Assembly: GCA_016185275.1 (NCBI GenBank)
Contig: JACPNX010000036.1
Coordinates: forward strand, 1 to 64,000
Direction of reading: 5' to 3'
Length of the DNA stretch: 64,000 nucleotides
Source of the DNA: Actinomycetota bacterium
Lineage (GTDB): Bacteria; Actinomycetota; Acidimicrobiia; Acidimicrobiales; Iamiaceae
Shown here: piece after piece, positions 1-64,000 of the stretch
Layout of the letters: each line of letters starts with the position of its first letter
Position numbering within the stretch: the first letter of the stretch is position 1
Notes under the pieces: generated by a model
What the model was told of the DNA's origin: nothing
Databases searched by the model: none
Seen by the model: only the letters and a program-made list of their open reading frames with translations
Position numbers and translations under genes: made by a program

Positions 1-50
1 ATCCCGTCGAGCTCCATCCTCACGCTGCGTGTACGTTCCGACTTCGGCAT
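1..50 (-). CDS. Partial start of an unknown protein
   Basis: An ATG at position 50 on the minus strand follows an AAGGAG Shine-Dalgarno-like sequence about 4 nt upstream and opens a frame that runs off the window edge. The 16 visible residues (MPKSERTRSVRMELDG) are basic. Between this start and the end of the next gene an inverted repeat GGGGCTCC/GGAGCCCC surrounds the upstream region. Too little is visible to name the product; the start of a transposase or a small basic protein are both possible. Confidence 0.3.
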   Translation of the reverse strand, partial: MPKSERTRSVRMELDG

Positions 51-133
51 GGGGCTCCTTGCTGTCTCACCAGACCAGTGGGAGCCCCGTGCCTACTCGC
101 CCTGAACTACACCCATGTCATCCGATCGCCCCG

Positions 134-988
134 CTACCGAACCATCTGCCCGGTGTCAGGGTCGATCTTGTAGACGAATGACGGGTACTCGCGGTCTTGC
201 CGACGTTCTTCGAAGCGCGGCAGCCGATCGGTGCGCATCCCTCTAATGACGTACTGGCCGAGAAGCCGAGCGAAACCTGGACGGCTTCCGAGGCTCCGCT
301 CTGCCGTCGCGACGAAGTCGAAGTGCGCCCAGTCGCACTCGTACTCGTCATCAACGCGTTCGAATCCGTCGACAGGGGTCTTCGGCACGCAGTCGACCTG
401 CAGGACAGCATCTCGTCCGCACGTCGAAAGGTACTGCCGGAACTCAGGCGCCCGAACCTCGACCTCCCACCGATCCCGGCTGAGGCGCCAACGCACGAGG
501 TCCTGTTCGCGACCTGCGTGGTTGAGGTATCGCCAACCGTCAGCCGACGGGAAGGCATCCCAGTACCAGAGGAACGGAAGCGAGATGTCGACGACAGGTA
601 GGCGAGCGCCGACGGGAGTGCGTGACCGTGCGAAGAACTCCAGGCGCGCATCTCGCTCAGTCGCCGAGAGTCCGCTGTCGAACCCCCGCTCATCGCCGCT
701 GATCCACACCGACGCGTCACCGATGTCGCGACCGCACCAGGCGGTGTCCGAAAGAGCAGCGCCGACATCATTGGGCTCCACCAGGACGCACCCGCGTCCG
801 CCGTGCCGCTCGTCGGTGAAGTAGTGCTCGCTGATCATGAGCCAGCCGGTCGGGTCCGGGGTGACCGCGCTCAAGACGTCCACGGGCCAGAGCTCGTCGG
901 GGTAGTTGCCGGGCGGGCGCGGCCACTGCTCGGCGAGCGACGACCGATCAGGCCTGCCGAGATAGCCCGGGATCTCAGGAATGCTCAT
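134..988 (-). CDS. Unknown 284-aa protein at the end of the RM operon
   Basis: The 284-residue product matches no family I recognise. It is soluble, acidic, and rich in Trp, Arg and Asp, with no signal peptide or membrane segment. The frame starts with ATG at 988, only 36 bases after the hsdM stop and on the same strand, so it is probably the last gene of the restriction-modification operon. Its reading frame has the strong GC third-position bias of the neighbouring genes, which supports it being real. A role as an accessory or immunity component of the Type I system is possible from context only. Confidence 0.7.
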   Translation of the reverse strand: MSIPEIPGYLGRPDRSSLAEQWPRPPGNYPDELWPVDVLSAVTPDPTGWLMISEHYFTDERHGGRGCVLVEPNDVGAALSDTAWCGRDIGDASVWISGDERGFDSGLSATERDARLEFFARSRTPVGARLPVVDISLPFLWYWDAFPSADGWRYLNHAGREQDLVRWRLSRDRWEVEVRAPEFRQYLSTCGRDAVLQVDCVPKTPVDGFERVDDEYECDWAHFDFVATAERSLGSRPGFARLLGQYVIRGMRTDRLPRFEERRQDREYPSFVYKIDPDTGQMVR

Positions 989-1024
989 CGCGGGATGGCA
1001 CCGATCCGGCCCAGGTGGAGTACC

Positions 1025-2500
1025 TCACTCCGGGGTCTCATCGATCGGCAACGACGCGGCCAGCTCGGTGAACTGCGCAAGCGCCGCTTCGAGCTCTTCG
1101 ACGATCTCCGCGGCGAGGACGCCAGGCGCCGGCAGTGTGCTGGCGTCGTCGAGGGATTCGTCGCGCAGCCAGGTGATGTCGAGGTTGGCCTTGTCGCGGG
1201 CGACGAGCTCGTCGTAGGCGAAGCGACGGAAGCGTTCGGTCTCGACGCGTTTCGATCGATCCTCCGGCCGGTAGCAGTCGACGAAGTCGGCGAGGTCGGC
1301 GGTCCGCAGCGGGTTCGCCTTCAGCGTGAAGTGCATGTTGGTGCGGAGGTCGTAGACCCAGGTCGCCTTGGTCCACGGATCGGCCGCGGCGGGCTTGCGG
1401 TCGAAGAACACCACGTTGGCCTTGACGCCCTGGGCGTAGAAGATGCCGGTGGGCAGGCGCAGGATCGTGTGCAGGTCGCACTCGGCGAGCAGCCGGCGGC
1501 GGATGGTCTCGCCGGCGCCGGCTTCGAACAGGACGTTGTCCGGCAGGACCACGGCGGCGCGCCCGCCGATCTTGAGCATCCCCTTGATGTGCTGCAGGAA
1601 GTTGAGCTGCTTGTTCGAGGTCGACGCCCAGAAGTCGTCTCGCACGACGACGAGGTCCTCGCGCTCGGCCTCGCCGGCTTCGTTGACCATCGTCATCGAC
1701 GACTTGCGACCGAAGGGCGGGTTGGCGGCGACGAGATCGACACGCACGCCGGAGTCAGCCCGCAGCGCGTCGGCGACCGTGACGAGGCTCCCGCCGTTCG
1801 GCGTGCCGATGCCGTGCAGGAGCAGGTTCATGGCGCACAGGCGCGCGGTGCCGTCGACGATCTCCCAGCCGTGCACGGCCTCGTCGCGCAGGAACCGCTT
1901 GTCGTCGGCGTCCATCTCGGCGATGTGGTGGTCGACGATCCACTCGTGGGCAGCCAGCAGGAACCCGCCGGTGCCGCACGCAGGATCCGCGATCGTCTCC
2001 CCGGGCTTGGGCTGGAGGCAGGCGATCATCGCCCGTGTCAGCGCGCGGGGCGTGAAGTACTGCCCGGCACCCGACTTGGTGTCCTCCGCTCCCTTCTGGA
2101 GAAGCCCTTCGTAGGCGTCTCCCTTGAGGTCGGCGTCGACCGACGTCCAGGTCTCCTCGTTGATCAGGTTGACCACGAGCCGCCGGAGCTTGGCCGGGTC
2201 CTGGATGCGGTTCTGCGCCTTGCGGAAGATCGTGCCGAGGGTGCCGGTCTGCCGGCCGAGCGACTCGAGCAGGTGCCGGTAGTGGACCTCGAGCTCGTCG
2301 CCGTCCCGGTCGAGGAGCGACTGCCAGTCGAGTCCGAGGGGGACGACTTCGCCGAGCCCGGCCTTCTGGCGCTCGTCGGCCATCTTCAGGAAGAGCAGGT
2401 ACGTGAGCTGCTCGACGTACTCGATGGTCGAGACGCCGTCGTCGCGCAGGACGTTGCAGAAGTTCCACAGCTTCTGGACGAGCTGGTTCGAGCTGGTCAT
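1025..2500 (-). CDS. hsdM: Type I restriction-modification methyltransferase subunit HsdM
   Basis: This 491-residue protein is the adenine-N6 methyltransferase subunit of a Type I restriction-modification enzyme. An HsdM_N-type helical domain occupies about residues 5-140. It is followed by SAM-binding motif I, DPACGTGG near residues 172-179, and the catalytic motif NPPFG near residue 260, which are the hallmarks of gamma-class N6-adenine methylases. The length is normal for the family. Its ATG overlaps the stop of the truncated TcmP gene (ATGA), so translation is probably coupled. hsdM usually lies next to hsdS; here it is separated from hsdS by four frames, and it is read after them. Confidence 0.96.
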   Translation of the reverse strand: MTSSNQLVQKLWNFCNVLRDDGVSTIEYVEQLTYLLFLKMADERQKAGLGEVVPLGLDWQSLLDRDGDELEVHYRHLLESLGRQTGTLGTIFRKAQNRIQDPAKLRRLVVNLINEETWTSVDADLKGDAYEGLLQKGAEDTKSGAGQYFTPRALTRAMIACLQPKPGETIADPACGTGGFLLAAHEWIVDHHIAEMDADDKRFLRDEAVHGWEIVDGTARLCAMNLLLHGIGTPNGGSLVTVADALRADSGVRVDLVAANPPFGRKSSMTMVNEAGEAEREDLVVVRDDFWASTSNKQLNFLQHIKGMLKIGGRAAVVLPDNVLFEAGAGETIRRRLLAECDLHTILRLPTGIFYAQGVKANVVFFDRKPAAADPWTKATWVYDLRTNMHFTLKANPLRTADLADFVDCYRPEDRSKRVETERFRRFAYDELVARDKANLDITWLRDESLDDASTLPAPGVLAAEIVEELEAALAQFTELAASLPIDETPE

Positions 2501-2850
2501 GTGTCGTCTCGACAGTCGGCAGAGCCGTATGGCGGCTCCGGAGGATCAGCGCGATAGGAAGGCACGTCGTGAGCGGTCATGTCGCCGGCGGCTTCCGGCT
2601 CCGGGAGGGTCTCGAGCGCCCGTACGGCCGACCCGCGGATGTCACGCGAGACGTCGCGCCGCTCGTTCATTGCGTTGCCGGCGAAGAGGTCGAGGTAGAT
2701 CAGGTCACCCGCAGCCTTCTTGCTGCCGGCGGTGGCGAACGCGCGCAGGTACGCCGACAGGATGTCGAGCTTCGCCTCGGTCCAGAATCCCCAGCCGCGC
2801 GGTGCCACTGCTACTTCACCGGTGTCGAAACGGCCGGCATCGCGTCCCAT
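2497..2850 (-). pseudogene. Truncated TcmP (three-Cys-motif partner) gene
   Basis: The 117-residue frame starts with ATG at 2850, inside the 3' end of the three-Cys-motif gene, and ends in an ATGA overlap with hsdM. Residues about 18-55 (WGFWTEAKLDIL, then YLDLFAGNA) match the N-terminal part of the three-Cys-motif partner family TcmP, whose members are usually about 300-400 residues with a Rossmann-like fold. After a GSAVRAL segment the homology stops and an unrelated tail of about 30 residues follows. I infer a 3' deletion that removed most of the gene and fused it to hsdM. A functional short form is possible because the frame is intact and coupled to both neighbours. Confidence 0.7.
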
Positions 2851-3575
2851 GTCCGACCGTCGAGCTCGCGCCCACCGGCTTTCGGCGTGCGCCCGCCCCA
2901 CTGCTTGAAGAAGAACTTCACCTCGGCGGCGCGTGCCGCGTCGCGCAGCGCACGGACCCAGTCGATGTCCATCGGTCGCGCTCGAGGACCGGATTCGCCG
3001 CCGACGATCAGCCAGTCGATGTCGGTGAGGTCGAGCGCAAGCGGTCCGAGCAGCGGCTCCGCCGACACGAAACGGATGGCTGCCGGAACCTGCCGCAAGT
3101 GGGTGAGCCGGAACGCGTACCGCTGCGTCTCGACGGAGACGCCCATCCACACGTTCGGCGGCCACGGCAGCTCGGGCGCGAGCTGTGCCAGGCGCTTCGC
3201 CCGTTTGGTCAGCACTTGGTACTGGTGCTGGGGGGTCTCGACCATCACGTCGAAGACGTCTCGAATGAACGAGAGCGGGACGCCTTCGTGGAAGAGGTCG
3301 CTCATCGAGTTCACGAACACCGTGCGCGACCCCGACCAGTGGCGCGGCGCGTCGACGACGTCGGGGTGCAACGTCAGCCCGAATCCCGGCCCGCTGGTCC
3401 TCGGGTCGCCGTCGCGCTGGTACTTCGCCTGACCCATCGCCTGCAACCGCTTGGCCAACGTGAGGGCGTAGCAGTTGTCGCATCCGGGCGACGTGCGATC
3501 GCAGCCCGTGGATGGGTTCCAGGTGACCTCGGTCCACTCGATCGCTGACTCGGCCACTGTCATGCCTCCGAACAT
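2811..3575 (-). CDS. Three-Cys-motif protein (DUF5131, phage Gp37/Gp68 family)
   Basis: This 254-residue protein opens with the signature SAIEWTEVTWNPSTGC and carries a CX6CX2C cysteine triad at residues 25, 32 and 35. That pattern defines the DUF5131 or 'phage Gp37/Gp68' family and resembles the metal-cluster-binding triad of radical-SAM-like proteins. The family is regularly encoded beside TcmP in mobile and defence loci, as here. The rest contains the conserved WPPNVWMGVSVE and FVSAEPLLGP segments, so the gene looks full length. A second ATG at 3563 is an alternative start but has GGAGG only one base away. Function in the cell is unknown; a conflict-related nucleic-acid or cofactor enzyme is inferred from context. 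Confidence 0.88.
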   Translation of the reverse strand: MFGGMTVAESAIEWTEVTWNPSTGCDRTSPGCDNCYALTLAKRLQAMGQAKYQRDGDPRTSGPGFGLTLHPDVVDAPRHWSGSRTVFVNSMSDLFHEGVPLSFIRDVFDVMVETPQHQYQVLTKRAKRLAQLAPELPWPPNVWMGVSVETQRYAFRLTHLRQVPAAIRFVSAEPLLGPLALDLTDIDWLIVGGESGPRARPMDIDWVRALRDAARAAEVKFFFKQWGGRTPKAGGRELDGRTWDAMPAVSTPVK

Positions 3576-3618
3576 ACGGAGGGGGCGTGACAGCCATGGG
3601 GGCCGAGCGAGGACGCCA

Positions 3619-4782
3619 TCACACCAGCCCGAGCCGGTCGGCGAGCCCGTCGAAGGTCGACGCGCGCTGCACGTCGAGCAATCGGAAGGCCCGCGTGTAC
3701 GGGGTGCGGCCCTCCTTCGCGCTCGCGATCAGCGCGCTCGCGAACCGGCGACTCACCTGGACGGGCTTGGTGTTGTAGTAGCTCCCTCCACCGCCGCTGC
3801 GGGCCGCGAGGAACTCCGCGACACGCTCGCGTTCCACGTCCAGCTCGACGAGGTACTGCTCCCACGTCAGCGCGCCGGCCTCGCGCAGGCGACCGAGAAC
3901 CACCCGGGGGCTGACGCGGAAGTGCTCGGCAATTGGGTGCAGCTGGGCCCGCAAGTCCCCGCTCGGATCGAGTCGGTTGCGGAACTCGCCCATCGGCACC
4001 AGGAGCTCAGCGGCGACCTGGTTGCACCACCGCTCGACGTCGTTGGCCCGGACGGAACGCGGATCGAGGTCGGACAGCGCCGTCTCACCCAGCCAGAGGT
4101 GGGCGAGCTCGTGCACGAGCGTGAACACCTGCGCCGACTTGGCGTCCGCGCCGTTGACGAACACGAGAGCGGCGTACGGGTCGGCGAGCGCGAAGCCTCG
4201 GAACTCATGGGGATCGAGGGTGCGATGCGTGTTGGAAGCGACGATGCCGCTGATCATCACGAGGACGCCGGCTGCTTCCGCGCGCTCACGGAGCCACGCC
4301 AGCGCGCCGTCGGACCCGCGGCACGCCGCACGGTTCTGCGCCGTCCAGTCGAGCACCACCCGCATCTGGGCGGCGACATCATCAACGGCATGGTTCGTGC
4401 TGGCCGCCCCGACGAAGGCCAGCGGAGGTTCGCCTTCGAGGATCTGGTTGTCCCGGTACCACTCCTGCCGCCGCTCGCAGGCGTAGATCACGTCCAGAAG
4501 GTCGGCGGAGACAACCTCGTCGGCGCCGACGGGACGGTCGCCGACGGTACGGAGGTCGGGGATCGGCACCGTTTCGACGGGTGGCTCCTCCAGGAAGAGG
4601 AACCCGACCGGTGTGTGCGTCTTCCGGGCGAAATCCTCGAGCTGCTTCAGCGTCGGTGCGGCCTCGCCCGCCAGCCACGCCTCGAACTTCGGGAACCGCC
4701 GGTCCCAATCGTCCTCAGTGATGCCGGAGCGCGCCCGAGCCCACGCCAAGACGTTCGGCCGAACCTCGACCCGCACACTCAC
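3619..4782 (-). CDS. ImmA/IrrE-type metallopeptidase with N-terminal HTH
   Basis: The 387-residue protein begins with an Xre-like region (residues about 8-65, with the PTLKQLEDFARKTHTPVGFLFL segment typical of the family). It then carries a zinc peptidase domain with HELAH at residues 224-228. ImmA/IrrE peptidases cleave repressors or antitoxin-like regulators; copies encoded within Type I RM operons are common. The start is GTG, overlapping the stop of a 24-codon upstream frame (GTGA). Its substrate is not visible from the sequence; the fused HTH suggests that it senses or controls transcription itself. Confidence 0.9.
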   Translation of the reverse strand: MSVRVEVRPNVLAWARARSGITEDDWDRRFPKFEAWLAGEAAPTLKQLEDFARKTHTPVGFLFLEEPPVETVPIPDLRTVGDRPVGADEVVSADLLDVIYACERRQEWYRDNQILEGEPPLAFVGAASTNHAVDDVAAQMRVVLDWTAQNRAACRGSDGALAWLRERAEAAGVLVMISGIVASNTHRTLDPHEFRGFALADPYAALVFVNGADAKSAQVFTLVHELAHLWLGETALSDLDPRSVRANDVERWCNQVAAELLVPMGEFRNRLDPSGDLRAQLHPIAEHFRVSPRVVLGRLREAGALTWEQYLVELDVERERVAEFLAARSGGGGSYYNTKPVQVSRRFASALIASAKEGRTPYTRAFRLLDVQRASTFDGLADRLGLV

Positions 4783-4853
4783 GGCCGCACACCTCCTCGA
4801 ACACCTCGTGCAGCACCGATCGACCGTACTTTGGGAGTGTGACGGTCACTCAT
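4779..4853 (-). CDS. 24-aa ORF bridging hsdS and the ImmA gene
   Basis: A 24-codon frame starts with an ATG that overlaps the hsdS stop (ATGA) and ends in a TGA that overlaps the GTG start of the peptidase gene (GTGA). The product is Arg/Gly-rich with no recognisable domain. The exact fit on both sides suggests a translational-coupling relay, carrying ribosomes from hsdS to the peptidase gene. Chance overlap cannot be excluded for so short a frame. Confidence 0.4.
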   Translation of the reverse strand: MSDRHTPKVRSIGAARGVRGGVRP

Positions 4854-6268
4854 GCCTTCGCTCCCGCCCGGCGGGGCTTGGCCTTCGGGGCCGCGGCTCG
4901 CTCGTCTCGGATCCGCTCCAGCAGAACCGATGCCGGCTCGTCGGTCGGGTCCTGCGGCACGAGCCGTCCTTCGAACGCCGACTTCAAGATCGACCGGCGC
5001 AGGGCCGCCGATCGCACCAAGGCGGCATCGACGGCGCGACCGCAGGCGTCGATGAACGACATGTGCCGCTCGACCTCGGCAACGATCCGTGCCTGCTCCT
5101 CCAAAGGTGGTAGCGCAACCGGGAGCGGAATCAGGGTGCGAAGTGAGAGGTTGTATTGACCCGCCGACGAGGCGGCTGCACTTTCCAGCTCGCCGCGCCA
5201 CCACGGCGCGGTGAGCAGCATCGAGAGGAACCGTGCGTCAACCGCGTTGACAAGCGTCCGGAACCGGATGAGGTACGACGCGAACGAACACCCGACCTCG
5301 CTCGTGACTGGCGCGCATCTCCCAATGAGGTCACGACTCCCGTTCGTTCGCACGATCAACAAGTCACCCGGCTTCAGGAGCAGTTCGGCGTCAATCGGCG
5401 CGCCGGATGGTGCTCGCTTCAGATCGCCGAGATCGAGCGCACCTCGTTGGACGTTCGGGATCCGTAGCACTCCAATGCCGGTCTCCTCGTAGCCGCACTT
5501 GACGCTCGTTCCGTAGCCAGCGCCGCGAGCCAGCGACCCGAGAGCACACCAGGCCCAAGTGCGCGGCACGGAGGGCCCGAGGGGCGGATTGATCGACTGG
5601 GCGCCGAGGTCGGCCAAAACATTCGTGGCGGGAGTGTCAGTCAGGTCTTGGGGGACGAGGCGGCCGGAGACGGCGGCGGCGAGGACGGCGTCTCGCATGC
5701 GCTTGAGGAGTTGGCGGACGGTGCGAAGTCCGGCTTCGCCGGCGTCGAGCTTGGAGAACGCTTCCTCGATCGCGACGACGATTTGCCCTTGCTCGGCCGT
5801 CGGAGCGACGCACAACCGAACGTCGTCGGCTAGTCGCGAACTCGCGATGCTCGCCTGGTTCACGTGATTCGAAATCAGGTGACTCAGTCCACCCGAGGCC
5901 CACAGATGATGCAGCTGACGCGCGACAAAAGATGGGACCATGCCGTCAGCGAGCCGAACTCGCGTCATGTGATTCGAAAACGCCACGAGCTCGTGACTGA
6001 GATATGGCGCCGATTTGCCCACCAGTGCAGGACTGTTCGTGTTGTTAAACAACACATCGCCGAAGGTCAGTCGCCTGTCGCCCGCGTCGGCTGCGACGTA
6101 CTTCAGCTTGGCCATGTCGATCTCGCCGTTTCGATTGACGTTCATCGGGCGCAGGTGGGGAACCCCGACGCCATCCGCGTTATGGATCCCGCTGGCGAAG
6201 CCCGAGCTCACATCCACGGCGACATCTGAAACGTAGGCCTTTGCCCAGCCCTGAGGCAGCTCGCTCAT
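4850..6268 (-). CDS. hsdS: Type I restriction-modification specificity subunit HsdS
   Basis: This 472-residue protein provides DNA sequence recognition for the HsdR/HsdM enzyme. It has the usual internal duplication: target recognition domain 1 (about residues 1-150), a conserved helix ending in AAAVSGRLVPQDLTDTPA, target recognition domain 2 (about 235-400), and a second helix ending in AFEGRLVPQDPTDEPA. Both half-repeats are complete, so a bipartite target site is expected. Its ATG overlaps the hsdR stop (ATGA). The basic Lys/Ala/Arg tail is variable in this family. Base composition inside the recognition domains is slightly lower in GC than in neighbouring genes, as is common for exchanged specificity domains. 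Confidence 0.95.
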   Translation of the reverse strand: MSELPQGWAKAYVSDVAVDVSSGFASGIHNADGVGVPHLRPMNVNRNGEIDMAKLKYVAADAGDRRLTFGDVLFNNTNSPALVGKSAPYLSHELVAFSNHMTRVRLADGMVPSFVARQLHHLWASGGLSHLISNHVNQASIASSRLADDVRLCVAPTAEQGQIVVAIEEAFSKLDAGEAGLRTVRQLLKRMRDAVLAAAVSGRLVPQDLTDTPATNVLADLGAQSINPPLGPSVPRTWAWCALGSLARGAGYGTSVKCGYEETGIGVLRIPNVQRGALDLGDLKRAPSGAPIDAELLLKPGDLLIVRTNGSRDLIGRCAPVTSEVGCSFASYLIRFRTLVNAVDARFLSMLLTAPWWRGELESAAASSAGQYNLSLRTLIPLPVALPPLEEQARIVAEVERHMSFIDACGRAVDAALVRSAALRRSILKSAFEGRLVPQDPTDEPASVLLERIRDERAAAPKAKPRRAGAKA

Positions 6269-9066
6269 GCGACGAGCTCTTCGGCGAGCTCAGCGAGGAT
6301 CGACGCGAGTCGTCCGTCGAAGTCCTTGTTGGCGCGCCCGAAGCCACCGTGGCCGACGAAGGGCTCGAGCTCGAAGTCGTCGGGCGCGATGCTCAAGCTC
6401 GTCGCCAGGTGGTCCTTGATCCTCGTGAGCCACGCGAGCTGGTCGTCGGTGAAGACCGTTCCGGCCTGCTTCTGCTGGGCAAGCCAGCTCTGGAACCGCT
6501 CCTCGACCGTGAGCGGATAGGCGACGAGCTCGTCGCCGGGGTCGAGTGCCTTGCGGACGAGCGAGATCAGGTTCGTGAACTGCTTGCCCGCGGAGCCCCG
6601 CACCCGCGCCGCCTCGAGCGCTTCGTAGGCGGACCACAGGCGCTCGGGCGTCCAGTTGTACGGCGGCCGGCCGATGGTGGCCGCCAGCTCCTTGATCGCC
6701 TTGAGTGTGAGCCGCTTGCCGTAGGGCCGTGAGTAGAGGATCTGGAGGGCGTCGATGTCGTCGTGGTGCTCGGCGACGAACGCCTGCCACGACTCGATCG
6801 TCTGTCGTGCTCTATCCGTAGCGTCGAGAGAGAAGCCGGCGTCGATGACGGCGTCCTTCGAGGTCTCGTCGAGCACCTGCATGTAGCTGCGGCGCACGTC
6901 GAGGAGCTTGCTGCGCAGCGCCGGGCGTTCGGCGAGGATCCGAGACGCCTGCTCGACGAGCTCGGCCCGTGCGGTGTCGACTTGCTCTTCGGTCGGGTCG
7001 GCGCCGCCGTTCGCCTCGGCGGCGCGCTCCCAGGCCTTGTCGATGTCGACGGCGTTGGTCAGCACCCGGACGATGTCGGTGAGGTCGACGCCGTCGGCGG
7101 CTTCGGCCAGCTCGGCCCGGTCCTCGCTCGAGATGGCGCGGTCGAGGCGGGCGAGCCGGCCGGCGATGGACGACACGACATCCGCGTCGCGCACGCCCGC
7201 CGCTACCTGGTCGAGCAGCTTCTTGAGCGAGTCGGCCTTGCGCCGGTCGAGCGGGTTCGTGTCGTTGAACTCGCCTTCGGTGACACCGACGGCGTCGACG
7301 ATGACGAAGTGCGTCTTGGCGGTGGCATCGGCCGAGACCGCCTGCAGGTCGTTGGGGTCGATGACCCGCACACCGCGGCCCTTCATCTGCTCGAAGAAGT
7401 TCCGCGATCGCACCTGGCGCATGAACATCACGCACTCGAGCGGGCGCACGTCGGTGCCGGTGGCGATCATGTCCACGGTGACGGCGATGCGCGGGTTGAA
7501 GCTGTTGCGGAACTGGTTGAGCAGGTCCTCGGGCTTCACCCCGGTCGTCCGATACGTGATCTTGACGGCGAAGTCGTTGCCGCGCCCGAACTCCTCACGG
7601 CAGATGCGCACGATGTCGTCGGCGTGGCTGTCGTCCTTGGCGAAGATGAGCGTCTTCGGGACCTCGCTCCGGCTCGGGAAGATCCCGCCCTCGTCGAGCG
7701 GCTCGAACAGGTTGTCGCGGAAGGTGCGGATGATGGTGCGGATCTGGTCGAGCGAGACCACGTCGCGGTCGAGCTGGCGGGCGTCGTAGACGACGTCCTC
7801 GTCGAGCTTCTCGAGCCGGACCCTGCGCGTCTCGCGTTCTCGGAACTTGGTGACGAGTCCCGCTTCGACGGTCGAACCCTGCTCGCTGATCTTGGTGCGG
7901 ATCCGGTAGACGTCGAAGTCGACGTTGACCCCGTCGGCGACGGCCTCGGCATGGCCGTACTCGACGACGAGGTTCTGGTTGAAGAACCCGAACGTCTGCT
8001 TGGCCGGGGTGGCGGTCAGCCCGACCAGGAACGCATCGAAGTACTCGATGACCTGCCGCCACACGCCGTAGATCGACCGGTGACACTCGTCGACGATCAC
8101 GACGTCGAACGCCTCGATCGGGATCGCCGGGTTGTACGTGACCTCGACGGGCCGGTCCGGTTCGATCTCCGAGCCGGACTTCTCGTCCACGTCCTCTGCC
8201 AGCTCCTCCTCGCCGCGCAGCATCGAGTAGAGGCGCTGCACGGTCGTGATGACGACGCGCGCGGCGGGGTCGATGCGGTTCGAGGTGAGCAGCTGCACGT
8301 TGTAGAGGTCGGTGAACTTGCGACCATCGCCGGGTGTGGCGAACTGCTGGAACTCGTGCAGGGTCTGTCGACCGAGGTTCGCCCGGTCGACGAGGAACAG
8401 GACGCGCTCGGCGCCGGCCGTGAGCACCAGCCGGTAGGCGAGGTTCGCGGCCATGAACGTCTTGCCGGAGCCGGTGGCCATCTGGGCGAGCGCGCGCGGG
8501 TGGTTGTGGACCATCGACGTCTCGACGCGCTTGATGGCCTCGACCTGGATGCGGCGCAGACCCTCGGGACCAACCGGTCCGAGGCGCTGCAAACGGGCTC
8601 GCAGCGATCCACCATCGGCGTCGTCGACCCAGTGCCGCATCCACCGGGCCAGCGTCTCCGGTCGATGGAAGGCGACGACCGGCCGCGACCTCGGGTCGGG
8701 GTCGAAGCCGTCGGTGAACATCGTCTCGTCGCCGGTCGACTCGTAGAGGAACGGCAGCGGCTTCACGAGCGCGCCGAGGTTCGATGGGAGGCCGGCGGCG
8801 TACTTCGCCGACTGCGGCTCGACCCCGGCGAGCGGAGTCCCCGAGGGCTTGGCTTCGACGGCGCCGGCCGCTTTGCCGTCGACGAACAGCAGGTAGTCGG
8901 CCCGCCCGTGACCGCTCGCCATGATGAACTCCCGCACGGCCACGCCCTGGCCGGCGTACAGGTTCATCTGGTCCCGGCTCTGGACGTGCCACCCGCACGC
9001 GACGAGCTGGCGGTCGATCTCGACCCGGGCGCGAGCCTCCGCCGCCAGGTAGGCGCTGTCCGTCAT
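6265..9066 (-). CDS. hsdR: Type I restriction endonuclease subunit HsdR
   Basis: The 933-residue subunit cuts unmodified DNA and drives translocation. An N-terminal PD-(D/E)xK nuclease region is seen as RADYLLFVDGKAAGAVEAK. It is followed by an SF2 helicase with Walker A MATGSGKTF, Walker B VIVDECHRS, motif III LTATP and a helicase C domain, then a coiled-coil-rich C-terminus. I chose ATG 9066 (MTDSAYLAAEARARVEIDRQ) because homologues start here and the upstream codons read like non-coding sequence. That ATG overlaps the stop of an 11-codon leaderless frame. It is the first main gene of the RM operon. Confidence 0.96.
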   Translation of the reverse strand: MTDSAYLAAEARARVEIDRQLVACGWHVQSRDQMNLYAGQGVAVREFIMASGHGRADYLLFVDGKAAGAVEAKPSGTPLAGVEPQSAKYAAGLPSNLGALVKPLPFLYESTGDETMFTDGFDPDPRSRPVVAFHRPETLARWMRHWVDDADGGSLRARLQRLGPVGPEGLRRIQVEAIKRVETSMVHNHPRALAQMATGSGKTFMAANLAYRLVLTAGAERVLFLVDRANLGRQTLHEFQQFATPGDGRKFTDLYNVQLLTSNRIDPAARVVITTVQRLYSMLRGEEELAEDVDEKSGSEIEPDRPVEVTYNPAIPIEAFDVVIVDECHRSIYGVWRQVIEYFDAFLVGLTATPAKQTFGFFNQNLVVEYGHAEAVADGVNVDFDVYRIRTKISEQGSTVEAGLVTKFRERETRRVRLEKLDEDVVYDARQLDRDVVSLDQIRTIIRTFRDNLFEPLDEGGIFPSRSEVPKTLIFAKDDSHADDIVRICREEFGRGNDFAVKITYRTTGVKPEDLLNQFRNSFNPRIAVTVDMIATGTDVRPLECVMFMRQVRSRNFFEQMKGRGVRVIDPNDLQAVSADATAKTHFVIVDAVGVTEGEFNDTNPLDRRKADSLKKLLDQVAAGVRDADVVSSIAGRLARLDRAISSEDRAELAEAADGVDLTDIVRVLTNAVDIDKAWERAAEANGGADPTEEQVDTARAELVEQASRILAERPALRSKLLDVRRSYMQVLDETSKDAVIDAGFSLDATDRARQTIESWQAFVAEHHDDIDALQILYSRPYGKRLTLKAIKELAATIGRPPYNWTPERLWSAYEALEAARVRGSAGKQFTNLISLVRKALDPGDELVAYPLTVEERFQSWLAQQKQAGTVFTDDQLAWLTRIKDHLATSLSIAPDDFELEPFVGHGGFGRANKDFDGRLASILAELAEELVA

Positions 9067-9110
9067 GCGCTCGAGGCCTCGAGGGCAGCCGCCGCCATGC
9101 ATCCAAAGTA
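9063..9110 (-). promoter_or_regulatory. hsdR promoter with leaderless 11-aa upstream ORF
   Basis: Reading on the minus strand, a TACTTT hexamer (9110-9105) is followed after 6 nt by ATG at 9098. This opens the frame MAAAALEASSA, whose TGA overlaps the hsdR ATG (ATGA). The spacing from the hexamer to the ATG matches other leaderless starts in this window. I infer that the RM message begins at or near 9098 and that the small frame loads ribosomes onto hsdR. No convincing -35 box is visible. Confidence 0.45.
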
Positions 9111-9325
9111 CGTGGTGGGGGTGTTCGGGTGCTTCTCGCGCGATCGACCAGTTCGGGAGCGCGCCCTCGACTTGGTGGTCGACGACGCGTGCGGGCGGAC
9201 TTCGAGTTGACCGGGCGCCTCCCCGGCTGCCAGTCCCGTCCCGACCTGACGAGGCCGTCGCGCCCTGGCGTGTGGGGGCGGGCTCGCTCACTTGCGGCGC
9301 TCCGACCTTTTGCGTCGCCGGCTAA

Positions 9326-9356
9326 TCAGTACTCGGTATTGACTACCGAGTACTGA
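9326..9356. promoter_or_regulatory. Perfect 13-bp inverted repeat upstream of padR (operator candidate)
   Basis: The arms TCAGTACTCGGTA (9326-9338) and TACCGAGTACTGA (9344-9356) are perfectly complementary around a 5-bp spacer TTGAC. The element lies 18 bp before the padR start and between divergent padR and hsdR. Autoregulatory binding by the PadR protein is the simplest reading. The spacer may also serve as a -35 box. AGTACT is itself palindromic, so each arm carries a nested half-site. Confidence 0.6.
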
Positions 9357-9373
9357 AGCGCGATGGTGCTGCC

Positions 9374-9928
9374 GTGGCGGTGCGCGAGGGGTTGCTGGTC
9401 CTGCTGGGCGAAGGCCCGCGCCACGGCTACGACCTCCGCAACGAGTTCGAGGCCCGCACGGGCGCCCTGTGGCGCCTGAACAGCGGGCAGGTGTACACGA
9501 CCCTGGAGCGCCTCGAGCGCGACGGGCTCGCCGAGTCGAGCCCCGATGGGGACGACGCCAGCGGGCGCCGGCGCAACTACCGGCTCACTGCCGCCGGAGC
9601 GGAGGAGCTGCGGCGCTGGCTCGGCGCGCATGCCCGAGACGGTGAGCTGCCGCGCGACGACCTGGTGATGAAGATCCTCCTTGCCGCATCGGGCGACCCG
9701 CGCCTGGCGGGCGAGGTGATCTCCGCCCATCGCCACCAGCTGCTGGAGCGGCTCCAGGAGGTCCGCCGTGAGCAGCGCCGGGTGGCGGGCGGGATGGCGG
9801 CCCGCCTCGTGGCGGATGTCCAGATCGTGCGGCTCGAGGCCGACCTGCGCTGGCTCGATCTATGCGAGCAACGCCTGCGGGACGCGAACAGGGGCGGCAC
9901 CGACCGCCCCGGAAGGAGGGAATCATGA
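9374..9928 (+). CDS. PadR-family transcriptional regulator
   Basis: The 184-residue protein has a winged-helix N-terminal domain (VREGLLVLLGEGPRHGYDLRNEFE, then the recognition region SGQVYTTLERLERDGLAES). Its C-terminus is a helical PadR_C dimerisation domain. PadR proteins usually repress neighbouring transporter or detoxification genes and release DNA on ligand binding. A GTG at 9374 is the start because upstream in-frame codons give no alternative close to the domain. Its stop overlaps the next ATG (ATGA), so it forms an operon with the ABC transporter that it probably represses through the palindrome just upstream. Confidence 0.92.
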   Translation: MAVREGLLVLLGEGPRHGYDLRNEFEARTGALWRLNSGQVYTTLERLERDGLAESSPDGDDASGRRRNYRLTAAGAEELRRWLGAHARDGELPRDDLVMKILLAASGDPRLAGEVISAHRHQLLERLQEVRREQRRVAGGMAARLVADVQIVRLEADLRWLDLCEQRLRDANRGGTDRPGRRES

Positions 9929-10671
9929 GTGTCCTGTCCCTGGACCGGGTCTCATGCCGGTTCTACGACGGCCGCCGTGCGGTGGCCGCGCTCGACGACG
10001 TGTCCCTCGCGGTCCGCGCCGGCGAGCTGGTGGCCCTGATGGGCCCGAGCGGCAGCGGCAAGTCCACGCTCGTCCACGCCGCTGCGGGCCTCGTCCGACC
10101 TGCCTCCGGCTCGGTGTGCTTGCTCGGCACCGCAGCGCCGCCGGGTCGAGCGGCTACCCGCTGGTGGGCTGATCGCCGGCGGGCACAGATCGGGTTCGTG
10201 CACCAGCGGCTCAACCTGGTTCCGGGCCTCAGCGCCCGGGACAACGTTGCCCTTCCCCTCGAGCTAGACGGCTGGACCACACCCGACGCCCGACGGGCTG
10301 CCGCCGACGCACTCACCCGCTCCGGCGCCCAAGATCTCGCCGACCTGCACGGCTCGCACCTGTCGATCGGGCAGCAGCAGCGGGTGGCCGTCGCCCGCGC
10401 GATCGTCGGCGGCCGGCCGCTGGTCCTGGCCGACGAGCCCACCGCGGCGCTCGACACTGCGGCCGCCGAGGAGATCGTCGAGTTGCTGGCCAACCTCGCC
10501 CACGAGGGCCAGGCCGTGGTGTTGGTGACCCACGACGGGCGCCTCGCCTCATGGGCCGACCGGGTGGTGCTGCTGCGCGATGGCCGCATCGTCGACGAGG
10601 TCGGAGCCGGGCTGGCGACCGTCGCCGCCGACGACCCAGGCGTCGCCACCCCCGATCGGCAGCTGTCATGA
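9925..10671 (+). CDS. ABC transporter ATP-binding protein (MacB/LolD-like)
   Basis: The 248-residue ATPase has Walker A GPSGSGKST (residues about 40-48), a Q-loop region FVHQRLNLVPGLSARDNV, Walker B PLVLADEPTAALD and the H-loop VTHDGR. It belongs to the class that partners FtsX-like permeases for lipoprotein, peptide or drug export. The signature motif reads LSIGQQQ instead of LSGGQ, a small deviation. A strong GGAAGGAGGG lies just before the ATG, which overlaps the padR stop. The next gene encodes the permease, again with an ATGA overlap. Confidence 0.93.
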   Translation: MSVLSLDRVSCRFYDGRRAVAALDDVSLAVRAGELVALMGPSGSGKSTLVHAAAGLVRPASGSVCLLGTAAPPGRAATRWWADRRRAQIGFVHQRLNLVPGLSARDNVALPLELDGWTTPDARRAAADALTRSGAQDLADLHGSHLSIGQQQRVAVARAIVGGRPLVLADEPTAALDTAAAEEIVELLANLAHEGQAVVLVTHDGRLASWADRVVLLRDGRIVDEVGAGLATVAADDPGVATPDRQLS

Positions 10672-12635
10672 GCGGGCTCGCAGCGGTCGGGATCTGGCCG
10701 GCCCACGGGACCCGGCACCGGACCGGCTCGTCGCTGGTCGTCGCGGCAAGGCTGGCCGCGGCCCAGCTGATCTCAGCGCCGGCCCGCAGCGTGCTCGAGA
10801 CGCTGGCCCTGGCGAGCGCCGACGGCCTGCTCGCCGTCGACTTTCCGAGTACCGGGCGCGACGTGCTCGCCGTCACGGCTGGCCTCGCTCTGCTTCCTGC
10901 CGTTGTGGCCGCCTCCGTGGTCACGCCCCACGTCGAGCGGCGCCGGACCGCGGCCGTCCTCTACGTCACGGGCGCCCGCGCCCGTGATCTGCGGCGTCCC
11001 GTGCTCGTCGCCGTGATCGTTCAGGCGGTGGTCGCCGTGGTGGGCGGTGTGGCGGTGGCGAGGCTGCTGGGTGTGGCAACCGGAACGACGGTGCGCCTTG
11101 CAGAGCCGGCGGTCTTCGGGGTCGCCGTGCCGGTCGTCGCAGCCCTGGTGTCGTTGCCCGGTCGGGTGCGTCAACCCCGGTTGCGCCCGCTCGTGCCCGC
11201 AGTGGTGCGGATCTCGGCCGGGTTCGTCCTCGTCGCGATGGGCACGCTCCTCCCATCGGTGTCCCGAACCTGGACCGACCTCAGCCTGACGCTCGTCCCG
11301 GGGCTGGTGTTGATCACGGTGGGTGTCGTTGTCGCCGTTCCCGCGGTGGTGAGGACCGTCGCCGCCATGTTGGCCCGGCGCCGCAGCGGTCGGGGCCGCG
11401 TGGTAGCCCAGCTCGCATCTCAGCGGCTCGCCGCGATCACGCCAGCCGCGTGCGTGATCGGGGTTGGTGTCTGCCTCGTAGGGGTGCAGTCCATCCTCGG
11501 AACCGGGCTCGCTGAGCGGGAAGCGCAGCGCCGCGCCAGCCTTCCCGACCTCCGGTTCGGTCTGTCGGACCGGCAGATCGTGGTGGGCGGCCGAAGCGAC
11601 CTTGCGTTCGGTCTCGTCCGGGGGAGTGTCGACCGCAAGCGCATTGCCCGAGCAGCGCAGCAGCTGCGGGGGCGGGCCGCGGTCGCCGCAGTGGCGGCCC
11701 CGGTCGCGTGGTCGAGCGCAGGGGCCGCCGGCTCGCCGCCCGTGGGCCCTGCTCCGTTCGCGCCACGCCGGCGTGACGGCCTACAGGGAACGTCCGCAAG
11801 CGTCGCGATCGCCACGCCCGAGCTGCTCGCCGTGCTCGGGCTAGAGGATCAGCAGGTGGCGCTGGACCGGGGAGACGCCGTGGTGCTCGACCCGTCGGTG
11901 GTCGGGTCGGCCGGTGAGGCCCGTCTGACGCTGGAGCTGCCTGGGCGTGGCACCGTTGTGCTGCCTGCAGTGGTCGCTCAGCGCCGAAGGATCGCCACGG
12001 CGCTCCCGGGGGTGTTGCTCGTCCCGTCCGCGCTCCGGGGAGGCTCCGGGCCTCAACGCACGATCGTCACCGGCGTCGTCGCTCGCTTCGAACACCCGGC
12101 GACGGCCGCTGATGCCGCACTCTTTGGACGGCTGGTCGGCGCGCCCGCTCAACTCGGTGACGCCTCGGACCCCCGGGTGGCGGAGCGGAGCCGACTCGAC
12201 GCCGCCAGCACCGTTGTCATCTCGGCTCCGGGCGACGTGGTGCTGGGCACGGCGTTGGCGGCGGTGGTGGGCTTGGTCGCCCTCGTCCTCGGTTTGCAAT
12301 TCGCTGCGTCGGCGCACCGGTTCCAGGATGATCTTCTCGAGGTGGTCGGCGCCCCGACGTCGTTCCGCCGGCGGCTTCTGGCCTGGCAGGGAGGCATCGT
12401 GACCGGCTTGGGCGTACTCATCGGGGGAGGGATCGCCGTTTCCGGAACGGCCGTCGGCATCACCAGCTACAACGAGCAGGGACGGGGCAGCCTGCCGCCG
12501 ATCCCGTTCGGTGTGCCGGCGGCCTTCCTTCTGGGAGCGGTCCTGCTCGTGCCGCTGGGAGCAGCTGCCGGCGCCGTCCTCGTCCCTCGTCGTCCCGTGG
12601 ATATCCGCCGGCTCGACGACCGCCTGCTGGCCTGA
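10668..12635 (+). CDS. FtsX-like ABC transporter permease
   Basis: The 655-residue integral membrane protein is the permease partner of the preceding ATPase. Hydrophobic segments cluster at the N-terminus, at about residues 60-270, and at the C-terminus (LAAVVGLVALVLGLQFAASAH and later). A long extracytoplasmic portion separates them, as in two-module FtsX/MacB-like permeases. The ATG at 10668 overlaps the ATPase stop. Substrate cannot be predicted; with a PadR regulator an antimicrobial or lipophilic compound is plausible. Confidence 0.85.
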   Translation: MSGLAAVGIWPAHGTRHRTGSSLVVAARLAAAQLISAPARSVLETLALASADGLLAVDFPSTGRDVLAVTAGLALLPAVVAASVVTPHVERRRTAAVLYVTGARARDLRRPVLVAVIVQAVVAVVGGVAVARLLGVATGTTVRLAEPAVFGVAVPVVAALVSLPGRVRQPRLRPLVPAVVRISAGFVLVAMGTLLPSVSRTWTDLSLTLVPGLVLITVGVVVAVPAVVRTVAAMLARRRSGRGRVVAQLASQRLAAITPAACVIGVGVCLVGVQSILGTGLAEREAQRRASLPDLRFGLSDRQIVVGGRSDLAFGLVRGSVDRKRIARAAQQLRGRAAVAAVAAPVAWSSAGAAGSPPVGPAPFAPRRRDGLQGTSASVAIATPELLAVLGLEDQQVALDRGDAVVLDPSVVGSAGEARLTLELPGRGTVVLPAVVAQRRRIATALPGVLLVPSALRGGSGPQRTIVTGVVARFEHPATAADAALFGRLVGAPAQLGDASDPRVAERSRLDAASTVVISAPGDVVLGTALAAVVGLVALVLGLQFAASAHRFQDDLLEVVGAPTSFRRRLLAWQGGIVTGLGVLIGGGIAVSGTAVGITSYNEQGRGSLPPIPFGVPAAFLLGAVLLVPLGAAAGAVLVPRRPVDIRRLDDRLLA

Positions 12636-12731
12636 CCGCCATCAGCGGGGTTGCCGTTGTCGACGCCGGTCGACGCCCGCCTGGGCGCGCACCACGTGGT
12701 GGCGCTGTCCCGCGGCCGCGCACCCCGCTGC

Positions 12732-13487
12732 TCAGCCCAGGATGTTCACCGAGCGGGCGATCACCAGCGCCACGGTCACGAGCGACACCGCTGATTGGAG
12801 CATCATCGTCAGCTTCGCCCAGTGTGAGAGCGGCATGACGTCGGTGGGGCTGAACGCGGTGGCATTGGTGAACGACAGGTAGAGGTAGTCGAAGAACCGG
12901 GGTTCCCAGTCCGGCGGTGCGAGCTGCGGGCTCGACATCTGCGGGAACAGGAAGTCGGTGTGCTCGCGGGTGGCGTGGGCGCGCGCCACCGGCCCGCCGC
13001 GGTCGAGCTCCCAGTACCAGAGGCTGAAGGCGATCACGTTCGTCGACCAGATCGTCGCGCCCGCGGCGAGCAGCGGCCCGGCGGCGCGGGTGCGGCCGCT
13101 GCCCTGCACGAGGCTCTGCACGAGGTCGAGGGCGGCCCAACCGTTGGCCACGCTGATCACCGCGATGAGGCCCAGGCTGGCGATGCGCAGCGCCGGCGAC
13201 CACCGGTCGATGTGCCGCGGGTTGGCCACCACCAGCCCCACGGCGACGGCGGCTTCCAGGGCGGGCAGCAACCAGCGGGGTTCGGGCCCGAGGCCCTTGG
13301 GCACGGCGAGCTGCAGACCGATGGCCACGGCCACGCCGACGGTGACCGGCCATCGCGCCTCACCCGCGGTCGCCCGGCGCCACGCCGGGACCGCGCCGTG
13401 CTCCACCCTGGCCAGCGCGTCGCGCTCGGGGCCGAGGAAGCGCCCGGGTCGTTGCGGTGTGCCCGGCTGGGTGTCGTCGGTGCTCAC
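12732..13487 (-). CDS. Integral membrane protein (DUF1345-like)
   Basis: The 251-residue protein has about six hydrophobic helices and ends with the conserved region DYLYLSFTNATAFSPTDVMPL followed by a final helix. That block resembles the pore-like end of DUF1345/two-TM channel-type proteins. The first 35 residues are cytosolic and charged. Function is unknown; a small-ion channel or membrane stress protein is suggested only by the TNATAFSPTD segment. It is divergent from the methyltransferase gene at 13580. Confidence 0.8.
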   Translation of the reverse strand: MSTDDTQPGTPQRPGRFLGPERDALARVEHGAVPAWRRATAGEARWPVTVGVAVAIGLQLAVPKGLGPEPRWLLPALEAAVAVGLVVANPRHIDRWSPALRIASLGLIAVISVANGWAALDLVQSLVQGSGRTRAAGPLLAAGATIWSTNVIAFSLWYWELDRGGPVARAHATREHTDFLFPQMSSPQLAPPDWEPRFFDYLYLSFTNATAFSPTDVMPLSHWAKLTMMLQSAVSLVTVALVIARSVNILG

Positions 13488-13579
13488 CCCACGGTTCTAC
13501 GCCACGTGTCGTTCGCGGGAGCGGCCGCTCGGCGAAACGCCACCGTCGCGCACGGCGCCGCGCTCGTAGGGTGCGCGAC

Positions 13580-14380
13580 GTGGAGGAGTGGCTGGCCGAC
13601 AACCGCGCCCTGTGGGACGAGCGGGTTCCCGCGCACGCGGCGAGCCGTCTGTACGACCTGGACGGAGTGGTGGCCGGGCGCGACGGCCTGCGCCCATGGG
13701 AGCCGACCGACGTCGGTCCGGTGGACGGCCGCGACCTCGTGCACCTCCAGTGCCACATCGGCACCGACACGGTCGGCTGGGCCCGGCGAGGGGCGCGGGT
13801 GGTGGGGCTCGATGTGTCGGCTGCAGCCCTCGAGGTTGCCGGCGACCTCGCCCGCCGCTGCGGGCTCGCCGTCGAGTGGGTCTGTGCACCGGTGTACGAC
13901 GCGGTCGAGGCCCTCGGCGCCGGCCGCTTCGACGTCGTGTACATGGGTATCGGCGCGCTCGGCTGGCTGCCCGATCTCGAGCGGTGGGCGGGCGTCGTGC
14001 GGGATCTCCTGCGGCCCGGCGGCGTGCTGTACCTGTACGAGATCCACCCGATGTGGGTGGCGCTGGGCGACGACGGCCGGACGTTGCGCGAGCACGCGAT
14101 CGACGCGCCGTTCCAGAGCTGGGACGAGGGTGACGGCTCCTATGCCGCGCCCGAGGCCCGGTTCGCGCACAACCGCTCGTGGGAGCGGCTGCACACCGTC
14201 GGCGAGGTGCTCACCGCAGTGCTCGACGCCGGCCTGGCGGTCGAGCTCTACCGCGAGATGGCGGTCACTCCCGCGCCGGCACCGTGGCTGGAACGGCGCG
14301 ACGACGGGCTGTTCCACTTCCCCGACGGAGCACTGCGGTTCCCATTGTCGTACTCGTTGCGGGCCCGTCGCCCGGCCTGA
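13580..14380 (+). CDS. Class I SAM-dependent methyltransferase
   Basis: The 266-residue protein has a Rossmann-fold methyltransferase core. The pattern HLQCHIGTDTVGWARRGARVVGLDVSAAAL provides motif I and the acidic residue of strand beta2. FDVVYMGIGALGWL is motif IV and LRPGGVLYLYEIHP follows. A GTG start at 13580 lies 7 nt after TAGGGT, so the transcript is probably leaderless. The substrate is unknown; small-molecule methylation is more likely than nucleic acid because no extra recognition domain is present. Confidence 0.88.
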   Translation: MEEWLADNRALWDERVPAHAASRLYDLDGVVAGRDGLRPWEPTDVGPVDGRDLVHLQCHIGTDTVGWARRGARVVGLDVSAAALEVAGDLARRCGLAVEWVCAPVYDAVEALGAGRFDVVYMGIGALGWLPDLERWAGVVRDLLRPGGVLYLYEIHPMWVALGDDGRTLREHAIDAPFQSWDEGDGSYAAPEARFAHNRSWERLHTVGEVLTAVLDAGLAVELYREMAVTPAPAPWLERRDDGLFHFPDGALRFPLSYSLRARRPA

Positions 14381-14386
14381 CGGTCA

Positions 14387-14641
14387 ATGTCGAGCGGTCG
14401 GGAAAGACGGTCGGGCGCGTGCCGCGACGGCATCGTCGGAGACTACGACGGCGACGGCAAGAGCGACGTGTTGTGGTATGCGCCCGGGACCGGCTCCGAC
14501 TTCATCTGGTGGGGAGCGAGCCGGACTGCCTTCGGCCCCGGAAATCAGGCGACGCGTACGATCGACGGCAGCTACGCCGTCACCTCGGGCGACTTCGACG
14601 GCAACAACGTCAACGAAATCTACTTCTACCGGTACGGCTGA
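14387..14641 (+). pseudogene. FG-GAP/VCBS repeat protein fragment
   Basis: The 84-residue frame holds two FG-GAP-type blades, GDYDGDGKSDVLWYAPG and SGDFDGNNVNEIYFYRYG, with the Asp-rich calcium-binding loop of each. Proteins of this class are exported beta-propellers of several hundred residues. Here there is no signal peptide, and the frame opens only 30 residues before the first repeat, so it is the 3' remnant of a larger gene. The last blade ending YFYRYG is repeated again in the downstream duplicate. Confidence 0.6.
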
Positions 14642-14655
14642 ATCGGGAGGCCATC

Positions 14656-15219
14656 GTGCATCTTCGTCCTCGTATCCTCATTCTGATCGCGGCAGTGGTG
14701 GCTGCCTTGGTCGTCGCGGCGCCGCCCATCGCAGCCATGGTCCGACCGCAAGTCAGCGACACGACCTCGACGCTGAACATCTCGCCGGATTCGGGTCCGC
14801 CCGGAACGGCCATAAGCGTCTCGGGCACGTGCGTCTTTCGCGGGGTGCCGAGCGAGCGAGCCTTTGTGCGGGGGTACAAGGCAGGAGGCAACCCTCCGTT
14901 CGACTTCTATCAGTATTTCCCGGTTGCATCCGACGGCGCCTATGCAGGCGACCTTGTGGTTCCATCAGATGCCCCGGCAGGGGCCTATGGCATCGAGCTT
15001 GGCTGCTCGCGCGCGGACACCCTCTTTGGGGATGCGCAACAGCCGTTCACGGTGACGCCGGGGATCGGGCCATCCACGACGACAACTACGACCGCTACGA
15101 CGACGCCGACCACGACCACGACGACCGCCGGCCCCGCGACGACCACGGCGCCGGTCGCGGCACCACCGGATGCGCCACCGGCGAGCGTGGTGCCGGGCCA
15201 GGCGCACTTCACCGGCTAG
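14656..15219 (+). CDS. Small secreted IPT-like protein, copy 1
   Basis: The 187-residue protein begins with a signal peptide or membrane anchor (RILILIAAVVAALVVAAPP). It continues with a beta-sandwich-like domain (TLNISPDSGPPGTAISVSG, two conserved cysteines) and ends in a Thr-rich linker and a Pro/Ala tail. GTG at 14656 follows GGGAGG. The domain resembles IPT/TIG-like surface modules. A second, diverged copy follows directly. Role unknown; a cell-surface or extracellular structural protein is inferred. Confidence 0.78.
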   Translation: MHLRPRILILIAAVVAALVVAAPPIAAMVRPQVSDTTSTLNISPDSGPPGTAISVSGTCVFRGVPSERAFVRGYKAGGNPPFDFYQYFPVASDGAYAGDLVVPSDAPAGAYGIELGCSRADTLFGDAQQPFTVTPGIGPSTTTTTTATTTPTTTTTTAGPATTTAPVAAPPDAPPASVVPGQAHFTG

Positions 15220-15307
15220 GCCTCGCATTCGCTGCCCCCGGGCGACTTCGACGGCAATGGTGTCGACGACATCTACTTCTACCGGTACGGCTGAATCGGA
15301 GGCCATC

Positions 15308-15868
15308 GTGCATTTTCGTCCTCGTATCCTCATTCTGATCGCGGCAGTGGTGGCTGCCTTGGTCGTCGCGGCGCCGCCCGTCGCGGCCGTGGTCCGCCCG
15401 CAAGTCAGCGACACGACCTCGACGCTGAACATCTCGCCGGATTCGGGTCCGCCCGGAACGGCGATAAGCGTCTCGGGCTCGTGTGTCTTTCGCGGGGTGC
15501 CGAGCGAGCGCGCCTATATCCGGGGTCACCACGTCACGGTTCGGTTTGACTTCTATCAGTATATTCCGGTAGCATCGGACGGCACGTATTCTGGCGAGCT
15601 GATGGTTCCGGTAGATGCCCCGACCGGTGCCTATCACATCAGCCTCAGCTGCTTGCGCGCCGACACTGTGTTCGGTGATGCGCAACAGCCATTCACGGTG
15701 ACGCCGGGGATCGGGCCATCCACGACGACAACCACGACCGCTACGACGACGGCGCCGACGACCACCACGACCGCGGGCCCCCCGAGCACGACGACGACAC
15801 CGGTTGACGCACCACCGGACGCACCACCGGCGAGCGTGGTGCCGGGTCAGGCGCACTTCACCGGCTAG
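15308..15868 (+). CDS. Small secreted IPT-like protein, copy 2
   Basis: The 186-residue product is a tandem paralogue of the protein at 14656. It shares the same signal segment, the TLNISPDSGPPGTAISVSG block, the Thr-rich linker and the same C-terminal tail. Differences are concentrated in the middle (residues about 75-130), so the copies have diverged while the ends stayed nearly identical. GTG at 15308 is preceded by GGAGG. The 75 bp between the two copies encode the last FG-GAP blade of the fragment upstream, showing that the duplicated unit included that tail. Confidence 0.78.
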   Translation: MHFRPRILILIAAVVAALVVAAPPVAAVVRPQVSDTTSTLNISPDSGPPGTAISVSGSCVFRGVPSERAYIRGHHVTVRFDFYQYIPVASDGTYSGELMVPVDAPTGAYHISLSCLRADTVFGDAQQPFTVTPGIGPSTTTTTTATTTAPTTTTTAGPPSTTTTPVDAPPDAPPASVVPGQAHFTG

Positions 15869-15935
15869 GCCCTGCACTCGCTGCCCTCGGCCCCTGTGGC
15901 GGCGGCCGCACCGGCGTGTTCGAGCAGGCCGAGGT

Positions 15936-16190
15936 TCAAAGGCCGGGCAGTTCGTCGGTCCGGTCGGGCACGAGCGTTGCGAGCTCGCGAGCCAAGCCGG
16001 CGTGGGCCTGGCGGCCGTCGAGGCGCCGGAGGAAGGCGCGGCCGTCCACCTACTGAGGACGTTCGCTCGCGGTCACCAGACGAGCGACGTGCCGGCCATG
16101 GACCGTGATCGCCACCTCCTCGCCCCCCTCGACCCGGGCGAGGATCTCGTGGGTGCGGTTACGCAGATCGCGGGCGGCGACGTCGGCCAT
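15936..16190 (-). pseudogene. Phd/YefM-type antitoxin with an in-frame stop
   Basis: On the minus strand ATG 16190 opens MADVAARDLRNRTHEILARV, the N-terminal dimerisation and DNA-binding region of a Phd/YefM antitoxin. The frame meets TAG at 16052-16050 after 46 codons. In the same frame, directly after the TAG, translation would continue through VDGRAFLRRLDGR to PDRTDELPGL and a TGA at 15936. That block looks like the toxin-binding C-terminus of this family, where Trp (TGG) often sits at the TAG position. I infer a single TGG-to-TAG mutation. Total length would be 84 residues, normal for the family. A faint LGLLE remnant of a PIN toxin start may follow, but no toxin gene is present. Confidence 0.7.
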
Positions 16191-16230
16191 TCCGACGACC
16201 GCAGCTCTCGCTCGGCGCACGCCTGCCGGC

Positions 16231-18018
16231 TCACAAGATCTCGGCCAAGGGCACGTCGCCCGTCCCGCGCAGCACGTTCTTGAGGAGCTTGCCGGAGGCG
16301 TTGCGGGGCAGCTTGCCGGTGCCGATCTCGACGTGCGCGGGCACCTTGAAGTCGGCCAGCGCCGCCGCCACCCACGCCCGCACTTCGGCCGGCGTGATCG
16401 TCTCTCCGGGCTCGACCTGAACGACCGCCTTCACCTCTTCGCCGAGCTCCGCATGTGGGATACCGAACACCGCAGCGTCGGCGATCTTCGGATGCTCGAC
16501 GAGGCGGTTCTCGATCTCGACGCAGTACACGTTCTCGCCGCCGCGGATGATCATGTCCTTGGCCCGGTCGGTGATGTAGAGGTAGCCGTCCTCGTCGAGG
16601 TGGCCGAGGTCGCCGGTGCGCAGCCACCCGTCGCGCAACACCTCCGCAGTCGCGTCGGGCTTGCCCCAGTAGCCGGGCATCACGATGGGCCCTTTGATGA
16701 GCACCTCGCCTGTCTCGCCCGGCCCGGCGTCGTGCCCTTGTGCGTCGACCACGCGCACGTCGACGACCGGCATCGGGGGGCCCACCGACGTGGGCTTGGC
16801 CAGCGCGTCGGCGCCGCTGATCACCGTGGCCACCGAGCTGGTCTCGGTGAGGCCGTAGGCGTTGCTCGTCGAGCGGACGTTGGGGAACGTCTCGCGCACC
16901 TTGCGCTGGAGCTCGTCGGCCGACGGGGATCCGCCGAAGGCCACACTCGTCACGGTCGACGTGTCGAAGTCGTGGCGGGCGGGGTGCTCGCACACGCGCC
17001 ACACCATGGTGGGGACGGTCGCCCAGATCGTGATGCGCTCGTCCTGGATGAGGCGCAGCGCCGTCTCGGGATCGAAGCGGCCCTCCGGCATGACCAGCTT
17101 CAGCCCGGCCATGAACCCCACCACGAGCGTGGAGTGGCAGCCCGAGACGTGGAACAGCGGTGAGGTGAACAGCGCCGCCGGTTCGCTTGGCGCGCCCCCG
17201 CCCTGGGGCCCGCCGTCGACACCGCCGTCGACACCGCCGAGGACGCCGGCGTTGGTGGCGGCGGACGCGAGCGGGTCGCCCGCGTCGGTCAGCGATCCCA
17301 GCACCGTGTTGAACACCGTGTTCTGCAGGTTGGCGACCATGCTCCGGTGCGTGGAGATGGCGCCCTTGGGCCGGCCGGTGGTGCCGCTCGTGTAGAAGAT
17401 CACGGCCGGGTCGCCCTCGTCGACCGGGGTGCTGGGCAGGCCGGTCGCCGGCGATGCGGTCAGCTCGTCGAAGCGGTGCAGCAGCGGCCCGCCACCGAAG
17501 CGCTCGGGGTCGGCGTCGACCAGGAAGACCGCCTCCAGCGCCGGCGCCGCGCCGCCCGCCACCGCGTCGGCGATGCGCTCGTAGCGGCGGGCGTCGGCCA
17601 CGAGCACCTTGGCGCCCGAGTCGGTGAGCCCGTAGAGGATCTCGTCCGTCTTCCACCAGCCGTTGAGGCCGACGAGCACGGCGCCGATATCGACCGTCCC
17701 CCAGAACGCCAGGCACCACTCCGGGTTGTTGGCGGAGAGGACGGCGACGCGGTCGCCCGGCGCGACACCGAACCGGCCGGCGAGCGCGGCCGACACCGAG
17801 TTCGCCTGCGCGACGAAGTCGGCGAAGGAGATGCGCCGGTCGCCGTGGACGATGAACGTCTTGTCGCCGTGCGCCGAGGCCATGGCGGCCACCTCGCGCA
17901 GCGACCGGAACCGGTCCTTGTAGACCTTCATCTCGACGCCGTCGACCACTTCGGTCACGACCTCGAACGGGCCTCCGGGTTCGGTGAGCTGAGCGCGGAT
18001 CTCGGCGGTCGTGGCCAT
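16231..18018 (-). CDS. AMP-forming acyl-CoA synthetase (FadD-like)
   Basis: The 595-residue enzyme activates a carboxylic acid with ATP and ligates it to CoA. It has the AMP-binding motif VIFYTSGTTGRPKGA, the adenylate-binding YGLTETSSV region, the hinge motif GWLRTGDLGHLDEDGYLYITDR, and the C-terminal lysine motif GKLPRNASGKLLKN. An internal Gly/Asp-rich insertion (GGVDGGVDGGPQGGG) near residue 275 is unusual for the family but stays in frame. The specific acid is not predictable; medium- or long-chain fatty acids or a steroid side chain are possible. It is a monocistronic minus-strand gene. Confidence 0.92.
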   Translation of the reverse strand: MATTAEIRAQLTEPGGPFEVVTEVVDGVEMKVYKDRFRSLREVAAMASAHGDKTFIVHGDRRISFADFVAQANSVSAALAGRFGVAPGDRVAVLSANNPEWCLAFWGTVDIGAVLVGLNGWWKTDEILYGLTDSGAKVLVADARRYERIADAVAGGAAPALEAVFLVDADPERFGGGPLLHRFDELTASPATGLPSTPVDEGDPAVIFYTSGTTGRPKGAISTHRSMVANLQNTVFNTVLGSLTDAGDPLASAATNAGVLGGVDGGVDGGPQGGGAPSEPAALFTSPLFHVSGCHSTLVVGFMAGLKLVMPEGRFDPETALRLIQDERITIWATVPTMVWRVCEHPARHDFDTSTVTSVAFGGSPSADELQRKVRETFPNVRSTSNAYGLTETSSVATVISGADALAKPTSVGPPMPVVDVRVVDAQGHDAGPGETGEVLIKGPIVMPGYWGKPDATAEVLRDGWLRTGDLGHLDEDGYLYITDRAKDMIIRGGENVYCVEIENRLVEHPKIADAAVFGIPHAELGEEVKAVVQVEPGETITPAEVRAWVAAALADFKVPAHVEIGTGKLPRNASGKLLKNVLRGTGDVPLAEIL

Positions 18019-18119
18019 GGCCGGGACGGTACCCGCCGGCCCGCGAGGTCGGCGGCGGCGAGCGGGCCGCCCGGTCCGACGAATAGCGTGCCGGAACCGG
18101 TCGAGCGGGAGGGGTTCCG

Positions 18120-19238
18120 ATGGGTTCTGTACGTGGTGTCCGGAGGCGGGTGCTGACCATGGTTGCGGCCGTGCTCGGAGGAGCCGGCATCGCTCCGCTC
18201 GTGGCTGCGCTGCCGGCCGGCGCGGCGGTGACGGCCATGCGGGTCACTCCGTCGACCGGGCTCGAGGACGGCCAGGTCGTGACCGTCTCGGGCACCGCCG
18301 CGCCGGGTGAGTCGGTGCAGGTCGGGGAGTGCACGTTTTCGTTCGACCTGCAGTGCGCCAGCAGCGCGTCGGCCACGGCCGGGCCCGCGGGCCGCTGGTC
18401 CACCACGCTCGCCGTCTCGGACTTCGTCAGCTACGGCACCCGGCTGCCCGATGACGGCATCCACTGCCGAGCCGAGCCGGGCCGGTGCGAGATCTGGGCC
18501 ACGTCCGGCTCGCTGTTCGACGGACCCGAGCAGTCGGTGCCGCTGATGTTCAACGGCGGCCCCGTCACGATGTCGGCCCGGTACGCCGGCACCGTCAGCG
18601 GCGGCCAGCGCATCCGGGTCACCGGCACCGTGCCGGGCGCCGCCGGACGCACCGCGTACCTGACGACGTGCATAGACGTCTACATCGGCTACAGCTGCGA
18701 CGCCGGTGCGCCCCGCCAGGCGGTGCCGGTCGCCGCCGACGGCACCGTGGCCGGCACCTACGTGATGCCGATCGTCGATCCCTCCGGCGAGCCGTGCACC
18801 GTCGAGTCCTGCCTCATCGGACTGGTGCCGCCCACCCAGGGGTGGAACACGCCGGTGGCGAGGATCCCGGCGGTGGTGCGGGTCGAGGACCTCCGGGTCC
18901 GGGAAGGCACCGGAGGCACCCGCTCGGCGCTGGTCGGCGTCACGCTCGACCGCGCCTCGTCGAGCCCGGTGCGGGTGCGGCTCTCGACGGCCGACGGCAC
19001 AGCCGTTGCCCCGGGCGACTACTCGGCCACGGAGGCGACCGTGACCGTGCCGGCGGGCTCGACGGCCGCGGTCCTCGCCGTCCCCCTCGTGACCGACGCT
19101 CGACCGGAGCCCAACGAGACGTTCCTCGTGGCGATCCGCTGGATCGACGGCGGCGTCGGCTACCGCTACAGCACGGGACGGCTCCGCCAGGCCGCCACGG
19201 TCACGATCCGCAACGACGACCCGGCGTCGGCCTCCTAA
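18120..19238 (+). CDS. Secreted protein with neocarzinostatin-like and Calx-beta domains
   Basis: The 372-residue protein has a Sec or Tat-like signal peptide (RRRVLTMVAAVLGGAG with cleavage near residue 35). Two beta-sandwich domains resemble the neocarzinostatin/macromomycin fold (residues about 38-140 and 145-250), each with paired cysteines and the VTVSGTAAPGESV type opening. A C-terminal Calx-beta domain follows (VREGTGGTRSALVGVTLDR to ETFLVAI). Function is probably cell-surface or extracellular. The ATG follows a GGAGGGG-like sequence. It converges with serC at a shared stem-loop. Confidence 0.8.
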   Translation: MGSVRGVRRRVLTMVAAVLGGAGIAPLVAALPAGAAVTAMRVTPSTGLEDGQVVTVSGTAAPGESVQVGECTFSFDLQCASSASATAGPAGRWSTTLAVSDFVSYGTRLPDDGIHCRAEPGRCEIWATSGSLFDGPEQSVPLMFNGGPVTMSARYAGTVSGGQRIRVTGTVPGAAGRTAYLTTCIDVYIGYSCDAGAPRQAVPVAADGTVAGTYVMPIVDPSGEPCTVESCLIGLVPPTQGWNTPVARIPAVVRVEDLRVREGTGGTRSALVGVTLDRASSSPVRVRLSTADGTAVAPGDYSATEATVTVPAGSTAAVLAVPLVTDARPEPNETFLVAIRWIDGGVGYRYSTGRLRQAATVTIRNDDPASAS

Positions 19239-19243
19239 AGGCC

Positions 19244-21580
<2,337 letters not shown>

Positions 21581-21616
21581 AGCGGGCCGTGCCCCCACCC
21601 CTCGCAGGAGCTCTCC

Positions 21617-22819
21617 GTGCCCCACGACCGCATCGCCCGGCGCGTCGCCGCCATCGCCCCGTCCGCCACGCGGGCCGTCGACGCCAAGGCCAAGGCCCTC
21701 CAGGCGGCGGGGGAGCCGGTGATCGGCTTCGGCGCCGGCGAGCCCGACTTCCCCACTCCCGACCACATCGTCGCCGCCGCCGCCGAGGCGTGCCGCGACC
21801 CCCGCAACCACCGGTACACGCCGGCCGCAGGGCTGCCCGAGCTGCGGACCGCGATCGTGGCCAAGACGGCCCGCGACAGCGGGATCGAGGTGGATCCCGG
21901 CCAGGTGCTGGTGACCAACGGCGGCAAGCACGCCGTCTACAACGCGCTGTTGACGATCGTCGACGAGGGCGACGAGGTGCTGCTGCCCGCGCCGTACTGG
22001 ACGACGTACCCCGAGCCGATCCGCCTCGCCGGAGGCGTCCCGGTGGAGCTGCCCACCGACGAGCTCACCGGCTTCCGGGTCACGGTCGACCAGCTCGAGG
22101 CGGCGCGCACGGAGCGGACCAAGGCGCTCGTCTTCGTGTCGCCGTCGAACCCGACCGGGTCCGTCTACCCCCGCGACGAGATCGAGGCCATCGGCCGCTG
22201 GGCCCACGAGCACGGCATCTGGGTGCTGACCGACGAGATCTACGAGCACCTCGTGTACCGGGGGCACGAGTTCCACTCGATGCCCGCGGTGGTGCCCGAG
22301 CTGGCCGACCGCTGCATCATCCTCAACGGCGTGGCCAAGACCTACGCCATGACGGGCTGGCGGGTCGGGTGGATGATCGGTCCGGCCGACGCGGTCAAGG
22401 CGGCCACCAACCTGCAGAGCCACTCGACCAGCAACGTGGCCAACGTGTCGCAGCGCGCCGCCATCGCCGCACTCGGGGGCGGGCTCGACGACGTGGCCCG
22501 CATGCGCGACGCCTTCGCCCGCCGGGCCGAGGTGATGCACAAGATGCTGTCGGGCATCGACGGCGTCACCTGCCTCGAACCCGAGGGCGCGTTCTACGCC
22601 TTCCCGTCGTTCAAGGCGGTGGTCGAGCGCGGCTCGGTGGCGGGCCGGCCGGTGCGGTCCACGATCGAGCTGGCCGAGGTGATCCTCGAAGAGGCGAAGG
22701 TGGCGGTCGTGCCCGGCGAGGCCTTCGCCGCGCCCGGCTACTTCCGCATGTCGTTCGCCCTCGGCGACGACGATCTCGGCGAGGGCGTGCAGCGCATCGC
22801 CGACCTGCTCGCCCGCTGA
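21617..22819 (+). CDS. Aspartate-type pyridoxal-phosphate aminotransferase
   Basis: The 400-residue class I aminotransferase has the substrate-binding region [11 protein letters not shown], the [11 protein letters not shown] block, the Asp/Tyr pair in [11 protein letters not shown] and the PLP lysine in [16 protein letters not shown]. These match aspartate aminotransferases of subgroup I-gamma (AspB/AspC-like). GTG 21617 with CAGGAG upstream is preferred; the longer frame from 21479 overlaps the shared promoter element. It follows the lipoprotein gene and has its own upstream element. Substrate specificity within the subgroup cannot be read with certainty. Confidence 0.92.
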
Positions 22820-22866
22820 GCCGGCCCCGTCCCCGAGCGCAGCCCGGCACAGGCGATACTGGCGCC

Positions 22867-24165
22867 ATGCCTGTGCCGGGCCTCACCGAGATCCGCCTCG
22901 GCGCCTTCAAGAGCCACCGCGATCAGACGCTCCAACTGGAGCCGATGACCCTGCTCGTCGGGCGCAACGGCAGTGGCAAGTCGAACGCGCTCGACGCGCT
23001 GTCGCTGCTGGCCTTGCTGGCCGACGATCGCGACGTCAACGACCTCGAGCGTGGCGACTCGGAAGTGGCCGGCCTACGTGGTGGTCTGAGCGGTGCGGCA
23101 CCCTTCGGTGGAAAGGAGGTCGCCGTCGGTTGCACCATCACGGCCGACGGCGGCGAGCAGCTCCGGTTCGACGTCACGTTCGATGCGTCCGTGCATCCGG
23201 AGATCACGTCCGAGCGCCTCGTGCTCCTGCGACCGCAGAAGAAGGACCAGACGCTCATCGAGTCGAACCAGCGGGCTCCCGGATCGGGCATCGCGGACGT
23301 GCAGGTGTACTCGGGAGGGGCGCCGCGGACGTATCAGTTCCTCTCGTCGCGGCTGGCCGTAGCTCAGGCGGTCACGCGCTTGCCCGCGGACACCATGGCG
23401 CGGCAGCTCGTGATCGAGCGCTGCGAGGCACTCGTAGGGGTGCTGCGCGGAGTGTTCGTGCTCGACCCCGTGCCCGCGCAGATGCGCGAGTACGTCCGCA
23501 TCGGCTCGCCGCCCGACCGGTCGGGGTCCTCCACCTCGGCGGTGGTCTACCGCCTTCGAGAGAACGCCTCCACCTGGGACCGGCTGGTGAAACTGGTCCG
23601 CGGTCTGGTCGAGGCGGAGGTCGTGGACGTCACCTTCTCGGAGGCCAAGCTGCCCGACGATCGCCTCATCGACGTGATGGTCGCCCTCGAGGAACAGGCC
23701 GGCTCGGGCAGGTTCACCGCTCCGGCGCGGCTGATGAGCGACGGGACGCTGCGCTACCTGGCCATCGTCGCATCGCTTCTCGATCTGCCGAGCGATGGGG
23801 GCGGCGATTGGCTCTCGGCTGGCCGCACGTTGGTCGTCGAGGAGATCGAGAACGGCCTGTTCCCGTCGCAGAGCGAGCGGGTCCTCAAGCTCCTGCGGAC
23901 CGAAGCGAAGGAGCGGAACGTCAGGCTCATCGCCACGACTCACAGCCCGGCCCTGCTCGACGCGCTCACACCGGAGGACCACCGGGGTGTCATCGTCTGC
24001 GCGCGGGGTCCCGACGGCTTCAGCCGTCTCGGCCGCCTGACCGACCACCCGAGCTACGTCGAGATCGCCGGCGCGGGTGAGATCGGTCGCTCGGTGGCGC
24101 GTGGGTTACTCGCGCAGCCGGCCAAGCCGCCGCCAGCCAGCGTGGCCGACCTGTTCGCCTCGTGA
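22867..24165 (+). CDS. AAA/ABC-type ATPase (OLD/AAA_21-like), partner of a PIN-like protein
   Basis: The 432-residue ATPase has Walker A GRNGSGKSN (residues about 31-39), a DALSLLALL segment, and a C-terminal half with LMSDGTLRYLAIVASLL (signature-like), Walker B TLVVEEIENGLFPSQ and the H-switch IATTHSPALLD. This is the AAA_15/AAA_21 ABC-type fold found in OLD-like and other anti-phage ATPases. The OLD Toprim nuclease domain is absent; instead the next gene, overlapping by 4 bp, encodes a PIN-like protein. The ATG lies 6 nt after GATACT, so the transcript is probably leaderless. The role is inferred as the sensor/motor of a two-gene conflict module. Confidence 0.85.
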   Translation: MPVPGLTEIRLGAFKSHRDQTLQLEPMTLLVGRNGSGKSNALDALSLLALLADDRDVNDLERGDSEVAGLRGGLSGAAPFGGKEVAVGCTITADGGEQLRFDVTFDASVHPEITSERLVLLRPQKKDQTLIESNQRAPGSGIADVQVYSGGAPRTYQFLSSRLAVAQAVTRLPADTMARQLVIERCEALVGVLRGVFVLDPVPAQMREYVRIGSPPDRSGSSTSAVVYRLRENASTWDRLVKLVRGLVEAEVVDVTFSEAKLPDDRLIDVMVALEEQAGSGRFTAPARLMSDGTLRYLAIVASLLDLPSDGGGDWLSAGRTLVVEEIENGLFPSQSERVLKLLRTEAKERNVRLIATTHSPALLDALTPEDHRGVIVCARGPDGFSRLGRLTDHPSYVEIAGAGEIGRSVARGLLAQPAKPPPASVADLFAS

Positions 24166-24662
24166 GGCGTCGCGTCGAACTCATCGACACCTCGGTTCTC
24201 CTCGAGTTGCTCGACGTGCCCTTCTGCAACGACCGCCGTGACGAAGTGATCGCCGAGTTCGAGGATCGGATCCGCCGAGGCATCAACTTTCAGATGCCCG
24301 CTGCAGCACTGGTCGAAGCGGGTGGCCACGTGAGCCGCATCAGCGATGGCTCGGCCCGGCGCCGTTGCGCAACCCATCTCGCCGAGTTGATCGGGGCCAC
24401 GGTCGCTGGCAAGGCGCCGTGGACGTTCACCCGGCTCTCCTGGGACGATGACTTCCTCGACCGCCTCCTCGCGCCTTCGGACGATCTGCCGTTGGCGTTG
24501 GTCGAATCGTTGGCGCAGCGGCACCTCGAGATGGGCGACCTCGTGATCGTGGCCGAATGGCAGCGCCTTCGAGAGAACCTGGACCCACAAGTTGTGGAGA
24601 TCGACGTGTGGACGCTCGACAACTCGTTGAGCGCCGTCATCAAACACCTCAGGCAGCCGTGA
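24162..24662 (+). CDS. PIN-like protein coupled to the ATPase
   Basis: The 166-residue protein begins RRRVELIDTSVLLELLDVPF, a typical PIN first strand with the catalytic Asp in the IDTS motif. An acidic residue in the middle (QMPAAALVEAGGH) and MGDLVIVAEWQRL toward the C-terminus could supply the other metal ligands. The GTG start overlaps the ATPase stop by 4 bases. PIN proteins are RNases in VapC toxins; the pairing with an OLD-like ATPase instead of an antitoxin is unusual. The C-terminal DVWTLDNSLSAV is consistent with a PIN-like final strand. Function is inferred as the effector nuclease. Confidence 0.75.
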   Translation: MRRRVELIDTSVLLELLDVPFCNDRRDEVIAEFEDRIRRGINFQMPAAALVEAGGHVSRISDGSARRRCATHLAELIGATVAGKAPWTFTRLSWDDDFLDRLLAPSDDLPLALVESLAQRHLEMGDLVIVAEWQRLRENLDPQVVEIDVWTLDNSLSAVIKHLRQP

Positions 24663-24747
24663 TGCCGGGTCAGCCGGGTCAGCCCGGCCCACCGACCGCC
24701 AGCGCGCCGGAGAAGGCCACGCGCAATGCGGTGAGAGGGGCGACGCA

Positions 24748-25002
24748 TCACCGACGTTGGTCGACCGGCCGACCCTCGTCCAGCAACTCGGCCAAGCCGC
24801 GATTCGAGTCGAGGTCCACGCCGGGGCGAGCACCACGGCCACCGCGAAACACGGGGAAGTCAGGCGCGGGATCCGTCGACGGCTGCGCCAGCTCTCGACG
24901 CAGCGATTCCTCGATGAGCTGGCCGAGCGTCATCCTGCGCCGCTGCGCCTGGCTCCGCGCCTCGGCCAAGAGATGGTCGTCGATCGACACGGTGGTGCGC
25001 AT
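24748..25002 (-). CDS. Orphan ribbon-helix-helix antitoxin (VapB-like)
   Basis: The 84-residue protein starts MRTTVSIDDHLLAEARSQAQ followed by LGQLIEESLRREL, a ribbon-helix-helix DNA-binding domain as in VapB antitoxins. The remaining 35 residues would bind a toxin. No VapC frame follows on the minus strand; the next 80 bp encode only an Arg-rich stretch and then the convergent PIN-like gene is reached. The antitoxin therefore appears orphaned. A palindromic operator lies directly upstream. Confidence 0.8.
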   Translation of the reverse strand: MRTTVSIDDHLLAEARSQAQRRRMTLGQLIEESLRRELAQPSTDPAPDFPVFRGGRGARPGVDLDSNRGLAELLDEGRPVDQRR

Positions 25003-25012
25003 GGTGCACAGG

Positions 25013-25035
25013 ATGACGCGTCATGCGCATGACGC
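25013..25035. promoter_or_regulatory. Nested palindromes upstream of the orphan vapB (operator)
   Basis: GCGTCATGCGCATGACGC (25018-25035) is an 18-bp perfect palindrome and ATGACGCGTCAT (25013-25024) is an overlapping 12-bp palindrome. Together they give three alternating CATGACG/CGTCATG half-sites spaced for cooperative binding of RHH dimers. The element is 11 bp upstream of the vapB start. Confidence 0.6.
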
Positions 25036-25078
25036 CTCGGTGGTGTGTATCACCGCTTGCCCGACGAGGACGGCGCAA

Positions 25079-25189
25079 TGACACCCGAAGCCGGTCCCGG
25101 TCGACTCGAAGGCCTGCTGGTCCTGATGTTGTGGACGGCCCTCTTCGGGGCGCTATCGGCGTGGCGGTTCTCGGCCGGCGACGCCTGAT
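25079..25189 (+). CDS. 36-aa single-membrane-helix ORF
   Basis: The short frame MTPEAGPGRLEGLLVLMLWT continues into LFGALSAWRFSAGDA. It forms one hydrophobic helix followed by Trp-Arg-Phe, resembling the last helix of ABC-2-type permeases. It may be the 3' remnant of such a gene or a genuine small membrane protein. No clear Shine-Dalgarno sequence is present. Confidence 0.3.
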
Positions 25190-25225
25190 CCGCTCGCCGA
25201 CTGAAGCGGCGAGCAGACTGCTCGC

Positions 25226-27343
25226 GTGACCGCGGCATCGGAACGCCCCACCCTCCGGTACGGCACGTGGCCGTCGCCGATCACGGCGGCGAGCCTCGTG
25301 GAAGGGGCGACGCGCGTCGGCGAGGTGCGGGTCGACGGCGAGGACGTCTGGTGGAGCGAAGGCCGGCCATCGGAAGGTGGGCGCAACCAGCTCGTGCGCC
25401 GCGACGCCAGCGGCGACGTCGCCGACGCGCTGCCGGCCGCGGGTGGCGTGGACGGCACTCCCTGGAACGCCCGCACGCAGGTCCACGAATACGGCGGGGC
25501 GGCATGGTGCGTGCGCGACGGCGTCGTGTGGTTCTCGCACTGGGCCGATCAGCGCATCTGGCGGTTGGACGCGGGTGCCGCCGAACCGGTGCCGGTCACC
25601 CCTGCGCCCTCGCGGCCCCGGGGGCTGCGCTACGCCGACGCCGAGGTGTCGCCGGACGGACGCTGGCTCGTGGCCGTGCGGGAGTCGCACGACGGCGACG
25701 GTGAAACGGCCGAGAGTGGGGTCGTCGCGGGCGAGGCCCGCAACGAGATCGTGGCCGTTCCCGCCGACGGTTCGGCCGCCGACGAACCCGCGGCCGTGCG
25801 CGTGCTGGTGAGCGGGCCCGACTTCGTCGCCGCACCGACCGTCAGCGCCGACGGCAACCGGCTGGCCTGGATCGCCTGGGACCACCCCGCCATGCCGTGG
25901 GATGCCACGCAGCTCCGCGTCGCCGCCTTCGACCCGCTGGGCGGGCCGGTGGGAGGCACGGTCGTGGCCGGCAGCTCAAGCGGTCCAAGCGGTCCCGGCG
26001 GCCCGAGCGGTCCCGGCGACCCGAGCGGCTCGGACGGCCCCGGGGGTCGGGGCGAGTCGGTGATCGGCCCGCGCTGGTCGGCCGACGGGTCGCTGCTGTT
26101 CTCCTCCGACCGGACGGGCTGGTGGAACCCGTACCGGGCGCGGGCCGCCGGCGACGAGTGGGTGGTCGAACAGGTGGTGCCCGACGGCATCGTCGGCGAG
26201 GTCGGTGGGCCCGCCTGGGTGTTCGGTGGCCGCTGGCTGGCCGAGCTGGCGGACGGGCGGATCGTCGCCTCCTGCAGCCGGGGCGGATCGACGGGGCTGG
26301 TACTCATTGAGCGCCACGGCGTGGAGCGCCCGCTCGACCTGGCGTTCACCGAGGTGTCACAGGTGGTCACGGCCCCGGGCGGCGAGGCGGTCGTGGTCGT
26401 CGCCGGCACCCCCACCGACGAGCCCGCGGTGTGGCTGGTCGATCCCGACCACCACTCGCCCCGCCGGCTCAGCGCCGAGGCGCCTGCCGTGGTCGGCGAG
26501 GAGTGGATCAGCCGCCCCGAGCCGATCACGTTCCCCACCGGCGACGGCGGCGCCACGGCCCACGCCCTCCTCTACCGGCCGACCAACCCCGGGATCGACG
26601 CTCCGGCCGGTGAGAAGCCCCCGCTGCTGGTGATGATCCACGGCGGTCCTACCTCGGCGGCCCGGCCCTCGCTGTCGCTGGCCAAGCAGTTCTGGACGAG
26701 CCGCGGCTTCGCCGTGGTCGACGTCGACTACCGCGGCTCCACCGGCTACGGCCGCCCGTACCGGGACGCGCTGCGGGGCCAGTGGGGCGTGGCCGACGTC
26801 GAGGACTGCATGGCCGCCGCCCGCTACCTCGCCGCCGAAGGCATCGTCGATCCGGCGCGCCTGGCCATCCGCGGAGGTTCGGCCGGCGGCTACACGACCC
26901 TGGCCGCGCTGGCCTTCGGTGACGTGTTCGCCGCCGGCGCCAGCCACTACGGCGTGGCCGACCTCGGCGCGCTGGCTCGCGAGACCCACAAGTTCGAGAG
27001 CCGCTACCTCGACGGGCTCGTCGGGCCGTGGCCCGAGGCGGCCGCCGTGTACGAGGCTCGCAGCCCCATCTCGCACACGGACGGCTTCGACCGGCCCCTC
27101 ATCGTGTTCCAGGGGCTCGAGGACGAGGTGGTGCCGCCCAACCAGGCCGAGGCCATCGTCGCCGCGCTGGCGGCCAAGGGCGTGCCCCATGCCTACGTGC
27201 CCTTCGCGGGCGAGCAGCACGGGTTCCGCCAGGCCGCCAACATCGTGCGAGCCCTCGAGGCCGAGCTGTGGTTCTACGGCCGGGTCTTCGGCTTCGACCC
27301 CGCCGGCCACATCGAGCCGGTCGCGGGCGCGGTTGGCCTCTGA
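25226..27343 (+). CDS. S9 family peptidase (prolyl oligopeptidase family)
   Basis: The 705-residue serine peptidase has an N-terminal beta-propeller (residues about 10-415) and a C-terminal alpha/beta-hydrolase domain. The catalytic serine lies in RGGSAGGY (about residue 552), Asp in QGLEDEVVPP (about 632) and His in GEQHGF (about 665). DYRGSTGYGRPYRDALRG is the typical oxyanion-side motif of acylaminoacyl/dipeptidyl peptidases. A Gly/Ser/Pro-rich in-frame insertion (residues about 250-272) sits in the propeller. No signal peptide is visible, so it should act in the cytoplasm. Confidence 0.93.
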   Translation: MTAASERPTLRYGTWPSPITAASLVEGATRVGEVRVDGEDVWWSEGRPSEGGRNQLVRRDASGDVADALPAAGGVDGTPWNARTQVHEYGGAAWCVRDGVVWFSHWADQRIWRLDAGAAEPVPVTPAPSRPRGLRYADAEVSPDGRWLVAVRESHDGDGETAESGVVAGEARNEIVAVPADGSAADEPAAVRVLVSGPDFVAAPTVSADGNRLAWIAWDHPAMPWDATQLRVAAFDPLGGPVGGTVVAGSSSGPSGPGGPSGPGDPSGSDGPGGRGESVIGPRWSADGSLLFSSDRTGWWNPYRARAAGDEWVVEQVVPDGIVGEVGGPAWVFGGRWLAELADGRIVASCSRGGSTGLVLIERHGVERPLDLAFTEVSQVVTAPGGEAVVVVAGTPTDEPAVWLVDPDHHSPRRLSAEAPAVVGEEWISRPEPITFPTGDGGATAHALLYRPTNPGIDAPAGEKPPLLVMIHGGPTSAARPSLSLAKQFWTSRGFAVVDVDYRGSTGYGRPYRDALRGQWGVADVEDCMAAARYLAAEGIVDPARLAIRGGSAGGYTTLAALAFGDVFAAGASHYGVADLGALARETHKFESRYLDGLVGPWPEAAAVYEARSPISHTDGFDRPLIVFQGLEDEVVPPNQAEAIVAALAAKGVPHAYVPFAGEQHGFRQAANIVRALEAELWFYGRVFGFDPAGHIEPVAGAVGL

Positions 27344-27418
27344 GGGGCGACAGGTGGGGGCGATTCGATAGCATTTCGGGCGGTCATTGAGACCCGTTGG
27401 GGTGGGGGAGGAACCGGC

Positions 27419-27976
27419 ATGGATGGCGATCGTTGGGTGGACTCGGATGTCAGCCGACCGTTCGCAGACGAGCCGGTCACGGAGGTCCTCGGAGACGTAC
27501 GCGCCTCAGGACCGATGACACTCGGGCAGCCGCCAGCGCCCGTCGCTCCGTGGGCCTCGCCAGCCCGCCCGGCTGAGGCGCCTGCTGCGGCTCCCCCGCC
27601 ACCGGCACCGATGGCTGGGTGGTACGCCGAGACAGGAGCGCCTGGTGTCGAGCGCTATTGGGACGGGTCGTCCTGGACGGATGCCCGCCGCGCCGCAGCC
27701 ATCCCTCCGGCTGCGCCACCAGCGATCGTCGTGCACACGCATGTGGCGCCGGTGATCCACAACGAGCTCATCGCGGGGTCCCGAGTGACACCGATCGCGC
27801 GTCATGCGCACGGTCTGCGGTACTGGATCCTCCTGGGTTGGTGGTGGGCCCCGTTGAAGTGGTTGGGACGTGTCGCGCTGTGGCTCCTGTTCTTCCCGCT
27901 CGGCTTCTGGCGGTCGTACGCCAACCACGACAGGAAGAAGGAGCTGCGCCAGCAGCGAGGGCTCAAGGGCTACTGA
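27419..27976 (+). CDS. DUF2510 membrane protein
   Basis: The 185-residue protein has a Pro/Ala-rich N-terminus and a DUF2510 motif (GWYAETGAPGVERYWDGSSW, residues about 67-86). One membrane segment follows near residues 140-170 (WILLGWWWAPLKWL, ALWLLFFPLGFW), then a basic tail. DUF2510 motifs occur at the ends of many actinobacterial membrane proteins. GGGGGAGG precedes the ATG. Function unknown. Confidence 0.8.
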   Translation: MDGDRWVDSDVSRPFADEPVTEVLGDVRASGPMTLGQPPAPVAPWASPARPAEAPAAAPPPPAPMAGWYAETGAPGVERYWDGSSWTDARRAAAIPPAAPPAIVVHTHVAPVIHNELIAGSRVTPIARHAHGLRYWILLGWWWAPLKWLGRVALWLLFFPLGFWRSYANHDRKKELRQQRGLKGY

Positions 27977-28226
27977 GAGGCAGGTCCAGGCCAACGGCCT
28001 GCGCCGCGGGACCCAGCCACCTTCGTTCTCGAGGTCTGCGCCGCGCCATGCCGGAGCTGACACCTCCAGAACGCGGTCGGGGCGACGGCAACGGCGGGCG
28101 ACGGCGACGTCGGGGCGACGGCCGGCGCTGGCGGGGCCCCGGCCGGCGCCGGCTGGGGCTGGACGCCCAAGCGCCGGCGGGCATCGCATTGGCGGTCGCG
28201 GCGGGTCGTCGGCCACGATCGAGGCG

Positions 28227-29786
28227 ATGGCACGGGTGCTGGTGACCGAGACGATCGCCGAGGGTGGCCTCGACCGGCTGCGAGCCGCCGGCCACGAGGT
28301 CGACGTGCGCACCGGCCTGTCGCCCGAGGACCTGCTCGCCGCCGTGCCCGGCGCGCACGCCCTCATCATCCGCTCGGCCACGCAGGTCACCGCGGAGGTG
28401 CTCGACGCCGGCAGCGACCTGGTCGTCGTCGGCCGGGCCGGCATCGGTCTCGACAACGTCGACGTCGCCCATGCCACCGCCCGCGGCGTGATGGTGGTCA
28501 ACGCGCCGCAGTCGAACATCCTGTCGACGGCCGAGCACACGATGGGCATGCTCCTCGCCCTCGCCCGCAACATCCCCCAGGCTCATGCCGCGCTCACGGC
28601 CGGCCGGTGGGAGCGCTCGAAGTGGGAGGGCGTGGAGCTGGCCGACAAGGTGCTCGGCGTGGTCGGCCTCGGTCGCATCGGCAAGCTCGTGGCCCAGCGG
28701 GCCTCAGCGTTCGGGATGCGCATCGTCGCCCACGATCCCTTCGTCGCCCCCGAGCGCGCCCGCCAGCTCGGCATCGAGCTGCTCGACCTCGACGAGCTGG
28801 CCGCCGCCGCCGACTTCGTCACGCTGCACGTGGTCAAGACGCCCGAGACGCTCGGCATGATCGGCCGCGACTTCTTCGCCAAGGCCAAGCCCGGCATCCG
28901 CGTCGTGAACGTGTCGCGCGGCGGCGTGGTCGACGAGGACGCGCTGGCCGAAGCGATCCGCGACGGCGTGTGCGGCGGTGCCGCCCTCGACGTGTTCGGC
29001 TCCGAACCGACCACCGACTCGCCGCTGTTCGAGCTGCCGCAGATGGTCGTCACGCCCCACCTCGGTGCCAGCACGCGCGAGGCGCAGGACAAGGCGGGCG
29101 ACACGATCGCCGAGCAGGTCGGCCTCGCCCTCGCTGGTGAGTTCGTGCCCTTCGCCGTGAACGTGAGCGCGGCCGAAGCGTCGGAGGCGGTGCGCCCGTA
29201 CCTCCCGCTGGCCGAGCGGCTCGGCGCGCTGTTCGCCTCTCTGGTGGGCGGGGCGCCGAGCGTGCTCGAGGTCGAGTACCAGGGCCAGATCGCCGACCAC
29301 GACACCCGCATCCTCACCCTGTCCGCGCTGAAGGGCCTGTTCTCGGCCAGCAGCGACGAGCCCGTGTCGTACGTGAACGCGCCGCAGCTCGCCGCCGAGC
29401 GTGGCATGGAGGTGCGCGACACCGCCACCGCCACCGCTCGGCACTACGTCAACCTCGTCAGCCTCCGCGGCGCCGACCACTCGATCGCCGGAACGCTCGT
29501 CGGCTTGCAGGCCGAGGCGCGCATCGTGGTCGTCGACGACCACACCGTCGACGTCCCGCCCGCCGACCACATGCTCGTGGTGCGCAACGACGATCGTCCC
29601 GGCGTGATCGGCCGGGTCGGCACGATCCTCGGCGACGCGGGGATCAACATCAACGACATGGACGTGGGCCGCTCGCCCGAGGGCGCCTCGGCCCTGATGG
29701 TGGTGGCCACGTCGTCGCCGGTGCCCGCACCTGTGCAGGACGCCCTGCGCGCCGCCGAGGGCGTCGTGTCGGTCGCGGCGCTGTAG
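28227..29786 (+). CDS. serA: D-3-phosphoglycerate dehydrogenase
   Basis: The 519-residue enzyme oxidises 3-phosphoglycerate to 3-phosphohydroxypyruvate, the first step of serine synthesis. It has the NAD-binding GLGRIGKLVA motif, SRGGVVDEDAL and PHLGAST with the catalytic His. An intervening substrate-binding (ASB) domain (about residues 320-445) and a C-terminal ACT domain (MLVVRNDDRPGVIGRVG) follow; this is the long form in which the ACT domain typically binds serine. It stands alone, 250 bp after the DUF2510 gene. serC lies at 19.3 kb. Confidence 0.96.
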   Translation: MARVLVTETIAEGGLDRLRAAGHEVDVRTGLSPEDLLAAVPGAHALIIRSATQVTAEVLDAGSDLVVVGRAGIGLDNVDVAHATARGVMVVNAPQSNILSTAEHTMGMLLALARNIPQAHAALTAGRWERSKWEGVELADKVLGVVGLGRIGKLVAQRASAFGMRIVAHDPFVAPERARQLGIELLDLDELAAAADFVTLHVVKTPETLGMIGRDFFAKAKPGIRVVNVSRGGVVDEDALAEAIRDGVCGGAALDVFGSEPTTDSPLFELPQMVVTPHLGASTREAQDKAGDTIAEQVGLALAGEFVPFAVNVSAAEASEAVRPYLPLAERLGALFASLVGGAPSVLEVEYQGQIADHDTRILTLSALKGLFSASSDEPVSYVNAPQLAAERGMEVRDTATATARHYVNLVSLRGADHSIAGTLVGLQAEARIVVVDDHTVDVPPADHMLVVRNDDRPGVIGRVGTILGDAGININDMDVGRSPEGASALMVVATSSPVPAPVQDALRAAEGVVSVAAL

Positions 29787-29825
29787 CGGCCGCCGGCTGG
29801 GCGCCGGTCGCGCCAGAATGGGCCG

Positions 29826-30179
29826 GTGCACCCGGCGATCAAGCGAGCCCTGATCTACCTCGGGCTCGGCCCCGACGAACCGACCGCGCCGGGCTCGCGC
29901 GAGCATCTCGACGTCGGCGCTGGGCCACCTGCGACGCGGCCGACGGCGTGGCAGCGAGTGATGATCTACCTCGGGCTCGGCCCCGACGAACCGACCGCGC
30001 CGGGCTCGCGCGAGCATCTCGACGTCGGCGCGGGGCCACCTGCGACGCGGCCGACGGCGTGGCAGCGAGTGATGATCTACCTCGGGCTCGGCCCCGACGA
30101 ACCGACGGCGCCGGAGGGCGGGCGTGCCGCCCGGCGGAGCTGGCCGGCTGCGACACACCGCGACGACGAGGGCGACTGA
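29826..30179 (+). CDS. Tandem-repeat protein with SepF-like motif
   Basis: The 117-residue protein consists of a 37-residue unit in nearly three identical copies. Each starts with the segment [IV]M/LIYLGLGPDEPTAP and is followed by GSREHLDVGAGPPATRPTAWQR. The amphipathic stretch before YLGLGPDE resembles the N-terminal membrane-targeting motif of SepF, the FtsZ-binding division protein, but no SepF beta-domain is present. GTG 29826 is 6 nt after CAGAAT. The frame continues through all copies, which supports translation. Function unknown; a membrane-associated peptide is possible. Confidence 0.55.
   Translation: MHPAIKRALIYLGLGPDEPTAPGSREHLDVGAGPPATRPTAWQRVMIYLGLGPDEPTAPGSREHLDVGAGPPATRPTAWQRVMIYLGLGPDEPTAPEGGRAARRSWPAATHRDDEGD
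29851..30115 (+). repeat. 111-bp tandem repeat, about 2.4 copies
   Basis: The sequence TGATCTACCTCGGGCTCGGC recurs at 29851, 29962 and 30073, an exact 111-bp period. Copies 1 and 2 are nearly identical across the whole unit; copy 3 diverges after about 45 bp. The period is a multiple of three, so the frame is kept. Confidence 0.85.
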
Positions 30180-30203
30180 TCGGCGCGGGTCGCACGAGCC
30201 GTG

Positions 30204-30608
30204 TCAGACCGGAGGTGATTCGACCGTCGAGCCGATGAGCCGGGCCAGCAGTCGCGGCTCGCCCGGCCAGGCGTCGAAGAGCACCTCCGGTGGCACCTGG
30301 CGAGCGGCGTAGCGCAGCGCGAGCGCCACGACCACGACGTCGTCGAGCGGGCCGATCACCGGCAGGAACTCGGGGATGAGGTCGATCGGCGACAGCACCC
30401 ACAGGCCGGCGAACGCGACGGCGACCTTCGCCCGGCGCGGGACGCGCGGGTCCTTGCGCAGGCGCCGCGTCAGCGTCACGCAGGCGGGCAGGAAGCCGGC
30501 GAGGTCGCGCAGGATCCCGGGTGGCAGCCGCCGGGCGAGCAGGACCAGCACGCCCCACGAGGCGACCACGACCCCGGCGCCGATCAGCGCCAGCCGGAGC
30601 CAGGTCAC
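30204..30608 (-). CDS. DUF1232/YkvA-like membrane protein
   Basis: The 134-residue protein has an N-terminal hydrophobic helix, then the DUF1232 core RRAKVAVAFAGLWVLSPIDLIPEFLPVIGPLDDVVVVALALRYA with the conserved SPIDLIPEF motif. The protein is expected in the cytoplasmic membrane. The start is GTG at 30608. Function of the family is unknown. It is divergent from the DedA-PAP2 gene. Confidence 0.85.
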   Translation of the reverse strand: MTWLRLALIGAGVVVASWGVLVLLARRLPPGILRDLAGFLPACVTLTRRLRKDPRVPRRAKVAVAFAGLWVLSPIDLIPEFLPVIGPLDDVVVVALALRYAARQVPPEVLFDAWPGEPRLLARLIGSTVESPPV

Positions 30609-30736
30609 CGCGGCGTGTGCGTCCCGGTCATGTCCGGCTCATCGTAGAGTGCCGAGATCGGAACGCTCGCCCTTGTCGGCCCCGACGAAGCCGAGCGCGG
30701 CGCCGCCCGACTCCGGTGGCGAGCGAGGCGGCGCAG

Positions 30737-32182
30737 GTGAGTCGCTTCGCCGACATGATCCTGCAGCTGCGCGGCTGGCCGGCGCTCGCCGTCATCTTCG
30801 CCCTGCCGGCGCTCGAGTCTTCGGCGTTCGTGGGGTTCGTGTTCCCCGGTGAGGTCGCGGTGCTGCTGGGCGGTGTCCTCGCCTTCCAGCAGCGGGTGAG
30901 CCTGCCGGCGGCGCTCGCCGCCGCGGTGCTCGGCGCGGTCGTCGGCGACACCATCGGCTACGAGGTGGGCAAGCGCTGGGGGCGCCGGCTGCTGGAGGGC
31001 ACGATCGGTCGCTTCGTCGACCACCGGCACCTCGACCGGGCCCAGGGCTACCTGGCAGAGCGCGGTGGCCGCGCCGTCTTCCTCGGTCGCTTCACCGCCG
31101 CGTTGCGGGTCGTGATCCCCGGGATGGCGGGCATGTCGGGCATGCCCTATGCGACCTTCGCCGCCTACAACGTGGCGGGCGGGACGCTGTGGGCGTCGGG
31201 CTTCGTGCTGCTCGGCTACGCGGCCGGCGGCAGCTACCGCCGGGTCGAAGGGGTGGCGAAAGCGGCCAGCCTCGTGCTCCTGCTCGTCTTCGTTCTGGTC
31301 GTCGCAGTGGTGCTCGTCGCCCGCCGGATCGCCCGCGATCCCGAACGGGTGCGGGCCTGGGCGCGACGCCGGCTCGACCGCCCCTGGGTGGTTCGCGTCC
31401 GAACCCGCTACGAGCGCCCGCTGGCCTTCCTCGGCCGGCGCCTCGACCCCCGCGGTGCCTACGGGCTCAGCCTCAGCGCCGTGCTGGTGGCGCTGATCCT
31501 GGCCACGTGGGCGTTCGCCGCGATGGTCGGCGACGTCGTTCTGCGCCGCAACGTCGTCGAGCCCGACCGCCGCGTGCTGCGCTTCCTGGTCGAGCATCGT
31601 GCTGCGAGCGTCACGACGGCCATGCGAATCGTGAGCGCGGCGGGCAGCAGCACCGTGTTGGTGCCCTTGGCGCTCGCCGTCATCGGCCTGTGGAGGTGGC
31701 GCCGTCGTAACTGGCTCGCCTTCGCCGTACTGGCGCCGGTGCTGATCGGTGCGAGCCTGTCGTACAACATCACCAAGGCGTTGGTGCAGCGGCCGCGGCC
31801 GCCGGTCCGCTATGCCCTGGTCTCGAGCTCGAAGTCGGCGTTCCCGTCCGGGCATGCGACGCTGGCGGCTGCGGTCTGGGGGGCGTTCGCGTTCCTCGCC
31901 GCCACCGCCGCATCCACGTGGGGCCGCAAGGTGGCCGCGTGGGCCGTCGCCTTCGTGGTCGTCGCGCTGGTCGGCCTGTCGCGCCTCTACCTCGGCCTGC
32001 ACTGGCTCAGCGACGTCCTCGGCGGTTGGGCGCTCGGAGCGCTGTGGCTGAGCGCCGTGCTGGCCTTGCAGCGCGGCCTCGCCGGCGCCTCGGGCGCCGC
32101 GGGCATCGCGGGCATCGCGGGCGCTACGCACGTCGAGCGGCCCAAGGCGAGAGCGTCGCCTTCGGCGGTCGAGCCGGGCTAG
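30737..32182 (+). CDS. DedA-PAP2 phosphatase fusion membrane protein
   Basis: The 481-residue protein joins an N-terminal DedA/SNARE-associated domain (FVFPGEVAVLLGG, then GRFTAALRVVIPGMAGMSGMPY with the key arginine) to a C-terminal PAP2 phosphatase. The PAP2 motifs KALVQRPRPP, SSKSAFPSGHATLAAAV and GLSRLYLGLHWLSDVLGG are all present. Such fusions act in phospholipid or undecaprenyl-phosphate recycling at the cytoplasmic membrane. GTG 30737 with GAGG at 8 nt is preferred; GTG 30716 is an alternative. About ten membrane helices are visible. Confidence 0.9.
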   Translation: MSRFADMILQLRGWPALAVIFALPALESSAFVGFVFPGEVAVLLGGVLAFQQRVSLPAALAAAVLGAVVGDTIGYEVGKRWGRRLLEGTIGRFVDHRHLDRAQGYLAERGGRAVFLGRFTAALRVVIPGMAGMSGMPYATFAAYNVAGGTLWASGFVLLGYAAGGSYRRVEGVAKAASLVLLLVFVLVVAVVLVARRIARDPERVRAWARRRLDRPWVVRVRTRYERPLAFLGRRLDPRGAYGLSLSAVLVALILATWAFAAMVGDVVLRRNVVEPDRRVLRFLVEHRAASVTTAMRIVSAAGSSTVLVPLALAVIGLWRWRRRNWLAFAVLAPVLIGASLSYNITKALVQRPRPPVRYALVSSSKSAFPSGHATLAAAVWGAFAFLAATAASTWGRKVAAWAVAFVVVALVGLSRLYLGLHWLSDVLGGWALGALWLSAVLALQRGLAGASGAAGIAGIAGATHVERPKARASPSAVEPG

Positions 32183-32805
32183 CGCTTGGCGGGGCGGAGC
32201 CCGTCGGCTTCGGCTGCCGCGGCCGAGGCGTAGCAGCGGTCGGGACGCGTGCGACCGTACGAACGGCCGCCCGGGACGTGGTAGATGCCGCTGGCGACCT
32301 TGCCCTTGACCGGGTGCGTGCCCGGGCAGCCGCCGTCGGCCAGCGGCTCGACCCACGCCACGCCGCCCGCCGCGTCCCTCAGCACGGCGGCGTCGCCGGC
32401 CAGGGCCTCCGGTTCGACTGCCTGGGCCAGTGGAGCCGACGGTGCCGGGCGCGGTGTGGCGCCTGAGGCCAGCGGGGCGCCGGCGTCGACTGGCTCGTCG
32501 ACGGCTGACCCCACGGCGGCACCTGGTTCGACGTCGGATGGTTCGATGTCGGATGGTTTGACGTCGGGCGGTTCGACGTCGAACGGTTCGGCGAGGGGCT
32601 GCGCGCCCGATCGGACGGCTTCGTCGAGCGGCGGCCAGGCTTCGCCGTCGTCGCGGGGGTGCGGCGTGGACAGGCCGCCTCCGATGGCGTTCACCGGGTC
32701 GGGGGCGTCGAGCGCCGGTGAGGGGCCGCCCCGCAGAGCGCGCCAGGCAGCCCACACCAGGGCGAGCAGACCACCGAGCAGCGTCATCTGCGCGAGCCGC
32801 CTCAT
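32179..32805 (-). CDS. Exported or membrane-anchored protein with sunset-type C-terminal domain
   Basis: The 208-residue protein has an N-terminal signal anchor (LAQMTLLGGLLALVWAAWRAL). A long acidic Pro-rich linker follows, with repeated V/I-E-P-[PS]-D units. The C-terminal domain CPGTHPVKGKVASGIYHVPG, RCYASAAAAEADGLRPAKR matches the small 'sunset'-type domain found at the ends of many actinobacterial exported proteins. Stop codons of this gene and the convergent PAP2 gene overlap. Function unknown, probably at the cell surface. Confidence 0.78.
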   Translation of the reverse strand: MRRLAQMTLLGGLLALVWAAWRALRGGPSPALDAPDPVNAIGGGLSTPHPRDDGEAWPPLDEAVRSGAQPLAEPFDVEPPDVKPSDIEPSDVEPGAAVGSAVDEPVDAGAPLASGATPRPAPSAPLAQAVEPEALAGDAAVLRDAAGGVAWVEPLADGGCPGTHPVKGKVASGIYHVPGGRSYGRTRPDRCYASAAAAEADGLRPAKR

Positions 32806-33097
32806 GGCCGCGCATCGTAGGAGATGAGGCCGGCGAGCCCGGGGCGCCGACGAACTCGGCGTCGACGGCGAAGCTGTCGTTGTGGCGGACGACCCCGTCC
32901 GGCCAGTCGGCGACGCGGATCCCGGGGGCGACCTTGAACCCGAACTAGGGGCTCGAGACGTTGGTGACCGACGCCGGCGGGCGCACGACGGCCACCTCGC
33001 AGACAGGCGCTGCTGCGGGCACCGGTCCCGAGCTGGGCTTGGCCACCGCCGAGACGGTCGACGCGGGTGGGCTGAACCTGACCACGACGACCGGCGG
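32806..33097. other. Gap without a confident gene
   Basis: No complete gene is seen. On the plus strand a frame from about 32950 to 33120 reads LVTDAGGRTTATSQT and LGLATAETVDAGGLNLTTTT, which weakly resembles YD/RHS repeat remnants. On the minus strand FKVAPGIRVADWPDGVVRHN is open but unrelated to anything I know. Confidence 0.3.
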
Positions 33098-33526
33098 CTA
33101 CCTGGCGAGCGTCCGATAGGCCACGCCGACCGCCACCGCGGCGCTGCGGATGTGTGGGCCATCGTCCCCCTCCCACACGCACAGGGGTCCGCCGAGGCTC
33201 TGCGCCGCGGCGACCGCTTCGGCACCGAGCGTTGAGACTCGATGGGCGTCGGCGATCTCGGCCATCCTGAATGCGAGCGTGCGCATGGGCACAACTTGGA
33301 TCTCACGCGGCAGCGATGACAGGCGGCGGCCGAGCTCTCGTCGTCGCTCGGGTAGCCAGGCTCCGGTCAGAGCGCCGCCTCGGGCCGACACGACGCTCTT
33401 GCAGAGACGGTGGAGATACAGGTTCGTGGTCGCGGGCTCGTGCCTTCGGAGCAATGTGCTCAAGCTTCTGCTGAGGTCGTCCGCAAGGATGTCGCGAAGC
33501 AGGTGGTCGTCGAGCAGTGCGCTCAC
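33098..33526 (-). CDS. Putative PIN-like toxin paired with AbrB antitoxin
   Basis: The 142-residue protein begins MSALLDDHLLRDILADDLSR and ends with GAEAVAAAQSLGGPLCVWEGDD. Acidic residues near the N-terminus, in the GAEAVAAA helix and in WEGDDGP are arranged as in PIN nucleases, although the canonical strand motifs are weak. Its ATG overlaps the stop of an AbrB-type antitoxin gene (ATGA), the arrangement of a toxin-antitoxin pair. Assignment as toxin is from gene context and these residues; it could instead belong to an unnamed family. Confidence 0.6.
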   Translation of the reverse strand: MSALLDDHLLRDILADDLSRSLSTLLRRHEPATTNLYLHRLCKSVVSARGGALTGAWLPERRRELGRRLSSLPREIQVVPMRTLAFRMAEIADAHRVSTLGAEAVAAAQSLGGPLCVWEGDDGPHIRSAAVAVGVAYRTLAR

Positions 33527-33762
33527 GTGGTGGCGAGGTCGGGGTCGTCGTCGAGCGAACGCACGAACGTCGCGTGATCCTGGCGACTGACGATGTCGTT
33601 GAGGAGCCGCCGCCCCTGGCCCTTCGGGACCGTGAGCACGCCGAATCCCAGGTCGATGACCTCGACTGGGCCGCCGTTGTCAAGCCCCCAGCGGTGCCGC
33701 ACCGACGCGGGCAGGGACATCTGGCCCGACGACGATACGAGGTACTGCTGCACGTCGCTCAT
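33523..33762 (-). CDS. SpoVT/AbrB-type antitoxin
   Basis: The 79-residue protein has an AbrB-like swapped-hairpin domain (YLVSSSGQMSLPASVRHRWGLDNGGPVEVIDLG) and an acidic C-terminal tail suited to toxin binding. It is the first gene of a two-gene unit with the PIN-like protein. The start ATG is 7 nt after TAGGCT, so the transcript is probably leaderless. An inverted repeat 13 bp upstream of the start is a likely autoregulatory operator. Confidence 0.82.
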   Translation of the reverse strand: MSDVQQYLVSSSGQMSLPASVRHRWGLDNGGPVEVIDLGFGVLTVPKGQGRRLLNDIVSRQDHATFVRSLDDDPDLATT

Positions 33763-33774
33763 GGACGGAAGCCT

Positions 33775-33803
33775 ACTTGGTAGACTGCAGTGCTATACCA
33801 AGT
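33775..33803. promoter_or_regulatory. Inverted repeat upstream of the AbrB antitoxin
   Basis: ACTTGGTA (33775-33782) and TACCAAGT (33796-33803) are perfect inverted repeats with a 13-bp spacer. The downstream (minus-strand) edge abuts the TAGGCT -10-like hexamer of the antitoxin gene, so binding would block the promoter. Confidence 0.55.
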
Positions 33804-33890
33804 GTCACGGGACGACGGATCACGTCGACCCCGGCACGGTCGAAGCTCTTCGTCGTCTGCCCGTACGGCGCGGGTTGGTCCAGCGTGAAG

Positions 33891-34013
33891 GCCACCGACG
33901 TGTGGCCGAGGCTCCGGATGATCGTGACCCGCTACGGCCACCTCTTCGACCAAGCAGGAGCGACCGCAGCGCGAGCGATCGACGACCTGCTCGGCGGACC
34001 TGCCGAGCGGTAG
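33891..34013 (+). pseudogene. C-terminal remnant of a tyrosine integrase
   Basis: The frame ends SVKATDVWPRLRMIVTRYGHLFDQAGATAARAIDDLL before a TAG. TRYGHLF is the catalytic-tyrosine box of phage-type tyrosine recombinases, and the following helix matches their C-terminus. The upstream catalytic domain is missing, as the sequence merges into the antitoxin promoter region. It marks the former end of an integrated element. Confidence 0.6.
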
Positions 34014-34153
34014 CCGGTCAGGCAAGCAGCCGAGAGGCCCGGAGCCTCTTTCGATCCCTGACGCCGCGCTCGCATTGCCAGCGGCCACCCGTCCTGCCAT
34101 CCCGAAGGAGCAACACCAGGCCGGCGATAGGGGGGGCGGAAAGGCGACGGGGG

Positions 34154-34590
34154 CTACCCGCGGAGCTCAGCCAGTGTCTTCTCGAGCCGGCGTCGGCGGG
34201 TCTCGTCAGTCTTGGCTGAGGTGATGCCGTCGGCGTGGCGCCGCTGGTTGCTGTAGGACAGCCCGTCCAAGGTGGCCTTGGCCGCCTTGTCCTTGATCAG
34301 CGCCTTTGCCAACTCCGGCGGGACGTTCACTGTGCGGGGCGCGTCGTCCAACTCGATCTCGACATCCACGACGTCACCGCCGCCGACCCGCGCACCTGCA
34401 CGATGCTCGGCGCTTACGCCCATCATGTACTTGCCGTTCATTACAGCGATGGTGCTGCGGTACGTGTAACCGTTGATCGTCACCTGTACCGGCGGGCGTC
34501 TCGATGCACCGAGCGCCTCCACTACCTCGGGCGGCACTTCGATGCCGGTCGCCGTCTTGCCTGCCTCAGAATCGTCGTTCGGAAACCCAT
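34154..34590 (-). pseudogene. DUF1905/YdeI-family protein with an N-terminal frameshift
   Basis: From about 34566 to 34154 the frame encodes AGKTATGIEVPPEVVEALGA, VQVTINGYTYRSTIAVMNGKYM and LSYSNQRRHADGITSAKTDE, a complete DUF1905 plus YdeI/OmpD-associated protein. The expected start MGFRTTIL is present at ATG 34590 but in another frame; one base seems missing at about 34566 (CTGAGG where CTGGAGG would restore it). An alternative open start at 34669 gives an unrelated N-terminus. A sequencing error would look the same. Confidence 0.7.
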
Positions 34591-34716
34591 GCCAGTAGGA
34601 CGACGCTTCCGGCTCGAACTCATTGCCGCCTCCGAGCCCATCGTCGCCACGACGTCGAGTCCCTGTCATTCGCCGCCGCTGATCGTCCGGTACCCGGCGA
34701 CCGGGGACGCGCGGAT

Positions 34717-34944
34717 TCAGTCTCTCGGATCAGCTCCGTCGGGGCGGTGCGACTCGTGCCAGGTGCCCTCAACCACAAGCACGCCGGGTCCGTCGGTCCG
34801 GCGGGGCCATCGGATGATCTTGACGGGCTGACCCGCGTGCCGGACCCGCCATGCGTCGATCGCTGCCTGACGAGTGCGGTGGCCGCTCAGCACTTCTGCA
34901 GTCTCCGCATGGGTGACTTCGTAGATCGCCTTCTGACGGCTCAC
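34717..34944 (-). CDS. Small conserved-looking protein of unknown function
   Basis: The 75-residue frame reads SRQKAIYEVTHAETAEVLSG, then TRQAAIDAWRVRHAGQPVKI and a Gly/Val-rich end. Its composition looks like a real folded protein, with alternating strands and one helix. GTG 34944 is 7 nt after TACTCT, matching the leaderless pattern in this window. No family recognised. Confidence 0.5.
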   Translation of the reverse strand: MSRQKAIYEVTHAETAEVLSGHRTRQAAIDAWRVRHAGQPVKIIRWPRRTDGPGVLVVEGTWHESHRPDGADPRD

Positions 34945-34993
34945 GCCGTCGAGAGTACGACCATGTCGCCCGGTGGCGTTCGGGGGCGGTCGG

Positions 34994-35734
34994 TCAGCGG
35001 CTTGGCGCGGGCTCGGACTGTGCGAAGTAGACGAACTCCAGCCCCGGTCGGTCGGGTGCATCGCGAACGGAGCGAACCTGGAAGTCAGCTTCATCCAGGG
35101 TTGCGACGATCTCGTCGTGGCCCCGGAACCGCAGCGTGGAGTCGGAGACGAGCTCGGAGTCGTCTTGCGAAAAGCGGAAGACGTGTCGGAACGAGACGAG
35201 TGGCTCCTGCACGTCAGTGAGTTCGATCCAAGTGAGAACCCGGCCGCCGCCCGGGACGTCGAGTTCCCGATACGTGTGCTCCTTGGTCCAACGCTCCCAG
35301 GCCCGCCGCTCGGGGTTGCGCGTCTCGAAGACAAGCCAACCGCCCTCTCGCACCGCGCTTCTGAGCGCCGTGAGCGTGTCCCTCCATTCGACATCGCCGA
35401 CGAAGACCTGCGCGACGTTGCCGGTCATCAGCGCGAGATTCACCCCCAGGGGCGGAATGCTGGGGGCGTCGCCGTGGATCCATCGCACGCGCTCGGCACC
35501 GGGCTTGCGACGAGCCACATCGAGGGACGCTCCGGCCGGATCGACGCCGATCGCTTCGATTCCGCGGAGCGCTAGTTCGCAGGCCAACGTTCCGGTTCCG
35601 CAGCCGACATCGAGCACCGTCGAAGCCTTCAGCTCGCCGACAATCTCCAGGTAGACGTCGAGGTCGCTCCGATCGTCGTCCACGACGTCGTATAGCCGAG
35701 CCAAGCGCGGGTCAGCGAAGATCGGATCCGGCAT
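34994..35734 (-). CDS. Class I SAM-dependent methyltransferase
   Basis: The 246-residue protein starts MPDPIFADPRLARLYDVVDD and has motif I VLDVGCGTGTLACELALRG, the acidic loop GVDPAGAS, motif IV NLALMTGNVAQVFV and motif VI REGGWLVFETRNP. A C-terminal antiparallel region is typical of Methyltransf_11/25 members. The ATG 35734 is selected because homologous proteins begin directly before FADPRLARLYD. Substrate unknown. It is divergent from the PaiB-like gene. Confidence 0.9.
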   Translation of the reverse strand: MPDPIFADPRLARLYDVVDDDRSDLDVYLEIVGELKASTVLDVGCGTGTLACELALRGIEAIGVDPAGASLDVARRKPGAERVRWIHGDAPSIPPLGVNLALMTGNVAQVFVGDVEWRDTLTALRSAVREGGWLVFETRNPERRAWERWTKEHTYRELDVPGGGRVLTWIELTDVQEPLVSFRHVFRFSQDDSELVSDSTLRFRGHDEIVATLDEADFQVRSVRDAPDRPGLEFVYFAQSEPAPSR

Positions 35735-35825
35735 GGCTCCATCATGGACGTCGTGCTGCGCACCCAGCCGGCGATAGGAGCGGAACCTCGGCGGGGGCCG
35801 GCAGCGTGGGTGGGAGAATGGCGAG

Positions 35826-36446
35826 ATGTACAGACCCGCCGCACATGTCGTTGACGATACGACGGGTTGGCAGATCCTGGCGGGCGCCCGAGCGGGCCAC
35901 CTGGTCACTGCCGAGGCCGGGTCGCTCGATGCGACGTTCCTCCCGTTCCTGGTCGATGTCGGCGCCCGCCGCGTCCTCGCTCACTTCGCACGGGCGAACC
36001 CGCAGTGGCGGTCTGCCGACGGTGCGCGTGGCCTGCTCATCGCGTCCGGGGCCGATGCGTACATCTCGCCGAGCTACTACGCGACGAAGCGAGAGACCGG
36101 GAAGGTCGTGCCGACGTGGAACTACACCGTCGTGCACGTGCATGGGGTGCTGCGTATCCACGACGATGACGACTGGCTCCGCGACCTCGTCAGCGGGCTG
36201 ACTGACCTCCACGAGCGAGGTCGTGAGGAGCCGTGGGCCATCACCGATGCTCCCGCGGAGTACATCAACCGCAACCTGAAGGCCATCGTCGGCGTGGAGC
36301 TCGTTGTGGACCGCCTCGAAGCCAAGCGGAAGCTCAGTCAGAACCGCTCGTCCGAAGACATCGCCGGTGTCGTCGATGGCCTCTCGCGTGGCACCGCCAT
36401 CGAGCGCGCCGTTGCCGGCGAGATGCAGCAGTCGGAGAGTGGATAG
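35826..36446 (+). CDS. PaiB-family FMN-binding protein
   Basis: The 206-residue protein matches the FMN-binding negative transcriptional regulator PaiB family, a flavin-reductase-like split barrel. Typical segments are GHLVTAEAGSLDATFLPFLV, AHFARANPQWR, SPSYYATKRETGKVVPTWNYTVVHVHG and the C-terminal VGVELVVDRLEAKRKLSQNR. ATG 35826 is 6 nt after GAGAAT, so it is probably leaderless. In Bacillus the relative PaiB acts in polyamine-related regulation; here the role is unknown. Confidence 0.9.
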   Translation: MYRPAAHVVDDTTGWQILAGARAGHLVTAEAGSLDATFLPFLVDVGARRVLAHFARANPQWRSADGARGLLIASGADAYISPSYYATKRETGKVVPTWNYTVVHVHGVLRIHDDDDWLRDLVSGLTDLHERGREEPWAITDAPAEYINRNLKAIVGVELVVDRLEAKRKLSQNRSSEDIAGVVDGLSRGTAIERAVAGEMQQSESG

Positions 36447-36948
36447 CCGGGGCGGATCAGGACGCCCCAATGTGCCGTTCCGGGCACCGCAACTCTCGCG
36501 AGCGCCGCCGGCTCGAAGATGCCCCCAGGCACGGCAAGGGCACTGCCCTTCAGGCTGGGCGAGCGGGCCCCGGAAAGCCGACGCGGATCATGCTTCCGGC
36601 GGGTACATGTCGAAGAAGCAACGCGGGCGCAGGCCGAGCCGGGTCCAAGCGGTGCCTCGTTCGTCGTCGAGGTCCGTGCGAGCCGCCCACGGGCAGCCGG
36701 TCGACCCGACTCCCGGGGCGAGCCGCCAGCCTCGCTGCCGGGCGTGCGGCCTTGACCCGACGCCGCCACGCCTCCGCTTCGGGCGGCGGGCCGACGACCC
36801 ACCCGTGCGTCGCCAAGCGTTCAACGGACTCCCCGGGTATTCGCTGGTCATGGCGATGGCAGGACGACCGTCGTCCGGGCTCATCCGCCGTCGTCCGTCG
36901 TCGTTCTTGACCGACCTGTGACCGCTACGTGTGCCTGCGGCCGCCGCA
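36447..36948. other. Gap without a confident gene
   Basis: The stretch is open in several frames because of high GC. The best candidate is a frame of about 104 codons from ATG 36607 to 36921 (plus), starting MSKKQRGRRPSRVQ with one CxxC. It lacks a Shine-Dalgarno sequence and recognisable similarity, so I do not call it a gene. Confidence 0.3.
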
Positions 36949-37215
36949 TCAGCGATCGGCGATGACCGCGAGGTCGAGGCCGAGTTGATCGGCACCGCAG
37001 CGGAACGCGTCCGAAACGCTCTCGGGCGCGGCGAACCTGATCGGCCAGTCATGGGTCACGGCGGCGGCAAGGGTCTCGGCTTGCAGCAGCGACACGGCGT
37101 AGGTGTGCTGAATCGCTCCGGCAGTTCGGACCAACGGCCGCGGGTCGACGACGGTGAGGACGGCCGCGTCGGGTTCGGCGAGGCGTTCGCTGAGAGCGTG
37201 CCTGTCGCGCATCAA
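36949..37215 (-). CDS. Unknown 88-aa protein, possible PIN-like toxin fragment
   Basis: The frame encodes RHALSERLAEPDAAVLTVVD, then LLQAETLAAAVTHDWPIRFAAPE and LGLDLAVI. The order and spacing resemble the C-terminal half of PIN-like toxins, with DWP and PE near the last strand, but the N-terminal catalytic Asp region is missing. Two adjacent ATGs open it. It may be a truncated toxin gene or an independent small protein. Confidence 0.4.
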   Translation of the reverse strand: MMRDRHALSERLAEPDAAVLTVVDPRPLVRTAGAIQHTYAVSLLQAETLAAAVTHDWPIRFAAPESVSDAFRCGADQLGLDLAVIADR

Positions 37216-37271
37216 GCCACTGGACCCATAGGTCGAGAGCTCGTCGGCCGGAGGTCAGTCACGGGATCTCT

Positions 37272-38372
37272 CTAGGTCCACTCATCGGGCAACACAGCGA
37301 ACACATCGACGTCCTGGCGTTGGCCCCGCCAGACGCCGTGGGCACGGAGAGTCCCCTCGCAGGTGAAGCCCGCGCGACGTGCGACAGCGGCCGAAGCCGC
37401 GTTGTTCGACTGGATGGTCAGAACGACCCGTGCTGCCCCGAGGTCGAACAACCACGTCGTCATGAGCGTGACGGCGCGTGTCGCCAGTCCTCGTCCTCTC
37501 GCGTCTGCAGCCAGCCAGTAGCCGAACTGCGCCACATCCGTGTTCGACCAGTTGTCGATGCCGCACATCCCGACTGGTTCGCCCGAGGCAGCATCAACGA
37601 TGGCGAAGGCAGTTCCGGTCGGATCACCTTTGGCATGGAATGTTCGCCAGCAGGCCTCGATGCGCTGGATGATCAAGATCGCGTCTGCGAGCGACTCGGG
37701 CGGTGGGCCGTTGTAGCGCTGAATCGCGGGGTCTTGCGACGCCGTGGTCAGGAACTTCGCGTCTGCCGGGTTCCATGGTCTGAGCACGACCACGTCGTCG
37801 GAAAGCGTGACTCGGTCCATCATCGTGACGGCCTGTCCGAACTCATCCAGGAGTGACCTCACGGTGGCGGATTTGCCATCGGTGTATGACTTCCGGTCGC
37901 TGCCGCCCTCCTCGATCAGTTGGAGCTTCAACGTCTCGTAGGCACGGGAGGCATCGGAGCTCCGACGGAGGAGATCCCGGAATCGTAGGTAGTCGCGCCA
38001 CTGCCTGCCGTCGACATCGACGACATGGAGGTGCGCGACCCGGTACCAAGGTCGTGCTTCGAGCACGAACACGTGGCCACCCTCGTCGCCGGCGTCTCCT
38101 CGGTAGATCCACCCGGCGCTCTCGAGTCGATTCTGGATGCGGGAAACGTCGTGATGGTCGGCGATCGCGGCCGCGAGATCGATGATCGGCTTCGCCAGCA
38201 GACCGACCACCGATGACGACCCAATCTGTTCCACGGCTGCGGCGTCGGGCCCCAGGACCTCCTCGACGCGGGCCCGTAGAGAGGCGCCGACGAGAATCCA
38301 GTCTTCGGTCGTCGGTCGCAGGCGAAGGTCGTGGTAGTGGAGCCCGAGCCCCGCTTCGATCGCTTCCTCCAC
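37272..38372 (-). CDS. GrpB-GNAT acetyltransferase fusion
   Basis: The 366-residue protein has an N-terminal GrpB/UPF0157 nucleotidyltransferase-like domain (VEQIGSSSVVGLLAKPIIDL, then HVFVLEARPWYRVAHLHVVD; residues about 25-175). The C-terminus is a GNAT N-acetyltransferase domain (residues about 185-366) with the acetyl-CoA loop YWLAADARGRGLATRAV and the final VWRGQRQDVDVFAVL. The two are in one frame without an intervening stop. GTG 38372 is chosen; an internal ATG ATG precedes the GNAT part. Each domain is common alone; the pair in one chain is unusual. A tailoring or resistance role is speculative. Confidence 0.82.
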   Translation of the reverse strand: MEEAIEAGLGLHYHDLRLRPTTEDWILVGASLRARVEEVLGPDAAAVEQIGSSSVVGLLAKPIIDLAAAIADHHDVSRIQNRLESAGWIYRGDAGDEGGHVFVLEARPWYRVAHLHVVDVDGRQWRDYLRFRDLLRRSSDASRAYETLKLQLIEEGGSDRKSYTDGKSATVRSLLDEFGQAVTMMDRVTLSDDVVVLRPWNPADAKFLTTASQDPAIQRYNGPPPESLADAILIIQRIEACWRTFHAKGDPTGTAFAIVDAASGEPVGMCGIDNWSNTDVAQFGYWLAADARGRGLATRAVTLMTTWLFDLGAARVVLTIQSNNAASAAVARRAGFTCEGTLRAHGVWRGQRQDVDVFAVLPDEWT

Positions 38373-38399
38373 TGCTCCATCGTGGCGCGTGGAGCGCTT

Positions 38400-38782
38400 C
38401 GGACGAGGACGTCCGGGCGATGACCGGCTCGGCGCGATTGGCCCCGTGAGACGTACGGTCAGTTCTGTGAAGGTGTTCCTGCTGGGAGGGCGCTGGGCGG
38501 GGGCGCCGTGGATGTGGGTCAGGTACTCCGGCAACGTCCAGTCGGCACCGACGCATCGCAACGCGGTCTGCCAGGTGGGGACGTGCGCGCGTTGACGAGG
38601 CCAGGGGTGATGACGCGTCCGGGCAGGTCGACGATGTCGGCGCCGGCGTGGTCGAGGTCAGCGTCGATCTCGGCGATGCGGTCGCCGTCGACGAGCACGT
38701 CGATGCGCTCCGCATCCGGCCGTCCCGCCGACGTGGTGACCACTCGGGCACCCCGGAGCAGGGTCCGCCCTGGATCAGTCAC
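38400..38782 (-). pseudogene. Amidohydrolase N-terminal fragment with frameshift
   Basis: From GTG 38782 the frame reads TLLRGARVVTTSAGRPDAER to GRVITPGLVNA, the start of a metal-dependent amidohydrolase (cytosine deaminase/chlorohydrolase type). The metal-binding HxH that should follow is disturbed. At about 38595 the homology passes to another frame, TWQTALRCVGADWTLPEYLTH, then ends at about 38500. About 80% of the gene is missing. It lies 22 bp after the PPOX-like gene. Confidence 0.7.
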
Positions 38783-38804
38783 CCGGGCCCGCCGTCGATC
38801 GAGC

Positions 38805-39362
38805 TCACCCGGGATCGGTGGCGTTCCACGGCATCGTGCCGGAGGCCCAGTGGGTGAGCGGCTCCTCCTGGTCGTTGCTGTGGAGGTGGCGTGGAGGCGT
38901 GGCGAAGGTCTCGTAGGGCCGGCAGCGGAGGACGACGCGTCCCTCCTCCTCGGCCATGGCGGCGACGAAGGGCCGGGTGTCCTCGCCGAGCGGCTCGCCG
39001 GACATGCGACCACCGACGGCCATCATCACGTCGACGACGAGCTCGGGATCCGTGTCGACGACGGCGTCGCAGTACACCTGCAGGTAGGAGAACGGCCAGC
39101 GTTCGTCGAGGACGCACAGGCTGACCTTGGGGTTCCTGGCGACGGACTTGGCTTTGCCACGGTCGCGCATGGTGGACACGAGGAGCTCGTCGTCGTCGGT
39201 CGGCACGTAGTACACGATCGACATTGCCGGGCCGTCGGCTCGGCGCGGTGTGCCGAACACGCAGGTGCGGTGGGTGCGGACGAACTCTCGTCGCTCCGAG
39301 GCGAGCATGTCGCGGTCGGTGGGCGGCGTGAAGGGCTCGGGGGCAAGGGGTCGCAGGGTCAT
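38805..39362 (-). CDS. Pyridoxamine-phosphate-oxidase-like flavin/F420 protein
   Basis: The 185-residue split-barrel protein shows FVRTHRTCVFGTPRRADGPA, MSIVYYVPTDDDELLVSTM, KAKSVARNPKVSLCVLDERW and FSYLQVYCDAVV, the pattern of PPOX-class FMN- or F420-binding oxidoreductases. It stands 46 bp after the FAH-family gene in the TetR-controlled catabolic operon. The substrate is unknown; a reductase role in aromatic turnover is possible. Confidence 0.85.
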   Translation of the reverse strand: MTLRPLAPEPFTPPTDRDMLASERREFVRTHRTCVFGTPRRADGPAMSIVYYVPTDDDELLVSTMRDRGKAKSVARNPKVSLCVLDERWPFSYLQVYCDAVVDTDPELVVDVMMAVGGRMSGEPLGEDTRPFVAAMAEEEGRVVLRCRPYETFATPPRHLHSNDQEEPLTHWASGTMPWNATDPG

Positions 39363-39408
39363 GAGGCTCTCCTGTCGGCGGTGCCGGCGTCTGTCATGGC
39401 GGCTCGCA

Positions 39409-40236
39409 TCACACGCACCGGTTGCGGATGGTGCCGATGCCTTCGATCCAGGATTCGAGGATCTGGCCGGGTTGCAGGAATCGGGCGGGTTGGTGGGCGA
39501 TGCCGACACCGGCGGGGGTGCCGGTGAATATCACGTCGCCGGGCAGGAGCGGCAGGACGGCCGAGAGCTCGGCGATGAGGCGGGGCACGCTGAAGACGAG
39601 GTCGTTGGTGCGGGCGTCCTGGACCTTCTCTCCGTCGACCGAGCAGCCGAGGGCGAGGTCGTCGGGGTCGGTCAGCTCGTCGACGGTGACGACCCACGGG
39701 CCGATCGGGCCGTAGCCGCGGCGGGACTTGCCCAGGGAGAACTGGGCGCCGGCGGCGAACTGGAGGTGCCGGTCGCTGATGTCCTGCCCGATCGTCAGCC
39801 CGGCGATGTGTGACCACCCGTCGGCCTCGGCGACGCGATCGGCGACGGTGCCGATGACGGCGACGAGCTCGACCTCCCAGTCGACGCTGTCCCCGACGAT
39901 CTCGATGTCGTCGAACGGCCCGGCGAGCGCGGCGGGGAACTTGGTGAACGTCGCCGGGACCTCGGGGAGGGCCATGCCGGCCTCCTCGGCGTGGCTCCGG
40001 TAGTTGAGCCCGATGGCGAACACCTGCCTGGGAGCGGGGACGGGGTTACGGAGGTCGGTCTCGACGAGTGGTCCGGTGCCGGTGGTGATGCTGCGGGCGA
40101 CCTCGATAAAGGCGGGCCAGTCGTCATAGACGCCCATCGGGTCGCTGCCGAAGAGGCCGTCGCAGGCTTGGGCGATGTCGGAGATCTGGTCGCCGAGGAC
40201 GAGCACAGCGCGGCCGTTGCTGTTGGCGATCTTCAT
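39409..40236 (-). CDS. Fumarylacetoacetate hydrolase family protein
   Basis: The 275-residue protein has the FAH-family core: FAIGLNYRSHAEEAGM, PATFTKFPAALAGPFDDI, the metal-binding DWEVELVAVIG, then GYGPIGPWVV and VIFTGTPAGVG. Members cleave or hydrate the products of aromatic ring fission, such as 2-hydroxymuconate derivatives or acylpyruvates. The ATG overlaps the stop of the broken monooxygenase gene. Together with the extradiol dioxygenase this suggests a meta-cleavage pathway. Confidence 0.92.
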   Translation of the reverse strand: MKIANSNGRAVLVLGDQISDIAQACDGLFGSDPMGVYDDWPAFIEVARSITTGTGPLVETDLRNPVPAPRQVFAIGLNYRSHAEEAGMALPEVPATFTKFPAALAGPFDDIEIVGDSVDWEVELVAVIGTVADRVAEADGWSHIAGLTIGQDISDRHLQFAAGAQFSLGKSRRGYGPIGPWVVTVDELTDPDDLALGCSVDGEKVQDARTNDLVFSVPRLIAELSAVLPLLPGDVIFTGTPAGVGIAHQPARFLQPGQILESWIEGIGTIRNRCV

Positions 40237-40504
40237 GTGAGGGCTCCTTGCCGGGCGGTGGTGGTGAGGTCGTGGCGGAGGTCGGCGAGCAGCGTCGAGG
40301 CTGCCGCGGCGGTGGGGGCGGTGCCGTAGAGGTGGAAGTCCGGTCGTTGCAGCGCGGCGGCGGTGTCGTGGCGGGCGAACCAGCGTCCGTAGACGGGATC
40401 GGGGTGCGGCGACCGAGCTGTCCGAGCAGGATGGCCAGCGTGTTGCTGACGGGGCCGTAGCCGACGATGACGACGTCGGCGTCGACGGGCACCACCGGGT
40501 TCAC
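40233..40504 (-). pseudogene. Flavin monooxygenase (MhpA-like) with large internal deletion
   Basis: From ATG 40504 the frame reads VDADVVIVGYGPVSNTLAIL, the FAD-binding N-terminus of aromatic-ring hydroxylases of the MhpA type. At about 40405 the homology jumps to another frame, DPVYGRWFARHDTAAALQRP then STLLADLRHDLTT, the C-terminus of the same family. Roughly 450 central residues are absent. Both ends keep their ATGA overlaps with the dioxygenase and FAH genes, so the deletion took place inside an originally continuous operon. Confidence 0.82.
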
Positions 40505-41391
40505 CCGTTCCGCAGGGGCTGGTGGCCCCAGGCGCTGATCCGGTCATAGCGCCGGTTGTCGTCCCAGTCCTCGGTGACGACGCGGGCGCCGTGGCCGACC
40601 TCCACCTGGAACCCGGCGGGTGACGCGACGTAGAAGCTGAACATGGCGTCGTTGTCGTGGCGGCCCAGGCCGTTGGGAATCGGCAGGTCCGACGCCCAGG
40701 CCCGGTCGAGTGCGGCGCCGACGTCGTCTCGGTCGTTGGTCTCGAACATGACGTGGTGCAGGCGCTGGGGGAGATCGAACGGCGCCCGGGCCACGGCGAT
40801 GGTGTGGTGGCGCGGGTTGCAGTGGTAGAAGCGGACCTCGAGCTCGAGGCCGGGGGCCAGCTCGGTCTCGAGCCAGTCGGTCTGGCCCACGCCCAGGCTC
40901 TCGACGAGGAACGTGTGGGCCTCCTCGAACGCGGTCGTGGCGAACACGACGTGCCCGAACCCGACGCCTTCGGTGAGGAACCCGCCTGGGACAAGCTTCG
41001 ACGCGAACGGCGTCGCGGCGGGTTCGAGACCGACCACCACCTCGATCGGCACGCCCCACGGCGAACTCGTCCGGGCCAAGCGCTGGACACGGCGGACCTT
41101 GCGCTCCTCGTCCGAGCCTTCGGCGACATCGGCGCCGTGCGACTCGAGCCGGGCCACGACTTCATCGAACGCGGTGGCATCGGCGGCTTGGAGGCCGACG
41201 AAGGCGGCGTCGGTGAGCGGGCCGCGTTCGACGATGATGCGGTGGGCGGCGTCATCGTTGCGCCAGGTGACCGTTTCGTCGTCGGCCGGCTCGCCGGGCG
41301 CGAGGCCGATCACGTCGCCGAAGAAGGGGGTCAGGCTGTGAGGGTCTGGTACCTGGATCCCCAGGTAGGCGAGCTCGAGGTCATGGCGCAT
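40501..41391 (-). CDS. Extradiol ring-cleavage dioxygenase (VOC, BphC/catechol 2,3-dioxygenase type)
   Basis: The 296-residue enzyme has two vicinal-oxygen-chelate modules (about 5-135 and 145-290). Likely Fe(II) ligands lie in GFGHVVFAT, RLHHVMFET and FQVEVGHGA. It opens catecholic rings next to the hydroxyl pair. It starts inside the TetR gene end (11-bp overlap) and is followed by the broken hydroxylase and an FAH hydrolase, an arrangement typical of phenol or biphenyl meta-cleavage operons. Substrate not predictable. Confidence 0.9.
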   Translation of the reverse strand: MRHDLELAYLGIQVPDPHSLTPFFGDVIGLAPGEPADDETVTWRNDDAAHRIIVERGPLTDAAFVGLQAADATAFDEVVARLESHGADVAEGSDEERKVRRVQRLARTSSPWGVPIEVVVGLEPAATPFASKLVPGGFLTEGVGFGHVVFATTAFEEAHTFLVESLGVGQTDWLETELAPGLELEVRFYHCNPRHHTIAVARAPFDLPQRLHHVMFETNDRDDVGAALDRAWASDLPIPNGLGRHDNDAMFSFYVASPAGFQVEVGHGARVVTEDWDDNRRYDRISAWGHQPLRNG

Positions 41392-42046
41392 GGCGGGCTC
41401 CGTCGTCCGGGCCGAACAGGAGGAGGCACACTGCGTCGGCGTGCGCCTCGATCACCTCGTCTGCGGAGGGGTCGAGGCCGGTCAGCCGGCGGCACTCCGG
41501 GCCGAGCACGAACATCGTGGGGCCGGCGCCGGTCAGGATGTAGTACAGGTGCGCGGGCGGGATCGCCGGAACCGCTCCCCGCTCGGCGAGCGACGCCAGC
41601 ATCGACGCCGTCGCCTCATAGAGCGGCTGGATGTGACGCTCCACAAGCCAGTCCATCTGCGGGCCATCGGTCTTGCACTCCTGGGTGATGATGCGGTGCA
41701 CCTGCGGGTTGCGGGCCGAGAAGCCGATGAACTCGCGGACCAGCAGCCGGGCCGAGGTGACCTCGTCGACGCCGCGCAGGCCCGCTGCGCGTGCGGTCAA
41801 CTGGTCGGCGAGCCTGGTGAAGAGGACGTCCACCGCCGCCCGCCACAGCTCGTCCTTCGAGCTGAAGTGGTAGTTCAGCAACGGCTGCGTCACACCGGCT
41901 CGGGCCGCGATCTTCCGGGTGGAGGCACCGTCGAACCCCCGCTCGGAGAACACGTCCAACGCAGCCGCGAGGATGGCACCGCGCGTCGCATCCGCCGATG
42001 GGCGGGTCACCCGAGGCGGCGGCTTCGTCGCTGACGTCGATTCCAT
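41381..42046 (-). CDS. TetR-family transcriptional regulator
   Basis: The 221-residue repressor has an N-terminal HTH (TRGAILAAALDVFSERGFDG, STRKIAARAGVTQPLLNYHF) and a ligand-binding C-terminal domain of the TetR_C type. It is the first gene of the catabolic operon and overlaps the dioxygenase gene by 11 bp. A palindrome CCTGAT-6-ATCAGG about 40 bp upstream is a likely operator for autorepression. Confidence 0.92.
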   Translation of the reverse strand: MESTSATKPPPRVTRPSADATRGAILAAALDVFSERGFDGASTRKIAARAGVTQPLLNYHFSSKDELWRAAVDVLFTRLADQLTARAAGLRGVDEVTSARLLVREFIGFSARNPQVHRIITQECKTDGPQMDWLVERHIQPLYEATASMLASLAERGAVPAIPPAHLYYILTGAGPTMFVLGPECRRLTGLDPSADEVIEAHADAVCLLLFGPDDGARHAP

Positions 42047-42085
42047 CGCGCTACCTAAATCAAACGATCAGCTTTCTCGCAAGAC

Positions 42086-42103
42086 CCTGATTCTACGATC
42101 AGG
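42086..42103. promoter_or_regulatory. Palindrome upstream of tetR-type gene
   Basis: CCTGAT (42086-42091) and ATCAGG (42098-42103) are perfect inverted repeats around TCTACG. A further ACGATCAG half-site lies about 20 bp nearer the gene. The position, 40 bp before the TetR start, fits an autoregulatory operator. Confidence 0.5.
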
Positions 42104-42463
42104 TCGTGGCTCCGTCCCGCGACGGTCCGGATGCATCGGTTGCCCGGGAGATGAGCCTCATGCCCACTGCGGCCGATCACATCGCCAACCTGGAAGCCGC
42201 GGCGCGAATCCAAGCGCCGGCACCGCGACAGACGCCGCGAGGCCGAGGAGAGCGGGCGCCCGAGCAAGGACGGCCCGCCCGTCCGACCTCCAGTCGGAAG
42301 ACGACCAAGTCCTCCTCATGCGGGCGGGGTGCTTCAGGAATCGCAGTCGGCACGGTGCGATCCGGCCCAGCGACGTGCGTTTCGCCACGACGTCCACGAC
42401 CGTCCTCCTCCCCGCTGTGGTCCAGGTGCGCGGACCGTCGGCCGATCCCCCGAACGAGGCGCC
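42104..42463. other. Gap between tetR and the leuA leader
   Basis: I see no supported gene. A plus-strand frame from GTG 42106 opens with MAPSRDGPDASVAREMSLMP but becomes Arg/Ser/Pro-rich with no similarity. TACGAT at 42094-42099 lies 6 nt before that GTG, so a short leaderless transcript is possible. Confidence 0.35.
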
Positions 42464-42491
42464 TTGACGGGCGTGGGCCCCGACGGCGACC

Positions 42492-44963
<2,472 letters not shown>

Positions 44964-46497
44964 GACCGAGTCGGTCCGGCGGGCCGGTGACGCCAGCCTC
45001 GGCCGCGGCGGCGAGGCGCCGCGCCAGCTGTTCGAAGATGAGCGCATGGAAGGGCACCAGGCAGTACCAGTAGGCCCTGCCGGCCAGACCCCGCGGATAG
45101 AACAGCGCCCGCTGCACCAGGGTGGCGCCGGCGCCGTCGGGACGGATCTCCCACTCCAGCCACGCTTCGCCGGGCAGGCGCATCTCGGCGCGCAGGCGCA
45201 CGACCCGATCCGGTTCGACCGCCTCCACCCTCCAGAAGTCGACGGCGTCGCCCACGGCCATCACATCCGGGTTCCTGCGCCCCCGTCGCAGCCCGACGCC
45301 CCCCATCAGCTTGTCGGCCCAGCCCCGCACGCTCCACAGCAGCGGCGTCACGTACCAGCCCCGGTCGCCGCCGACGCCCTGGAGCGTGGCGAACAGCGCA
45401 GCCGGACGGGCGGCGGTACGCACTTCGCGGGTGTCGGCCAGGAAGCTACCGCCCGCCCAATCCGGGTCGGTCGGCAGGGGGTCGGCCGGCGTGCGGCCCG
45501 GCAGCGTGGCGTCGGACCAGCGGGTGACGACATGGTGCTCGGTGGCGCGCTGGAGCGCGAGCTCGATCGCCTCCCGGATGGGCAGCGGAGCTGGGGCCGT
45601 GCCGACCGGCGCGGGCCGGTCGCGGACCACGACCTCGTTGATGAGGCTCTCCACGAGCGGCTGGGCGAGTCCCGTCGGAAGCGGTGTCACCAGGCCGATC
45701 CAGTGCGACGACAGCCGAGGCGTGAGCACCGGAACGGGGATGATGACCCGGCGACGGAGGCCCGCCACCTCCGCGTAGGTGCGCATCATCTGCTGGTAGC
45801 TGACCACTTCGGGCCCGCCCAGCTCGACCACGCCGTCGAGAGCGCTGCCGTCGCTGACCGCCGCGAGCAGCACGGCGAGGACGTCGCGCACGGCGATCGG
45901 CTGGCAGCGGTTGTCGACCCAGCGCGGCGTGACCATGACGGGAAGCACCTCGACGAGATAGCGCAGCATCTCGAAGCTCGCGGAGCCCGAGCCGATGATG
46001 ACCGCGGCCCGAAGCTCGGTGACGGGGACCGGCCCCTCGGCGAGGAGGCGGCCCACCTCGTGCCGGCTGCGGAGGTGGGCCGAAAGCTGCGGATCGTCGT
46101 CGCGTCCGAGGCCACCGAGGTAGACGATCCGCCGGAGTCCGGTCGCCGCGGCGGCGTCGCGGAACGCACAGGCGGCGCGGCGGTCGGCGGCGGCGAAGTC
46201 GGCCGGTCCTCCCATGGAGTGGACGAGGAAGTAGGCCGCATCGCATCCGGCCATGGCCTCTTCGACGCCTCGGGTGTCGGCCACGTCGCCGCGGACCACC
46301 TCGACCCCGGCCCGCCACGGCTCGTCGTCGAGCTTGGCCGGCGTCCGGGCCAGGGCGCGGACACGGTGACCGGCGCCGAGCAGCTCAGGGACGAGCCGGC
46401 CGCCGATGTACCCGGTGGCCCCGGTGACGAGGACGTTGGCCATCGCCCCCGTCTACCCGGCGGGACGACGGTATGGCGGGTCGTACCGAGCCGTTCC

Positions 46498-47091
46498 TCA
46501 GCCGGCCGTGGGCAGCCAGGCCGGCCGTTCACCCTCGAACGCGTCGATGTCGGCACCGTGCGCCAGCGTCAGGCCGATGTCGTCGAGGCCTTCGAGGAAG
46601 CGGTGCCGCACCGAGTCGTCGAGCGGGAACTCGACGGTCAGACCGATGGCCGGCGCCTCGAGCGTGCGCCGTTCGACGTCGATCGTGATCTCCAGCGTCG
46701 GGTCGGCCTCGACGGCGCGCAGCAGCCGCTCGCCGACCTCGGCCGTCACGACCACCGGCACGAGGCCGTTCTTGGTGGCGTTGTTGCGGAAGATGTCGCC
46801 GAACCGCGGTGACACGACGGCCCGGAACCCGTACTGCTGGATGGCCCAGACCGCGTGCTCGCGCGACGACCCGGTGCCGAAGTTCGGCCCGGCGACGAGG
46901 ATGGTGGCGCCGGCGTGCTCGGCCCGGTTGAGCACGAAGTCCCGGTCGTCGCGCCACTCGGAGAACAGGCCCTTCTCGAAGCCGGTGCGAGCCACCTGCT
47001 TGAGCCAGTCGGACGGGATGATCTGGTCGGTGTCGACGTCGGAGCGGTCGAGCGGGACCGCGGTGCCCGACACGATGCGGACGGCTTCCAT
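46498..47091 (-). CDS. leuD: 3-isopropylmalate dehydratase small subunit
   Basis: The 197-residue subunit completes the isopropylmalate isomerase with LeuC. It shows VPLDRSDVDTDQIIPSDWL, PNFGTGSSREHAVWAIQQYG with the conserved SREHA loop, and FGDIFRNNATKNGLVPV. It follows leuC by 20 bp on the minus strand, the usual order. Confidence 0.96.
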   Translation of the reverse strand: MEAVRIVSGTAVPLDRSDVDTDQIIPSDWLKQVARTGFEKGLFSEWRDDRDFVLNRAEHAGATILVAGPNFGTGSSREHAVWAIQQYGFRAVVSPRFGDIFRNNATKNGLVPVVVTAEVGERLLRAVEADPTLEITIDVERRTLEAPAIGLTVEFPLDDSVRHRFLEGLDDIGLTLAHGADIDAFEGERPAWLPTAG

Positions 47092-47111
47092 GGGTTGCTC
47101 CTCGGGTCGGG

Positions 47112-48533
47112 TCAGAGATCGTCGGGGGTGGCGAGGTGGCCGGCGATGGCCGTGGCCGCGGCGACCGCAGGTGACACGAGGTGCGTGCGCCCGCCCCGGC
47201 CCTGGCGGCCCTCGAAGTTGCGGTTCGACGTCGACGCGCAGCGCTCGCCGGGCGCGAGCTTGTCGGGGTTCATGGCCAGGCACATCGAGCAGCCGGGGTC
47301 GCGCCAGTCGAAGCCGGCGTCGCGGAAGACCCGGTCGAGCCCCTCGGACTCGGCCTGGGCCTTGACCGCCCACGAGCCGGGCACCACCAGCGTGCGCACG
47401 CCCGACGCGACCCGGCGGCCCGTCACCACGCCGGCGGCGGCGCGGAGGTCCTCGATGCGGCTGTTGGTGCAGGACCCGATGAACACCGTGTCGACGCCGA
47501 TCTCGCGCACCGGCGTGCCCGGCGCCAGGCCCATGTAGACCAGGGCCCGCTCGGCCGCGTCGCGCTCGGCCGGGGAGGGGAACGACGACGGGTCCGGCAC
47601 CCGCTCGGTGATCGGCACGACCTGACCGGGGTTCGTTCCCCAGGACACGTGCGGGGCGATCTCGGCGGCGTCGAGGCGGACCTCCTTGTCGAAGCGCGCG
47701 CCCTCGTCGGTGGCCAGATCGCTCCAGTAGGCCACGGCCTCGTCCCACGCCGGCCCGGCCGGGGCGTGGGCCCGGCCGCGCAGGTACTCGAACGTCGTGC
47801 CGTCGGGGGCGATCATCCCCGCCTTCGCGCCCGCTTCGATCGACATGTTGCACACGGTCATGCGGCCCTCCATCGACAGCGACCGGATGGCCGAGCCGCG
47901 GTACTCGGCGATGTGGCCGATCCCGCCGCCGGTGCCGATGCGGCCGAGGATGGCGAGGATTACGTCCTTGGCGGTCGAGCCGGCCGGAAGCTGGCCCTCC
48001 ACGTCGATCGACATCGTGCGGGCGGGCGCCTGCGGCAGGGTCTGCGTGGCCAGCACGTGCTCGACCTCGCTGGTGCCGATGCCGAAGGCGAGCGCACCGA
48101 AGGCGCCGTGGGTCGACGTGTGGCTGTCGCCGCAGACGACCGTCATGCCCGGCAGCGTGAGGCCCTGCTCGGGGCCGATCACGTGGACGATGCCCTGCCC
48201 CGCCGAACCCATCGGGTGCAGCCGGATGCCGAACTCCGCGCAGTTCCGCCGCAGCGTCTCGACCTGGGTGCGGCTGACCGGATCGGCGATCGGCAGGTGC
48301 GTGTCGACGGTCGGGACGTTGTGGTCCTCGGTGGCCACCGTGAGGTCGGGTCGCCGGACCGTGCGCCCGTTCAGCCGGAGACCGTCGAACGCCTGGGGGC
48401 TCGTGACCTCGTGGACCAGGTGCAGGTCGATGTAGAGCAGGTCCGGCTGGCCCGCCTCACGGCGCACCAGGTGCGCGTCCCAGACCTTCTCGCTGAGCGT
48501 CCTCGGCCGGCTGGTGGTGCTGGTGCCGAGCAT
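47112..48533 (-). CDS. leuC: 3-isopropylmalate dehydratase large subunit
   Basis: The 473-residue subunit carries the [4Fe-4S] cluster: [38 protein letters not shown] and [12 protein letters not shown] provide the cysteine ligands. It converts 2- to 3-isopropylmalate with LeuD. Its start lies 70 bp from the divergent regulator gene, with an inverted repeat in between. Confidence 0.97.
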
Positions 48534-48571
48534 GGCGGTTCCTCCTCTGGGGCCGGCGGGTGCGCTGGCTC

Positions 48572-48602
48572 GTCTCGCATGTTGAGACTACGATCTTGTC
48601 TC
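48572..48602. promoter_or_regulatory. Operator region between leuC and ltbR-like gene
   Basis: GAGAC (48584-48588) and GTCTC (48598-48602) form an inverted repeat around TACGATCTT, and a further GTCTC lies at 48572-48576. TACGAT (48589-48594) would be the -10 of the regulator gene, 8 nt before its GTG. A regulator bound here could control both divergent genes. Confidence 0.55.
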
Positions 48603-49262
48603 GTGGAACACAGGGTAAGCGGCGTCGGCGTGCTCGACAAGTCCATGGCCGTGCTCGACGCCGTGGCCGCCGGCGGGCCGATGACGCTGGCGGAGCTCGT
48701 CGACGCGACGGGGCTGTCGCGGGCGACGGCGCACCGGCTGGCGGTGGCGCTCGAGGCGCACGGGCTGGTGCGCCGCGACGACGCGGGCCGGTTCACGCTG
48801 GGCCTGCGCCTCATCGGTCTGGGCCGGCGGGCCGCCGCCGGCTGGCCGCTGGCCGAGGCGGCCGCCCCGGTGCTGGCCTGGCTGCGCGAGCAGACGGGGG
48901 AGTCGGTGCAGCTCTACGTGCGTGACGGCGACGCGCGGCTGTGCGTGGCCGCACTCGACTCGCCCGAGGAGCTGCGCACGATCGTGCCGATCGGCGCCCG
49001 GCTCCCGCTCGGCGTCGGGTCGGCCGGGCGCCTCCTCGCGGGACAGGAGGTCGCTGCGGCGCGGCCGTGGGTGGCATCGGTGGAGGAGCGGGCGCCGGGC
49101 GTGGCATCGGTCAGCGCGCCGGTCGACGTCGGGGGCGAGCGTGTCGTGCTCAGCGTGTCCGGCCCGATCGACCGCACCACCCGCCGCCCCGGGCCGCGCT
49201 ACGGACCGGCGCTGGTCGAAGCCGCGGCTCGGCTGTCGGCCACCGTCGCCGCCGGCGGCTGA
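48603..49262 (+). CDS. ltbR: IclR-family regulator of leucine genes (NdgR/LtbR type)
   Basis: The 219-residue protein has an N-terminal winged HTH (MAVLDAVAAGGPMTLAELVD, SRATAHRLAVALEAHGLV) and an IclR effector domain. It is divergent from leuCD, the conserved context of NdgR (Streptomyces) and LtbR (Corynebacterium), which control leu genes. The GTG start directly follows the -10-like TACGAT, so the message is probably leaderless and regulated by its own inverted repeat. The symbol is assigned by context and family. Confidence 0.88.
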   Translation: MEHRVSGVGVLDKSMAVLDAVAAGGPMTLAELVDATGLSRATAHRLAVALEAHGLVRRDDAGRFTLGLRLIGLGRRAAAGWPLAEAAAPVLAWLREQTGESVQLYVRDGDARLCVAALDSPEELRTIVPIGARLPLGVGSAGRLLAGQEVAAARPWVASVEERAPGVASVSAPVDVGGERVVLSVSGPIDRTTRRPGPRYGPALVEAAARLSATVAAGG

Positions 49263-49278
49263 ACCGCGTCGCCGACCG

Positions 49279-50184
49279 TCAGGCGGGAGCGGGCTCGCGG
49301 ACGGCGCGGCGAGCCGGCGGGGAGGCGCCGACCACGTCGCTCACCGATCGCAGGAGCGCCGGCACGAACCGGCGGGCGGCCGTGACGCATCCGGCGTGGT
49401 CCATGTCGACGCGGTGGACGACCGCGCCGGGCAGGGCGGCGGCCAGCTCGAGCTGGCGCCGTGGTGCCACCACACGGTCCTGCGTCGACACGACCACGGC
49501 CGCGGGCACCTCGAGCCCGCCGATCCACGCAAGGGACGAGAACCGGCCGAGCGATGCGCCCGCCTCGAGCACCATGCGGGGGTTCCCTCTGGCGACCTCC
49601 GAGCGGGCCCATTGCGCGATCGGGCTGTCCTGCACCCGCCCCGTCATGATCCGGTCTCCGAGTCGGGCCACCACCTGCTTGGGCGTCATGCGGACCGCCT
49701 GGGACAGGCCGGCGAGCCCCACGAACGCGGCCCGCTCGCTCGGCGACTCCGCGAACCGCGCGGCCGTGGCGCACAGCACCAGGCCCGACACGAGCTCGGG
49801 ATGCCGGTACGCCAGGAGCGAGGCGATCGGGCCGCCCATCGAGTACCCGACGGCCACGACCCGGTCGATGCCGAGCGCGTCGCACAGCGCGGCCGCGTCG
49901 TCGGCGCAGTCGGCCAGCCGGAAGCGCCGGCGGCTGCGGATGCCTCGGCCGTGGCCGCGGTGGTCGAGCGCCACGACCCGGTAGCGGCGGCCGAGCGCGC
50001 CGTAGGCCGGGAACCAGTTCAGGTCGGCCGTCGCCGTCCACCCGTGCAGCAGCAGGACCGCAGGCGCACCCGCGGGCCCCGCCAGCTCGCGCACGAAGGT
50101 GCGCCCCCGGCCCGGCAGCTCCACCGCCCGGCCGGGCGGCAGGGGCGGCGCTCCGTGATGGTCCTCGGCGGTCACCCGAGGCAC
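49279..50184 (-). CDS. Alpha/beta-fold hydrolase
   Basis: The 301-residue hydrolase has the oxyanion region VLLLHGWTATADLNWFP, the nucleophile elbow VAVGYSMGGPIASL (Ser), an Asp-containing VVVSTQDRVVAP and a likely catalytic His in MDHAGC. It resembles esterases and haloalkane-dehalogenase-like lipases. Substrate unknown. It starts with GTG at 50184 and lies next to greA. Confidence 0.88.
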   Translation of the reverse strand: MPRVTAEDHHGAPPLPPGRAVELPGRGRTFVRELAGPAGAPAVLLLHGWTATADLNWFPAYGALGRRYRVVALDHRGHGRGIRSRRRFRLADCADDAAALCDALGIDRVVAVGYSMGGPIASLLAYRHPELVSGLVLCATAARFAESPSERAAFVGLAGLSQAVRMTPKQVVARLGDRIMTGRVQDSPIAQWARSEVARGNPRMVLEAGASLGRFSSLAWIGGLEVPAAVVVSTQDRVVAPRRQLELAAALPGAVVHRVDMDHAGCVTAARRFVPALLRSVSDVVGASPPARRAVREPAPA

Positions 50185-50220
50185 CCTACCGACCGGTCAC
50201 CACACGAACGCGCCCTCGGG

Positions 50221-50688
50221 TCAGTCGATCTCGACGACCTCCACGGTCAGCGCCGCTCCTGTCGGAGTCGCGTAGGTGACCGTGTCGCCGGGGGCGCGAC
50301 CCACCAGGGCCGCGCCCAGGGGCGACCCCGGCGAGATCACGTCGAGGTCGTCATGGCGCTCCTCGATGGACCCGATGAGGTACCGCTCGGTGTCGTCGTC
50401 ACCCTCGTAGCGGATCGTCACGACCGAGCCCGGCGCGACCGTTCCGCCGCCTGGCGCGTCGACGATCTCGGCGTTGTCGAGCAGCGCCGCCAGGTGGAGG
50501 ATGCGGCCCTCCATCTTGCCCTTCTCCTCCTTGGCCGCGTGGTAGTCACCGTTCTCCGACAGGTCGCCCAGCTCGCGGGCGGTCTCGATCTTGCGGGCGA
50601 TGTCGATGCGCCCGCGTGTCGTCAGGTCGTCGTGCTCGGCCTTGAGCCGCTCGTACGCGGCTCGGGAGAGCTGCACCTTCTCAGCCAT
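50221..50688 (-). CDS. greA: Transcription elongation factor GreA
   Basis: The 155-residue factor has the N-terminal coiled coil (LSRAAYERLKAEHDDLTTRG, ARELGDLSENGDYHAAKEEK with the acidic tip residues) and a C-terminal FKBP-like domain (GDDDTERYLIGSIEER, SPLGAALVGRAPGDTV). It rescues backtracked RNA polymerase. Stand-alone minus-strand gene. Confidence 0.95.
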   Translation of the reverse strand: MAEKVQLSRAAYERLKAEHDDLTTRGRIDIARKIETARELGDLSENGDYHAAKEEKGKMEGRILHLAALLDNAEIVDAPGGGTVAPGSVVTIRYEGDDDTERYLIGSIEERHDDLDVISPGSPLGAALVGRAPGDTVTYATPTGAALTVEVVEID

Positions 50689-50958
50689 CCGTCCAACCTA
50701 ACGGGCTCGGTTGCGGTCGCTCGGTCGTCCGGCCAGCGGGCGCGGGCTGGGTCCCGCAGTCCGGCCGCCACTTCGTCCGGCTGCCGCCGGCTTCCCGACA
50801 GATCCGGCCAACGTTCGGCCGGTTTCGTCGGGAAAGCCGCGTCGGGTGCGGTCGTGTTGGGTGCGGTCGTTCGGCCGGTTTCGTCGGGAAAGCTGCGTCG
50901 GGTGCGGTCGCTCGGTCGCTCGGCCGCCGGTCGCTCGCCCCGGCCGGCGCGCTGCGAG
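50689..50958. repeat. Intergenic region with 56-bp direct repeat
   Basis: The sequence TTCGGCCGGTTTCGTCGGGA followed by AAGC[CT]GCGTCGGGTGCGGTCG occurs at 50814 and 50870, a 56-bp period. Shorter CGGTCGCTCGG-like units surround it. No gene is supported in this stretch. It lies between greA and the leuB leader promoter. Confidence 0.6.
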
Positions 50959-50972
50959 TACGCTCGCCGGCG

Positions 50973-51011
50973 ATGACGCCGCACCTCGCACTCGTAGCCG
51001 TCATCGACTAG
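50973..51011 (+). CDS. Leu/Val/Ile leader peptide of the leuB operon
   Basis: The 12-residue frame [12 protein letters not shown] is leaderless (8 nt after TACGCT). Leu, Val and Ile make up five of 12 residues, matching the amino acids whose synthesis the downstream genes complete. It is a candidate sensor for attenuation. Confidence 0.6.
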
Positions 51012-51037
51012 CGCGCCCGGCACCCCCGAGCGCGCCT

Positions 51038-51072
51038 GGACCGTCCACTTCGGTGGGCGGTTCGTCGCTTTT
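51038..51072 (+). terminator. leuB attenuator terminator
   Basis: An 11-bp stem with a TTCG tetraloop (51038-51063) is followed by GTCGCTTTT ending at 51072. It ends 42 bp before leuB and can end transcription before the operon. Confidence 0.72.
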
Positions 51073-51114
51073 CCGCCCGGATCGAAGCCTGCCACCCACC
51101 TGCCCGAGGAACAC

Positions 51115-52158
51115 GTGACCCACCGCATCGCAGTCATCGGCGGCGACGGCATCGGCCCGGAGGTCGTCGCCCAGGCCCTGACGGTCGTGCGCGCCGCCGG
51201 CGTCGCGATCGACACGACCGACTTCGACCTCGGCGGTGCCCGCTACCTGCGCGACGGCACGGTCCTGCCCGCCGAGACGCTCGACGAGCTGCGCGGCTTC
51301 GACGCCATCCTCCTCGGTGCGGTGGGCACTCCCGAGGTGCCGCCGGGCGTCATCGAGCGCGGCCTGCTGCTCGAGATGCGCTTCGCGCTCGACCAGTACG
51401 TGAACCTGCGCCCGTTCGTGTGGCCCCTCCCCGGCACGGACGCAGGCACGGACGCCGGCCGCGGGAGCGCGGCGCGCGCGGTCGACATGGTCGTGGTGCG
51501 CGAGAACACCGAGGGCTCGTACGCCGGTGAGGGCGGGTTCCTGCGCAGGGGCACGCCGCACGAGATCGCCACGCAGGGCTCGGTGAACACCCGCATGGGC
51601 GTCGAGCGCTGCATCCGGTTCGCCTTCGAGCTCGCCCGCAGCCGGCCGCGCCGCCACGTCACCCTGGTGCACAAGACGAACGTGCTCACGTTCGCCGGCG
51701 ACCTGTGGCAGCGAGCCTTCGACGCCGTGGCCGCCGAGCACCCCGACGTGGGCACCGCCTACAACCACGTCGACGCCGCCTGCATCCACTTCGTGCAGGA
51801 CCCAGGCCGGTTCGACGTGGTCGTCACGGACAACCTCTTCGGCGACATCCTCACCGACCTCGGCGGAGCGGTGTCCGGCGGCATCGGCTTCGCCGCCTCG
51901 GGCAACCTCAACCCGGCGCGCACCGGCCCGTCGATGTTCGAACCGGTGCACGGGTCCGCGCCCGACATCGCGGGCACGGGCACGGCCAACCCGACCGCCG
52001 CCATCCTGAGCGCGGCGATGATGCTCGACTTCCTCGGCGAGGCCGACGCCGCCTCGCGCATCCGCGCCGCCTGCGAGAAGGTCGCGGCTTCGACGGACGC
52101 CTCCGCGCCCGGCCTCTCCACCGCCGAGGTCGGCGCGCGCGTCGCCGACCTCGTCTGA
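51115..52158 (+). CDS. leuB: 3-isopropylmalate dehydrogenase
   Basis: The 347-residue enzyme oxidatively decarboxylates 3-isopropylmalate. Motifs are [49 protein letters not shown] with the catalytic Lys, and [23 protein letters not shown] 51115 has GAGGA upstream. It opens the operon leuB-ilvE-cimA, which is preceded by the attenuator. Confidence 0.95.
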
Positions 52159-52189
52159 CCCGTCCGCTTCAACGACGAAGGGAACCCCG

Positions 52190-53107
52190 ATGCCGATCAC
52201 CCCAACCGAGAAGATCTGGATGAACGGCGAGCTGGTGCCGTGGGAGGACGCCCGCATCCACCTGCTCACCCACACGCTCCACTACGGCATGGGCGTGTTC
52301 GAGGGGATCAGGGCCTACGAGACCGAGGATGGCCCCGGCGTGTTCCGGCTCACCGACCACATGGTGCGCATGGAGAACTCGGCGAAGATCCTCGGGATGG
52401 AGCTGCCGTACACGGTGGCCGAGCTGGTCGAGGCGGTGAAGGTCACGGTCCGTTCCACCGGCCTGCCCTCGTGCTACATCCGCCCGATCGCCTACTACGG
52501 CTACGGCGAGATGGGGCTCAACACGCTGCCCTGCTCGATCGACGTGGCCATCGCCTGCTGGCCGTGGGGTGCCTACCTCGGCGACGACGCGCTCACCCGC
52601 GGCGTGCGCATGAAGATCTCCTCGTGGACCCGCCACGACCACAACACGATGCCGCCGGCGGCCAAGACCACCGGCAACTACGTGAACTCGTCGCTGGCCA
52701 AGGTGGAGGCCGTGAAGGCGGGCTACGACGAGGCGATCATCCTGAACCCGCAGGGGTTCGTGAGCGAGTGCACCGGCGAGAACATCTTCGTCGCCCGGCA
52801 CGGCAAGCTCATCACTCCGCCGCTGTCGTCGGGCGCGCTCGAGGGCATCACCCAGGACTCGGTCATGACCATCGCGCGCGACCTCGGCTTCGAGTGCGTG
52901 ATCGACACGCTGGCGCGGTCCGACCTCTACATCGCCGAGGAGATGTTCGTGTGCGGCACCGCAGCGGAGGTGTCGGCGGTCCGCTCGGTCGACGACCGGG
53001 AGCTGACTTCCCCGGGGCCGATGACCACGGCCATCGGCCAGGAGTACGGCCGGGCCGTGCGAGGCCTCGTCGACCGGTACAAGGACTGGGTCGAGCATGT
53101 CACCTGA
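52190..53107 (+). CDS. ilvE: Branched-chain amino acid aminotransferase
   Basis: The 305-residue PLP enzyme makes Leu, Val and Ile from their 2-oxoacids. It has MNGELVPWEDARIHLLTHTL, YGMGVFEGIRAYET, KTTGNYVNSSLAKVEA with the PLP Lys after it, and a class IV fold with ENIFVARHGKL. AAGGGAACC lies before the ATG. It overlaps cimA by 11 bp. Confidence 0.95.
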   Translation: MPITPTEKIWMNGELVPWEDARIHLLTHTLHYGMGVFEGIRAYETEDGPGVFRLTDHMVRMENSAKILGMELPYTVAELVEAVKVTVRSTGLPSCYIRPIAYYGYGEMGLNTLPCSIDVAIACWPWGAYLGDDALTRGVRMKISSWTRHDHNTMPPAAKTTGNYVNSSLAKVEAVKAGYDEAIILNPQGFVSECTGENIFVARHGKLITPPLSSGALEGITQDSVMTIARDLGFECVIDTLARSDLYIAEEMFVCGTAAEVSAVRSVDDRELTSPGPMTTAIGQEYGRAVRGLVDRYKDWVEHVT

Positions 53108-54770
53108 CCCTGCGGCGCCCGGCGCCGCCGCGGGCGAGGGCGGCCCGGCGCTGCCCGAGTGGGTCGACATCTTCGACACGACCCTGCGCGACGGTGCGCA
53201 GTTCGAGGGCATCTCGCTGTCGGTCGAGGACAAGCTGCGCGTGGCCGAGCGGCTCGACTGGCTCGGCGTCGCCTGGATCGAGGGCGGCTACCCGCAGGCG
53301 AACCCGAAGGACGCGGAGTTCTTCCGCCGCGCCGTCACCGAGCTGCGGCTCGACACCGCCACGCTCGTCGCCTTCGGGTCGACCCGCCGGCCGGCCGGCA
53401 AGGTCGACGTGGACCCGACACTGCGGGCGCTGGTCGAGTCGGGCACGTCGACGGCGTGCATCGTCGGCAAGTCGTGGGACTTCCACGTGACCGAAGCGCT
53501 CGGGACCACGCTCGACGAGGGCGTGGCCATGGTGGCCGACTCCGTGCGCTTCCTGCGGGCCGAGGGCATGCGCGTGTTCTTCGACGCCGAGCACCTCTTC
53601 GACGGCTACAAGCACAACCCCGAGTTCGCCCTGCGGGTGCTGGAGGCCGCGGCCGAGGCGGGCGCGGCGTGCCTCGTCCTGTGCGACACCAACGGCGGTT
53701 CGCTGCCGCACGAGGTCGAGCGCATCACCGGCGACGTCGTGCGCCACCTTGGCGCCGACGTCACCATCGGCATCCACGCGCAGAACGACACGGGCTGCGC
53801 GGTGGCAAACTCGGTGGCCGCCGTGGTGGCCGGCGCGCGCCAGCTCCAGGGGACGATCAACGGCTACGGCGAGCGCACCGGCAACGCCAACCTCATCACC
53901 TGCATCCCGAACCTCGAGCTGAAGCTCGGCGTGCGCTGCCTGCCCGAGGGTCGCCTGGAGCGGCTCACCGCGGTCAGCCGCCACGTCGCCGAGCTCGTGA
54001 ACCTGCCGCCGCACGCAGCCGATCCCTACGTCGGCTCGTCGGCGTTCGCGCACAAGGGTGGGCTGCACACGTCCGCGCTGGGCAAGGTCGGCGGCGCCTC
54101 CTACGAGCACGTCGACCCGGGGGTGGTGGGCAACCACACCCGGGTGCTGGTCAGCGATCTCGGCGGGCGGGCCGGCATGGCCATGAAGGCCAAGGAGCTC
54201 GGCGTCGACCTCGACGACCGGGCCGCGGCCGAGCTGTCCGAGCGCCTCAAGCAGCTCGAGTCGGAGGGCTACGTGTTCGAGGCGGCCGACGCCTCGCTCG
54301 AGCTGCTGATGCGTGCGGCCACCGGCTGGCGCCAGCCGTGGTTCCGCGTCGAGGGCTACCGGGTCACGACCTACCACCGGGCGGCCGTGCACCCGGGCGA
54401 CGCCGAGGCGTTCGCGGCGTCGGACTCGGCGCCCACCGTCGACACCGAAGCCACCGTGAAGGTCTGGGTGGACGACGAGCGCCACATCGCGGTGGGGGAG
54501 GGCAACGGTCCCGTGAACGCCCTCGACGCCGCGTTCCGGGACGTCCTCGGCCGTCGTTTCCCGCACCTCGCCGCGATCCATCTCGTCGACTACCGGGTCC
54601 GCATCCTCGACAACGTGGCCGACACCGACGCGGTCGTGCGGGTCATGATCGAGTCGACCGACGGCGAGGCCACGTGGACGACCGTGGGCGTGTCGACCAA
54701 CGTGATCGAGGCGTCGTGGCAGGCGCTGGTGGACTCCATCGTCTACGGCCTGCTCAAGGGCGAACGGTAG
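53097..54770 (+). CDS. cimA: Citramalate synthase (CimA)
   Basis: The 557-residue enzyme condenses pyruvate and acetyl-CoA to (R)-citramalate, feeding 2-oxobutyrate for isoleucine synthesis independently of threonine. It has a DRE-TIM barrel (DIFDTTLRDGAQFEG, CDTNGGSLPHEVERI, IGIHAQNDTGCAVAN with the metal HxN, NGYGERTGNANL) and a LeuA-like C-terminal dimerisation/regulatory domain. Length and the CITS-type sequence (DTTLRDGAQ) separate it from LeuA. The start overlaps ilvE, so the three genes are cotranslated. Confidence 0.92.
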   Translation: MSPDPAAPGAAAGEGGPALPEWVDIFDTTLRDGAQFEGISLSVEDKLRVAERLDWLGVAWIEGGYPQANPKDAEFFRRAVTELRLDTATLVAFGSTRRPAGKVDVDPTLRALVESGTSTACIVGKSWDFHVTEALGTTLDEGVAMVADSVRFLRAEGMRVFFDAEHLFDGYKHNPEFALRVLEAAAEAGAACLVLCDTNGGSLPHEVERITGDVVRHLGADVTIGIHAQNDTGCAVANSVAAVVAGARQLQGTINGYGERTGNANLITCIPNLELKLGVRCLPEGRLERLTAVSRHVAELVNLPPHAADPYVGSSAFAHKGGLHTSALGKVGGASYEHVDPGVVGNHTRVLVSDLGGRAGMAMKAKELGVDLDDRAAAELSERLKQLESEGYVFEAADASLELLMRAATGWRQPWFRVEGYRVTTYHRAAVHPGDAEAFAASDSAPTVDTEATVKVWVDDERHIAVGEGNGPVNALDAAFRDVLGRRFPHLAAIHLVDYRVRILDNVADTDAVVRVMIESTDGEATWTTVGVSTNVIEASWQALVDSIVYGLLKGER

Positions 54771-54781
54771 GTTCGCAGGCG

Positions 54782-55330
54782 ATGGCCGCCCCGGAGTACG
54801 TCCCGCAGTCGCCCACCGACAACGCACGGGCCTACTCGTCGCCACCGCGCCGGCCCGAGTCTTGGGTGGCCGATCGGCCCGGCGAGGTTGTGTCGTCGGG
54901 CCAGCCCCGGTCGTTGCGGCTGGGCAACCAGGGCCCCGACCAGGGCTACGTGTTGCGGCTCGCCGGCCACTTCGCCGATCGCCTCCGCCTGGTCGAGGGC
55001 GAGCACCGCGACGACGTCATCGCCGGATGCATCGGCGTGGCGCTGAAGCGGGCATCGCTGTTCGGCCGGGCGCCGGTCGCCCATGACCTCGAGGCGGCGT
55101 TCGGCATCTTCGGCTTCCTCGACGACCCCGCCCGGCTCGACCCCGAGCTGCTGGGGCTGCGGCAGCGCATGTTCGCCGTCGTCGCCAACCCTCACCACTA
55201 CCGCGAGCAGCGCGCCATCGCCGACGCCGTCCCCGAGGACGTCCTGCGCCTCCCCCAAGCGAGGATCCTCGAGCAGGCCCGCGCCGACTGGCGCCGGGTG
55301 CTGAGCCCGGTCTCGCCACCCCGCTCGTAG
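54782..55330 (+). CDS. Conserved-looking unknown protein
   Basis: The 182-residue protein has a central helical core GYVLRLAGHFADRLRLVEGEHRDD, GCIGVALKRASLFGRAPVAHDLEAAFGIFGFLDDP and no signal peptide. ATG 54782 is 8 nt after TAGGTT, which overlaps the cimA stop. I do not recognise the family, but codon bias supports a real gene. It precedes gltX by 75 bp. Confidence 0.75.
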   Translation: MAAPEYVPQSPTDNARAYSSPPRRPESWVADRPGEVVSSGQPRSLRLGNQGPDQGYVLRLAGHFADRLRLVEGEHRDDVIAGCIGVALKRASLFGRAPVAHDLEAAFGIFGFLDDPARLDPELLGLRQRMFAVVANPHHYREQRAIADAVPEDVLRLPQARILEQARADWRRVLSPVSPPRS

Positions 55331-55405
55331 AGGGCAGGCGGGGAGGGAGTCCACCCCGGCGGTGGCGCGGCCGGGGCTGTCCCAGGGGGTCGGTACCCTG
55401 AGCCG

Positions 55406-56830
55406 GTGCCCACCTCGGAGGTCCCCGTCGTCCGGTTCGCGCCGTCGCCCACCGGGTGGCTGCACGTCGGCGGCGCCCGCACCGTCCTGTTCAACTGGCT
55501 GTTCGCCCGGCGGACGGGCGGGCGGTTCCTGCTGCGGGTGGAAGACACCGACACCGAGCGGAACCGGCCCGAGCTGGTCGACGCCATCTACGACTCGATC
55601 CGCTGGCTCGGCCTCGACTGGGACGGCGAGCCGGTCCACCAGTCCGACCGCTTCGACGCGTACCGCGAGGCCGCCCGCCAGCTGGCCGATGCCGGGCACG
55701 CGTACTGGTGTGCGTGTTCCGCCGAACAGGTGCAGGCCCGGGCCAAGGAGCGGGGAGGCCCGCCCGGTTACGACGGCTTCTGCCGCGACCGCGGGCTCGG
55801 ACCGGGTGAGGGTCGCGCGTTGCGCTTCCGCACGCCCGACGAGGGCACGACCAGCTTCGACGACGTCGTGCGGGGCCGGGTCGAGTTCGAGAACCGCACG
55901 CTCGAGGACCTCGTCGTGCTGCGCTCCAACGGGACCCCGACGTTCATCCTCGCCAACGTGGTCGACGACGCCTGGATGGGCATCACCCACGTCATCCGCG
56001 GCGAGGAGCACGTCAACGGCACCCCCAAGTACCTGCTGATCGGCGACGCGCTGGGCCTCGGCTACCGGCCGGTGTTCGCCCACCTGCCGGTCCTCGTCGA
56101 CGAGCAGCGCCGGAAGCTCTCGAAGCGGCGTGACGACGTCGCCGTGAGCGACTACCGGGCGGCCGGCTACCTGCCCGAGGCGATGGTCAACTACCTGGCA
56201 CTGCTCGGCTGGGGCCCACCCGACGGCGTCGAGATCCGGCCCCTCGCGGAGATCGTCGAGCTGTTCCGGTTGGAGGACGTGACGCCGTCGCCGGCCTTCT
56301 TCGACGTGCGCAAGCTCCAGCACGTGAACGGCGAGTACATCCGCGGGTTGGCGGTGGACGACTTCGTGGCGCGGGCCGCGACCTTCCTGCCCCCCGGCGA
56401 GCGGCCCCGGCAGGCGCTGCAGGCCATGGCGCCGCTGGTGCAGGAGCGGGTGCGGACGCTGGCCGAGGTGCCGGAGCTGATCGACTTCCTGTGGCTCGAC
56501 GAGCCCGCGCTGGACGCGGCCGCGTGGGACAAGGCGATGGTGCGGGGCAAGGGCGCCCGCGAGGTCCTCGACGCGACGCTCGCGGGCCTGGAGCGGCTCG
56601 GCGACGACGGCTGGTCGGCCGGCACCGTCCGCGCGGTGCTCGAGGCGGCTGCGGTGGACGCCGGTCTGGTCGGGGCCGAGGGCAAGCCACAGCTCGCGAA
56701 GGCACAGGCGCCCGTGCGCGTGGCAGTGACCGGCCGTGCCGTCGGGCCCCCCCTGTTCGAGGCGATCGAGGTCCTCGGGCGCGACGCCACGCTGGGCCGG
56801 CTGCGCGCCGCTCGGGCCCGGCTGGGATGA
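55406..56830 (+). CDS. gltX: Glutamyl-tRNA synthetase
   Basis: The 474-residue class Ic synthetase has the HIGH-like motif in PSPTGWLHVGGARTVLFNWL and the KMSKS-like RRKLSKRRDD, with TTGxxTL-type and anticodon-binding C-terminal domains. It charges tRNA-Glu; if non-discriminating it also charges tRNA-Gln. GTG 55406 is 6 nt after TACCCT, a probable leaderless start. Both tRNA-Gln and tRNA-Glu genes follow within 2.5 kb. Confidence 0.96.
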   Translation: MPTSEVPVVRFAPSPTGWLHVGGARTVLFNWLFARRTGGRFLLRVEDTDTERNRPELVDAIYDSIRWLGLDWDGEPVHQSDRFDAYREAARQLADAGHAYWCACSAEQVQARAKERGGPPGYDGFCRDRGLGPGEGRALRFRTPDEGTTSFDDVVRGRVEFENRTLEDLVVLRSNGTPTFILANVVDDAWMGITHVIRGEEHVNGTPKYLLIGDALGLGYRPVFAHLPVLVDEQRRKLSKRRDDVAVSDYRAAGYLPEAMVNYLALLGWGPPDGVEIRPLAEIVELFRLEDVTPSPAFFDVRKLQHVNGEYIRGLAVDDFVARAATFLPPGERPRQALQAMAPLVQERVRTLAEVPELIDFLWLDEPALDAAAWDKAMVRGKGAREVLDATLAGLERLGDDGWSAGTVRAVLEAAAVDAGLVGAEGKPQLAKAQAPVRVAVTGRAVGPPLFEAIEVLGRDATLGRLRAARARLG

Positions 56831-56848
56831 GCCGGCGGTGATCGCTCC

Positions 56849-57469
56849 GTGATGAGGCCGCGACCCCTCCGCATGATCCGCTGGGTCGTGGGCGTGGCGC
56901 TGGCTGCGGTGGCGGCCTATCTCGCCGTCACCTTCGTCCAGGTGTGGGCCGCGTCGCGCCAGGACGACCGCCCGAAGGCCGACGCGGTGGTCGTGCTCGG
57001 CGCCGCGCAGTACAACGGGCGGCCGTCGCCGGTGCTCACCGCCCGGCTGGAGCACGCGCTCGCCCTGTACAAGGCGGGTGTGGCGCCCCGCATCGTGGTG
57101 ACCGGAGGACGGCAGCCGGGCGACCGGTACACCGAGGCGACCGCCGGCTACGAGTGGCTGCGGGCCAGAGACGTTCCCGACCAGGCGATCCTCAAGGAGG
57201 TGCAGGGTCGCACCACGTACCAATCTCTGGCCGCGGTCGACGTGGTGCTCGATCGCCAGAAGCTCCAGAAGGTCGTACTCGTGTCCGACGACTACCACGC
57301 GCTGCGCCTGCGTGGCATCGCCTCCGAGGTCGGGCTGCAAGCCGTCGTGTCACCGGTCAAGACGGAGCGCAGCACGTTCAGCCGGCTGCGCTCGCTCGGC
57401 CGGGAGACCGTGGCCGTGGCCGCGGGGCGCATCTTCGGCTACCGGCGCCTGACCCGCCTCGTGGGTTGA
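56849..57469 (+). CDS. YdcF/DUF218 family membrane protein
   Basis: The 206-residue protein has an N-terminal transmembrane helix (WVVGVALAAVAAYLAVTFV) and a DUF218 domain (DAVVVLGAAQYNGRPSPVLTAR, IVVTGGRQPGD, VVLVSDDYHALR). The family binds nucleotide-like ligands and is linked to cell-envelope functions. GTG 56849 and ATG 56852 are both possible starts. It lies 18 bp after gltX. Confidence 0.88.
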   Translation: MMRPRPLRMIRWVVGVALAAVAAYLAVTFVQVWAASRQDDRPKADAVVVLGAAQYNGRPSPVLTARLEHALALYKAGVAPRIVVTGGRQPGDRYTEATAGYEWLRARDVPDQAILKEVQGRTTYQSLAAVDVVLDRQKLQKVVLVSDDYHALRLRGIASEVGLQAVVSPVKTERSTFSRLRSLGRETVAVAAGRIFGYRRLTRLVG

Positions 57470-57630
57470 CGCCCCGCGCCCCGCACCTCGGGTGCCGGCG
57501 CCCCACGTGCCCCAGTGCGGGCGGCCGGCATGGCGGGCAGCCCGGTCGCCGGCGCGGCCTCCGTGTCGGGACCCGACAACGGCGTGTACGGGCGCGACAA
57601 GGGATCGGGTAGCGTGAGCGGTCCCACCGA

Positions 57631-57702
57631 TCGGGGGTGGTGTAATCGGCAACACGACAGGTTCTGGCCCTGTTATTGGGGGTTCGAGTCCTCCCCCCCG
57701 AG
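57631..57702 (+). tRNA. tRNA-Gln (CTG anticodon)
   Basis: The 72-nt cloverleaf has acceptor TCGGGGG/CCCCCGA, D-stem GTGT/ACAC, anticodon stem ACAGG/CCTGT with loop TTCTGGC (anticodon CTG), and T-stem GGGGG/CCTCC around TTCGAGT. The discriminator is G and CCA is not encoded. An inverted repeat GTCCCAGG/CCTGGGAC follows. Confidence 0.93.
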
Positions 57703-57719
57703 CTGCACTCGGCGACCGA

Positions 57720-57742
57720 GTCCCAGGCGCTTCTCCTGGGAC
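57720..57742. terminator. Stem-loop after tRNA-Gln
   Basis: GTCCCAGG (57720-57727) and CCTGGGAC (57735-57742) form a perfect 8-bp stem with a 7-nt loop, 17 bp after tRNA-Gln. No T-run follows; it may be a terminator or processing signal. Confidence 0.5.
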
Positions 57743-57797
57743 GGTCGTGCTGGGTGGCCCGAGGCTCGGCCCTGCGTCCGGGCGCCGCGCCGCCGGC

Positions 57798-57837
57798 TGT
57801 CGCCGGGCGACTGTCGCCGGGCGACTGTCGCCGACGT
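57798..57837 (+). repeat. 14-bp tandem repeat
   Basis: TGTCGCCGGGCGAC occurs with period 14 at 57798, 57812 and (partial) 57826, between the two tRNA genes. Confidence 0.65.
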
Positions 57838-57845
57838 TGGACCCG

Positions 57846-57875
57846 TTGGGAACCGATGCGATGGGCTGGTACCGT
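57846..57875 (+). promoter_or_regulatory. Promoter candidate for tRNA-Glu
   Basis: TTGGGA (57846-57851) and TACCGT (57870-57875) are spaced by 18 bp and lie about 38 bp before the tRNA-Glu gene. Confidence 0.45.
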
Positions 57876-57913
57876 CGCCGGTCGAGCCGGCGGCCAGCCG
57901 CCGCCGAGGCCAG

Positions 57914-57989
57914 GCCCCCATCGTCTAGTGGCCCAGGACACCACCCTCTCAAGGTGGCGACACGGGTTCGAATCCCGTTGGGGGTGCCA
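57914..57989 (+). tRNA. tRNA-Glu (CTC anticodon), CCA encoded
   Basis: Acceptor GCCCCCA/TGGGGGT, D-arm GTCTAGTGGCCCAGGAC, anticodon stem CCACC/GGTGG with loop CTCTCAA (anticodon CTC), and T-arm CGGGTTCGAATCCCG give a complete cloverleaf of 73 nt (57914-57986). CCA follows at 57987-57989. Confidence 0.94.
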
Positions 57990-58283
57990 CGATTCGAAGC
58001 CTCTGGTGAGCGCCCTGCAAAGGCCGCTGACCGGAGGCTTCAGTGCGTTTCGGGTCGCCTCGGCCTCCGCCTGGCGCCATCCCGTGTCGACCAGATCCGG
58101 CCCGTACCGCGAAGCGCGCCCAACTTCGTGTCCCTCACCCGGCGAGTGGAGGCGCGCGTTGCACCGGTCGCACGCCATCGATCGGATCCTCCCCGGGCCT
58201 ACTCCCGCGCCTCGGTAACGTGGTTCCTCGTGGCCGGCGGGTCACGCCCGACGGAGCGAGCGACGAGGAGGTGCGCCACGACC

Positions 58284-58997
58284 ATGACCGATCCCGACCT
58301 GCGCTTCGACGTCCCGCTTTACTCCTTGGCCGAGGCGGCCCGCTATCTCGCGGTCCCGACGAGCACCTTCACGAGTTGGGCCAAGGGCTACGTCCGCCGC
58401 TCTCCCGACCGTCGCCCCGTCGCCGGTGCCGCGGTCCTCACGACCGTGGCCGGCGGGTCGGGCTTGTCGGTTCCCTTCATCTCCTTGGCCGAGGGCATGG
58501 TCCTCGCAGCGATCCGCCGGACCGGCGTGCCGATGCAGCGGATCCGGCCCGCGCTCATCGCGCTCCAAGAGACGCTCGAGATCGAGCATGCGCTGGCGAG
58601 TGAGCGCCTCTACTCGGACGGCGCCGAGGTGCTGTACGACTTCGCCGTCTCGCACGCCGGATCCAGAGCGGCGGCACCGGCGAAGGAACTGGTCGTCCTT
58701 CGCAGCCGGCAGCGGGTGTTCACCGAGGTGGTCGACGACTACCTGAAGCGCATCGAGTACGGCACCGACGGCTACGCCCGGCTCCTGCACCTCCCCGGCT
58801 ACCGGCGACAGCAGGTCGTCGCCGACCCCCGGCGCTCCTTCGGTCAGCCGATGTTCGTGACGGGCGCAGCCAAGGTCACTGACGTGATCGACCGGTTCCA
58901 GGCGGGCGAGTCCCTGCCCGGCCTCGCTGCCGACTTCGGGGTGCCGATCGAGGACCTCGAGGACGCGCTGCGTGTCGCATCCAAACGGGCTGCCTGA
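58284..58997 (+). CDS. DUF433 antitoxin (VapB45 type)
   Basis: The 237-residue protein has an N-terminal MerR/Xre-like DNA-binding part (YSLAEAARYLAVPTSTFTSWAKGYVRR). The C-terminal DUF433 domain (KVTDVIDRFQAGESLPGLAADFGVPIEDLEDALRVA) follows. It overlaps the toxin gene by 26 bp. The pair and the two lengths (237 and 137) match the VapBC45 locus of M. tuberculosis (239 and 138). The antitoxin should repress the promoter and neutralise the nuclease. Confidence 0.9.
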   Translation: MTDPDLRFDVPLYSLAEAARYLAVPTSTFTSWAKGYVRRSPDRRPVAGAAVLTTVAGGSGLSVPFISLAEGMVLAAIRRTGVPMQRIRPALIALQETLEIEHALASERLYSDGAEVLYDFAVSHAGSRAAAPAKELVVLRSRQRVFTEVVDDYLKRIEYGTDGYARLLHLPGYRRQQVVADPRRSFGQPMFVTGAAKVTDVIDRFQAGESLPGLAADFGVPIEDLEDALRVASKRAA

Positions 58998-59385
58998 CCT
59001 CTTCCTCGATCGGAGCCTGGGCCGCATCCAGGTGCCCCGCCTCCTGCGCGACGCCGGGCTTCGCCTCGTCACCCTGGCCGAGCACTACGGCATCCCGGCC
59101 GACGAGGACATCACCGACGAAGAGTGGCTCGAGCTCGCCGGCCGCAACGCCTGGGTCGTCTTCCTGAAGGATGGGCGGATCAGAAGCCGCACGGTCGAGC
59201 GGAAGACGGTGGAGCGGTTCGACGTGCGGTGCTTCTGCATCACCCGACAAGACCTGACTGCGGCCGAAATGGCCGAGCGCTACCTCCGCCACCTCGAGGC
59301 GATCACCAAGGCGTGCGCTGACCCAGGACCGTTCATCTACGCGCTGCACGAGATCCGGATCGAGCGCCTCGACCTGGACCCGTAA
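58972..59385 (+). CDS. PIN-like toxin (VapC45 type)
   Basis: The 137-residue protein begins DLFLDRSLGRIQVPRLLRDAG and continues LRLVTLAEHYGIPADEDITDEEW, LAGRNAWVVFLKDGRIR, with acidic residues in FLDRSLG, DEDITDEEW and FLKDGR. This matches the DUF5615-like PIN fold of VapC45, an RNase toxin. GTG 58972 overlaps the antitoxin gene, so translation is coupled. Its 3' third is duplicated, in decayed form, at 60915-61025. Confidence 0.86.
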   Translation: MSHPNGLPDLFLDRSLGRIQVPRLLRDAGLRLVTLAEHYGIPADEDITDEEWLELAGRNAWVVFLKDGRIRSRTVERKTVERFDVRCFCITRQDLTAAEMAERYLRHLEAITKACADPGPFIYALHEIRIERLDLDP

Positions 59386-59679
59386 ACGAAGTGACGGTCG
59401 AGCCGTGCGATCTTGCGCTTGGAGCCTGGGTCACCGGCATATGGTGAGCGGCTCGTGATGCGACGACCGGAGGCTGCGGGTCCCAGGAGTACGGCCGGCG
59501 CTGGAAGAGCGCTTGACAATCACTCTCGGGATGGCGAGAGATGAGCCGTTCGCAGAGATCGCTTGACGGTTGGGGAGGCCGGCCTCACATCGAGGATGGC
59601 TTCCTCGGCCACGACATCGTGTTCCTGGAACCGGACAAGACGGTGGCGATGAGCGCGCCCCAGTTGCATGGGAGAACGC
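59386..59679. other. Gap with a possible gene fragment
   Basis: A plus-strand frame from 59541 reads LDGWGGRPHIEDGFLGHDIV then FLEPDKTVAM, which looks like a real protein fragment but belongs to no family I recognise, and it degenerates after 30 codons. The rest holds nothing I can identify. It may be debris of the element that contains the HEPN gene. Confidence 0.3.
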
Positions 59680-60303
59680 CTACCAGGGTGGGCTTCCACC
59701 GAGAGCGGACGCCTGGGTGCGGACTGACTGGTCAAACGACTCGTACAGCGCCTTGACGTAGTCGCGCCAACCGGTCGCGTCCGCCTTTTTGAAGTTCACT
59801 CCCGGAGCCTGAGCCTTGTGCACGATCGTGCCACGGTCGAGAATCAGTTTGTCGAGCTGCTCTGCATCCGCAACGTCCTTGAACGCCTCGATCCCTACCA
59901 AGTTGAACAGCTTACCGACTTGGCTGCGGCCAGCAGTATTCATCCCGTACTGCGTCGAATCTTCTGAGCCGACCGCACCAACCGTCACCATGTCAATCCA
60001 GAGCGCACGCCAACCTGGGTGGACCGTCAACTGCCACGCGTCCTTCCTGACAAGCTCGGTGCGAATGCTGTCGGGGACCTTCTCGGGAGCAACCTTGCCT
60101 GCTAGGAAGCTTGCGGTCTCAATCGCGACCTGTTCCACGTAGTTTTCCCATACCGCGTATGCCATCGCGGTGGCAGACAAGAACAACGCCCGCTCCTTAT
60201 GGCCCGGGTTGCCAACCCCCCTCTTGGCGAACGAGAGAACGTGATCAAAGATTTCGAGTCCCTTGTCCGCCTGGATCGAGGCGGCACTCCGATTGGCGTC
60301 CAT
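59680..60303 (-). CDS. HEPN-domain protein (RiboL-PSP-HEPN/MAE_28990-like)
   Basis: The 207-residue protein has LFLSATAMAYAVWENYVEQVAIETA (the first long helices) and LILDRGTIVHKAQAPG, which contains the RX4H motif R-GTIV-H of HEPN RNases. The family includes RiboL-PSP-HEPN proteins found in toxin and anti-phage loci. ATG 60303 is chosen because the upstream sequence belongs to the integrase remnant. It is lower in GC than its neighbours, consistent with horizontal transfer. The HEPN assignment rests on the motif and helical pattern; no partner (such as an MNT antitoxin) is visible. Confidence 0.75.
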   Translation of the reverse strand: MDANRSAASIQADKGLEIFDHVLSFAKRGVGNPGHKERALFLSATAMAYAVWENYVEQVAIETASFLAGKVAPEKVPDSIRTELVRKDAWQLTVHPGWRALWIDMVTVGAVGSEDSTQYGMNTAGRSQVGKLFNLVGIEAFKDVADAEQLDKLILDRGTIVHKAQAPGVNFKKADATGWRDYVKALYESFDQSVRTQASALGGSPPW

Positions 60304-60379
60304 CAAGTCCTCCCGCTGGTCAGGTGAACCACAATAGACGCAAATCGGGAAATCCGACGTTGTGCTCGAGCAGTGGAAG

Positions 60380-60830
60380 AAGCCGCGAGGCCCACCAGTT
60401 CCTCGGTGGTGGCGTTGACGGTGGTGCTGAGGTCGCCGCGCACGCCGGCGCAACCGCTGAGGGCGAAGGCGGCGTCGGCATAGCCGAGGAGGGCGGCGAC
60501 GACGGCCGGTTCGAGCCGACGTCGAAGAGGAGCCAACACGCGGCGACGCGGCGGAGGTCGTGAGGGTGCCAGGCCGCTGAGGGTCTTGCGGTTCATCGGC
60601 CACCCGGCTTGCCGGGCGGCGCGCCGCCAGATCCGCTCGAAGGTGCGTCCGTTGGTGAAGCGCCCCTCGGCGCCTGGGAGCAACACGGCATCGAGGCCGC
60701 GCTCGTACTCGACCCGGCTCGCCCACTCCTGCAGCGAGGGCGAGAGGCTCGCCCGGAAGATCGAGACGTGCGATCGGCGGTTCGTGGTGGACTTCACGGC
60801 CCGGCCTTGTATGGACTGTGCGATCGCTCG
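60380..60830 (-). pseudogene. Tyrosine integrase with frameshifts and lost catalytic tyrosine
   Basis: On the minus strand the order is AVKSTTNRRSHVSIFRASLS, then FTNGRTFERIWRRAARQAGWP, both typical of the integrase catalytic domain. A second frame gives WHPHDLRRVAACWLLFDVG (catalytic HxLR box), and the first frame resumes with LEPAVVAALLGYADAAFALS. The expected catalytic Tyr in this last box is replaced by Cys (SGCAGV). Two frame changes and the lost Tyr make the gene dead. Confidence 0.75.
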
Positions 60831-60841
60831 GTGGAGCCACC

Positions 60842-61025
60842 CACCCGGCGCGTGGCGGCGTGCCTCGCACCGGACGAACGGCATCGATCGGATCCTCCCC
60901 AGGCCTGCTCCCGCATCACCCGACAAGACCTCACCGCCCGGATGGCCGAGCGCTACCTCCTCCACTTCGGGGCGAGCCCCGAAGGCGTGCGCTGACCCGG
61001 GACCGTTCATCCGCTGCACCAGCGC
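60842..61025 (+). pseudogene. Partial duplicate of the vapBC45 locus
   Basis: Positions 60842-60914 match 58138-58209 (with ATCGATCGGATCCTCCCC shared). Positions 60915-61025 then match 59239-59346 of the toxin gene, ITRQDLTA and MAERYL. About 1 kb between these points (the rest of the promoter region, the whole antitoxin gene and the first two thirds of the toxin gene) is missing. The duplicate and the original lie on either side of the HEPN gene and integrase remnant. Confidence 0.8.
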
Positions 61026-61077
61026 GCGTCCGGGGCAGCAGGCCCGACGGGTCGGGCGCGCCTACCCTGTGCGAGCC

Positions 61078-61923
61078 ATGTCTCGCCTCGGTCGCCTCGT
61101 AGATGTGGTCGGGCCCCGCTCCGAGGCCTGGCGGAGACGGCGCCTGCTCCTCACGACGATCCCAGCGGTTCTTGCCATCGTGGCGGTGAAGCTCGCCGTC
61201 GGCCAGCTCGGCTGGGAGTTCCTCAAGGTCAGCCCCTTGCACACGAGCGTGGTCGCCGGCGCCCTGTTCATCGTCGGCCTGCTGTTGGCCGGCACGGTGA
61301 GCGACTACAAGGAGAGCGAACGCCTCGCCACCGAGATCACCGCAGCCATGGAGAACATCTACCGCGAGGCGTCCTACCTCGCGGCGCTGCATCCCGAGCT
61401 GGATCTGGTGCGCATCGCCGACACCCTCGCCGACGTGCCCCACACCTTCCGGGACGATCTCGTCCACGGGACGCAGCACACCATCGCCACCGTGGAGCGC
61501 TTGACCGAGGACTTCCTCCAGATGGAGCGGATCGGCGTGTCGACCACCTACATCAACCGGTTGAAGCAGGAGCAGGCGGCCGTGATCCGCAGCCTGCTGC
61601 GGGCCGGCTACATCCAGCGCATCGCCTTCCTGCCGTCGGCGTACACGCTGGTCGAGACGATCGTCGTCCTGCTCGTCATCCTGCTGCTGTTCACCAAGGT
61701 CGAGTCGCGGACGACCGACGCCGTCATCCTCGGCGTCATCTCGCTCGTCTTCCTCTACATCCTGCGGCTGTTGCGGCTGCTCGACGCGCCGTTCCGCGCC
61801 GAACGGGTCGGCCTCGACGACATCAGCTTGTTCCAGATCGACGCGATCCACGACCGGATGCACGAGCGACTGGACCGGGACGCCCGGGCCGAGCACGAAG
61901 GCGAACCGACGGCGAACCCATAG
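61078..61923 (+). CDS. Integral membrane protein, DUF4239/bestrophin-like
   Basis: The 281-residue protein has two N-terminal helices (LTTIPAVLAIVAVKLAV, VVAGALFIVGLLLAG) and a soluble helical middle (residues about 80-180). Two C-terminal helices follow (VETIVVLLVILLLF, VILGVISLVFLYILRLL). The ESERLATEITAAMENIYRE segment after the second helix is reminiscent of bestrophin-like proteins. TACCCT lies 9 nt before the ATG. Function unknown. Confidence 0.78.
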   Translation: MSRLGRLVDVVGPRSEAWRRRRLLLTTIPAVLAIVAVKLAVGQLGWEFLKVSPLHTSVVAGALFIVGLLLAGTVSDYKESERLATEITAAMENIYREASYLAALHPELDLVRIADTLADVPHTFRDDLVHGTQHTIATVERLTEDFLQMERIGVSTTYINRLKQEQAAVIRSLLRAGYIQRIAFLPSAYTLVETIVVLLVILLLFTKVESRTTDAVILGVISLVFLYILRLLRLLDAPFRAERVGLDDISLFQIDAIHDRMHERLDRDARAEHEGEPTANP

Positions 61924-61994
61924 CGCCACGCTCCGCCGGCTGGCGCCATGCGCGCGAGGCGCCGGCCGCACCGGCGCGGCCGGATCCGAGAGGC

Positions 61995-62720
61995 TCAGGC
62001 GAAGCGGCTGATGAGGTACAGGACGGTGAAGCCCACCAGCGTGGCCACCGCGACCCAGGGCGAGTCGTGCTCGCGGGCCTCGGGCAGAAGGTCCGACGCG
62101 CCGATGTACAGGAAAGACCCTGCGAACGCGGCGAGCAGGTAGGGCAGGGTCGACAGCGGAGGCCGCAGCACGATGGCGATCAGCGCACCGGCCATCGGCG
62201 TGGACGCATCGATGGCGAGCCACCGCAGCGCGCGGCGCAACGGGTTGCCATGGGCGAGCATGGCGGTGACCGTGTTCAGCCCGTCGGAGAAGTCGTGGGC
62301 CAGCACCGCGGTGGCCACGGCGATGCCGAGCTGGTCGGACCCCGAACGGAAGGCCACGGCCACCGCGACGCCGTCGATGAAGCTGTGCACCGACAGGCCT
62401 GCGGCGCCCAGCACACCCAGTTCCGGTTGGTGGGCGCCGTGGCGGTGCTCGTGCTCGCGGCCGCCGTGCAGGCCGGTGATCCGTTCGAGCCCGAAGAACA
62501 CGAGGAAGGCGCCGGCGCTGATCGCCGTGAAGTCGGCGAGGCGGCGACCGTCCGCCTGCACCGATGCTGCCACCTCCGGGAGGATCTCGAACAGCACGAC
62601 GCCGAGGACGGCCCCCGCGCTGAAGCCGAGCAGGAGGTGCAGCCGGTCGCGCAGCCGCACGGCCATGAGGCCCCCGCCCGTCGTGACCACGAAGGCGAGC
62701 GCCGCCACCAAGAGGACCAT
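61995..62720 (-). CDS. ZIP-family metal transporter
   Basis: The 241-residue transporter has about eight hydrophobic helices with the ZIP metal sites GLSVHSFIDGVAVAVAF and LAHDFSDGLNTV, and a His-rich loop (GREHEHRHGAHQ) between helices 3 and 4. It should take up Zn or other divalent metal ions. A GTG/ATG start at 62720. Divergent from the glyoxalase-like gene. Confidence 0.9.
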   Translation of the reverse strand: MVLLVAALAFVVTTGGGLMAVRLRDRLHLLLGFSAGAVLGVVLFEILPEVAASVQADGRRLADFTAISAGAFLVFFGLERITGLHGGREHEHRHGAHQPELGVLGAAGLSVHSFIDGVAVAVAFRSGSDQLGIAVATAVLAHDFSDGLNTVTAMLAHGNPLRRALRWLAIDASTPMAGALIAIVLRPPLSTLPYLLAAFAGSFLYIGASDLLPEAREHDSPWVAVATLVGFTVLYLISRFA

Positions 62721-62790
62721 CGGGTCCGTCTACCAGAGGTCGCGCTGGGCAGCAGAACGCACGGCGCCGGCCGGGTGACGGGCTCGGCGG

Positions 62791-62876
62791 CGCGATCCTG
62801 GCGTCGGGCGCGCCCGCCGCTCCGGCGCGATCCTGGCGTCCGGCGCGCCCGCCGCTCCGGCGCGATCCTGGCGTCC
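62791..62876 (+). repeat. 35-bp tandem repeat carrying a promoter-like hexamer
   Basis: CGCGATCCTGGCGTC recurs at 62791, 62826 and 62861 (period 35, about 2.5 copies). Each copy contains GATCCT; in the last copy it lies 7 nt before the ATG of the next gene, the spacing of the leaderless starts in this window. Confidence 0.7.
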
Positions 62877-63293
62877 ATGGAACAGCGCCTCTCCCTCGTG
62901 ACCCTCGGCGTGTCCGACATCGGTCGCGCCCGCCGCTTCTACGAGGCGCTCGGCTGGAACGGCGAGTCTCCCGACGGCGACGTGGTGTTCTTCCAGGCCG
63001 GCGGGATGGTCGTGGGCCTGTGGTCGCGCTCGAAGCTGGCCGAGGACAGCGCGGTCGCCGACGCGGGCGGCTGGGGTGGCGTGACCCTGGCGCACAACGT
63101 CGCCTCGCCCGCCGACGTCGACGCCGTGCTGGTCGAGGCCGAGGCCGCCGGCGCCACGATCGGCCGGCCCGGCGCGGCCACGTTCTGGGGCGGGTACTCC
63201 GGGGTCTTCGTCGATCCCGACGGCCATCCCTGGGAGGTGGCGCACAACCCGGGCTGGGTGCTCGACCCGGGCGGCGCCGTTCGACTCCGTTGA
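62877..63293 (+). CDS. VOC/glyoxalase-like protein
   Basis: The 138-residue protein has one vicinal-oxygen-chelate domain: LVTLGVSDIGRARRFYEALGW, then GGWGGVTLAHNVASPADVDAVLVEAEAAGATI and GGYSGVFVDPDGHPWEVAHNPGW. It resembles small glyoxalase/bleomycin-resistance-type proteins. ATG 62877 is at the end of the 35-bp repeat. Substrate unknown. Confidence 0.9.
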   Translation: MEQRLSLVTLGVSDIGRARRFYEALGWNGESPDGDVVFFQAGGMVVGLWSRSKLAEDSAVADAGGWGGVTLAHNVASPADVDAVLVEAEAAGATIGRPGAATFWGGYSGVFVDPDGHPWEVAHNPGWVLDPGGAVRLR

Positions 63294-63369
63294 CCGGATG
63301 CGTTGACGGGCGCCGGACCGGCGGCGAAGGATGCCGGGCGGCCCCCCTACCGCCGGAACCGAGGACGCG

Positions 63370-63783
63370 ATGACCGCACAGATCCCGTTGGTCGACTACC
63401 TGGTGCTCGGCGACGAGCCGCACCTGGAAGCCTCGGAGTGCACGTCGTGCGGCGCGCGCTTCTTCGACCGCCGCAACGCCTGCGCGGCCTGCGGAGCGAG
63501 CGGGTTCGATCGCGTGCCGGTGGCGCGCGACGGCGAGCTGCGGGCGTTCACGATCGTCTCGTTCGCCGCGCCGGGCGTGCCGGTGCCCTTCGTCGCCGGC
63601 GTAGTGGACTGCAAGGGCACCGCGGTGCGGGCCAACATCGTCAACGTCGAGCCTGACTCGCAGCACATCACGCTCGGCATGCCGGTGCGGCTGACCACCT
63701 GGTCGCTCGGGCCCGACGAGCAGGGCACCGAGGCCGTCGGCTTCGGCTTCGAGCCGGTTCGAGTCAACGGAGGACGGCGATGA
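63370..63783 (+). CDS. DUF35 (OB-fold with zinc ribbon) protein
   Basis: The 137-residue protein has an N-terminal zinc ribbon (CTSCGARFFDRRNACAACG) and a C-terminal OB-fold (GELRAFTIVSF, FVAGVVDCKG). Such proteins partner thiolase-like enzymes in acyl-CoA metabolism. The stop overlaps the next start (ATGA), consistent with a two-gene operon with the thiolase. Confidence 0.92.
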   Translation: MTAQIPLVDYLVLGDEPHLEASECTSCGARFFDRRNACAACGASGFDRVPVARDGELRAFTIVSFAAPGVPVPFVAGVVDCKGTAVRANIVNVEPDSQHITLGMPVRLTTWSLGPDEQGTEAVGFGFEPVRVNGGRR

Positions 63784-64000
63784 GCGAAGCGGTGTGGATC
63801 CTCGGGATTCACATGACCAAGTTCGGCAAGCACCCCGATCTCGACCTCGTCGACCTCGCCAGCGAAGCCGCCATCGGCGCGCTGGCCGACGCCGACGTGC
63901 CGATGAATCGCATCGGCGTGCTGGCCGCCGGCAACCTCCTCGGTGCCGCGCAGGGGATCGGCCAGCAGCTCCAGAAGCAGATCGGCCAGACCGGCATCCC
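63780..64000 (+). CDS. Thiolase-family protein, partial
   Basis: The start MSEAVWILGIHMTKFGKHPD followed by DLASEAAIGALADADVPMNRI is that of a thiolase/acetyl-CoA acetyltransferase-like protein of the type that works with DUF35 proteins. The frame runs off the window after about 73 codons, before the catalytic Cys. Confidence 0.88.
   Translation, partial: MSEAVWILGIHMTKFGKHPDLDLVDLASEAAIGALADADVPMNRIGVLAAGNLLGAAQGIGQQLQKQIGQTGI

Follow-up and report, generated by a model that had tools for sequence, protein, structure and literature searches.

The two overlapping genes at positions 22,867 to 24,662 of the window, by which we mean the whole 64,000-nucleotide stretch of Actinomycetota DNA that was analysed, form a mobile unit that shows signs of transfer between bacteria. 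They probably constitute a candidate defence system of the PDC-M07 kind, in which an ABC ATPase would restrain a suicidal RNase in the manner of AriA and AriB in PARIS. We regard the pair as candidate defence genes because of its PADLOC profile matches, its co-inheritance, its placement beside hsd and Hma genes, its patchy distribution and an empty site in relatives. The genes are:

22867..24165, + strand: gene A (PDC-M07A), 432 aa, an ABC ATPase of the OLD/Rad50/PtuA type, Toprim absent
24162..24662, + strand: gene B (PDC-M07B), 166 aa, a putative endoRNase with a predicted PIN fold, GTG start

Gene A reads from an ATG at 22867 to a stop at 24163–24165 and is followed by gene B, which reads from a GTG at 24162 to a stop ending at 24662. 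The two share four bases, GTGA, such that B starts inside the stop of A. These coordinates agree with the ORF positions and the 4-bp overlap given in a first-pass annotation of the sequence, whose observation of an ATPase/PIN-like pair is confirmed; the stretch with which it had the second protein begin, IDTSVLLELLD, corresponds to residues 8–18 of B.

The Walker A motif of the A protein reads GRNGSGKS, and the Pfam match of the protein is AAA_21 (5.8e-29). It also matches the PADLOC-DB profile PDC-M07A over residues 1–422 (3e-133), and its match to the AriA profile is far weaker (3e-30). In the predicted model of A (pLDDT 87.5), ABC-head folds span residues 1–414, so that there is no space left to house Toprim. 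The AAA_21 match and the ABC-head model over these residues uphold the initial description of A as an OLD-like ABC ATPase that lacks a Toprim nuclease domain. Among the 50 structural matches listed, Smc, Rad50 and PtuA heads align to the model with Z scores of 18.6–21.9. By sequence profile, the best PDB chain is PtuA (8ee4, 1e-11), and an OLD-family protein scores 8.3e-11.

The B protein matches the PDC-M07B profile over residues 2–164 (3.9e-52) and, in the PADLOC-DB scan, matches PDC-M07B profiles only. By predicted fold it is a PIN protein, as had been proposed, and the non-nuclease fold that was allowed for at the outset did not emerge. An AlphaFold2 model of B built from 11 alignment rows has a mean pLDDT of 91.1, and its best solved-structure match in a second structural aligner is VapC20 (Z 12.9, rmsd 2.5 over 127 residues), the entry title of which names a sarcin-ricin-loop cleaving toxin; the rows listed after it are mostly VapC, FitB and other PIN-domain entries. 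Foldseek against the PDB also gave VapC, FitB and other PIN-domain proteins in its first rows (probability 0.87–1.00 for the first five), with no match at E up to 0.001 (best 0.021). What supports the PIN assignment is the consistency of the VapC rows together with the result of the second aligner. The profile check proposed in the first-pass annotation was borne out in part: Pfam PIN matches 20 of 24 rows of B relatives at E up to 0.1, weakly (best 2.1e-4), whereas B itself matches no Pfam family above cut-off and has no Pfam PIN match, and PDB sequence profile searches with B yielded chance-level matches only and no PIN chain. These searches argue against a simple assignment from sequence; the PIN identity of B is carried by its predicted fold, together with these 20 weak PIN matches. 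PIN domains are defined by a conserved acidic site of three to four residues. In the 24-row B alignment, in which the L015 and L064 rows derive from one sequence, D9, E52 and D126 are the same in every row; at position 153, 19 rows have D and five have E. From the PIN fold, we infer that these four positions form the metal site of B.

The structural data bear on a Septu-like reading, in which A and B would form a stable assembly that strikes invading nucleic acid directly, with no suicide, and a PIN protein would take the place of the HNH protein PtuB. PtuA is the closest PDB chain to A, and PtuA heads are among its top folds. However, because the scores of Rad50 and SMC heads equal those of PtuA, the fold of A does not single out Septu, and it is VapC toxins, VapC20 included, that B most resembles in fold. 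Moreover, the partner in Septu and retron PtuAB systems is the HNH protein PtuB, while B has a predicted PIN fold and matches PDC-M07B only. We consider a Septu-like assembly unlikely. PARIS resembles the pair in having two genes, for an ATPase and a nuclease, and in the AriA profile match of A, but its effector is a Toprim protein and A is far closer to PDC-M07A. Membership in PARIS, or in a Toprim system generally, was rejected, as the partner of A has a PIN fold and matches PDC-M07B only.

The first-pass annotation did not recognise the arrangement as a named one. It does have a name: PADLOC-DB (2023) already lists both proteins, as PDC-M07A and PDC-M07B, in a candidate defence system. The window pair is a member of that family, with both profiles matched near full length, the same gene order and the same embedding in defence loci; no difference was found, the PADLOC-DB scan carrying no description of either protein. 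A PIN partner for such an ATPase has also appeared in print. A 2026 paper describes, near BREX systems, pairs of OLD-ABC ATPases with PIN endoRNases that it takes for a probable backup layer of effectors; the set of 594 taxa includes HNH and PD-(D/E)XK partners as well (PMC12839542). Those pairs comprise the same two protein types as A and B and are likened to them here by description; their context is BREX, and none of the 20 neighbours that we scanned with PADLOC was so named. The term uncharacterised, used in the first-pass annotation, seems right, as the literature searched contained no experimental test of an ATPase/PIN pair and no paper mentioning PDC-M07. According to PMC12988326, PDC candidates stem from a guilt-by-embedding search and most are without experimental validation. 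As the family is already listed as a candidate, the novelty is modest; the biology is real. The present analysis adds a PIN fold predicted for PDC-M07B and a proposed mechanism, along with an empty site in relatives, signs of transfer and a linkage to restriction operons that gives a concrete test.

The A and B genes are inherited together. Across 397 genomes of the same order, B has a patchy distribution and occurs in 17, A (E up to 1e-40) occurs in 15, and both occur in 14 compared to 0.64 expected (Fisher p 4.6e-22, ignoring shared ancestry); at the same threshold A is present in none of 14 named control genomes. Of the 18 order genomes that hold either gene, 15 have the two next to each other on a single contig, namely 13 with both scored, G002, in which both are frame-broken, and G471, in which A is cut by the contig start. 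In G631, A and B lie at the ends of two contigs, in G616 B is cut by the contig end, and in G391 an A fragment is followed by a degenerate B. A phylum-wide sample revealed B in 3 of 296 genomes, one copy (G228) being broken. The search of genome contigs gave 13 loci: A adjoins B in 11, two of them broken (L008 and L017), and two Tessaracoccus contigs start at or near B. A Tessaracoccus locus (L011:1178-8473, - strand) has type III CRISPR genes, named as such by PADLOC, beside the PIN gene, including an 870-aa ORF that matches Csm3/Cas7 profiles. The distances of A and of B among 22 chosen pairs correlate with an r of 0.89, which none of 5000 permutations reached. The pair thus recurs, and the concern that it might be found only once did not materialize. 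A fused A-B gene in L027 was considered and rejected, as the ATPase part loses its frame before the B start.

On plasmids, B matches 10 of 72,556 records, and an ATPase gene lies directly upstream of it in all nine of those 10 that were fetched. The hosts are Photobacterium, Vibrio, Acinetobacter, Anabaena, Dolichospermum, another Aphanizomenonaceae cyanobacterium, Segatella and Lactococcus; the plasmid copies lie in four phyla besides that of the window, giving the family a spread of at least five phyla. The four plasmid pairs scanned, among them the distant ones from Segatella and Lactococcus, match PDC-M07A and PDC-M07B. Viral contigs gave one locus. In L029, the pair lies on an IMG/VR contig labelled viral, about 2.7 kb from a PDC-S06 candidate. 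Two B queries had no match in phage records, and a DNA search of E. coli genomes with the Photobacterium pair found no match.

The surroundings of the pair in the window point to its mobility. The features concerned are:

21626..22819, + strand: left flank, a class I/II aminotransferase, housekeeping (Pfam Aminotran_1_2, 1.5e-76; gene start approximate)
22820..25225, no strand: inserted segment of 2.4 kb with the pair and an orphan antitoxin, missing from the same place in relatives
24748..25002, - strand: orphan VapB-type RHH antitoxin, convergent neighbour of B (Pfam VapB_antitoxin, 8.8e-4, below cut-off)
25226..27343, + strand: right flank, an S9 peptidase, housekeeping (Pfam Peptidase_S9, 2e-52)

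The aminotransferase and S9 peptidase genes occur together, without A, B or the RHH gene, in 11 of 12 relatives fetched, the locus of the twelfth being cut at its contig start. Two of these 11 loci have another ORF, of about 182 aa, in a gap of some 600 bp that separates the two genes. The nearest A protein (64% identical) is from an assembly labelled Sandaracinaceae (Myxococcota), a label that could be wrong because the assembly is a metagenome bin; the next is from Actinomyces (50%). Among the rows compared, the A proteins of same-order pairs are at most 43% identical to that of the window, a comparison that does not include G002 from the same family, where the pieces of a frame-broken A are 55–69% identical to the window protein, so that part of the lineage may be shared within the family. 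The window, Sandaracinaceae and Actinomyces sequences form one clade in the A tree (support 100/100), and the window groups with Actinomyces in the B tree (100/98), which leaves out the broken Sandaracinaceae B. The patchy presence, the empty site in relatives and the nearest kin outside the order fit mobile defence genes.

PIN toxins commonly pair with RHH antitoxins. The RHH gene lies only 85 bases from B, and on these grounds B could be the toxin of a VapBC pair to which the ATPase is incidental. B does have a predicted VapC fold. However, the toxin of VapBC is partnered by a small DNA-binding antitoxin from a co-directional gene beside it, whereas the partner of B is an ABC ATPase and the RHH gene is convergent with B, with which it forms no operon. 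Among the 122 loci compared, nothing beyond the sequence of the window itself matches the RHH antitoxin convincingly (the best other match has E 0.027), while A and B co-occur strongly. In addition, relatives of the antitoxin own a different VapC: in four of five homologous loci inspected (L124–L127), a VapC-like gene lies directly downstream on the same strand, one of the four having been scanned and matching Pfam PIN at 1.5e-13. In the window no VapC-like gene follows the antitoxin in this way, and the convergent gene B occupies the place where these relatives carry theirs. The antitoxin, aptly called an orphan in the first-pass annotation, is, judging from these comparisons, not part of the A-B module. 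A VapBC pair of B and the RHH protein was rejected on the convergent orientation, the lack of a convincing RHH match in the other loci compared and the different VapC of its relatives, and is extremely improbable.

The first-pass annotation had suggested looking for recurrence beside defence genes, and this is seen in restriction operons, beside HmaB and in other PADLOC matches. On two Vibrionaceae plasmids, Photobacterium pAQU1 and Vibrio pIFL1_3, the gene order is hsdM-hsdS-A-B-hsdR, in L065 it is hsdM-hsdS-hsdR-A-B, and in L071 and L073 the pair is near hsdM. In L074 (790-1692, + strand), an HsdR-like ORF ends about 40 bp before a broken ATPase gene, resembling the hsdR-A-B order of L065. 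The hsd genes were matched in 6 of 39 pair loci, which are partly redundant, and in 0 of 12 control loci, with queries whose choice is biased as they come from L020, L065, L071 and L073, themselves pair loci, and with controls shorter than many pair loci; some of the 33 pair loci without a match are short contigs. The independent linkage events are fewer, given that L020 is almost a copy of L024 and that one genus accounts for both L071 and L073. HmaB is near the pair in L062 (PADLOC, 1.4e-218). Of 20 neighbours picked by eye, 17 matched PADLOC profiles and three did not. The matches include AbiLi-like (L007), ThsA-like (L009) and OLD/GajA-like (L019) neighbours, a weak match to the TIR of the SAVED-TIR type (L010, 1.5e-8), PDC-S06 (L029) and type II methyltransferases beside the pair in L072 and L073. 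In L071, a gene for a pAgo-like protein (L071:2551-4512, - strand, 7.5e-17) separates the pair from an hsdS gene.

The orphan VapB is the only defence gene directly next to the pair in the window, whose type I restriction locus lies 13.6 kb away. This locus comprises:

1025-9291, - strand: type I restriction locus with extra genes inside
1025-2500, - strand: HsdM (N6_Mtase, HsdM_N)
2811-3575, - strand: DUF5131 protein (1.9e-97)
3619-4782, - strand: IrrE-type peptidase protein (Peptidase_M78, 7.8e-13)
4850-6268, - strand: HsdS-like ORF, no Pfam match, resembles the L071 HsdS at 3.7e-34
6265-9291, - strand: HsdR (ResIII, EcoEI_R_C)

A 284-aa ORF just beyond HsdM (134-988, - strand) has no Pfam match at 0.001.

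The hsd linkage recalls PrrC of EcoprrI, one protein with an HEPN-type anticodon nuclease. Like the pair, PrrC links an ABC ATPase to an RNase, and like the pair in some loci it sits inside a type I restriction operon; PrrC is, however, a single polypeptide of the HEPN type, whereas A and B are two proteins with a PIN fold predicted for the second, and the window pair lies outside the operon. PrrC has its place within a type IC locus, and inhibition of restriction sets it off (PMC12707154; see also PMC2610378 for this precedent). Together, the linkage and PrrC suggest a restriction-guard role for the pair, which is one option among several. As a split, two-protein counterpart of PrrC, the pair would guard type I restriction: A would monitor or dock on the enzyme and set off the PIN RNase once a phage inhibitor has put restriction out of action. 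The loci with hsd genes, including those in which the pair sits between hsdS and hsdR, directly after hsdMSR or after an HsdR-like ORF, argue for this, as do their absence from the controls and the presence of a type I locus in the window. Against it stand the 33 pair loci with no hsd match, the origin of the queries, the reduced number of independent events, the distance of the restriction locus from the window pair, and the lack of any restriction gene in the annotation of the stretches that surround the pair on plasmids of the cyanobacteria, Acinetobacter, Segatella and Lactococcus. We hold this guard function to be a tentative possibility. It is a special case of our preferred explanation with a defined trigger, and the confidence placed in the two overlaps.

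The plasmid copies, and the finding that ATPases of the broad type of A neutralise several unrelated nuclease toxins, both RNase-like and Toprim, in tests (PMC10440598), are also consistent with a plain toxin-antitoxin addiction module, in which B would be the toxin and A the antitoxin, serving the stability of plasmids or islands with no antiviral role. For one ATPase-neutralised pair with an RNase-like toxin, the same source reports no phage protection in E. coli, which counts against the defence reading that we prefer. But the window family is placed, in some loci, within or next to restriction operons, and once near an Hma gene, and an ABC ATPase head would be a costly antitoxin unless it senses something. 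An addiction module is thus unlikely.

In the explanation that we prefer, that of an ATPase-restrained suicidal RNase, A would, as an oligomer, keep B inactive. On sensing infection, through either a phage product or the inhibition of restriction, A would free or activate B, which would cut a structured RNA that serves translation, either tRNA or rRNA, and growth and phage production would stop. In PARIS, AriA forms a hexamer that sequesters AriB, and released AriB cuts tRNA-Lys (PMC11455837). A more specific and rather doubtful proposal is that PDC-M07 as a whole is a split PrrC, in which the ATPase would read the state of type I restriction complexes, acting in cis where the pair sits in an hsd operon and otherwise in trans, and unleash a VapC20-like PIN RNase on tRNA or on the large-subunit rRNA loop upon anti-restriction. 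If that is true, PIN joins the HEPN (PrrC), Toprim (PARIS) and HNH (Septu) effectors on one ATPase scaffold, and toxins of the VapC type would be tied to restriction guards. Should A restrain a PIN toxin and fire it upon a restriction block, such toxins would take their place with Toprim and HEPN nucleases as effectors of one shared sensor, which would provide a simple, testable rule for the construction of two-gene systems. The copies on the small plasmids of Acinetobacter (NZ_CP039153.1) and Lactococcus lactis (pUC06D) lend themselves to testing.

Elsewhere in the window, a small ORF (29826-30179, + strand) has a unit of about 37 residues (YLGLGPDEPTAPGSREHLDVGAGPP...) in two copies that are nearly identical, with the beginning of a third.

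Follow-up and report, generated by a model that had tools for sequence, protein, structure and literature searches.

What lies upstream of leuB?

In the window, by which we mean the whole stretch of 64,000 nucleotides that was analysed, leuB, ilvE and cimA follow one another on the forward strand, each above its own curated NCBIfam cut-off, and in front of leuB there is a compact element whose parts are collected in Table 1. The original prediction had read here a TACGCT hexamer, an 8-nt gap and a 12-codon peptide, all of which are indeed present, together with an 11-bp UUCG-capped stem and a tail, which we confirm. As DNA, this stem reads GGACCGTCCAC-TTCG-GTGGGCGGTTC, followed by GTCGCTTTTCC; the terminator scan counts a twelfth, terminal U.G pair in it and finds only this one terminator-like site in 50700-51200 (shuffled sequences give a mean of 0.1). 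The U-tract of the window is weak (UUCGUCGCUUUU), so that termination may be partial. What the earlier description did not contain is hairpin 1, seen on folding 51011-51035, whose first pair falls within the UAG stop codon, 8 nt from the start of the Ile codon at -2, and which is separated from the terminator by 1 nt. The control codons of this leader are GTA at -5, GTC at -3 and ATC at -2, and there are Leu codons (CTC) at -8 and -6.

Table 1 Elements of the leuB-ilvE-cimA locus and of the leuA leader in the same window
Feature	Position	Strand	Basis
greA	50221-50688	-	just under curated cut-off
Putative -10 element, TACGCT (ATG 8 nt 3' of it)	50959..50964	+	sequence reading
Leader ORF, 12 codons (ATG 50973, stop UAG 51009-51011)	50973..51011	+	sequence; codon statistics in 99 relatives
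Hairpin 1	51011..51035	+	folding; covariation; geometry
Predicted intrinsic terminator hairpin, UGGACCGUCCAC-UUCG-GUGGGCGGUUCG	51037..51064	+	terminator prediction; covariation
U-containing tail, UCGCUUUUCC	51065..51074	+	sequence; terminator scan
leuB, 3-isopropylmalate dehydrogenase (GTG start)	51115..52158	+	NF002898
ilvE, branched-chain transaminase	52190..53107	+	TIGR01122
cimA, citramalate synthase (overlapping ilvE)	53097..54770	+	TIGR00977
leuA sister leader	42501..42603	+	sequence; conserved in relatives
leuA leader ORF (GTG start)	42501-42536	+	
leuA leader hairpin	~42536-42561	+	
leuA leader terminator	42562-42593	+	
leuA leader U tail	to 42603	+	

A promoter scan of 50700-51200 found no consensus sigma-70 promoter, there being no clear -35 in the window, unlike in the relatives' loci, where TTGACG is often present, and no ribosome-binding site precedes the leader. 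From the spacing between the -10 and the start codon, we infer that the leader transcript of leuB-ilvE-cimA is probably leaderless. Readthrough of the UAG into leuB was considered and rejected, the leader frame being different from that of the leuB start. Curated Rfam models (T-box, ppGpp riboswitch and others) gave zero gathering-level matches at the site, the best sub-threshold match being isrB (19 bits, E 0.21). When the full architecture was searched for, that is, TANNNT, 5-9 nt, a leaderless ORF with at least four of its last six residues Leu, Ile or Val, a hairpin at the stop and a terminator, the 64-kb window returned one site, the element at 50959, and 60 simulated 64-kb windows with the same dinucleotide make-up returned 0. 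Between greA and the leader promoter there are also two near-identical copies of TTCGGCCGGTTTCGTCGGGAAAGC(C/T)GCGTCGGGTGCGGTCG, at ~50814-50910 and 56 bp apart.

Who else carries the element, and what has been conserved?

We compared the regions upstream of leuB in relatives, plus a set of named genomes (Ilumatobacteraceae, Acidimicrobiaceae, Microthrixaceae and others), whose families place the window in Acidimicrobiia, and one layout recurs in 37 loci, with a -10-like hexamer near TANACT, 6-10 nt, and then ATG or GTG. In relatives the leader usually runs for 10-17 codons to a UAG with which hairpin 1 begins, and a CCGUCC...GGGCGG terminator comes next. A covariance model built from 31 leaders (R1) matches 236 of 395 genomes, and 140 of the 184 genera of the class Acidimicrobiia, some of these matches being ilvB leaders. 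In a conservation sample of mostly MAG-based genomes, with alignments fitted to the covariance model, the gene following 100 aligned elements is leuB in 87 cases, cimA in 12 and ilvE in 1. Some relatives that do bear leuB lack the element upstream of it (L013, L018, L023), and weak phylum-wide matches that come without a leader ORF (L235-L246) resemble chance hairpins and were left out. Several MAG records titled Bifidobacterium breve (L032, L039, L043, L070) carry a leuB typical of Acidimicrobiia, 64-76% identical to that of the window, and are probably mislabelled; L042, titled Acidobacteria, may be mislabelled too.

Conservation in relatives had been put forward by the original prediction as a check on itself, and both peptide and stem turn out to be strongly conserved across relatives, with compensatory changes in the stem. 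The alignments indicate selection on the fold of both hairpin 1 and the terminator: of the 20 pairs in the two hairpins, 15 change on both sides, with 126 compensatory cells compared with 30 in shuffles, and in hairpin 1 such changes touch nine of the ten pairs. Slid registers lose pairing support in the same covariation test, and all eight of the top mutual-information column pairs fall within hairpin 1 and the terminator. The geometry is held as well, since the gap between the two hairpins is 0-4 nt in 94 of 100 leuB/cimA-type elements, and, on a fold-based count, 70 of 100 elements have hairpin 1 beginning 7-8 nt from the start of the last Ile codon; those outside that spacing are mostly explained by extra pairs in the leader codons. 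In Nonomuraea and Actinomadura this spacing persists although the stop codon is now part of the hairpin. Midway along the terminator stem, a U.G wobble (alignment A2, columns 60/92) is kept in 84 of 98 sequences, though C-G or U-A would be stronger.

Which amino acids might the leader report?

Codon statistics could be drawn from 99 of the 100 aligned elements, those whose stop is in register. Of these, 96 have Ile at codon -2 (ATT 75, ATC 21); Val and Ile fill most of the positions from -5 to -3, where Leu appears once in about 300 codons. Rare codons are enriched, GTA strongly so: it makes up 54 of the 118 Val codons at -5 to -3, and ATT 75 of the 96 Ile codons at -2, whereas in the leuB genes of these loci their shares are 2.8% of Val and 8.7% of Ile codons. 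In seven genes of the window, GTA accounts for 2 of 271 Val codons. Because Ile is fixed at -2, Val or Ile occupies -5 to -3, and Leu is nearly absent in relatives, the leader reads as Ile/Val in type rather than Leu/Val/Ile as had been proposed, and the two Leu codons of the window are private to it. A leader that senses all three branched-chain amino acids is what CTC at -8 and -6 of the window peptide would suggest, and we give this idea little credence, given that Leu at -6 is found in the window only, among 37 leaders compared, that relatives have that single Leu at -5 to -3, and that a ribosome halted on the window's Leu codons would be too far upstream to sit at hairpin 1. The leader stop is TAG in 92 of 99; the A and G of this codon are able to join the pairing of hairpin 1, though a role specific to RF1 is possible. 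This preference contrasts with the TGA of six of the seven window genes checked.

The company that the element keeps tells a similar story. Where leuB-ilvE-cimA form a single operon it sits 5' of leuB, and elsewhere usually 5' of cimA, as in Ilumatobacteraceae and a number of named Actinomycetes (Rugosimonospora, Actinomadura, Nonomuraea, Acrocarpospora, Phytohabitans, Modestobacter, a Geodermatophilaceae and Allobranchiibius), where it lies 31-100 nt before that gene; one genome (G028) has it at cimA and none at leuB. The cimA-adjacent leader peptides mostly end in IIIIR, IIIIP, TIIIS or LIIG, and that of Aeromicrobium in SIIIDRRAGH. In four cimA loci from Nonomuraea, Actinomadura and Acrocarpospora (L075, L076, L077, L104), the stop lies within hairpin 1 and the distance from Ile codon to hairpin is kept. 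Citramalate synthase catalyses the step that commits pyruvate to isoleucine, a route in which LeuB acts too, so control by isoleucine is what the pathway would lead one to expect. The original prediction had matched its codon set to an operon that ends all three pathways; to judge from its distribution, the element goes with cimA, and this fits Ile control better.

Is this the only leader of its kind?

Almost certainly not, and the prediction that leuA has the same design with another codon set is borne out by the leader at 42501, which is preceded by a clear -35 (TTGACG, 42464) and a -10 (GACCAT, 42488), has four Leu codons among its last six, shows the same hairpin-at-stop design and is kept in nearly all relatives with the same leuA. 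Leu stands at -4, -3 and -2 in all 22 leuA leaders that pass the scan. A candidate leader is also present at each of the relatives' 26 ilvB genes above the family cut-off; most of these leaders end in Leu-Val-Val-x-x, and 36 of 40 Val codons are GTA. The window's own genome has such an ilvB leader (L326, G000:C23; MSAGRSLVLRT, stop TGA), which would be its third attenuator of this design. The original prediction had counted two attenuators with different codon sets: the differing sets stand, and the number in this genome is better given as three putative ones. In the leuA, ilvB and leuB/cimA leaders alike, hairpin 1 starts within the stop codon or next to it; for leuA and ilvB, the median gap between hairpin 1 and the terminator is 0-2 nt. 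The uORF scan found no trpE leaders in 28 loci, a result that doubles as a negative control of the scan.

How might the leader work?

Codon conservation, rare-codon bias, the two hairpins and the target operon, each demonstrated computationally, point to a ribosome-mediated transcription attenuator that very probably reports the supply of Ile (and Val) to leuB-ilvE-cimA. Indeed, two marks of such an attenuator in the broad sense, control codons matched to the operon and a predicted intrinsic terminator between leader ORF and first gene, are both found. As for termination, ribosome stalling and the direction of the response, we infer the following course. The transcript would begin with the leader AUG or shortly 5' of it, and the 12 codons would be read by a 70S ribosome. 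With ample charged tRNA it would finish at the UAG and leave, hairpin 1 and the terminator would fold side by side, and polymerase would stop near 51070. One objection to this course is that a ribosome still on the UAG would interfere with hairpin 1, which calls for rapid release. With charged tRNA-Ile or tRNA-Val in short supply, the ribosome would halt on the last codons (the rare GTA, then Ile at -2) and polymerase would continue into leuB.

Might it be, instead, that translation of the leader is not sensed at all, that the hairpins are a constitutive tandem terminator or a stand-alone RNA, and that the Ile/Val peptide is incidental? The two hairpins are mutually compatible, which would suit such an arrangement, and a passage in PMC1262725 cites mutations of leader codons of ilvB in S. 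coelicolor as reported to be without effect. Against this, Ile at -2 is kept through synonymous codons, the rare codons are enriched, the spacing from -10 to start is maintained and the codon set varies with the operon, so that we find the idea scarcely likely at all.

A harder question is how a stalled ribosome would let polymerase through. The classical answer would be a 2:3 antiterminator, in which the ribosome covers the 5' arm of hairpin 1 and leaves its 3' arm free to pair with the 5' arm of the terminator, so that transcription continues. The commonest sequence does allow an arm pairing of GGUG.GCG with CGU.CACC, 81% of cells pair in register compared with 34-58% when slid, and C. glutamicum ilvBNC is reported to use an antiterminator (PMC11857589). 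This pairing, however, has no covariation above shuffles (81.3% paired, 80.9% shuffled); of 98 sequences, 63 break one of its pairs and 36 another, and where hairpin 1 changes the terminator arm does not follow. We also computed partition functions of the nascent RNA with a ribosome masking it as far as 13 nt beyond the first nucleotide of codon -2, and in the stalled state the occupancy of the terminator 5' arm is 0.36, as against 0.41 with shuffled upstream RNA, whereas the positive control, E. coli thrL, gives 1.00 when stalled and 0.06 at the stop. Folding of arms 2 and 3 against shuffles (z mostly between -1 and +1.8) and mutual information over all columns likewise lend an antiterminator no support, and the test is negative for the ilvB and leuA leaders too. 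Pair counts, folding and partition functions thus reveal no conserved antiterminator that excludes the terminator; given the lack of covariation, the low stalled occupancy and the positive thrL control, we do not file the element as antiterminator-type, and we regard the classical mechanism as rather unlikely here.

The step that we prefer, tentatively and at well short of even confidence, is steric antitermination by the stalled ribosome. The two hairpins would fold away the intervening RNA and bring the ribosome up against polymerase, hindering completion of the terminator, a proposal that comes from hairpin 1 starting 8 nt from the last control codon and ending 0-4 nt before the terminator. 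A broader and, in our judgement, doubtful generalization would be a class of attenuators without any antiterminator, in which the bulk of the ribosome blocks termination and a single chassis, with three or four codons swapped, would be shared by leuA (Leu), ilvB (Leu-Val-Val) and, with Ile/Val, by cimA or leuB-ilvE-cimA, in Acidimicrobiia as well as in other Actinomycetota.

How does this relate to known attenuators, and why does it matter?

Corynebacterium is an established case of ilvB attenuation by a leaderless leader peptide, and there is support for it in Mycobacterium (PMC11857589, PMC10272879, PMC13236596). For example, the leader of C. glutamicum ilvBNC is leaderless (PMC11857589), and changing LVVI to Ala in the M. 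tuberculosis ilvB1 uORF gives low, drug-independent reporter expression (PMC13236596); how the leuA and ilvB leaders of other actinobacteria act has been described as unclear (PMC1262725). What is new here, within the open-access papers searched, is the putative attenuator of cimA or leuB-ilvE-cimA and not ilvB leader attenuation: none of those papers links a leader-peptide attenuator to citramalate synthase, cimA or leuB, and Rfam has no model for one. Isoleucine synthesis by way of citramalate thereby gains a likely amino-acid sensor, and one leader design would seem to have been re-addressed to three branched-chain operons by a few codon changes. In addition, about 100 aligned natural variants make the mechanism of actinobacterial leaders directly testable, in a field where antiterminators seemed to be missing and some codon mutations were without effect.

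The closest relatives in design are the actinobacterial ilvB attenuators (C. glutamicum ilvBNC and the ilvB-II motif, M. tuberculosis ilvB1), which are leaderless or nearly so, as the window element probably is, and share with it a short leader ORF, branched-chain codons including GUA, a hairpin and a terminator (PMC11857589, PMC10272879, PMC13236596). They differ in that they precede ilvB and use Leu, Val and Ile, whereas the window element precedes leuB-ilvE-cimA or cimA and uses Ile and Val, with Ile fixed at -2; indeed, across genomes it lies before leuB, cimA or ilvE, and separate ilvB leaders exist. Published ilvB models also have the terminator compete with an antiterminator, and none is detectable in the window element. 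The E. coli attenuators of the thr, ilv and leu type resemble it in having control codons that match the product of the operon and a terminator between leader and first gene; unlike them, it has no detected exclusive antiterminator and no ribosome-binding site before the leader. Finally, the LEU element before actinobacterial leuA (Seliverstov 2005) has a run of Leu in its leader peptide, as does the leuA leader described here, but it is a pseudoknot whose base stem pairs the Leu codons with the leuA Shine-Dalgarno (PMC1262725), whereas the leuA leader here reads as a plain hairpin followed by a terminator.
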